Positions 1 through 36,512 of a DNA stretch of 36,512 nucleotides are shown piece after piece. The notes beneath the pieces were generated by a model, which searched no databases, had not been told where the DNA came from, and saw only the letters and a list, made by a program, of their open reading frames with translations. The first letter of the stretch is position 1; each line of letters starts with the position of its first letter. Where the stretch lies: contig JAPOLH010000007.1 in assembly GCA_029977225.1 (NCBI GenBank), forward strand, positions 1 to 36,512, read 5' to 3'. The translations under genes and the position numbers were made by a program. This stretch comes from Verrucomicrobiaceae bacterium (GTDB taxonomy: Bacteria; Verrucomicrobiota; Verrucomicrobiia; Verrucomicrobiales; Akkermansiaceae).

Positions 1-1
1 G

Positions 2-889
2 GAAAAAGTGGTGCTCGTGCAGCGTGACTTCGGTGATCGCACCGACCGCAAGCACTCGCGCTTCAAGTACACCGTCGATGATCGCGGCGCGGATTGGATT
101 TTGGCAAAGCTCAACGAGTACCTCGGCTACGAGCTTGGGCCTGTGCGTCCGTTCAAGTTCGAGGACAATGGTGACCGCTACGGATGGGTCGAGGACAAGA
201 ATGGCAACTCGCATCTCACGCTGTTCATCCAAGGTGGCCGTGTGCTCGACACCGAGAGCTATCCGATGCGCACGGGGTTGCGCGAAATCGCCAAGATTCA
301 CGATGGCGACTTCCGCCTGACAGCGAATCAGAACCTCATCATCGCCAACATTTCGCCGAAGAAGCGCCCGGAGATTGAAAAGCTGCTCGAACAATACGGC
401 ATCAAGGACAGTCATGAGAAAAGCGCGCTGCGTTTGAACTCGCTCGCCTGTGTGGCTTTGCCGACCTGCAGTTTGTCGCTGGCCGAGGCCGAGCGTTATC
501 TGCCGGACCTGCTCACTGAGCTTGAAGAGGTGATCGAAGAAAACGGCCTGCGTCACGATGCGATCACTGTGCGCATGACCGGTTGCCCGAACGGTTGCGC
601 GAGACCCTTCATTTCCGAAATCGGTTTCGTCGGTCGCGCGCCCGGACGCTACAATGTCTATCTCGGCGGCGGTTTTGCGGGTCAGCGACTCTCGAAACTC
701 TATCGCGAGAATGTCCCTGGCACGGAGATCAAAGCCTTGTTAGCGCCAATTATCGGCCGCTACGCCAAGGAGCGCGAAGATGGAGAGCGCTTCGGGGATT
801 TCTGCATTCGCGCCGGCTATGTCGCGGCGACCGTGCAGGGCGGGGATTTCCACAAGAACATCAAGCCCGAGGCTTTTGCCACCGCCTGA
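2..889 (+). CDS. cysI: Sulfite reductase hemoprotein beta-component, C-terminal part (5' truncated by window edge)
   Basis: Frame is open to the window start. Contains CVALPTC...[12 protein letters not shown] (siroheme/4Fe-4S cysteines) and [18 protein letters not shown], typical of CysI. Confidence 0.93.
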
Positions 890-1638
890 TGGTGGCCGCT
901 TCCGATCCTATGCCAAGCATCATGAGTACCCATGCCGAACCTGGCGAACTTTCCGACGCCCTCGCGCCCTTGCGTGCGGGTGAGCGGATCGGTTTGCTGC
1001 ATGAGCGGCTTGGCGATCGCCTGATGGCGACCACGAGCTTCGGCATTCAAGCGGCGGTGATGTTGCATCTGATCCATGAGCATGCGCCAAAAATTCCGGT
1101 AGTGTTCATCGATACCGGATTTTTATTTCCCGAAACCTACCGCTATGCGGAGGACTTGCTCTCGCGCTTCAAGCATCTCGACCTGCGGGTGTATCAACCC
1201 AAAATCAGCGCCGCGCGCATGCAGGCTCTGTGGGGTAACCTCTGGGAGAATGGAAAGGATGGTGCCGACCGCTATGCGATGCTCACCAAGATTGAGCCGA
1301 TGAATCGCGCATTGAGTGAGATCGGCGCCGATGTGTGGCTGAGCGGACTTCGTCGCTCTCAATCGAGCACGCGCTCGGACAGGCCCTTTGTGGAGCGCCA
1401 GAAAAAAACCCTCAAAGCTTACCCGATTCTCGATTGGGCCGACGCGCAGGTGGATTTGTATTTTCATCAGCATCAACTGCCGCGCCATCCGCTTGCTGAG
1501 AAGGGATATGTCACTATGGGGGATTGGCACAGCACCATGCCGGCAACCCACGGCGATGCCGAGTCAACGCGTTTTGGCGGAGTGAAATACGAGTGCGGAC
1601 TTCATCTGGACTCCGGTTCGTCAGATTTTCAGATTTGA
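889..1638 (+). CDS. cysH: Phosphoadenylyl-sulfate (PAPS) reductase; start at 889 (TGATG overlap with cysI) or 922
   Basis: TTSFGIQAAVMLHL, PVVFIDTGFLFPETYRYAEDL, and C-terminal KYECGLH catalytic Cys motif. The Cys pairs of 4Fe-4S APS reductases are absent, so the PAPS type is favoured. Confidence 0.9.
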   Translation: MVAASDPMPSIMSTHAEPGELSDALAPLRAGERIGLLHERLGDRLMATTSFGIQAAVMLHLIHEHAPKIPVVFIDTGFLFPETYRYAEDLLSRFKHLDLRVYQPKISAARMQALWGNLWENGKDGADRYAMLTKIEPMNRALSEIGADVWLSGLRRSQSSTRSDRPFVERQKKTLKAYPILDWADAQVDLYFHQHQLPRHPLAEKGYVTMGDWHSTMPATHGDAESTRFGGVKYECGLHLDSGSSDFQI

Positions 1639-1713
1639 CGCTCCGGTGAAAATATTCCCAAAGGGGTAAATTTTTTTGAAGACATGCTTTGTCCGTTCAG
1701 TCGAAGCGGACGT

Positions 1714-2508
1714 ATGCAAAAACTAAACTCTGCAAATAATCCTCTCCGTCATTCCATTGGTCGCACGCATGGCGGTCCTTTCATTTCTTTGCTTTTTGCC
1801 CTTATGGGTTGTCTGCCAGCGAATGCTGTATTGGTCGCGGGATGGGATTTCCAAACCACCACCAATGGCGGCACGGCAGCTGCGGCGCAACCCAACAGTC
1901 CAAAGGTTTACAACGCCAACTTCGGGACTGGCGTGATGTACCTCGATGGCAGTAATGGTTCTTCAGATTGGCTTAAATCGAATGAAATCAGTGGTTTTGG
2001 CGGAACTTCGGTGAATGCGGGTGAAGGATTTTCCACTTTGACCACAGGTTCTTCGGCGTTGGCGCTGATCGCTGGTGCGAGCACTGCGGCGAATGGAAAT
2101 CAGGCAGTCTTTAGGTTCTCGATGGCGGGTTATGAGGGCTTGAGTATTTCATTGGCGGCACAACGGACGAGCACCGGGTTTGCCACCCAGCTATGGGAGT
2201 TCAGTTTGGACGGGAATTCTTATCAGACGATTGGCACGCTGTCGGCTGGTAGCACCGCAGGAACAATCACGAGTACATATGCGGGATCGGGTGCGCTGGG
2301 ATTCGCGGCCTTTGATGGATTGAATGATGTCGAGAATGCCTATGTACGTGTCACCTTCGACGGTGCAACTTCAAGTACCGGCAACAATCGCATCGATAAC
2401 ATTCAGTTCAATGTTTTGGCCATTACGGTACCTGAGCCTGGTTGCGCGATGCTGTTAGGGACCGGGGCAGTGCTGGCGCTGATCCGAAGGCGCAGGCGAT
2501 CCAGCTGA
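1714..2508 (+). CDS. PEP-CTERM sorting domain-containing secreted protein (ORF open from 1684)
   Basis: N-terminal signal-like hydrophobic segment; C-terminal [26 protein letters not shown] = PEP motif + TM helix + Arg cluster; Gly/Ser/Thr-rich body. Confidence 0.85.
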
Positions 2509-2606
2509 TTTTGAGCCCTTTTAGCAGCAACTTGGGGGAATTCCGTGTCTTGACTCCTGGGCCTGGCTGCAGACAGTATGTCGCGAATCTAACCAATCCC
2601 ACTGCC

Positions 2607-3566
2607 ATGCCTATCGCCCCCAACATGACTGCCACCGTCGGCAATACGCCGCTCATCCGCCTCAACCATGTGACCGCCGGTCTTGATGCCGAGATCTGTG
2701 TGAAAGCGGAATTTTTCAACCCGCTCTTCAGCGTCAAAGACCGCATTGGTAAGGCCATGATCGAGGCGGCAGAGCGTGACGGATCGCTCAAGCCAGGTGG
2801 ATTGATCATTGAGCCGACCTCTGGCAACACTGGCATTGCATTGGCCTTTGTCGCCCGTTCGAAGGGTTACCGCTGCATTCTCACCATGCCCGAGAGCATG
2901 TCGATCGAGCGCCGCGTGTTGTTGCGTTTGCTAGGTGCCGAGATCGTGCTCACGCCGCGTGCTCGTGGCATGGGTGGTGCGATCGCCAAGGCGAAACAAC
3001 TTTTGGAGCAAACGCCAGGTGCCTTTGGTCCGGGGCAGTTTGACAATCCGGCCAACCCGCAGGTGCACCGCGAAACGACCGCCGAGGAAATCTGGCGGGA
3101 CACCGAAGGAAAAATTGATGCATTCGTCGCGGGTGTCGGCACGGGTGGCACTCTGACCGGTGTTTCGGAGGTGATCAAATCACGCTGCGCAATGAAGGCC
3201 TTTGCGGTCGAGCCTGTGGCAAGCCCAGTTATTTCTGGCGGTGCTCCGGGCCCGCACATGATCCAAGGAATCGGTGCCGGTTTCATTCCCAAGAACCTCA
3301 ATGTCGATATCATCGATGAAGTCATCCAAGTGAGCAACGAGGATGCTTTCGCCACCGCGCAGTCGCTGGCACAGGAGGAAGGGCTGCCGGCTGGCATTTC
3401 CACCGGTGCGAATGTCTGGGCCGCGATGCAGATCGCCAAACGCCCGGAATTCAAAGGCAAGCGCATCGTCACCGTCGGCTGCTCTTCGACCGAGCGTTAT
3501 CTTTCCACACCGCTTGCGGAAAAAGTGCGCGAGGAAGTAACCAATCTTCCAGTGCACGAGATTTGA
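2607..3566 (+). CDS. cysK: Cysteine synthase A (O-acetylserine sulfhydrylase); ORF extends upstream to 2442 but the family start is near 2607/2625
   Basis: [25 protein letters not shown] (PLP Lys), [41 protein letters not shown]. Confidence 0.93.
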
Positions 3567-3600
3567 GAAAAGCCTAAGTCGTCAAGATTGTGCAGGAGGG

Positions 3601-3624
3601 GCACGGCATATTTGCCGTGCTTTT
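3601..3624 (+). terminator. Intrinsic terminator downstream of cysK
   Basis: GCACGGCA-TATT-TGCCGTGC perfect 8-bp hairpin followed by TTTT. Confidence 0.75.
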
Positions 3625-3648
3625 CCATTTTGATGGAGAATGGATATT

Positions 3649-3689
3649 GGGGGTGAAACCCGGTTCTTTCGAACCATGGTTTCACCCCT
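3649..3689. repeat. Nested palindrome/large hairpin in the cysK-smc convergent intergenic region
   Basis: GGGGTGAAACC-c-GGTTC-TTTC-GAACC-at-GGTTTCACCCC: perfect 11-bp outer and 5-bp inner inverted repeats. Confidence 0.8.
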
Positions 3690-3732
3690 TATCCCTCTCC
3701 TGTCTGGAGAATTTTTATGTCGGCTGCCTGTC

Positions 3733-6700
3733 TTATGCGTCGAGACGGAGCGCGGCTTTTTGAGCGGCGGTTTTCGCTTCGCCGGAAGACTTGTGGCCAT
3801 CGTCACTGGTGAGTCGCATGCCCACCGGTTTGGAAACTCCGAATTCTTCCATCGTCACGCCGTACATCACATCGGCGCGGGCCATCGTGCGTTTTGAGTG
3901 GGTGACAATGATAAATTGCGAACGATCGATAAAGCGATCGAGTACCTTCACGAAGCGGTTGATGTTCGATTCGTCAAGTGGGGCGTCGAGCTCGTCGAGG
4001 ACGCAGAAGGGGCTGGGCTTGATCATGTAGATCGAGAACAGCAGAGCGACCGCAGTCATCGAGCGTTCACCACCGGAGAGCAGTGTGATCGACTGAAGTT
4101 TTTTGCCGGGTGGCTTGGCGATCACCTCGATGCCGGACTCGAGCGGGTCGGATTCGTCGAGCAGGGTGAGGTCGGCCTGACCTTTTTCGCCAAAGAGTTC
4201 CTTGAACATCGTTTGGAAGTTGATGCGAACTTGCGCGAAAGTTTCGGCGAAGAGGCGCTGGGTCTCGGTGTTGATGCGTTCGATGACCTCGAGCAATTCC
4301 GTTTTCGACGAGACAAGGTCGTCATGTTGTTTGCGGAGAAAATTGTAGCGTTCTTCGAGTTCCTCGAATTCCTCGATCGCATCGAGGTTGACTGGGCCCA
4401 TGGCGTCGAGGCGGCGCTTGATGTCAGTAACAATGGATTCGATGAATTCCCAGTCTGGTTCGCCGGTCATTTCGCCGGGGATTTCCGCATCGTCGGAGCC
4501 GGTGGCGTCGACCACGATGGTGGGCATGTCGTCCTCGGCTTCGTCGTCGGATGATACAGATGCGAACGAGTCGTCTCCATCGGCGGTGACCACCGTTTGT
4601 TTACCGCCACGGGCTTGCAGGGCTTTTTGGGATGCCACGCTTGCGAGGAGCGCGTGGGCATCGGGCTCGAAGGTGCTGAGGTCGATTTGATAGCGTTCGG
4701 CGATGGAGTTGTTGAGGTTTTCGAGGCGCAGGTCGAGTTTGGTTGCGGCGATTTCCTCGCGGCCTTTTTGCTCATTGATGCGTGAAAGGTCGCGGCGAAG
4801 TGCGGCGAGTTCCGTTTCGGCGCTTTCGATCGATTCGAGAAGTGCGGCGCGTCCGCTTGAACGGGATTCGATTTCCTTTCCGAGGTCCTCGGCTTCGAGT
4901 CGGTGGGTTTCGCATTCTTCGGCGAGGCGGCTGTTTTCGGCACTGGCGTCGTCGATGCGTTGGGTGAACGATTCGATTTCCGCTTCGCGACGGATCGACG
5001 CTTCGCGGAGCTCCGAGAGGCGGTTTTCCATGGGCCGTTGTTGTTCCTCGGCGGCTTGTTTCGCGCGGCGTTCGACCGCGAGTTCGGTGCGGAGGTTGTT
5101 GAGGTCGCTGGTCAGTTCGCCTTCGCGTTGGGCGATTGAGTCCGCCTCCGACTGCAGGCGGCGCGCGTCGGTTTCGAGGCCATCGAGGCGTTCGCGCGAC
5201 TGATGAAGTTCTGCCTCGAGTTGGACGCGGCTTTCGGCGGCGGCGCGTTCGCGGTTGTCGAGTTCGCCGCGTTCCCAGCGAACATTTTCGAGTTTGGTGT
5301 CGAGGTTTTCGACTTCGCGAGTGGCGAGGGTGAGTTGACCTTGGAGAGTTGAGAGTTCGACTTTTTGGCGTTGCAGGCGTTCGCGGGCGACTTCCACTTC
5401 CTCGCGCAGTTGTTCGAGGTTTGTCTCCGTATCGATAACGCGGCGGCGTGCGGCCTCATCGGCTTGGGCGAGTGTGGCGACTTCGTTTTCGAGCGTGCGG
5501 ACTTCGTTGCGAAGCTCGAGCACCGAGGTCGAGCCCTCGGCGGTTGAACCGCCGCGCAGCGTGCCTTCGCCGCCGAGGATCACGCCGGCGAGCGTGACAA
5601 AGGTGACGCCAGGATGGTTTGGGCGCAGGCGCAAAGCAGTGGCGAGGTTGGGCACGATGAGGACGCGATCGAGCAATCGCTCGATGATGCCAGAGATGCG
5701 TTTGTCCGACTTCACACGATCGAGTGCCCATGCGGTGGCGCCTTCCGGCAGGGCTTCCATTTGCGTGCCAGCTGCGTGAGCGACGAAGGTTTCGGGAATG
5801 ATTGCCGCAATGCCGAGTTGCTTGGCGGTGAGGCGTTCGATCAGCGCCTCGGCGACTGCCTGGTCCTGCACAAGCACGGCCTGAAGGTGGTTGCCGAGGG
5901 CGGATTCGATGGCGCGGGCGCAGTCGTTATCGGCCTCGATGAAAGAGGCCAACACGCCGTGGATGGCAGGCTTGAATTGGTCGGGTTCGTCGAGCCCGTT
6001 AAGCACATTGCGGGTGCCTTTTTCAAAGCCTTCACCGCTTTCCACCAGTTGTCTTACTGCTTCGAAGCGGGCTGAGCGTTGGGCAAGCGCGCGGTTGGAT
6101 TCCACGGCGGCGCTGCGTGCCGCATCGAGGTCGCCGCGAGTGTGTTGGTAGGCGCGTTCTGCGCTTTGGAATGCCTCTTCGAGTTCGGAAATTTGTGCGG
6201 CGGATGTTTCGACTTCGCTTTGAATGCGTGATTGCTCGGCGCGGCCTTCTTCCATTTCGAGGTTGAGGCGTTGTTCCTCATCGGCGAGTTGCCGCGCACG
6301 GTCGCGGTTGCCCTCGAGTTGAGCGAGGGAGGATTCAATTTTTGCCTGCATTGCGGCGATGAGCGACTGTGTGCGGTTCGCTTCGGCGCGTGAGGTACGC
6401 AGTGCGTTTTCGAGTTCCTCGCGCTCAGCGCGTGCTCCCCGTGTGCGTTCCTCCATTTCGGAGAGGCGCAATTCTTTTTCGGCGATGTGGCGGTTGAGTT
6501 GATCGAGCGACTCGTTGGCGGCGATGAAATCGAATTCCTGTTGCGCGAGTTTGTCGCGGGTCGATTGAATGTCCTCGCGGTTCTGGCGGATGCGAGATTC
6601 GAGTTCGTGTTTGCGTTCTTCGTTGAAGGCGATGCGTCCTTCGGCGCTGTTGAGCGCGTTGCGGTGTTCGTTGAGGCGTTGGCGAATTTCGGCAAGCTCG

Positions 6701-7542
6701 CCCTCGAAAACGCGGGCGGCGGCGCGTGCTTCATTGACCACTTCTTCTTTCGCAGGGAGTTGCATCGAGAGCTCTGTGTCGCGAACTTCGAGCCCGCGGA
6801 TCGAGGTGAGCAACTCATCACGTTCGGCAGTGAGCTCGATGAACTTCCGATGGCCGAGGTGAGTGTCGAGCACGCGGGTGTCGGCGGCGAGTGCCTGGTA
6901 GCGGCGGGCTTTTGCGACTTGGCGCTTGAGAGAATTCATGCGGCGCTCCTGTTCGGCGAGCACATCAGAAACGCGCAGCAGGTTGGCTTCGGTGTACTCC
7001 AGTTTGCGCAGCGCTTCCTTTTTCTCGCGTTTGAACTTCGTGATGCCTGCAGCTTCTTCGAACACCGCGCGGCGTTCCTCGGGTTTAGACGAAAGGATCT
7101 GGTCGATCTGGCCTTGCGCCATGATCGAGTACGCCGTGCGGCCGATGCCGGTATCCATGAGCATGTCGTGGATGTCCTTGAGTCGGCACAGTGTGTTGTT
7201 GATGCGGTACTCCGACTTGCCGTCGCGATAGACCCGCCGGGTGATCGAGACCTCGTTGTAATCGACCTTCAGTGCCTGTTCGCAATCGGCCATCGTGAGT
7301 GTGACTTCGGCCATGCCGAGCGGCTTGCGTTTTTCGGTGCCGTTGAAAATGACATCGGCCATTTCACCACCGCGGAGGGCTTTGGCGGAAGTTTCGCCGA
7401 GCACCCACCGGATCGCATCGACCACATTGGATTTGCCGCAGCCGTTGGGGCCGACGATGCCGGTCACGCCTTCGGCGAATTCAAACACGGTCTTATCGGC
7501 AAAGGACTTGAAGCCTTGGATTTCGAGAGTTTTGAGGTACAT
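3733..7542 (-). CDS. smc: Chromosome segregation protein SMC
   Basis: MYLKTLEIQGFKSFADKTVFEF, Walker A GIVGPNGCGKSNVVDAIRWVLGE, long coiled coils with hinge, signature LLSGGERSMTAVALLFSIYMIKPSPFCVLDELDAPLDESN. Confidence 0.97.
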   Translation of the reverse strand: MYLKTLEIQGFKSFADKTVFEFAEGVTGIVGPNGCGKSNVVDAIRWVLGETSAKALRGGEMADVIFNGTEKRKPLGMAEVTLTMADCEQALKVDYNEVSITRRVYRDGKSEYRINNTLCRLKDIHDMLMDTGIGRTAYSIMAQGQIDQILSSKPEERRAVFEEAAGITKFKREKKEALRKLEYTEANLLRVSDVLAEQERRMNSLKRQVAKARRYQALAADTRVLDTHLGHRKFIELTAERDELLTSIRGLEVRDTELSMQLPAKEEVVNEARAAARVFEGELAEIRQRLNEHRNALNSAEGRIAFNEERKHELESRIRQNREDIQSTRDKLAQQEFDFIAANESLDQLNRHIAEKELRLSEMEERTRGARAEREELENALRTSRAEANRTQSLIAAMQAKIESSLAQLEGNRDRARQLADEEQRLNLEMEEGRAEQSRIQSEVETSAAQISELEEAFQSAERAYQHTRGDLDAARSAAVESNRALAQRSARFEAVRQLVESGEGFEKGTRNVLNGLDEPDQFKPAIHGVLASFIEADNDCARAIESALGNHLQAVLVQDQAVAEALIERLTAKQLGIAAIIPETFVAHAAGTQMEALPEGATAWALDRVKSDKRISGIIERLLDRVLIVPNLATALRLRPNHPGVTFVTLAGVILGGEGTLRGGSTAEGSTSVLELRNEVRTLENEVATLAQADEAARRRVIDTETNLEQLREEVEVARERLQRQKVELSTLQGQLTLATREVENLDTKLENVRWERGELDNRERAAAESRVQLEAELHQSRERLDGLETDARRLQSEADSIAQREGELTSDLNNLRTELAVERRAKQAAEEQQRPMENRLSELREASIRREAEIESFTQRIDDASAENSRLAEECETHRLEAEDLGKEIESRSSGRAALLESIESAETELAALRRDLSRINEQKGREEIAATKLDLRLENLNNSIAERYQIDLSTFEPDAHALLASVASQKALQARGGKQTVVTADGDDSFASVSSDDEAEDDMPTIVVDATGSDDAEIPGEMTGEPDWEFIESIVTDIKRRLDAMGPVNLDAIEEFEELEERYNFLRKQHDDLVSSKTELLEVIERINTETQRLFAETFAQVRINFQTMFKELFGEKGQADLTLLDESDPLESGIEVIAKPPGKKLQSITLLSGGERSMTAVALLFSIYMIKPSPFCVLDELDAPLDESNINRFVKVLDRFIDRSQFIIVTHSKRTMARADVMYGVTMEEFGVSKPVGMRLTSDDGHKSSGEAKTAAQKAALRLDA

Positions 7543-7769
7543 GGGACAGGAGTTTGGGAAAGGACCCGGAGGGATTCGGGATTACACAAGCTAGTGGAAG
7601 GGGTGGGGATCGCAATCCAGAGAATTGAAATGACGCTAAATATGCTACTTAAATGCAAAAACAACACTACATATTGTGACTTTTGGTATTTAGGATTTAT
7701 GAAACAATTTGTCGTTCTTGGGGCATACGCAATTGACGGAGCGAGCTGGCTGGCCATCCTTGGGACACG

Positions 7770-8366
7770 ATGATCGCTAGGTTGCGTGGCAGGGTTCTAG
7801 AGGCTTATCCCAACCGCTTGGTGGTGGATGTGCAGGGCGTGGGTTACGAAGTATTGGTGCCGCTTTCCACCTTTGATCGACTGCGCGCGGTCGAGGGGCT
7901 GGAGGTGGATTTGCGCACTCATTTGCACATTCGTGAAACCGCTCACACTCTGTATGGCTTCGCGAGCGAGGAGGAGCGCGATGTGTTTTTGATGCTCATC
8001 GAACGGGTGAGCGGGATCGGGCCGGCGATTGCGATGGCGGTTTTGAGCGGTCTTCCTGTGGCCAAGTTCAAAAGCTGCGTGGTGGCGGGCAATGTCGTCG
8101 AACTTTCACGGATCAAGGGCCTGGGCAAAAAGACTGCCGAGCGGATTGTGCTTGAGCTCAAGGACAAAGTCGGTGTGACCGACACATGGCAGGACGCGGC
8201 GGCGGGGGCGGTAAGCCCGTCGGCGGCGGATGCCGAGTTGGCTTTGATCGCGCTGGGCTACAAGCAAGTCGATGCACGCAAGGCGGTTCGCAAGGTGCTT
8301 GAGGAGCACGATGGGGCAGCGGTGGAAGTGCTGGTGCGCGGTGCTTTGCGCGCCTTACAGGGCTGA
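7770..8366 (+). CDS. ruvA: Holliday junction branch migration complex subunit RuvA
   Basis: MIARLRGRVLEAYPNRLVVDVQGVGYEVLVPLSTF; HhH regions GIGPAIAMAVLSG and RIKGLGKKTAERIVLELKDK. Confidence 0.96.
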   Translation: MIARLRGRVLEAYPNRLVVDVQGVGYEVLVPLSTFDRLRAVEGLEVDLRTHLHIRETAHTLYGFASEEERDVFLMLIERVSGIGPAIAMAVLSGLPVAKFKSCVVAGNVVELSRIKGLGKKTAERIVLELKDKVGVTDTWQDAAAGAVSPSAADAELALIALGYKQVDARKAVRKVLEEHDGAAVEVLVRGALRALQG

Positions 8367-8427
8367 GGCGATGAGTTTTTCCCGTCGGAGATGTAGATTT
8401 TGCAACAAATTTTCTGCTGGCGACGAT

Positions 8428-8466
8428 GTGTTTATAGGTTATGGTTTGACCGTAGCCTATAACCAC
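8428..8466 (+). promoter_or_regulatory. Dyad/hairpin (17-bp arms) just upstream of the Cys/Lys-rich protein gene; possible operator or structured 5' leader
   Basis: GTGTTTATAGGTTATGG-TTTGA-CCGTAGCCTATAACCAC: arms pair with one mismatch and two G-U wobbles. No T-tract follows, so it is not a terminator for this strand. Confidence 0.6.
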
Positions 8467-8484
8467 TAAAAAACAAACAACATC

Positions 8485-8850
8485 ATGAAACTGATCATTA
8501 CCGCGCTTTGCGCATCCATGCTTGTAATCCCGATGTCCTACGCTGACGAATGCGAAAAGGGCAAATGCGATAAGGAGAAAAAAGAAGGCACCCTGCTCAC
8601 CCACTGTGGCAAGTGTGAAGATAAAAAGAATTGCGACAAAGAATGCGAAAAAGACTGTGAGAAGAAGTGCGATAAGGAGAAAAAAGAAGGCACCCTGCTC
8701 ACCCACTGTGGCAAGTGCGAAGACAAGAAGGATAAGGATTGCGACAAGGAGTGCGACAAAGAGAAGAAAGAAGGCACCTTTGCTGGCAACTGCGACAAGT
8801 GCAAAAAGGATGGCGAGAAGGAAGAAAAGAAAGAGGGCACCTTTGCCTGA
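8485..8850 (+). CDS. Small predicted secreted Cys/Lys/Glu-rich repeat protein of unknown function (metallothionein-like composition)
   Basis: Signal peptide-like MKLIITALCASMLVIPMSYA followed by repeats KCDKEKKEGTLLTHCGKCEDKK; 14 Cys in about 100 mature residues; clear start, hairpin upstream and terminator downstream. Confidence 0.8.
   Translation: MKLIITALCASMLVIPMSYADECEKGKCDKEKKEGTLLTHCGKCEDKKNCDKECEKDCEKKCDKEKKEGTLLTHCGKCEDKKDKDCDKECDKEKKEGTFAGNCDKCKKDGEKEEKKEGTFA
8566..8615 (+). repeat. Copy 1 of perfect 50-bp direct repeat
   Basis: tgcgataaggagaaaaaagaaggcaccctgctcacccactgtggcaagtg, identical to 8668-8717. Confidence 0.95.
8668..8717 (+). repeat. Copy 2 of perfect 50-bp direct repeat (102-bp period = 34 codons)
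   Basis: Identical to 8566-8615; in frame inside the same ORF. Confidence 0.95.
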
Positions 8851-8883
8851 TGTTTTGCCCGCCTATCCAATTGATTTAACAAA

Positions 8884-8924
8884 TAAAGCCGTCGGATTTG
8901 AGTATCCGGCGGCTTTATCTTTTC
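8884..8924 (+). terminator. Strong intrinsic terminator downstream of the Cys/Lys-rich protein gene
   Basis: TAAAGCCGTCGGAT-TTGAGT-ATCCGGCGGCTTTA, 14-bp stem (one G-U), followed by TCTTTT. Confidence 0.88.
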
Positions 8925-8940
8925 ATAAAAGTGCCGAATC

Positions 8941-9330
8941 ATGATTGATGTCGTGTGTGGAATCATCCGAGACGAGCGTGGGCGTTTGCTCGCGGGGCTG
9001 AGGCCTCAAGGCAAGCATCTTGGCGGATTGTGGGAATTGCCGGGGGGGAAGGTTGATCCGGGTGAGACTCCCGAGGAGGCTCTTGTGCGAGAGTTGCGTG
9101 AAGAGCTTGGGATTGAGGTTGAGGTAGGATTGCCCTTCGAACCGGTAAGTTGGCAATACGAGAGCGGATTGATTCGTTTGTTATCGTATGCATGTGAGAT
9201 CCGTTCCGGTGATTTGACTGTGATGAGCCATGAGCGGGTTGCTTGGGTGGGATTGGACGAGTTGATGGGGCTCGAGTGGGCGCCGGCGGATGTGCCGGTA
9301 CTGAGGCAAGTTTGTTCTCGTTTTTCCTGA
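8941..9330 (+). CDS. NUDIX hydrolase, MutT/8-oxo-dGTP diphosphatase-like
   Basis: Nudix box GGKVDPGETPEEALVRELREELGI. Confidence 0.9.
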   Translation: MIDVVCGIIRDERGRLLAGLRPQGKHLGGLWELPGGKVDPGETPEEALVRELREELGIEVEVGLPFEPVSWQYESGLIRLLSYACEIRSGDLTVMSHERVAWVGLDELMGLEWAPADVPVLRQVCSRFS

Positions 9331-9384
9331 GGATTGGATTGACGTCGTGTTTTGCATTTGTGGAGATGGGTACTGCTTTAATGT

Positions 9385-11289
9385 ATGAAACTTTTCCATA
9401 AATTGGGTATTCTGCTGTTTTATTTGATGGCGTTACCGTCTCACGCGGAAATTCCATCCGATGTCGATATCGCGGATTTGAAGAAGGCTGCTTTGCAGAT
9501 TGACCAACAAGTGGCTGCATTTTATCGCGCCAAAAAATTTGACGTGCCGAAGGTTGCGGATGACGCGACCTTTATGCGTCGGGCATTTTTGGTGGCGGTG
9601 GGCAGGATTCCTACCGCGGAGGAGGCTTTGGATTTTCTGGAAATTGAGGATCCTTTGAAACGCGAGTTGCTGGTTTCCTATCTCATCAACTCGGAGGGGT
9701 ATCACAGCCACATGAGCAATTGGGTTTTTGATCTCATGCGTGTGACTGAGCGCGGCAATGGCGAGCGAACTCCTCGGGTGCCGTATCGTCATTGGGTGAG
9801 AGAGGCAATGGCATCGAATATGCCATGGGATGAGTTTACCAAGCGTTTGCTCAGCTCACAGGGTGATGGTTGGGACAAGGAAACCGGAGGAGTGGGCTAT
9901 TACACTCGGGATTTAGGCATGCCGCTGGACAATTTATCCAACACAATGCGGATCTTTCTCGGGGAGAGAATGGAGTGTGCGCAATGCCATGATGATCCTT
10001 TCGGCGATACCGAGCGTCATGATTTCTATCAACTAGCTGCCTTTACCCACGGGCAGGGTGCGGTCGGACAGAGTTTCGTTGCACCATTGATTTCCGAATT
10101 TAATACGAAAGAAAAACTATTTTCCCCTGAGTATCACGCGATTAAAATGCTTCGAGTTGGGGTGTACGAGCTTTCATTGGCTGGAGGAGGCAATGGCAGG
10201 ATACCATTGCCCTCGGACTATCAGTATCGCGATGGCAAGCCTGGAGAAATGGTGGCTGGAAAGACCCCTTTCGGTAAAATGGTGCGGACGTCGGACCGCA
10301 AGGATGAAGGGGATGGGCGCGTAAAACTCGCTGATTGGGTGGTCAACAAGACCGAAGGCCAGTTCTCCACGGTCATTGCCAACCGCATGTGGAAGCGAGT
10401 GATGGGCAAAGGGGTGATAGAGCCAGCGGACGAGTATGTGGAGGCGAAGGATACCAATCATCCCGAGTTGGTGGAGCTTTTGAGTTCCCTGATGGTGTCC
10501 CTCAAATACGATCTGCGCGCGTTTCAGCAGGTATTGCTGCTCACCAAGACCTTTCAGTTTGCGACCAATCCGCAGGCGTCCGTGCTCGAGGGTGGGGATG
10601 ATTTGCACGGGCGTAAGATTGACCGGCTTTCGGCCGAGCAGATATGGGATTCGTTGGTGACGCTTGCTGATGGGAATCCCGATCGCAAGCCGCGTAGGAG
10701 TCGCGATGAGCGGATCATCGTTGGGGGGCGCCCGGTTTTGGTTGGCAAAAAAACCATGTCTCAACTTTCAAAGGAAGTGCTTGCGCTGCAGTCGGAGAAG
10801 GATGTGCGGGCTTATTTCGATAAATTGCTCGAGGAGATCAAAATGGACGATCATTACCAAGCGAGCGGTGCGACGATGTCGATGACTGCAAAGGGTGTAG
10901 GCGACGGATCCAATCCGATGGTGCGGGCTTCCGAGTTGTCGTCGCCAGCACCGCGAGACCACCTACTATACATCTTTGGTGCATCTGACCGTGAGGTAGT
11001 CGATGCGGCCAGCAAAGAGCCGAATGTGGGTCAGGTGCTTTCTTTGATGAATGGTTTCGTGCAAGACAACTTGGTTGGGAAGTCATCCGCGCATTTGTAC
11101 AAGTGTCTGGAGGGAGTGAGCTCCAATGAGGAAAAAATCCGCCGCTTGTATCTGGCGATACTGAGTCGCCCTCCGAGTTCTGAAGAGATGGCTCTGATGA
11201 TGGAAGAACTTAAGGCGCGTGGTGACGAAGGATGCCGCAATATGGTTTCCGCCCTCATCATGTCTTCAGAATTTATCTTTCTCCAATAA
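9385..11289 (+). CDS. DUF1549/DUF1553 domain-containing secreted protein
   Basis: Signal peptide MKLFHKLGILLFYLMALPSHA; MRIFLGERMECAQCHDDPFGDTERHDFYQLAAF (DUF1549 motif with CxxCH); C-terminal LYLAILSRPPSSEEMALM...ALIMSSEFIFLQ (DUF1553). Confidence 0.9.
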   Translation: MKLFHKLGILLFYLMALPSHAEIPSDVDIADLKKAALQIDQQVAAFYRAKKFDVPKVADDATFMRRAFLVAVGRIPTAEEALDFLEIEDPLKRELLVSYLINSEGYHSHMSNWVFDLMRVTERGNGERTPRVPYRHWVREAMASNMPWDEFTKRLLSSQGDGWDKETGGVGYYTRDLGMPLDNLSNTMRIFLGERMECAQCHDDPFGDTERHDFYQLAAFTHGQGAVGQSFVAPLISEFNTKEKLFSPEYHAIKMLRVGVYELSLAGGGNGRIPLPSDYQYRDGKPGEMVAGKTPFGKMVRTSDRKDEGDGRVKLADWVVNKTEGQFSTVIANRMWKRVMGKGVIEPADEYVEAKDTNHPELVELLSSLMVSLKYDLRAFQQVLLLTKTFQFATNPQASVLEGGDDLHGRKIDRLSAEQIWDSLVTLADGNPDRKPRRSRDERIIVGGRPVLVGKKTMSQLSKEVLALQSEKDVRAYFDKLLEEIKMDDHYQASGATMSMTAKGVGDGSNPMVRASELSSPAPRDHLLYIFGASDREVVDAASKEPNVGQVLSLMNGFVQDNLVGKSSAHLYKCLEGVSSNEEKIRRLYLAILSRPPSSEEMALMMEELKARGDEGCRNMVSALIMSSEFIFLQ

Positions 11290-11293
11290 CACC

Positions 11294-12595
11294 ATGAGCG
11301 ATTCCATGTTTCGAAAGGCAGACGAGCTTACGCGTCGTCATTTCATGTCAGGTGCCGCCCGCACTTATCTTGGGGTGCATTTATTGCCGATGCTTGGATC
11401 GACGGTTGCCTCGGCAGGGACTGAGGATGCGGCGGCGGGAAAGGCCAAGCATGTCATTTACCTCTACATGTCGGGCGGGATGAGCCATGTCGACACCTTT
11501 GATCCCAAGCCCAAGAAGAAGGAGATCATGGGCAAGACTGAGGCGATTCCGACTAATGTCGATGGGCTGATGGTGGGGCATTACCTCAAAAAAACCGCAG
11601 AGGTGATGGACAAGGTATGTGTGATCAACTCCATGAATTCCACGCAGGGGGCGCATCAGCAGGGCACCTATGTCATGCAAACGAGTTACACCATGCGTGG
11701 CACGATCCAGCATCCTTCTGTGGGATCGTGGATTTTGAAACTGGCTGGTAAAATTCATCCCGAATTGCCGGGATATGTGGCGATTGACAGTCCGCCCGAC
11801 CACACTGGTGGAGGATTTTTTGGGGCCAAGTATGCCGCTGCGCCGATCGGTAGCCCGGGTGAGGGTTTGAAGGATTCGCGTCTTAGCCGTGGGGTGACCG
11901 AAGATAATTTTGGTCACCGACTTTCTTTGGCAGACAAGTTGAACCGTCAGTTTCATGGGCGTTATCCGAATGTGGATGTGAAAGCCTATGAGGATCTTTA
12001 TCGCGAGGCAGCTGCGTTGATGAAATCAAAGGATCTGGTGGCGTTTGATTTGAAGCTTGAGCCTGAGAGTGTGAGGAACCTGTACGGGACTGGTCGTTTC
12101 GCGCAGGGTTGCCTGCTTGCGCGGCGTCTGGTGCAGCACGGAGTGCGCTTTGTTGAGGTGCAGCTTGGAGGCTGGGATACCCATTTCGACAACTTCACAG
12201 GAGTCGAGGGGCGATGCAAAGAATTCGACCAGGCTTATGCCGCACTGCTCACGGACCTCGAAAAAACCGGCATGCTCAAGGACACATTGGTGGTGGTAGC
12301 GACCGAATTTGGCCGTTCGCCAACGATTGATAAAATTTTCAACGATGGTCGTGGCCATCATCCTGCGGCATTCAGTTGTTTGCTGGCTGGTGGTAGTGTG
12401 AAGGGTGGAACCAGCTACGGTGAGACGGATGCGACGGGGTCGCGGGTCAAGGATGGGCTTGTCACCGTACAGGATTTCAACGCGACAATTGCTTACGGAT
12501 TGGGCTTGCCGTTCGACAAGGTTGAGTATTCGCCGAGCAAGCGGCCATTTAAGATTGGCGACAACGGTACTCCGGTGAAATCGATCTTCAGTTGA
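11294..12595 (+). CDS. DUF1501 domain-containing protein (alkaline phosphatase/sulfatase-like fold) with twin-arginine-like signal
   Basis: LTRRHFMSGAARTYLGVHLLPML; YLYMSGGMSHVDTFDPKP, QLGGWDTHFDNF, VVVATEFGRSPTI...GRGHHPAAFSCLLAGG. Confidence 0.92.
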   Translation: MSDSMFRKADELTRRHFMSGAARTYLGVHLLPMLGSTVASAGTEDAAAGKAKHVIYLYMSGGMSHVDTFDPKPKKKEIMGKTEAIPTNVDGLMVGHYLKKTAEVMDKVCVINSMNSTQGAHQQGTYVMQTSYTMRGTIQHPSVGSWILKLAGKIHPELPGYVAIDSPPDHTGGGFFGAKYAAAPIGSPGEGLKDSRLSRGVTEDNFGHRLSLADKLNRQFHGRYPNVDVKAYEDLYREAAALMKSKDLVAFDLKLEPESVRNLYGTGRFAQGCLLARRLVQHGVRFVEVQLGGWDTHFDNFTGVEGRCKEFDQAYAALLTDLEKTGMLKDTLVVVATEFGRSPTIDKIFNDGRGHHPAAFSCLLAGGSVKGGTSYGETDATGSRVKDGLVTVQDFNATIAYGLGLPFDKVEYSPSKRPFKIGDNGTPVKSIFS

Positions 12596-13505
12596 TGTCC
12601 GTTGCGGAGTGATCGAGCGAGCGCTCGATCAGTGTGAAAATTTCCTGCGGTGATTTTCCCGCATTGCGGAGTGAGGCGATTGATTGCGAGTCGGCGCGTT
12701 TTGCCAGTCTTTTGCCGTGCTCGTCGGTCACGAGCGGGTGGTGGAGGTAGGCGGGTGCAGGGAGTTTTAGCAAAGTTTGGAGCAAGCGGTGTACATGCGT
12801 CGATTGAAGAAGATCTTCACCGCGTGTGACATGGGTGATGCCTTGGAATGCATCGTCCACGACGACCGCGAGGTGGTAGGCTGGACCGATGTCCTTGCGG
12901 GCGAGGATCACATCACCAAGAAGCGATGGCTCGACGCAGATGCGTCCAAAGCGCAAATCGGTAAACTCGAGCGGTCCACTGAGTTGGGAAGCGAGTTCGG
13001 AATTCAGTCGCCAAGAGTGGGCAATGCCTGCCTCGATCTTTTCCTGCTGTTGCTCAAGGCTCAAAGCGCGGCAGGTGCCCGGGTAGGGAGGACCATCGGG
13101 ACCGTGAGGTGCGGATGGCATGCGTGCTGTTTCAGCAAGAATTTCGCTGCGGGTGCAAAAGCATGGGTAGATTGCGCCGATGGATTTAAGTTGGGCGAGT
13201 GCGGATTGATAGGCGTCGCTACGTGTGGATTGCCGCAGGGGTGTTTCATTCCATGGAAGTCCTAGCCATTTCAGATCCGTTTCGATCGCATCGTAGTAGT
13301 CGGGTTTGACTCGGGGTGTGTCGATGTCTTCGAAACGCAGTAGGAAAATGCCCTCGGTGCTTTGTAGAGCCAGCTCGCGTGCGACCCATGCGGCGTAGGC
13401 GTGCCCCATGTGGAGCAGGCCGGTAGGGCTTGGTGCGAAGCGTGTGACGATGGGCGCGTTGCCTGCGAAAATTTCCCGGGTAAGGCCTTGGAGCTGCAAG
13501 GTCAT
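12588..13505 (-). CDS. gluQ: Glutamyl-Q tRNA(Asp) synthetase (GluQRS)
   Basis: TRFAPSPTGLLHMGHAYAAW (HIGH-like), CFCTR...YPGTCR zinc site, GKRLAKR (KMSKS-like). Only about 305 aa with no anticodon-binding domain. Confidence 0.93.
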   Translation of the reverse strand: MTLQLQGLTREIFAGNAPIVTRFAPSPTGLLHMGHAYAAWVARELALQSTEGIFLLRFEDIDTPRVKPDYYDAIETDLKWLGLPWNETPLRQSTRSDAYQSALAQLKSIGAIYPCFCTRSEILAETARMPSAPHGPDGPPYPGTCRALSLEQQQEKIEAGIAHSWRLNSELASQLSGPLEFTDLRFGRICVEPSLLGDVILARKDIGPAYHLAVVVDDAFQGITHVTRGEDLLQSTHVHRLLQTLLKLPAPAYLHHPLVTDEHGKRLAKRADSQSIASLRNAGKSPQEIFTLIERSLDHSATDIN

Positions 13506-13514
13506 GGTTAGGGT

Positions 13515-14084
13515 TTAGGCGGCTACCGATGCGAGCTCTTCAAAGACCTTGGTGATTTCTTCAAATTTTTCTGATGCGATCACCGGGCTTTGATCCGTGT
13601 TGGGGACGGGGGGGAGTTTGATCCAGCTGCGGCATCCGCCAAAGGCGCTGGTGTAGGTGAGCTCCCAGGGCTTGTTGAGTTTGAAGACCCGAACGAGGGC
13701 GACGTGGATGCTACCGGAGCTCATGCCTTTGCCTTGCCAGTCGAAGCGTTCGCGCACGGTGGCTTCGGTGAGAATATGGAATGGTGCGAGTGCCGCGACC
13801 TTTTGCCAATCGGTCAAAGTCACTGCATGGAGCGCCTCGGCGCGATGTGTGATGTGGACGGTGTCGCCAACTTGCCACTCGGCAAGTGCTTGCACGCAGC
13901 CTTCGCGGACATGCTCGGCTTGGGCGTGAAAGCGGGTGGGAAAGAGATAAAAGGAATCATGGGCGAATGAGAACCCTTCGCGGCCTTCGTGGATGCCACC
14001 TTTGCGCAGGATGATGCTTTGTTTGCCGCTTGCGAGAGCGTCGCAGACGACTTGCCATTCCTTGAAGCCGGTGGTCGGATCCAT
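13515..14084 (-). CDS. DUF1802 family protein
   Basis: FKEWQVVCDALASGKQSIILRKGGIHEGREGFSFAHDSFYLFPTRFHAQAEHV is characteristic of the family. Confidence 0.8.
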   Translation of the reverse strand: MDPTTGFKEWQVVCDALASGKQSIILRKGGIHEGREGFSFAHDSFYLFPTRFHAQAEHVREGCVQALAEWQVGDTVHITHRAEALHAVTLTDWQKVAALAPFHILTEATVRERFDWQGKGMSSGSIHVALVRVFKLNKPWELTYTSAFGGCRSWIKLPPVPNTDQSPVIASEKFEEITKVFEELASVAA

Positions 14085-14088
14085 CGGG

Positions 14089-14319
14089 TCAATTCAAATC
14101 ATCGGCAGTGACCGATGTTTGTTCGCGATTGCCCAGGATGTGGGCTTGATGAACAACGCGCTCGGATGCTGGGTCGAAGCGGTAGCCGTGGCAATTGGGG
14201 CAGAGGCTAGTGCCGCTGCCGACGATCGAATCGCAACCTTCACAGACTTTGTAGGCCGTGGGGTTGGCAGCTATTTTTGCGGCGGCGGCTGCGCGGTTGG
14301 GTACTGCGGGTTCTGGCAT
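14089..14319 (-). CDS. Small zinc-ribbon protein
   Basis: 76 aa with CEGC...CPNC pair of CxxC knuckles; 4-bp gap to the downstream DUF1802 gene. Confidence 0.72.
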   Translation of the reverse strand: MPEPAVPNRAAAAAKIAANPTAYKVCEGCDSIVGSGTSLCPNCHGYRFDPASERVVHQAHILGNREQTSVTADDLN

Positions 14320-14328
14320 TGCGTTCAG

Positions 14329-14369
14329 AAAAAAAGCGGCACCGGGTGACCGGTCCGCTTGATTTTTTT
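14329..14369 (-). terminator. Intrinsic terminator of rpsT (appears bidirectional)
   Basis: Minus strand AAGCGGaCCGG-TCAC-CCGGtgCCGCTTTTTTT; T/A tracts on both sides. Confidence 0.7.
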
Positions 14370-14402
14370 CAGTGGGTACCGGTGATTCCGGAATGTGTCA
14401 CC

Positions 14403-14666
14403 TTAGGCAATCGCTGCCAGCGACTTCGAGGTCTTGCTCTTGAGGTTGGCGGCCTTGTTTGGGTGGATGAGGTTGCGCTTGGCTGCCTTGTCCACGGCGG
14501 AGGAGAATTCGGAGCTGGCCTTAGCGGCGCTTTCCTTGTCGCCGGCAGCGATGGCTGCGAGCGTCTTTTTGCGCAAGGTTTTAATGCGGCTTTTGGCGGC
14601 ACGATTGCGCTCGGTGCGGACGATGGTTTGGCGGGCGCGTTTGATGGATGACTTGTGGTTGGCCAT
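14403..14666 (-). CDS. rpsT: 30S ribosomal protein S20
   Basis: MANHKSSIKRARQTIVRTERNRAAKSRIKTLRKKTLAAIAAGD...VDKAAKRNLIHPNKAANLKSKTSKSL. Confidence 0.96.
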   Translation of the reverse strand: MANHKSSIKRARQTIVRTERNRAAKSRIKTLRKKTLAAIAAGDKESAAKASSEFSSAVDKAAKRNLIHPNKAANLKSKTSKSLAAIA

Positions 14667-14767
14667 GATGAATGATGGAAGGAAGGTCGCTTGCGTGCGG
14701 GGGCGCAAATTAGGGATTGGAGGGGAGGTGTCAAGCTCGTCTTTTCGGGAAATTCCGAGCGGATGGC

Positions 14768-15394
14768 TCAGCCGCGGGGGGATTTGCCGTTGGTGCCGGC
14801 CATTTGGGTGGACCTGGAGCTTGAGCTGCGGATGGATTTGCGGATGACGAAGACATCCGCGCCGTATCCGACGCGGTTATAGAGGTCTGCAATATCGCGG
14901 CTGGACATGCGGATGCAACCGTACGAGGCGGGTCTGCCGAGGCGGTGCTCCTCGGGGGTGCCGTGGATGTAAATGGTGCGCTTGAAAGCGTTGCGGTTGC
15001 GGTCTTCGGTGCCTTTGAGCCAGAGAATGCGGGTGACGATCGGATCGCGGCCGGGTGCGTTGGGCTTGAGGATCTCGCCGGTGCGGCGGCGGCTTTTGAA
15101 GACACTTCCAAGCGGTGAGTCGCAGCCTATTTTTTTCGCGACTTGGAGGCGGCCGAGCGGCGTGCAGTTGCTTCCAGGGCGGTCGCCGCAGCCGAATTTC
15201 GAGGTCGAGATTTTATAAGTTTTCACCGGGACACCGTCACGGACGAGCAGCATTTTCTGGTCCTTGACGCTGACGATCATCTTGTTGCGATTGTCCTTGC
15301 CGATGCCGACGAATCCTCCGGTGCTGCAGCTTGAAAGGCAGCAAGCCGCGACGAGTGCGATGATGGCGGCTGGGACTTGGAGCACTTTTTTCAT
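14768..15394 (-). CDS. L,D-transpeptidase (YkuD) lipoprotein
   Basis: Lipobox-like LSSCS; catalytic IYIHGTPEEHRLGRPASYGCIRMSSRDIADLY. Confidence 0.9.
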   Translation of the reverse strand: MKKVLQVPAAIIALVAACCLSSCSTGGFVGIGKDNRNKMIVSVKDQKMLLVRDGVPVKTYKISTSKFGCGDRPGSNCTPLGRLQVAKKIGCDSPLGSVFKSRRRTGEILKPNAPGRDPIVTRILWLKGTEDRNRNAFKRTIYIHGTPEEHRLGRPASYGCIRMSSRDIADLYNRVGYGADVFVIRKSIRSSSSRSTQMAGTNGKSPRG

Positions 15395-15410
15395 ATCAAC
15401 GCATTAGGGA

Positions 15411-16913
15411 TCATTTGCGTTTTGCGACTTCGCTAGCAGTTTGGCCAGACTCCGATGAGATCATGCGGGAGAGCGATGCGAGCGAGGTGTAGAAAAATCC
15501 GATCGGGAAGGGCAGTAGGAGAATCGCAGATGAGACGTTGCCCTTCATGGCGGCCTCGATGACGATGAAGAGGAAGAAGAAACCGAAGAGCAGCTCCACG
15601 AAGGGCGTGAGGGTTTTCATTGCCTTGTAGCTGCTTTTTTTCCAGTCGCTGGCCTTGGTTTGGCCGATGCCGTACTTGGGAGTGCGGACGAAGGCGGTCT
15701 GATGGTTAAAGATAGCTTCGATCACAGCTTTGGCGTTGCTGATCGACATGCCGATGCCGAGGGCGAGCAAAAGGGGCAGGTAGGGGATTTCTTTCCACCA
15801 AGTGCCGGGGCGCAGGGCTTTTTGTGAGAAGAGGTAGAAGACGATCACCGACACCGAGGAGAAGAAGAAGATCGGTACATTGATGATGTAATAGGTGAGT
15901 TTTCCGAAATCCGGCTGCGATTGCTGGTTCGGATAGATTAGGAAGCAAAGTAGGATGAGGAGCAGGTAGGCGAAGTTGGAGGTTAGGTGGAAGGTGGCCT
16001 CGACCTTCACGCTGAAGGGCACATCGCTGCGCCAGATCGCGGGCAGGACTTTTTTGCAAACTTGGATCGAGCCTTTTGTCCAGCGGTGTTGCTGGCTTTT
16101 GAAGCCATCCATGTCGATTGGCAGCTCGGCCGGAGTTTCGACATCGTTGAGGAAAATGAAGCGCCAGCCTTTGAGTTGGGCGCGGTAGCTGAGGTCCATG
16201 TCCTCCGTGAGCGTGTCGTGCTCCCAACCACCGGCGTCGGCGATGCAGGACTTGCGCCAAATGCCGCCCGTGCCGTTGAAAGTGAAAAAGCGGCCGGAGC
16301 GGTTGCGGGCGGTTTGCTCGAGTTCCATGTGTCCGTCCAGGAACATCGCTTGGATGCGGGTGAGCACATTGAAGCTGCGGTTGAGGTGACCCCAGCGGGT
16401 TTGGATCAGGCCGATTTTTTCATCGGTGAAAAAGTGGATCGTTTTTTGCAGCAGGTCGGGGTTTGGAACGAAGTCCGCATCGAGGATGAGCAGGAAATCG
16501 CCCTTTGCCATGCGGGTGCCGTTTTCGAGGGCGCCTGCCTTGTAACCAGTGCGGTCGCTGCGGTGGATGTGATCGGCATCAAAACCAAGCGCCTTGAGGC
16601 GGTCGATGCCATCTCGGCAGATGTCGACCGTCTGGTCGGTCGAGTCGTCGAGAAGCTGAATTTGCAGCTTTTCCTTCGGGTAATCGAGCGCGGCGACTGC
16701 ATTGAGAAGGCGGTCGACCACATGCATTTCATTGAACACCGGGAGTTGGACTGTGACGACCGGGAGTTCTTGGAAATGTGATTTTGGCTTCGGGTGGTTG
16801 CGCGCGTGCTTCAGGTAGAGGAAAACGATCGCAAGGCGGTGGGAGCCGAAGCCGGCAAGTCCGATGAGAACGAGAATGTACGCGGCGTACCAGATGGGCG
16901 AGGACCAGTCCAT
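15411..16913 (-). CDS. Membrane-bound processive family 2 glycosyltransferase (cellulose/mannan synthase-like)
   Basis: VTVQLPVFNEMHVVDRLLNAVAALDYPKEKLQIQLLDDSTD, LILDADFVPNPD, TEDMDLSYRAQLKGW, QQHRWTKGS (QxxRW), multiple TM segments. Confidence 0.9.
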   Translation of the reverse strand: MDWSSPIWYAAYILVLIGLAGFGSHRLAIVFLYLKHARNHPKPKSHFQELPVVTVQLPVFNEMHVVDRLLNAVAALDYPKEKLQIQLLDDSTDQTVDICRDGIDRLKALGFDADHIHRSDRTGYKAGALENGTRMAKGDFLLILDADFVPNPDLLQKTIHFFTDEKIGLIQTRWGHLNRSFNVLTRIQAMFLDGHMELEQTARNRSGRFFTFNGTGGIWRKSCIADAGGWEHDTLTEDMDLSYRAQLKGWRFIFLNDVETPAELPIDMDGFKSQQHRWTKGSIQVCKKVLPAIWRSDVPFSVKVEATFHLTSNFAYLLLILLCFLIYPNQQSQPDFGKLTYYIINVPIFFFSSVSVIVFYLFSQKALRPGTWWKEIPYLPLLLALGIGMSISNAKAVIEAIFNHQTAFVRTPKYGIGQTKASDWKKSSYKAMKTLTPFVELLFGFFFLFIVIEAAMKGNVSSAILLLPFPIGFFYTSLASLSRMISSESGQTASEVAKRK

Positions 16914-17096
16914 GAGAGAGAAAAATTAAGTTGAGGGCGGCGGGTTTGGATTGATTCAAAGAAGTTGAATATCAATCGTCTGCCGGCGCAGTGAAGCAGT
17001 CGGACGGAGGGGAGTCAAGCGCCGGAGGGTTAGAGCTGGCCCCGCAACCACGTAATGACCGGTGCAGGGCGGCAGGGATGGGCAGCTCGCTGGATT

Positions 17097-17831
17097 CTAC
17101 TCGCGGCGGTTGAGGGCCATCATGAGAAAGTAAAGCAGTTGCGCGATCGAGCCGACAGCGGCGGCGACATAGGTCATCGCGGCCCAGAAGAGAGCATTTT
17201 TGGCGCGCTCGTGTTCGATACTGGCAGAGATGCCGCTACGCTCCATCCAGGCGAGAGCACGATTGCTGGCATCGAACTCGACTGGGAGGGTCACGATGGA
17301 GAAGAGGGTCGTGACGGCAAAAAGGCCGACCCAGGTCCACAGGATCGTGGGGTTATTCATGAGGCTGACTCCAACAAGACCGGCGATCATGATGAAATTG
17401 AGGATTTTGCTCGAGAGTTGGACGGCCGGGACCATTTTTGAACGGAAAGTGAGCCAGTGGTAGGCTTGCTGGTGTTGGATCGCGTGGCCGCATTCGTGGG
17501 CGGCAACGGCGGCGGCTGCGATCGAATTCACATGGTAGACCGGCTCGCTGAGGTTGACGGTTTTCTTGATCGGATCGTAGTGGTCGGTGAGTTGGCCTTC
17601 GACGCTTATGACGCGCACGTCGGTGATGCCGTTTTGGCGGAGCATCAGCTCAGCGACTTCAGCGCCGGTCATGCTGATCGGAATCTGGGAATATTGGCTG
17701 AAGCGGCGCTTGAGCATGCCACTGATGAGCATGCTGGAGACCATGGTTACCCCGATGATGAGCATGTAGAGTGGCGAGAATCCGCCCGGGGCCGGTGCCA
17801 TTTGCGCGAGAATGGAGATTTCAGAGATCAT
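17097..17831 (-). CDS. YugP-like membrane zinc metallopeptidase
   Basis: VNLSEPVYHVNSIAAAAVAAHECGHAIQHQQAYHWLTFRSKMVP and TLPVEFDASNRALAWM. Confidence 0.9.
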   Translation of the reverse strand: MISEISILAQMAPAPGGFSPLYMLIIGVTMVSSMLISGMLKRRFSQYSQIPISMTGAEVAELMLRQNGITDVRVISVEGQLTDHYDPIKKTVNLSEPVYHVNSIAAAAVAAHECGHAIQHQQAYHWLTFRSKMVPAVQLSSKILNFIMIAGLVGVSLMNNPTILWTWVGLFAVTTLFSIVTLPVEFDASNRALAWMERSGISASIEHERAKNALFWAAMTYVAAAVGSIAQLLYFLMMALNRRE

Positions 17832-17947
17832 GGTGTTTGTTTAGCAAGAGGGTGACAGCATGTAAACGATTCCGTTTGGAGAATTGGTTCAAAATATTTT
17901 CATCGGATTTCGAGCAGTTGACATTAAATTGGGTTGTCCGTTCCGCC

Positions 17948-20653
17948 ATGAGAATTTATTTCAGAGTCAATTTTCGCACTGAGCCCGGTCAGTCGCTTTG
18001 GCTCAAGCATTTCACCGTCTTTGAGAATGGTGCGGCGAGGGTCGAGCAGGTGCTTCCGATGCACTGGCTCAATGACATGCAGTGGGAACTAAGCCTTGAT
18101 GTGCAAGGCGGTGTGCCGGCGCGGGTGGAATATTCCTATCAGTTGAGGCAGGAGGGAAATGGGGTCGAGTTGGACGAGTGGGGTGGACCGCGGGTGGTGG
18201 AGATGGATTTTTCGAAGCACGATGCGGTGTTGCGTTGGGATACCTGGTGCTCGGCGGGCACGATAGATCATGCGTTTGAGACAAAAGGCTTTGATGCGAT
18301 TTTGCCGGAGCGTGGGCCATTTGCGGCGGCGGTCGTGCCGAAGGGGGCAAATCACGGATTCGTTCTGCGAATGGCGGCTGTGCCTAAGGGCATGGTACCT
18401 TGCATCTTGGGGGGGGTGCGGGAAATCGGTGACTGGGACTGGGCAAAGGCCGTGGCGATGAAAGAGGTCGCGGCAAATCGCTGGGAGGCGAACCTATACC
18501 TGCCGACCGACTGGCGCATTGAATACAAGTATGGGCTTTGCGATGTGAAGTCGGGCCGTGTTGTTTCGCTTGAGACCGGTGAAAATCGCGTGCTTGAGCC
18601 GAGAGCATTGGCGCAGAGCCAGTGGACGGCGGTGAGTGACGAAGGTTACCGTAGAAATGCGAAAGACCTATACTATGGGGCGGGAGTGGCGATTCCGGTG
18701 TTTTCCTTGCGCAGTGAAAATGGCTTAGGCGTCGGAGAATTTGCCGATCTCAAACCGCTCGCTGATTGGGCGTCGCAAACGGGGCTCAAGCTTATTCAAA
18801 TTTTGCCGATCAATGACACCATTTCGTCGCATGATTGGACCGATTCGTATCCGTATTCGGCGATCAGCGTCTATGCATTGCATCCGATCTACCTGCGTCT
18901 TGATGATCTCGGTTATGCCATGCCGGCGGATTTCGCGAGGGAGCTCAAGGGCGCGCGTGAGAAGTTGAATGCGCTGACTCAAGTCGACTACGAAGGCGTG
19001 ATGGTAGCCAAGAACCGCTTGCTCAAGCGGGTATTTGAAAAGCACGCCAGGGCGATCACTGCGTCGGCAGGTTTCAAAAATTTTCTCAAACAAAACCATC
19101 ACTGGGTGCTTCCCTACGCGGTTTTTTGTGTGAAGCGCGACGAGTTTGGTACTGCGGATTTTTCGCAATGGGGCGAGTGGTCGGTGTTTGATGCGAAAAA
19201 GGTCGATTCATTATCGGTCGCTTCGCATGCCGAGTGGTCGGTGGTTTCGTATCACATCTGGTTGCAATATGAACTCGATCGCCAGCTTGCGGATGCGGTT
19301 GCGCATTTGCATGCGAAAGGGATCGTGTTGAAGGGGGACCTACCGATTGGAATTGATCGTCAATCCGTCGACGCGTGGTCGGCGCCGCATTTGTTCAAGA
19401 TGGACGCGCAGGCCGGGGCTCCGCCCGATGCATTTGCGGTGAAGGGCCAAAACTGGGGCTTTCCGACATACAACTGGGAAGTCATGCGCCGCGATGGTTA
19501 CGCATGGTGGCGTTCGCGCTTCGAGCATCTAAGTCGGTATTTTGATGCTTACCGTATCGATCACATTCTGGGGTTTTTTCGCATCTGGCAGGTGCCCTAC
19601 GAGCAGGTTGAGGGAATCATGGGATGGTTTGATCCAGCGATGCCGCTGCACATCGATGAGATCCGCGGGCGTGGGATTGCGTTTGATTACGAGCGTTACT
19701 GCAGACCATACATTCGCGAGCATTTTCTGTGGGAGAGATTCGGCGATCAGACGGGTGCGGCAAAGGAAGGCTACCTCGACGATTGCGGCCATGGAGTTTA
19801 TCGGCTCAAGGAACATGTTTCGAACCAGCGTAAGATCGTCGATCATTTCGCAGCGAAGAAAGATGGCGATGAGGCTGCGAGACGGAGGCTTAGCCAGGGC
19901 TTGTTGGATTGTGCGAGCGAGGTCTTGTTGCTCGAGGTACCAGGCTCGCATGGCACGCAGTTTCACCCGCGTTGCTCGATGCAAATGACGCGTTCGTATC
20001 AGGAGCTTGATGGTGACGCCAAGTGGCGTATCGAGGGTTTATATTTGGATTATTTTTACCGTCGTCAGGAAGGTTTCTGGCAGGCTCGCGGCTACGAAAA
20101 ATTGCCAGCGATGAGGAGGGCCAGCCGCATGCTCTTGTGTGGTGAGGATCTTGGAATGGTGCCGGCTTGTGTGCCGGGGGTCATGAAAGAGCTCGGCATT
20201 CTTTCCCTTGAAATCCAACGAATGCCGAAGTCCTCTGATGTCGAATTCTCTGATCCTGCATGTGCGCCGTACTTGAGTGTCGTGAGTCCATCGACCCACG
20301 ACATGCCGACGCTGCGCGGTTGGTGGCGGGAGAACATGCATGTGAGCGGTCAGTTTGCCTGGAAGATGCTAGGGGTAGCTTTTCCGCCGACCGAGTTGCC
20401 GGGCGACCTTGCAGCGCAAATCATTGATCAGCATCTCCATTCGCCGGCGATGTGGGCGATTTTCCCGCTGCAAGACTTGCTGGGCATGGACGAGCAACTG
20501 CGCAGCACGGATGTCGACATCGAGCGGATCAATGTCCCGGCGATCATGCCATTTTATTGGAGATATCGAATGCATCTCGACCTCGACGGGTTGGCCAAGG
20601 CAAGTGGATTCAATGCCAGATTGCGGGAAATGGTCGAGAATTCAGGGCGTTGA
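17948..20653 (+). CDS. malQ: 4-alpha-glucanotransferase (GH77) with N-terminal tandem CBM20-like domains, DPE2-like architecture
   Basis: MRIYFRVNFRTEPGQSLWL and VREIGDWDWAKAVAMKEVAANRWEANLYLPTDWRIEYKYGL (CBM20-like); GVAIPVFSLRSENGLGVGEFADLKPLADWASQTGLKLIQILPINDT, YRIDHILGFFRIW, GEDLGMVPACVPGVM (GH77). Confidence 0.92.
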   Translation: MRIYFRVNFRTEPGQSLWLKHFTVFENGAARVEQVLPMHWLNDMQWELSLDVQGGVPARVEYSYQLRQEGNGVELDEWGGPRVVEMDFSKHDAVLRWDTWCSAGTIDHAFETKGFDAILPERGPFAAAVVPKGANHGFVLRMAAVPKGMVPCILGGVREIGDWDWAKAVAMKEVAANRWEANLYLPTDWRIEYKYGLCDVKSGRVVSLETGENRVLEPRALAQSQWTAVSDEGYRRNAKDLYYGAGVAIPVFSLRSENGLGVGEFADLKPLADWASQTGLKLIQILPINDTISSHDWTDSYPYSAISVYALHPIYLRLDDLGYAMPADFARELKGAREKLNALTQVDYEGVMVAKNRLLKRVFEKHARAITASAGFKNFLKQNHHWVLPYAVFCVKRDEFGTADFSQWGEWSVFDAKKVDSLSVASHAEWSVVSYHIWLQYELDRQLADAVAHLHAKGIVLKGDLPIGIDRQSVDAWSAPHLFKMDAQAGAPPDAFAVKGQNWGFPTYNWEVMRRDGYAWWRSRFEHLSRYFDAYRIDHILGFFRIWQVPYEQVEGIMGWFDPAMPLHIDEIRGRGIAFDYERYCRPYIREHFLWERFGDQTGAAKEGYLDDCGHGVYRLKEHVSNQRKIVDHFAAKKDGDEAARRRLSQGLLDCASEVLLLEVPGSHGTQFHPRCSMQMTRSYQELDGDAKWRIEGLYLDYFYRRQEGFWQARGYEKLPAMRRASRMLLCGEDLGMVPACVPGVMKELGILSLEIQRMPKSSDVEFSDPACAPYLSVVSPSTHDMPTLRGWWRENMHVSGQFAWKMLGVAFPPTELPGDLAAQIIDQHLHSPAMWAIFPLQDLLGMDEQLRSTDVDIERINVPAIMPFYWRYRMHLDLDGLAKASGFNARLREMVENSGR

Positions 20654-20750
20654 GAGGCTCGAAAATTTCGTTGAGGATGCCTTGACCTGTCGGGGGTTGG
20701 GGAAATAGGGTTCGCGCGGTTTAGCCGTACACTTTTTCCCACGACCGCCG

Positions 20751-21929
20751 ATGAACATTCACGAATACCAAGCCAAAGAGCTTTTTGACCGATTTGGAGT
20801 CCCCAGCCCGAAGGGTGCCGCGGCATCGAGTGCCAAGGAAGCAGGGGATGCTGCAGCAGCGCTTGGAGTCAAAAACCTCGTCGTCAAGGCTCAGGTGCAT
20901 GCTGGAGGCCGCGGCAAGGGAGTTTTCAAAAATGGCTTCAAGGGTGGGGTTCATCTCGTCGAGTCGGCCGATAAGGCTGCGGAAGTCGCAGGTAAGATGC
21001 TCGGCGAAGTGCTCGTTACCAAACAAACCGGCGACGAAGGCCGCTTGGTCCGCAAGGTGATGGTCGCCGAATCGGTGGATATCAGCCGTGAACTTTATCT
21101 CGCGATCCTCGTGGATCGTCAGACCAGCAAGCCGGTGATCATCGTATCAACCGAAGGCGGCATGGACATCGAAGAGGTGGCCGAGCGCACGCCGGAGAAA
21201 ATTTTGCGCGAGTATGTCAATCCGCTCGGTGGCTTGCAGGCCTATCAGGTGCGCAAGATGTGCAAGAAGCTCGATCTTCAAGCCCACGCCAAGCAGTTTA
21301 GCCAGCTGATCAACGCTCTTTACAAACTCTTCATTGCGCTCGATTGCTCGATGGTTGAGATCAACCCACTGGTGGTGACCACCGACAATCAGGTCTACGC
21401 GCTCGATGCGAAATTCAACTTCGACGACAACGCGCTGTATCGTCACCCGGAGATTTCCGCGATGCGCGACCACGACGAGGAAGACCCGCGCGAAGTCGCG
21501 GCCGCCGCGCACGATCTCAATTACATCGGCCTCGATGGCAACATCGCTTGCCTTGTCAATGGTGCCGGACTCGCGATGGCGACCATGGACATCATCAAAC
21601 ACCACGGCGGGGATCCTGCGAACTTCCTTGATGTTGGCGGTGGCGCCTCGAGGGAGCAGGTGACAGCGGCCTTCAAGATTATCCTCGGCGATCCGAATGT
21701 TCGCGGAATATTCATCAACATCTTCGGCGGTATCATGGACTGCAACATCGTCGCTGAGGGTGTCGTTGCTGCCGCGCGTGAGACCGGGCTTTCACTGCCG
21801 CTGGTCGTGCGTCTCGAGGGCAACAATGTTGAGGCCGGCAAGGCCACGCTCGCCGCATCGGGACTCAACATCGTTTCCGCCGACGGCATGGATGACGGAG
21901 CCGCAAAGATTGTCGCCGCTGTTGCCTGA
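20751..21929 (+). CDS. sucC: Succinate-CoA ligase, ADP-forming, beta subunit
   Basis: [76 protein letters not shown]. Confidence 0.97.
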
Positions 21930-21964
21930 TTGCATTTTCAAACAACCAAAATTCCTTTCCAATC

Positions 21965-22861
21965 ATGTCCATTCTCATCGACGAAAACACTAAGGTACTC
22001 ATCCAAGGCATCACCGGAAGCTTTGGAGCGCGCCACACGCAGCTTTCACTCGAATACGGCACCAAGGTCGTGGGCGGCGTGACGCCGGGCAAGGGTGGTC
22101 AGAAATTTGAAAACACCGTGCCGATCTTCGATACCGTCTCCGAAGCGGTGCAGGAAACCGGTGCCACGGCATCGGCGATTTTCGTGCCGCCGGCTTTTGC
22201 GGCCGATGCGATTCTTGAAGCGGCGGATGCCGGTGTGGATTTGATCGTGTGCATCACCGAGGGGATTCCTGTGATGGACATGATGCGCGTCAAGTCGATG
22301 CTTGCTGGATCCAAGTCGCGCCTCGTCGGGCCAAACTGCCCGGGGCTGGTGACGCCCGGTCGTGGTGAGAAAAGCCATGGCGGATGCCGCATTGGCATTG
22401 CGCCGGGATACATTCACAAGCGCGGCAATGTCGGTGTCGTTTCGCGTTCCGGCACGCTGACCTATGAAGCGGTGTGGCAGTTGACGCAACTCGGCTACGG
22501 GCAAAGCACCTGCGTGGGCATTGGCGGTGATCCAATCAATGGCACCTCCCACCTCGATGTGCTTCAAATGTTCAACGAAGACCCTGAGACCGAAGCCATC
22601 ATTTTGATCGGTGAGATTGGCGGCAATGCCGAGGTTGAGGCAGCGCGTTGGGCCAAGGAAAATTGCAAGAAGCCGATTGCCGGATTCATAGCCGGTGCGA
22701 CTGCGCCTCCGGGGCGCCGCATGGGTCATGCCGGTGCGATCGTCGGCGGTGAAGAAGACACCGCGCAGGCGAAAAAGCGGATTCTTGCCGAGTGTGGAAT
22801 CGCTGTGGCCGAGACGCCCGGCGTGATGGCAAGGACGCTGCTCAATGCTTGGGGCAAGTGA
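21965..22861 (+). CDS. sucD: Succinate-CoA ligase alpha subunit
   Basis: [67 protein letters not shown]. Confidence 0.97.
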
Positions 22862-22866
22862 TCAAT

Positions 22867-22892
22867 AAGCAGTGCTTAAGGCGCTGCTTTTC
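22867..22892 (+). terminator. Probable intrinsic terminator of sucCD
   Basis: AAGCAGTGC-TTAAG-GCGCTGCTT stem (one G-U) followed by TTCT. Confidence 0.55.
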
Positions 22893-23834
22893 TCACACTA
22901 CCACATGCACGCCGTGCGGATTGATCCGCGAGACATAGGCTTGGCAGTTGATCGGGATCGCGGAGAACACCTTGCTGATCGCATCGGCCACCTTGCGTGC
23001 GATTTCTTCGCCTTCGCAAAGGGCGAAAACTGAGGGGCCTGCGCCGGAGATCGAAAAACCGAGTGCGCCTGCGGCAAGGGCCGCGCGCTTGGCTTTGTAG
23101 AAATCGGGGATGAGCTTTTGGCGTCGTGGCTCGGCGATCACATCATGAATCGAGCGCGAGATGAGGCCGTAATCTTCCTGGATGATGCCGCAGAGGAGTC
23201 CGCCCAAGTTGCCGATTTGCTGGGTGGCATTTTCGAGCGGGATTTCCTTGGGGAGAATTTCGCGGGCGACCTTGGTGAGGATCTCGATGTCCGGGTGCAC
23301 CACCGCTGCCCAGAGGTTTTTGGGTGGAGCGATTTGTGCAAAGTCGAGTTCCTCGTTGGAGCGGATGAAGACGATGCCACCGAGTAGGCAGGGAGCGACA
23401 TTGTCGGCATGCCACGCTCCATCGGCCGAGGCTTCGCCGGCCATGGCAAAGGGTAGCAGTTGTTTTTTGCTGAGCGGTTCGCCGATGAGTTTGTTGACCG
23501 CGTAAGCGCCGGCGACGGCTGAGGCTGAGGATGACCCGAGACCTGAGCCGAAAGGCATTTTCTTGTGGATCTCCATCTCGATGCCGCGATCCGTCATGCC
23601 GAGGTGCTTGAGCAAATCGAGTGCGGCAACGCCTGCGGTGTTCTGTGCGGGATTTTTCGGCAGCTTGCCGTCATCGCCGGTGATCTTGGTGATTTGCAAT
23701 CCGGGTTTGTTAGAATGGCGTACGACGATCTCGTCACCGGGCGAGTCGATGGCAAAGCCGAGCACATCGTAGCCGCAAGCGACATTGGCGACGGTGGCGG
23801 GGGCAAAAACGCGGATTTCAGAAGAGGAGGCCAT
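22893..23834 (-). CDS. thrB: Homoserine kinase (GHMP family)
   Basis: VFAPATVANVACGYDVLGFAIDSPGD, KMPFGSGLGSSSASAVAGAYAVNKL, AGALGFSISGAGPSVFAL. Confidence 0.94.
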   Translation of the reverse strand: MASSSEIRVFAPATVANVACGYDVLGFAIDSPGDEIVVRHSNKPGLQITKITGDDGKLPKNPAQNTAGVAALDLLKHLGMTDRGIEMEIHKKMPFGSGLGSSSASAVAGAYAVNKLIGEPLSKKQLLPFAMAGEASADGAWHADNVAPCLLGGIVFIRSNEELDFAQIAPPKNLWAAVVHPDIEILTKVAREILPKEIPLENATQQIGNLGGLLCGIIQEDYGLISRSIHDVIAEPRRQKLIPDFYKAKRAALAAGALGFSISGAGPSVFALCEGEEIARKVADAISKVFSAIPINCQAYVSRINPHGVHVVV

Positions 23835-23945
23835 GGGTGGAGAGGCTGTGAGCTCAGCTGCGTGGCAGCGGGCGGGGGAGAGTCATGGAGCGGGACTTGG
23901 CATTGTTCAAGCCCGGAAAACGGCGAAGCATGTGGCGATCGGTTT

Positions 23946-24455
23946 TCAGAACGGCCACCACGAGCGGCGTTTGCGCTTGTAGGATCCGTCGCCGACCGAG
24001 AGCACCTCAATGCGGGTGGTGGTGAGACCTTGATTGTAAAAGCCAAGTTTTTTGGCAGCGCGTGGAGTCACATCGAGATGGCGTCCGGCGATGAAAGGTC
24101 CGCGATCATTGATGCGGATTTTGACGGATTTGCCATTTTCGAGGTTGGTGACTTTGACCAGGCAGGGAAGGGGTAAAGTTTTGTGTGCGCCGGTGAGGTG
24201 CCATGGCATCACTTTTTCGCCGATCGAGGTGTTGCCGCGTCGGAGCCCGAAGAAAGTGGATTCGTTGTACCACGAGCAAGTGCCGGTTTCCTCAAACTTC
24301 AGTGCGGCCTTCACGCTCATAGGTTGATACGACTCGCCGCGTACCGAGTAGGGTTTGGTCATGTACCCCTTGTAACCCGAGGGGCGCGAGCTGCATGAAC
24401 ACAGCGCGATGCAAATTGCCAATGCGATGCCGACGATTTGAAACATCTGACGCAT
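23946..24455 (-). CDS. RlpA family septal ring lytic transglycosylase-like lipoprotein (no SPOR domain)
   Basis: Signal/lipobox IALCSCSS; GTCSWYNESTFFGLRRGNTSIGEKVMPWHLTGAHKTLPLPCLVKVTNLENGKSVKIRINDRGPFIAGRHLDVTPRAAKKLGF. Confidence 0.9.
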   Translation of the reverse strand: MRQMFQIVGIALAICIALCSCSSRPSGYKGYMTKPYSVRGESYQPMSVKAALKFEETGTCSWYNESTFFGLRRGNTSIGEKVMPWHLTGAHKTLPLPCLVKVTNLENGKSVKIRINDRGPFIAGRHLDVTPRAAKKLGFYNQGLTTTRIEVLSVGDGSYKRKRRSWWPF

Positions 24456-24471
24456 GGTGTGAGCGAAGGAT

Positions 24472-24804
24472 TCAACCCTTACGTTCGCGCACGACGTCGA
24501 GGCTTGCGGCGACCTGATCCTTGAGTTTAAGACCAGGTTTGAACTTCACCGTCGCACGAGCTGGGATCTTGACGGTTTTACTTGGCTGCTTCGGATTGCG
24601 ACCGATTTTTGCTTTGGTTTCTCGAACTTGGAAGGTGCCGAAATTGCGCATCACCACTTGGTCTCCATCGGCCAGCGAATCGGCAACGACGATGATCAGG
24701 CGTTGGATGACCTCCAGGACGTCCTGTTGGGAAATCGAATGTCCTTCGTTGCCGAGTTGATCGGTTATTTTGATGGCCAGTTCTCTTTTGGTGATGGTGG
24801 GCAT
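24472..24804 (-). CDS. HU/IHF family DNA-binding protein
   Basis: TKRELAIKITDQLGNEGHSISQQDVLEVIQRLI and VVMRNFGTFQVRETKAKIGRNPKQPSKTVKIPARATVKFKPG. Confidence 0.93.
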   Translation of the reverse strand: MPTITKRELAIKITDQLGNEGHSISQQDVLEVIQRLIIVVADSLADGDQVVMRNFGTFQVRETKAKIGRNPKQPSKTVKIPARATVKFKPGLKLKDQVAASLDVVRERKG

Positions 24805-24853
24805 GAGCAGGAAACAGTGGGCTTTGTCAGTGGGGGGAGGGAATTTTACGAAT

Positions 24854-24888
24854 CAGATAGCGGCTTGTCGCTATAAATATGCTATCTG
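24854..24888. promoter_or_regulatory. Inverted repeat upstream of the HU/IHF-like gene
   Basis: CAGATAGC-(19 nt)-GCTATCTG, perfect 8-bp arms, 50 bp upstream of the minus-strand start codon, in an AT-rich spacer. Confidence 0.5.
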
Positions 24889-24962
24889 TGTAGGGTTTTG
24901 ATGAGCTGCAGTCATCTAGAGCAATCCGAGTGCCATGTGTGGGTCAAAGCGTTTGGCCTGGC

Positions 24963-25946
24963 TCAGGGTGCTTCTTCTTTCTCCGGTGGCTGACCGCTTG
25001 CAGATTTCCCGAGAACTTTGACAGTTGTGCGGAAGTGAAGTTTGGCGGCCTTGCAAAGAGCATCAGGGCCGTGTCGCGCGATGAGTTCGCGGGCGGCCTT
25101 GATGACGCTGTCGGAGGCGCCGAGCGGAAGCTTCACGCCTGCGGCGGCGGAGGTTTTGTCCATCCAATCGACGAAGCGTTCGCGTGCGAGAATTGATGCT
25201 GCGGCGACGGCCGTGTCGGACTCGCCCTTGGTGCGTTGATCGAGCTGGATTTTGAGGCCTTTTTCGCGAAGCGCGCGTTGAAGGACCTCGGGTCGGGCGA
25301 ATTGGTCGCTGAGCGTGCGTGGGCAATCGGGCCTTGCGGAGCAGAGTTTTTCAATCACCCGGGCGTGGCCCCATGCGAGCAGGCGGTTGAGGTTTTTGAA
25401 CGAGGCGTGCATCTCGTTGTAGCGCTCGGGGCCGATCGACACGACTTCGTACACGCAGCCAGGGGTGGCACGGATGATGTCGGCAAGTTTGCGAATGCGG
25501 TCGCTGCCAGTGATGCGCTTTGAGTCCATGATGCCGGCTGCGATCAGGTGACGAGTGATCGCGGCGTCGGTGTAGACTCCGGCGATGACAAGCGGTCCGA
25601 AGTAATCGCCTTTGCCGCTTTCATCGATGCCGAAGTGTGGCGAGAAATGCTGTGGGTCGAGCACCTCTTCGTAGCCGAGGCGCGCTTCCTTGAGAACCTC
25701 CGGCTCGAGGGTGAAGCGGATGAAGTCTTCGGTATCCTTTCCCTGAATGAGTACCTTCGGGCCTTTTTCGTAGGCCGTGACATTGAGCTTTGCCTTGCGT
25801 GCGGAAAAGAGGGCGTGTTCTTTGGCAACGAATTCAAAGCCATTTTGCTCCAGCACGAGGCGCAGGGTTTTGACCTGATCCGGTGTGAGTGGCGCGGTGA
25901 AGGTGTTCACTGTGGGCGATTGTCGTTCGTTAGATTTTGGAATCAA
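24963..25946 (-). CDS. rnhC: Ribonuclease HIII (start at 25946, or GTG at 25910)
   Basis: N-terminal TBP-like domain; FGIDESGKGDYFGPLVIAGVYTD; GESDTAVAAASILARERFVDWM. Confidence 0.93.
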   Translation of the reverse strand: MIPKSNERQSPTVNTFTAPLTPDQVKTLRLVLEQNGFEFVAKEHALFSARKAKLNVTAYEKGPKVLIQGKDTEDFIRFTLEPEVLKEARLGYEEVLDPQHFSPHFGIDESGKGDYFGPLVIAGVYTDAAITRHLIAAGIMDSKRITGSDRIRKLADIIRATPGCVYEVVSIGPERYNEMHASFKNLNRLLAWGHARVIEKLCSARPDCPRTLSDQFARPEVLQRALREKGLKIQLDQRTKGESDTAVAAASILARERFVDWMDKTSAAAGVKLPLGASDSVIKAARELIARHGPDALCKAAKLHFRTTVKVLGKSASGQPPEKEEAP

Positions 25947-26601
25947 GCCGCGAGGTGATGCATGCAGCGTCGAGTTCTTGCGGGTGATCGATCATGTGGG
26001 TGGCGCCTGCCTCAATGAGGCGCTTGCGATCGTGGTATCCCCATGTCACGGCCACCGCCCGCATTCCGGCTCGGCGGGCGGTCTCGAGGTCCATGGTGGA
26101 ATCGCCGATGACGATGCAATCCTTTGGCGCGTGGTTGGTCATGTTTGCAATTTCAAGCGCGCCCTGCGGTTCGGGTTTGTGAGGGATGCCATCGCGTTGA
26201 CCAAGCACAGCGGCGAATTTGATGGTGGGAAACAAGCGGGCTGTCATCGCGACGGTGAAAGCGTGGGGTTTGTTGGAAAGCACGGCCAATGGGTAGCCGG
26301 CTTCGCTTAGTGCCTCGAGAGCTTCGGTGATGCCTTCGTAGGGATGGGTACCATTTTGCCAATTGGCGTCGTAGTGAGCTTTGAAGCTATCGATCACCGA
26401 GGCGGCGAGGGTCGGTTCATGCGGTTCGCCGAGCGCGCGTTTTACCAGCATGACGACACCATCGCCGACAAAGTTTCGCACGGCGAATGGCAGATGGGTC
26501 GCTTGATTGTGCTCGGCGAGGCTGTGGTTAAGCGATGCGGCGATGCCCTTGAGCGAGTCGACAAGTGTGCCGTCGAGGTCGAGAATAAGCAGAGGTTTCA
26601 C
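25930..26601 (-). CDS. gph: HAD-superfamily hydrolase, phosphoglycolate phosphatase-like
   Basis: MKPLLILDLDGTLVDSLKGIAASLNHSL, LAVLSNKPHAFT, IGDSTMDLETARRAGMRAVAVTWGYHDR. Confidence 0.88.
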   Translation of the reverse strand: MKPLLILDLDGTLVDSLKGIAASLNHSLAEHNQATHLPFAVRNFVGDGVVMLVKRALGEPHEPTLAASVIDSFKAHYDANWQNGTHPYEGITEALEALSEAGYPLAVLSNKPHAFTVAMTARLFPTIKFAAVLGQRDGIPHKPEPQGALEIANMTNHAPKDCIVIGDSTMDLETARRAGMRAVAVTWGYHDRKRLIEAGATHMIDHPQELDAACITSRLDSKI

Positions 26602-26668
26602 CCGCCAAGCATGGGGGAGGCGTCGCCTTTTGTGAAGGATGGCGAGCGATGAATTTTGAAATCGATGT

Positions 26669-27055
26669 TCAGTACCCGATCAGGGCGATCAATTCTGAGT
26701 CGCTAAGCTCATCGACGTGGTCGATTGAAGCAATGAGGTTTTCCATGTCGGTGATTTCCTCGGTAACGGCGCTTAGTCCTGAATCATCGGGAAGAAAGGT
26801 GTTTTCTGAGTGTGGGAAAAATGTGATGAGCAAAGCGGCGAGGGCTGTAGCGGTGGCGAGGCCAGCAAGCGGGGCTGGGGCGAACACGGATTTCCATGAC
26901 TTCCACCATGGGGTGCTTTGTGTGCTGTTGCGCGCGGCGCGAAGTGTGTTATCGGCAAAACGCGGGCTTGCCTTGGGCGCTGGTGCGGCGTCGAGAAGTT
27001 TCCAGACGGGATCGGATTCCCATGCATCTTCGGGCTGATTATTCTTCGCTTTCAT
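26669..27055 (-). CDS. Hypothetical single-TM protein
   Basis: MKAKNNQPEDAWESDPVWKLLDAAPAPKASPRFADNTLRA...APLAGLATATALAALLITFF; N-terminal soluble segment + TM helix + acidic tail, resembling anti-sigma-like membrane proteins. Confidence 0.6.
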   Translation of the reverse strand: MKAKNNQPEDAWESDPVWKLLDAAPAPKASPRFADNTLRAARNSTQSTPWWKSWKSVFAPAPLAGLATATALAALLITFFPHSENTFLPDDSGLSAVTEEITDMENLIASIDHVDELSDSELIALIGY

Positions 27056-27191
27056 CGGAACACCCGATTCAACCCCGTGCGGGCGGAAAAGTTGCGTCAT
27101 TTCATCAAGTGGGAGAAAATTTGTATCTCGGTACCATCTTTGGGCGTGAAAAACCTTCCACGGCGCGGGTGCATTGGTCCAGGCTCCGGCC

Positions 27192-27542
27192 ATGAACGAC
27201 TCGATCTCTTCACTGACCGCGCGAATCCAAGATTTTGTCGATGCCCGCGAATGGCGGCAGTTTCACAATCCCAAGGATTTATCGGTGGCAATCGCCGCCG
27301 AGGCGGGGGAGCTGATGCAGCATTTCGTGTGGCAGCAACCCGAGCAGATCGATGCCCGGCTGGAGCGCAACCGCGATGAGATCGCCTCAGAAATCGCCGA
27401 TGTAGCCATTCTGTTGTTTGAATTTGCCGACAATCTTGGTTTCAAGCTCGGCGATGTGATGGCCGATAAAATTGCGCGCAATGAACAGCGTTACCCGGTG
27501 GCTAAGTCGCGAGGCAACAACCTCAAGTATTCTGAGCTGTGA
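27192..27542 (+). CDS. MazG-like nucleotide pyrophosphohydrolase (dCTPase/RS21-C6-type)
   Basis: REWRQFHNPKDLSVAIAAEAGELMQHFVWQ...EIASEIADVAILLFEFADNLGFKLGDVMADKIARNEQRYPV (ExxE...ExxD motif). Confidence 0.9.
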   Translation: MNDSISSLTARIQDFVDAREWRQFHNPKDLSVAIAAEAGELMQHFVWQQPEQIDARLERNRDEIASEIADVAILLFEFADNLGFKLGDVMADKIARNEQRYPVAKSRGNNLKYSEL

Positions 27543-27559
27543 AAATCAGCTAAGGCCAA

Positions 27560-27634
27560 TGGAGCCGCTGGTCGGATTTGAACCGACGACCTGCTCATTA
27601 CGAATGAGCTGCTCTACCCCTGAGCTACAGCGGC
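27560..27634 (-). tRNA. tRNA-Thr(CGU), CCA encoded
   Basis: Minus strand GCCGCTG TA GCTC AGGGGTA GAGC A GCTCA TTCGTAA TGAGC AGGTC GTCGG TTCAAAT CCGAC CAGCGGC T CCA; full cloverleaf; anticodon CGT. Confidence 0.95.
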
Positions 27635-27725
27635 GTTGGGTGGGTGGGGAGCAAACCAAAGAGGGCAGCTTCTCGCAAGAGGGAAATCGGGGGGATGTGT
27701 GTGCTGGCGAGAGGTAACGTGGACC

Positions 27726-29600
27726 TTACAGGCTGCGGGTTTTGATTTCCTCGGTGAGCTCCTTAATGAATTGGTCGAGCGGCTTGGCGCCGAGGTCGTC
27801 TTTGTCGCGGTGACGGACCGAGACCGTGCCTTCTTCTGCTTCACGTTGGCCAATGACGAGCATGTAGGGGACGCGGTCGAGGCGGGCGAGGCGGATTTTG
27901 GCGCCAATTTTGTCGGAGCTGCGATCGACGGTGAGGCGAACGCCGGCATTGGCGAGTTGGGCCGCGGCGGCTTCGGCGACCTCGAGGGTTTTTTCCGAGA
28001 TCGGCAAGATGCGAACTTGTTCGGGCGCGAGCCAGGTGGGGAACTTGCCTTCGAAGTGCTCGATGAGCAGGCCGGTGAAGCGTTCCATCGAACCAAAGGG
28101 CGCGCGGTGAATCATCACTGGCGTGTGGGCCTGGTTGTCGGGGCCGATGTAGGAAAGTCCGAAACGAACGGGCAGGTTGTAGTCGACCTGCACCGTGCCA
28201 AGTTGCCAATCACGGCCGATTACATCTTTGACGACGAAATCGATTTTTGGTCCGTAGAAGGCCGCTTCGCCGAGCTCCTCGGTGTAGGGTACGCCGAGCG
28301 TTTGCACGGCCTCGCGCAGTGCCGCTTCGGCCTTGTCCCAGTTTTCCGGCGAGCCGACATACTTGTCGCTGGCAGGATCGCGAAGTGAGAGGCGCACGCG
28401 GTAGTCATGCATGCCGAGCGTGCTGAGAACTTTTTTCACCAGATCGAGGCAACCTGTCACTTCGGCGGCGACTTGATCGGGCGTGCAGAAAAGGTGGGCA
28501 TCGTCTTGGGTGAAGCCGCGGACACGGGTCATGCCGCCGAGTTCGCCGGATTGTTCCCAGCGGTAGACCGTGCCGAATTCTGCGAGGCGCACGGGCAGGT
28601 CGCGGTAGGAGTGATGATCGCTCGCGAAGATTTTAATGTGGTGCGGGCAATTCATCGGCTTGAGCAGGTAGCCTTCGAAGTCTCCCTTCTCTAGTCCGTT
28701 GATGAGTGAGGCGCAGGTGGCATCTTCGTCGGCGAGTTTTTCCAACACATCGCGCTCGGGGATCGCGGGGTACTGGCTTTCCTGATAGTAGGGAAAGTGG
28801 CCGGAGGTGCGGTAGAGGTCGAGCTTGCCAATGTGCGGAGTGAAGACCTGCGAGTAGCCTTGGCGGTCGAGTTCCTCGGTAATGAAATCTTGGAGCGATC
28901 TGCGGACGAGCGCGCCTTTGGGTTTCCAGAGGATGAGGCCTTGGCCGACCGCTTCATCGATGTGGAAAAGCGCGAGCTCGCGGCCGAGGCGGCGGTGGTC
29001 GCGTTTTTTCGCTTCCTCGAGTCGATTGAGGTGTTCTTCCAGGAGCTCCTTGCTTTCGAAGGCCGTGCCGTAGAGGCGCTGCAGTTGGCCTTTTGATTCG
29101 TCGCCCATGTAGAATGATGACGAGACCGACATCAGCTTCACATTCTTGCACTTCGCGGTGTAGCCGACATGCGGGCCTGCGCAGAGGTCAATGAACTCGC
29201 CATTTTGGAAACAGGAAATTTCTTCGCCTTCGGGGATCTTGTCGATCAGGTCGAGCTTGAAGCGCGACGGGTTGCCCGGGCGTTCGGTGAGTCCGCCGAG
29301 GCGTCCGGATTCGGCCATCGCTTTCGCGTCATCACGTGAGATCGTGCGGCGTTCGAACTTCTGGTTTTCCTTGGCGATTTTTTTCATCTCCGCCTCGATT
29401 TTTTCGAAATCGTCGGGCGTGAGGCGGTGCTTCATGTCGAAGTCGTAATAGAAGCCGTTTTCGATCGGTGGACCGTAGGCAAATTGTGCGTCGGGCCAGA
29501 TGCGCAGGATTGCGGTGGCCATGACGTGCGCGCATGAGTGACGCAGGCGCTCCAAGTCGGACATCTGCTGGCGTTCGTCGAGTGTCTTGCGTTCGTTCAT
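27726..29600 (-). CDS. thrS: Threonyl-tRNA synthetase (start at MNERKTLDERQQMSDLERLRHSCAH; upstream ORF extension to 29801 judged non-coding)
   Basis: RHSCAHVMA (editing HxxxH), IENGFYYDFD, DLCAGPHVGYTAKCKNVKLM, MNCPHHIKIF, GSMERFTGLLIEHFEGKFPTWLAPEQV. Confidence 0.95.
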   Translation of the reverse strand: MNERKTLDERQQMSDLERLRHSCAHVMATAILRIWPDAQFAYGPPIENGFYYDFDMKHRLTPDDFEKIEAEMKKIAKENQKFERRTISRDDAKAMAESGRLGGLTERPGNPSRFKLDLIDKIPEGEEISCFQNGEFIDLCAGPHVGYTAKCKNVKLMSVSSSFYMGDESKGQLQRLYGTAFESKELLEEHLNRLEEAKKRDHRRLGRELALFHIDEAVGQGLILWKPKGALVRRSLQDFITEELDRQGYSQVFTPHIGKLDLYRTSGHFPYYQESQYPAIPERDVLEKLADEDATCASLINGLEKGDFEGYLLKPMNCPHHIKIFASDHHSYRDLPVRLAEFGTVYRWEQSGELGGMTRVRGFTQDDAHLFCTPDQVAAEVTGCLDLVKKVLSTLGMHDYRVRLSLRDPASDKYVGSPENWDKAEAALREAVQTLGVPYTEELGEAAFYGPKIDFVVKDVIGRDWQLGTVQVDYNLPVRFGLSYIGPDNQAHTPVMIHRAPFGSMERFTGLLIEHFEGKFPTWLAPEQVRILPISEKTLEVAEAAAAQLANAGVRLTVDRSSDKIGAKIRLARLDRVPYMLVIGQREAEEGTVSVRHRDKDDLGAKPLDQFIKELTEEIKTRSL

Positions 29601-29778
29601 GCGCCGACAGGGAAACCTTGCGGGCGGGAAATGATCAAGGCAAATGCGGCGGCATGAGTGCGCTGCTCCTGCATTTTGAGCGCTTTGATGCGTCGGCGGC
29701 TTTGAATTTCGGTTTTCGGGATTATCCGCTTGAGCGTCGTGGGCGTGGCGGGCAGATTGGGCGCGTTCCCAGCGAGCT

Positions 29779-30315
29779 ATGGTCAGCCCTTCCACTAACA
29801 CCGTCCACTCTGCCTACGATTCCAAGATCGAAGGCAATGTGATTGTCACCCGCGTCGATGCCGCGATCAACTGGATGCGCAAAAACTCGCTGTGGCCGAT
29901 GCCCATGGGCTTGGCTTGCTGCGCGATTGAGTTGATGGCCACTGCGTCGAGCCGCTTTGATATTTCGCGCTTCGGCATGGAGGTCATGCGCTTTTCGCCG
30001 CGTCAAAGTGATGTTCTGATCGTTTCCGGCACGGTGACCTACAAGATGGCGCTCGCGGTTAAACGCATCTGGGATCAGATGCCCGAGCCCAAGTGGTGCC
30101 TTGCGATGGGTGCTTGCGCATCGAGCGGTGGCATGTACCGGAGCTATGCGGTGCTGCAGGGGATTGATCGTTTGATCCCGGTCGATGTCTATGTTTCGGG
30201 GTGCCCACCACGGCCTGAGGCCTTGATCGAAGGCTTGATGAAACTGCAAAAGAAAATCGAAGGCGAGGAATCCACCGTCGCTCAGAAGAAGGCTTTGATT
30301 GAAGAAATTTCCTGA
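29779..30315 (+). CDS. nuoB: NADH-quinone oxidoreductase subunit B
   Basis: [72 protein letters not shown]. Confidence 0.96.
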
Positions 30316-30328
30316 TCTCTCACACGAC

Positions 30329-30898
30329 ATGTCAGCAGTACAAGATATCGATCGTTTGCGCGGCTGGTTCGCGGAAAAAATTCTCGGAGTGAACGAATTT
30401 CGTGGCGAGCACAGCGTGACTGTGGCGCTGGATTCGATTGCGGCATTTCTGAGCCGTTGCCACCGCGACCTTGGGTATGAACTTCTGCTCGATGTTTCCA
30501 GTGTTGACCATTTCGGCGATGATCCGAGATTTGAAGTGGTTTACGAATTGGCGACTGTGGATGATTCCAAGCACCTGCGGGTGAAGGTGGCGGTCGGTGA
30601 GGATGAGGAAATTCCCTCAGTGGTGGGCATATGGCCTGGCGCTGATTGGCATGAGCGCGAGGTGTGGGATATGATGGGCATCCGTTTCTCGGGTCATCCG
30701 AATCTCAAGCGCATTCTCATGTGGGAGGGCTATCCGTTTTTCCCTTTGCGCAAGGATTTCCCGCTGGCGGGTCGTCCTTCGGACATGCCGGATGTCGCAT
30801 TCACCGGTGTCGCCCCGCTTGAGGGTGGGCCGTTTGTGACATGTGCCGGTGGTGAGGATCCCGTCGATCGCGAGCCACGCGCGAGAGCGTTTGATTGA
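30329..30898 (+). CDS. nuoC: NADH-quinone oxidoreductase subunit C
   Basis: LDVSSVDHFGDDPRFEVVYELATVDDSKHLRVKVAV...VGIWPGADWHEREVWDMMGIRFSGHPNLKRILMWEGYPFFPLRKDFPL. Confidence 0.95.
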   Translation: MSAVQDIDRLRGWFAEKILGVNEFRGEHSVTVALDSIAAFLSRCHRDLGYELLLDVSSVDHFGDDPRFEVVYELATVDDSKHLRVKVAVGEDEEIPSVVGIWPGADWHEREVWDMMGIRFSGHPNLKRILMWEGYPFFPLRKDFPLAGRPSDMPDVAFTGVAPLEGGPFVTCAGGEDPVDREPRARAFD

Positions 30899-30930
30899 AT
30901 ATTTCCATTTCGCGCGGAGAGTGTGGATTC

Positions 30931-31665
30931 ATGATCTCTTCGGGCGGAATGATGGATGAGCTGGTCGAAGATTTCCGGCGTCGCGTCAAGATGCCCGCAT
31001 CGTGGTTGGTTTTGCTGGCTGTTTTGCTCGTGCACCTGTGGACCCTAGTCGAGGTCGGCTCTGTAAATGGTGACGCTTGGTATGAGTCGCTCGGCTTGAG
31101 TCGTGCGGGAATCGGCGAGTCGCGGTACTGGCAAATTTTTTCGTACGGCTGGCTGCATGGTTCGTGGGGTCACTTGCTGGTGAATTCGGTTTTGATGTGG
31201 CTGCTGGGCACGCGCCTGGAGTTGATGATGGGTTGGCGGGTCATGATTGGCGTGACCGCGTCGGGCATAGTGACGGGAGGGGTGATGCACCTTTTGTTGG
31301 GCCATGGTTTGCTAGTGGGGATTTCCGGCGGGGCAATGGCCTTGCTGTTGTGTCTCGCGTCGCTGTCACCCGATGCGAGGGTCTTGCCGCTGGGTATTTC
31401 GGCAAGGAACCTTGGCCGTGGTGTTCTGATAGGCGAGCTGCTGCTTGCTTTGGCAGATCCGGCACTAGCCATTCCATGGTTTGCTCAGATAGGTAGTTGG
31501 CTTGTTGATCAAGGATTTGCATCGGTATTCCAGCTGGGTCACGCCTGTCATTTTGGCGGTGGTTTGGCTGGCATTTGTTGGGCGCGCAAATTTCGTGGTT
31601 CGCGCCTCACCCTGAAAAAACTTCGGCTCGATCGCGAGAGACGCGAACGAGCCGATGCTGAATGA
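30931..31665 (+). CDS. Rhomboid family intramembrane serine protease (start uncertain; ORF open from TTG 30895)
   Basis: YGWLHGSWGHLLVNSVLMWLLGTRLE (HxxxxHxxxN), GISGGAMALL (GxSG), HACHFGGGLAGICWA; several TM helices. Confidence 0.87.
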   Translation: MISSGGMMDELVEDFRRRVKMPASWLVLLAVLLVHLWTLVEVGSVNGDAWYESLGLSRAGIGESRYWQIFSYGWLHGSWGHLLVNSVLMWLLGTRLELMMGWRVMIGVTASGIVTGGVMHLLLGHGLLVGISGGAMALLLCLASLSPDARVLPLGISARNLGRGVLIGELLLALADPALAIPWFAQIGSWLVDQGFASVFQLGHACHFGGGLAGICWARKFRGSRLTLKKLRLDRERRERADAE

Positions 31666-31684
31666 TGTTTTTGTCGGATAGGTC

Positions 31685-32569
31685 TTAAGGCTGAGGTGCC
31701 TGCTCTCCGCGTGGTTTTCGTTCCACGCGTTCGGTACGTGGCTGCCTGCTTTCGCGGGGGCCTTCGGCCATTCGGTCTTGGCGGCTCATGCGATTGCCAA
31801 ACGAACTCGGGCGTTCGCTTCCGAAGTTGGGTCTTGCGGCTTGGGTTGCTTGTTGGCCGCCATCAAATGCAGGGCGTGTTGACCCGAAGCTCGGGCGCGT
31901 TTGGGCTTGTGGTTGCGGAGTGCTGTTGACCGGTTTGTTGAATGCTGAGGGTCTTGTCTGTTGTTGCTCACGCCATGATTCACGCGAGGGGCGCGATTGT
32001 TGCTGTTGCTGGAATCCGAGTGCGGGTCGGGTGTAATTCTGTTGCGGGCGGACCTCTTGCTCGGGCTGTTGGAAGAACGACGGTTTGGTTTGCGGTCGTG
32101 CATGCTGGGTCGCGTATTGTTCGCGGTGGTTGTGATGGATATAGCCCGCGCTGCGGTAGGCGGATTCACGGTTGCGGTAGTTTACAATTGTGATGTTGCT
32201 TACCCTACGTGGTGGCGGGCAATAACTCGAGCCTGGGCGCCAGCCGTGGGGGTGGACGCAGCCGGCAAATACCGGCGGACGGTAGCCGACGGGGTAAAAT
32301 CCGTTAAGGTAAGGATCGTAGTAACAGCGGCGGCGGTAGTTGTAATAGCTGTAGGTGTAGGGGTCATAGCCCCACTCGGGATTGCCGGTGCTGATGTAGA
32401 CCGAACTGGAGTATCCGCCTCCTCCGCCGTAATAACTTGAGCTTGAACTGTAGCTACCACCATAGGTCGCGCCGACCGAAGTGAAGTAGGGGTCATAGTA
32501 GCAGGAGGTGAGTGCGGTGGCTGTGACGGCAACCGCTACAATACCACAAAAACGAATGTTTTTGATCAT
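31685..32569 (-). CDS. Low-complexity Tyr/Gly then Gln/Arg/Pro-rich putative lipoprotein
   Basis: MIKNIRFCGIVAVAVTATALTSCYYDPYF (signal + lipobox) followed by SYSSSSSYYGGGGGYSSS and RPSF/QQQQ-rich tail. Confidence 0.7.
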   Translation of the reverse strand: MIKNIRFCGIVAVAVTATALTSCYYDPYFTSVGATYGGSYSSSSSYYGGGGGYSSSVYISTGNPEWGYDPYTYSYYNYRRRCYYDPYLNGFYPVGYRPPVFAGCVHPHGWRPGSSYCPPPRRVSNITIVNYRNRESAYRSAGYIHHNHREQYATQHARPQTKPSFFQQPEQEVRPQQNYTRPALGFQQQQQSRPSRESWREQQQTRPSAFNKPVNSTPQPQAQTRPSFGSTRPAFDGGQQATQAARPNFGSERPSSFGNRMSRQDRMAEGPRESRQPRTERVERKPRGEQAPQP

Positions 32570-32689
32570 GATTATGAGACTACATGATGCCGTAGGTCAT
32601 TCGAGAAATATTTTGGGAATCTTCGGGTTTGGGCGGTGATGCGAGCGTGATTGACAGTGGGCTGGGTTTGGCTGTTTCTTTCCGCACCT

Positions 32690-33715
32690 ATGAGTGATCA
32701 CACTGCCCCCATTCTTGTGACCGGTGGAGCCGGCTACATCGGTTCCCACACCGTCAGACTTCTTGCCGGCCAAGGGCGGCGGGTGGTGGTCCTGGACAAT
32801 TTGGTTTTTGGTCACGAAAAAGCCATCGTCGACGACGGCGTCGAGTTGGTGGTGGGGGATGTCGGCGATCAGGATTTGGTGCGCGGGCTTTTCGCTAAGC
32901 ATCGTTTTGGTGCGGTAGTGCACTTTGCGGCATTTGCCTATGTCGGTGAGTCGGTGACCGATCCGCTCAAGTATTATCAAAACAACACTGCTGAGCCGGT
33001 GAAACTTTTGCAGGTGATGCAGGAGTTTGGCTGCAAAGTCTTTGTCTTTTCTTCGACCTGCGCGACCTATGGGGTGCCCGACAAGCTGCCGATCACCGAG
33101 AGCAATGTGCAGAATCCGATCAACCCCTATGGTCGCAGCAAGCTGATGGTCGAGTGGATCCTAGCCGACTGCGATCATGCCTGGGGTCTGCGCAGTGCTT
33201 GCCTTCGCTACTTCAATGCAAGCGGATGTTCGCCCGACGGGCTCATTGGTGAGGATCACAATCCTGAGACTCATTTGATCCCGCGGGTGATGATGGCGGT
33301 GACCGGGGAGATTGATCATATCGAAGTTTTTGGCACCGATTACAACACGGCCGACGGCACCTGCATTCGCGATTACATTCACGTCGAGGATTTGGCCGAT
33401 GCACATGCGCGGGCCTTGGATCACTTGTCAGCCGGTGGTGCTTCCGTGCGATGCAACCTCGGAACCGGCGTTGGAGTTTCTGTGAAGGAAATCATTTCGG
33501 CCGTCGAAGAAGTCACCGGAAAACAAGTGCCGGTGAAGTATGGCCCGCGTCGCGAAGGTGATCCCGACTCGTTGGTCGCCGATCCATCGCTGGCCAAAGA
33601 GCTTCTTGGCTGGGTGGCATCGCGCAAGGATGTGCGCGACATGGTGAGGTCGGCTTGGGCGTGGATGAGTGCACCGGGCAAGGGTCGATTTCCAGCGAAC
33701 GAGAGAAAATCCTGA
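32690..33715 (+). CDS. galE: UDP-glucose 4-epimerase
   Basis: ILVTGGAGYIGSHTVRLL, VFSSTCATYG, NPYGRSKLMVEWIL, LRYFNASGCSPDGLIGEDH, TADGTCIRDYIHVEDLADAH. Confidence 0.95.
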   Translation: MSDHTAPILVTGGAGYIGSHTVRLLAGQGRRVVVLDNLVFGHEKAIVDDGVELVVGDVGDQDLVRGLFAKHRFGAVVHFAAFAYVGESVTDPLKYYQNNTAEPVKLLQVMQEFGCKVFVFSSTCATYGVPDKLPITESNVQNPINPYGRSKLMVEWILADCDHAWGLRSACLRYFNASGCSPDGLIGEDHNPETHLIPRVMMAVTGEIDHIEVFGTDYNTADGTCIRDYIHVEDLADAHARALDHLSAGGASVRCNLGTGVGVSVKEIISAVEEVTGKQVPVKYGPRREGDPDSLVADPSLAKELLGWVASRKDVRDMVRSAWAWMSAPGKGRFPANERKS

Positions 33716-33738
33716 GAGCGGCCGCGCGGTGTGTGGCC

Positions 33739-34806
33739 TCAACGGATGATGCCCTCAGCGGTTTCCTGCTTTAGTCGTAGCTGACCGCAGGCCGCGTCGA
33801 TGTCGTGGCCTTTTTCAAGTCGCAGCGTGGCTTGAACGCCGGCGTTTTTGAGGATGTCGCGAAATGCGCGGCATTGTTTGTCGGCGGGGCGTTTCCACTC
33901 GAGGCCATCGACCGTGTTGTAGGGGATCAGGTTGACCTTTGCGTGGAGGCGGCGAGCCACGCGAGCGAGGAGGCTAGCTTGCTCGAGTGAGTCGTTGATG
34001 TTCTCGATGAGAATGTATTCGAGCGTGAGTTTTTGGTTTTTGCGTGAGTTCCAATAATCAAGCGCGTCGAAGAGTTCCGCGAGTGGCCATTTGCGGTTCA
34101 CCGGCATGATTTGCTGGCGAATTTCGTCGGTGGCGCCGTGGAGGGAAATCGCGAGGCGGATCTGCTGCGGGTGTTCGGCGAGTTGGCGGATTTGCGGGAC
34201 GAGTCCCGAGGTTGAAATCGTGAGGTGGCGCGCGCCGAGGTGGAGGGTTTTTTCGTGGGTGATCAGGTTGATCGCCGCAAGCAGGTTGTTGATGTTGGCG
34301 AGTGGCTCGCCCATGCCCATGAACACGATGTTGTCGACGCGTTCGTTGGAAAGTTGTTCGGCAGCGAGGACTTGTCCGGCGATCTCCGAGGCATCGAGGT
34401 TGCGCGTGAATCCGGCGAGGCCAGAGGCGCAGAACTTGCAGCCGTAGGCGCAGCCGACTTGCGATGAAACACAGAGCGTGCGTCGATCGGAGGCGCCGCC
34501 GTAGAGCGCGGGGTTGGCGGGGATTAAAACGCTTTCGACATAGCGTCCGTCGTGGAGCTTGAAGAGAAACTTGCGGGTGGTGTCGGCCGAGCCTTGGGTG
34601 TGCGTGTGGGTGAGCGATGTAAGCCGGAATGAACTGGCAATTTTTTCGCGAAGCGCGACGGGCAGGTTGCTCATTGCGTCGATCGAATCAGCCTTCTTTT
34701 TCCACACCCAATCGAGGATCTGGTTCGCTCGAAATGCTGGCTCACCTTGCTCATTGAGCCATGAGATAAGTTCTTCGTGCGGGAGGCCGGTGAGCGAGGG
34801 AAGCAT
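33739..34806 (-). CDS. rlmN: 23S rRNA (adenine(2503)-C(2))-methyltransferase
   Basis: TLCVSSQVGCAYGCKFCASGLAGF (radical SAM CxxxCxxC), VFMGMGEPLANINNLL, HLTISTSGLVPQIRQLAE, IPYNTVDGLEWKRP. Confidence 0.95.
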   Translation of the reverse strand: MLPSLTGLPHEELISWLNEQGEPAFRANQILDWVWKKKADSIDAMSNLPVALREKIASSFRLTSLTHTHTQGSADTTRKFLFKLHDGRYVESVLIPANPALYGGASDRRTLCVSSQVGCAYGCKFCASGLAGFTRNLDASEIAGQVLAAEQLSNERVDNIVFMGMGEPLANINNLLAAINLITHEKTLHLGARHLTISTSGLVPQIRQLAEHPQQIRLAISLHGATDEIRQQIMPVNRKWPLAELFDALDYWNSRKNQKLTLEYILIENINDSLEQASLLARVARRLHAKVNLIPYNTVDGLEWKRPADKQCRAFRDILKNAGVQATLRLEKGHDIDAACGQLRLKQETAEGIIR

Positions 34807-34820
34807 CGGTTAGCGTGCTG

Positions 34821-36299
34821 TTAGAGCGCCGAACGTAGGTCGGAGGCTGCGTTTTTTGGGTTGGGTGATGGCTCTTGGACGAAGGAAAAATCGTCATTTG
34901 GCTTTTCGCCCGATGAGGCGGGCAGTGATGCGATGCTCGCGTGGGGTTGATGATCGATCAGTTCGGGGCTGGCGATGGTGGCGTCGGGGGCGACGGCTTG
35001 GAGTTCTTCAAATTTCCGAGCGGTGACCAGCACGCGTGATTCGAGCGAGCGCACGGCGGAGTTGTAATTTTCTACCGCATGGCCGAGCGAGCGTCCGAGT
35101 TTCACGAAATGTTCGGCGAGCTTGCCGAGGCGTTCGTGGAGGGTGCGTCCGAGTTTGGAAATTTCTCGGGCGTTTTCGGCGAGTGCTTCCTGGCGCCAAC
35201 CGTAGGCGACCGCGCGAAGGAGCGCGATGAGCGTGGTAGGCGTGGCAAGGATCACGCTTTTTTCCACGCCGTGTTCGATGAGCCCGGGGTCGTTTTGGAG
35301 TGCGGCCGAGAAGAAGGATTCGCTAGGAAGGAAGAGCACGGTGAATTCCGGCGCGTGCGCGAACTGATTGGTGTAATTTTTCGAAGCGAGTTGTTGGATG
35401 TGCACGCGCACTTGGGCTGAGTGACGGCGCAGTGCTTCGTCACGCGTGGTGTCGTCTGCCGCTTGGATCGCATCGAGGTAGGCTTCCATCGGAGTCTTCG
35501 AATCAACGACGATCGTCTTGCCGCCGGGCAGGTGGACGATGAGGTCGGGTCGAAGTTTTTTGCCTTCGTCGGTGGTGGTCGTGTGTTGGGTTTCGAAATC
35601 GCAGTGTTCCTGCATGCCGGCGAGTTCGACCACGCGGCGGAGTTGGATTTCGCCCCATTGCCCGCGGCCGGCGGGTTGGCGCAGTGCTTTGACAAGCGAG
35701 GATGTTTCGCTTTGGAGCTTTTGGTTGCCGTCGTTGAGGTGGCGGATTTGTGCGAGCAGATCCGAGTAGGCTCCTTCGCGGGCTTTTTCGATTTCGCCGA
35801 TGCGTGATTCGAATTTCCCGAGGGATTCGGTGACGGGCTTGACCAAGCCCTCGATGGCGACCTTGCGTTTTTCGAGTTCGCCGCGGGCTTCCTCGCTTTG
35901 CGATGCGAGCGAGGCTTTGGCGAGTTGGAGAAATTGTTCGGAGCTCGTCTTGAGAGCGTCGGCCGAGAGTGCCTTAAAGGTATCGGAGAGTTTTGCTTCC
36001 GAGCGTTCGAGCAGGGCTTGCTTTTCTTGGGCGGCTTTGACTTCCGCATCGAGTTGGGCTTGGATTTTTGAAAGCTCGTTACGGAAATCCTGCGCTTGTT
36101 TTTCGTGTGAGTTGGCCTCGGCGATGCATTGTGTGAGGCGTGAATCCAGTTCGCTGGCGCGGCGTTGTTCGGCGCTGAGTCGCTCGTTGGCGGCGGTGAT
36201 TTGGCGCGATGCCAAGAGGTGGGAGATGAGCCAGCCTAGCAGGCATCCCGCGATCGCGAGGAAGGCGTGCGGCAGGTAGTTGGCGATTTCGGGTGGCAT
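34821..36299 (-). CDS. rmuC: DNA recombination protein RmuC homolog
   Basis: N-terminal TM + coiled coil; [75 protein letters not shown]. Confidence 0.93.
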
Positions 36300-36412
36300 G
36301 ATGGCGGATTTCGCTTGCGGGCGTAGGCAAGCTCGGTTTCGTAGGGGGCGTCCGGGGACCATTTCTAGCTAACCGTTTCCCCGCACAAAGCAACGAAAAC
36401 CGATCATTCATC

Positions 36413-36512
36413 ATGCCACACACACTGCCCGAACTCGGATATGCCTACGACGCCCTCGAACCTCACATCGATGCCCGCACGATGGAGATTCATCACAGCA
36501 AGCATCATCAGG
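36413..36512 (+). CDS. Superoxide dismutase (Fe/Mn), N-terminal fragment (3' truncated by window edge)
   Basis: [33 protein letters not shown] matches the Fe/Mn-SOD N-terminus; absent from the ORF track because it runs off the window. Confidence 0.9.

Follow-up and report, generated by a model that had tools for sequence, protein, structure and literature searches.

An apparently undescribed exported Cys-pair repeat family, near-universal in one genus of Akkermansia relatives, with a possible role in metal buffering

What might a short, Lys- and Cys-rich reading frame, flanked by ruvA and a mutT-like NUDIX gene, do for a bacterium of the Akkermansiaceae? The frame lies in a stretch of 36,512 nucleotides from Verrucomicrobiaceae bacterium (contig JAPOLH010000007.1), referred to here as the window. 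A sequence-only reading had described its product as exported, repeat-built and Cys/Lys-rich, of no family that it recognized. Sequence inspection, module parsing and a family alignment bear out that description. Beyond it, sequence comparison reveals a family spread through the lineage, with a conserved promoter region of its own. Metal binding appears to be the best reading of its function, helped by a C-terminal motif common to bufferin-like copper-RiPP precursors.

The gene and its modular product

The ORF runs from ATG to TGA through 121 codons (121 aa) and can be divided as follows, with a hairpin beyond it.

8485-8850, forward strand: whole gene for an exported Cys-pair repeat protein (ORF, purifying selection, family membership)
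8485-8544, forward strand: Sec-type signal peptide, MKLIITALCASMLVIPMSYA (M1, K2, P16 and A20 invariant in a 28-row alignment; A-x-A site; no lipobox)
8545-8601, forward strand: module 1, DECEKGKCDKEKKEGTLLT (module parsing)
8602-8703, forward strand: module 2, HCGKCEDKKNCDKECEKDCEKKCDKEKKEGTLLT, which carries an extra Cys insert (DNA repeat and module parsing)
8704-8784, forward strand: module 3, HCGKCEDKKDKDCDKECDKEKKEGTFA (DNA repeat and module parsing)
8785-8847, forward strand: module 4, GNCDKCKKDGEKEEKKEGTFA, with C-terminal KKEGTFA (C-terminal motif)
8883-8918, forward strand: terminator-like hairpin, 15 pairs and then CTTTTC, between the gene and mutT (hairpin fold)

The signal peptide was called by sequence inspection, from its n, h and c regions and its conserved A-x-A cleavage site, and it is present in 28 of 28 aligned members, in agreement with the signal peptide-like N terminus first proposed. 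There are 15 Cys in total, C9 in the signal peptide and 14 in the mature part of 101 residues (a density of about 14%), matching the 14 Cys originally ascribed to a body of about 100 residues. The mature protein consists of four modules, each with a KKEGT(L/F) end, and the KKEGT core does occur four times, as had been claimed. The CxxC and CxxxC spacings noted at the outset are there as well, to which a CxxxxC (C23-C28) has to be added. AlphaFold2, run without metal, gave no fold for the window protein or for L108, a member with regular 17-residue repeats (pLDDT 42 and 36).

The first reading had named conservation in related genomes and a coding-like substitution pattern as checks, and both came out in its favor. 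In all three pairwise comparisons among the window copy and its nearest relatives, L031 and L032, dN/dS was 0.08-0.09. Given this value of about 0.09 against two relatives and profile matches in 66 of the 73 genus genomes, the ORF is, on comparative grounds, a real gene. A long frame on the reverse strand was set aside as a mere mirror of the Lys/Glu/Asp-rich forward frame, on which selection acts.

At the DNA level, a repeat of 69 nt is present at 8563-8631 and 8665-8733 (93% identity), and a third copy is 62% identical. Four synonymous changes and one non-synonymous change separate the two long units in the window. Both contain LLTH, both L031 units contain LLSD, and the single unit of L032, which is without one 34-residue module, contains LLAD. 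The pattern suggests that the repeats are homogenized within each gene. Structural roles are common among repeat proteins that evolve in concert and vary in copy number, and the very high Lys content could also suit an envelope or extracellular polymer cross-linked via disulfides or lysines. Such a polymer seems to us very unlikely, however, as the members are short (56-199 aa) and charge-balanced, are without aromatics or hydrophobic stretches, and have no sorting or anchor domain.

A lineage-wide family and its upstream block

Searches by tblastn found matches in 35 of 59 relatives; in the genus, the 66 genomes matched by a 28-row profile include 45 of the 48 of good quality. Of 390 genomes sampled from the phylum, 14 had profile matches, all of them Akkermansiaceae. 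Other genera of the Akkermansiaceae also hold family members, and another family of the order contributes L021, a clear member; no profile match was seen in 20 listed genomes of g18, a further genus of the Akkermansiaceae. No relatives were found in the viral contigs and plasmids searched. Pfam, NCBIfam and PDB searches returned only weak composition or signal-peptide matches and no characterized family, so that the claim of no recognized family stands, and literature searches found no description of this Cys-pair repeat family. It is apparently undescribed, and near-universal in one genus of Akkermansia relatives.

Profile scores have to be read with care here, as composition-shuffled decoys, in a small set, reached profile E-values down to 2e-6. 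Because low complexity inflates these values, about 50 members were read individually and judged on their signal peptide, their module pattern, the promoter block and synteny. Nearly all of them consist of a signal peptide followed by 2-9 x [C-x2-5-C, Lys/Glu/Asp linker, G-T-L-A], the last module closing the protein with [GSA]T[LIVF]A or a near match; L109, which fits poorly and has no GTLA end, is a doubtful member. In 52 members taken together, K makes up 26% of the mature part, E 17%, D 13% and C 10.6%, and R, W and Y are essentially absent. The Cys number is even in 44 of these 52; spacings are 3-6 within a pair and 9-25 between pairs, and in the alignment the Cys pairs are conserved and the linkers drift. 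The extreme member (L115:1603-2025, in G064), with a 13-residue period and 8 x GCKKECDDEAVLA, was missed by the profile, and a match to the promoter block was the sole route to its detection. Judging from this minimal member, the retained essentials would be the Cys pair, the acidic stretch and the VLA end.

One can envision that such modules are cut apart, the protein being a polyprotein that yields short Cys-pair peptides (signals, bacteriocins or small chelators). Ends of the form [GSA]T[LIVF]x0-1A recur internally and C-terminally, the residues that follow resemble a mature start, and the junction TLA/DC resembles a signal-peptidase site. Module length and charge vary freely, however, and none of the linked genes is for a protease, a transporter or immunity; we consider processing of this kind highly improbable.

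Two features precede the gene.

8404-8445, forward strand: promoter-like block of AACAAA, CTGGCG (8417-8422), N17 and TATGGT (8440-8445), conserved upstream of the family
8446-8484, forward strand: 5′ leader, A/C-rich and without a Shine-Dalgarno motif (motif count, base composition)

The AACAAA of the window is GAATAAA in most relatives, and the genus form of the block reads GAATAAA-tttC-CTGGCG-N17-TAnnnT. Strict CTGGCG-N17-TANNNT was present in 20 of 54 distinct upstream regions, compared to 0.02 in shuffles, and a scan of the 73 genomes for GAATAA..CTGGCG gave 15 matches, 13 of them preceding family members. By its spacing, the block fits a sigma-70-like promoter; alternatively, it may be an ECF-type promoter, GAAYAA-N16/17-TCTSA. 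This ECF-like pattern is kept in outgroups where CTGGCG is not (window 8404-8445; L106-L108). GGAG, GAGG, AGGA and AAGG were absent from the last 20 nt of all 54 upstream regions (9.8 in shuffles), and the last 35 nt of family leaders are 47% A, 33% C and 7% G. Leaders free of Shine-Dalgarno motifs may reflect a general mode of translation initiation in the lineage. Folding of the 5′ leader gave no structure beyond chance (z 0.55), and Rfam gave no match above gathering score around the gene.

The upstream block travels with the gene while the neighbors vary. In 15 relatives the gene and tgt point away from each other, and SecDF-like genes follow tgt (tgt and SecDF-like are names read from the neighbor sequences); a TlyA-like gene adjoins in others, and mutT is often downstream across loci. 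These are housekeeping genes, variable between genomes. No operon partner was found, and no metal-handling gene is linked at these loci, where the neighbors are tgt-secDF, ruvA, tlyA-like and mutT. The gene stands alone. Downstream of mutT in the window, a DUF1549/DUF1553 gene and then a DUF1501 gene (9385-12595) are conserved in several relatives.

A possible role for the exported Cys pairs

We see about an even chance that the protein is an exported, intrinsically disordered, unmodified metal-thiolate buffer. Once the protein has left through Sec, each Cys pair would use its unmodified thiolates to chelate soft metal ions, with Cu(I), Zn(II) or Cd(II) as candidates, either in the periplasm or on the surface. 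We imagine that His might join the chelation in HCGKC modules, that gain and loss of modules could tune capacity, and that the protein would work in a bufferin-like way without a modifying MNIO enzyme. In its favor we count the near absence of R, W and Y, as in metallothioneins, the even and paired Cys, the drifting linkers, the dN/dS of 0.09, the lack of an AlphaFold2 fold and the C-terminal motif common to bufferin-like precursors. Against it, no metal gene is linked, and the Cys density is under that of classical metallothioneins. Thiols may also form disulfides in an oxidizing periplasm, which CxxC and CxxxC pairs suit too.

The Cys pairs might instead cycle as a periplasmic thiol/disulfide redox buffer or oxidant sink, shielding the envelope with no metal role. 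Even Cys numbers and close pairs are consistent with this, as are the mutT-type NUDIX gene downstream at many loci and the absence of the family from the 20 listed genomes of another Akkermansiaceae genus. However, the terminator-like hairpin separates mutT from the gene, and the neighborhood showed neither a thioredoxin/DsbA fold nor a reductase partner. A fixed CxxC is usual for catalytic thiol pairs, whereas here anything from 2 to 5 residues separates the two Cys. We regard a pure redox role as unlikely.

Might the Cys be converted by an enzyme encoded elsewhere, making the protein a RiPP-like precursor of a bufferin- or oxazolin-like copper chelator? Its Sec-exported Cys-repeat layout and KKEGT(L/I) ends are common to MNIO-linked precursors of the same genus, and MNIO-modified precursors commonly have Sec signals (PMC12452194). 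PF05114, the MNIO enzyme, had no match in the window genome, G000, although its absence there is not certain since that genome is 89% complete. Neither did it match in 61 of the 73 genus genomes, nor in 54 of the 66 family-positive ones. With PF05114 undetected so broadly, the window genome included, the family cannot generally depend on MNIO. Where MNIO and the family gene were on one contig they were at least 230 kb apart, and they were never linked; in the 12 genus genomes with MNIO, a different Sec-exported CxGKxGC-repeat precursor mostly lay beside it in the cases examined. Nor could any conserved neighbor be a modifying enzyme. Conversion of the Cys from elsewhere thus seems decidedly unlikely to us. 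Outright membership among the MNIO-RiPPs was rejected, with no precursor-model match and no PF05114 in G000 or those 61 genomes.

The MNIO loci deserve a description of their own. They were seen in 12 of the 73 genus genomes, with one further precursor on a contig that showed no MNIO (L067-L074, L127-L133, L145), and their exported precursors have GKDGC or DDCPGK repeats and KK(E)G(T/A)IL-like ends, some weakly matching BufA2. They are probably uncatalogued bufferin-like RiPP clusters in Verrucomicrobiota. Two of four MNIO-linked precursors gave the weak matches to BufA2 (NF050166), at E 1.3e-7 and 0.0024, neither of them reaching the curated cut-off. Half of the collected MNIO-type precursors have the KK(E)G(T/A)IL-like end, compared to 0.001 expected by shuffling, although these precursors are interrelated and the motif endings are not ten independent cases.

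The C-terminal motif can be written (K/E)(K/E)EG(T/A)(L/I/F), and its strict form is found in 26 of 52 family members. A genus-wide DNA-pattern scan for it gave 36 matches, of which 30 lay in family genes, 5 in precursors with GKDGC repeats (3 of these immediately next to MNIO genes) and 1 outside any gene. The family profile did not separate MNIO-linked precursors from composition-shuffled decoys, so that only this short motif links the two groups. Together with export and Cys pairs, this common C-terminal tag is the strongest clue to function, and it would suggest that both groups do similar work, namely extracytoplasmic metal buffering.

Taking the unmodified metal buffer one step further, we can picture a "periplasmic metallothionein," an exported, enzyme-free counterpart of the bufferins. 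It would be built of tandem Cys-pair/GTLA modules, their number tuned by recombination, would carry a C-terminal recognition motif common to MNIO-modified copper RiPPs, and would be used where MNIO is absent. This fuller proposal is tentative, and we think of it as plausible rather than probable. An apparently undescribed, near-universal exported Cys-repeat family would be added to the Akkermansiaceae. If the proposal is true, extracytoplasmic thiol-based metal buffering need not always require enzymatic modification, which raises the questions of whether modified and unmodified metal buffers are evolutionarily interchangeable and whether KKEGT(L/I) is a functional tag.

Comparison with known systems

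Bufferins (BufA1, DUF2282; BufA2, NF050166) and Buf_EGKCG/oxazolins (HvfA) are MNIO-modified copper-binding RiPP precursors (PMC12452194). The family resembles them in being a short exported protein with a Sec signal peptide, in its repeated Cys pairs in a Gly/Lys/Glu-rich context, and in the KKEGT(L/I) end of the same-genus MNIO-linked precursors. It differs in its conserved GTLA module ends and stand-alone gene, and is without an NCBIfam match, a linked MNIO (none detected in most genomes), an EGKCG motif or a predicted beta-helix (AlphaFold2 pLDDT 36-42). When 28 members were compared with NCBIfam and Pfam, no bufferin model, whether BufA2 NF050166 or DUF2282, was among the matches.

Copper buffering with many thiols is also a feature of Csp1 and Csp3, and Csp1 is exported. 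These proteins are folded four-helix bundles, as described for Csp3 (PMC5171941), whereas the family is predicted to be unfolded in its AlphaFold2 models and gave no relevant PDB match to such a bundle.

Bacterial metallothioneins (PF02069, SmtA/BmtA) are likewise small, Cys- and Lys-rich and without aromatics, with presumed thiolate metal clusters. Metallothioneins are described as cytosolic (PMC8790569), whereas the family is exported and repeat-built, with a lower Cys density; Metallothio_Pro (PF02069) was absent from the Pfam matches of the 28 members and had no match in G000. By the tests run, the family belongs with neither the bufferins nor the metallothioneins, and it most likely works like one or the other.
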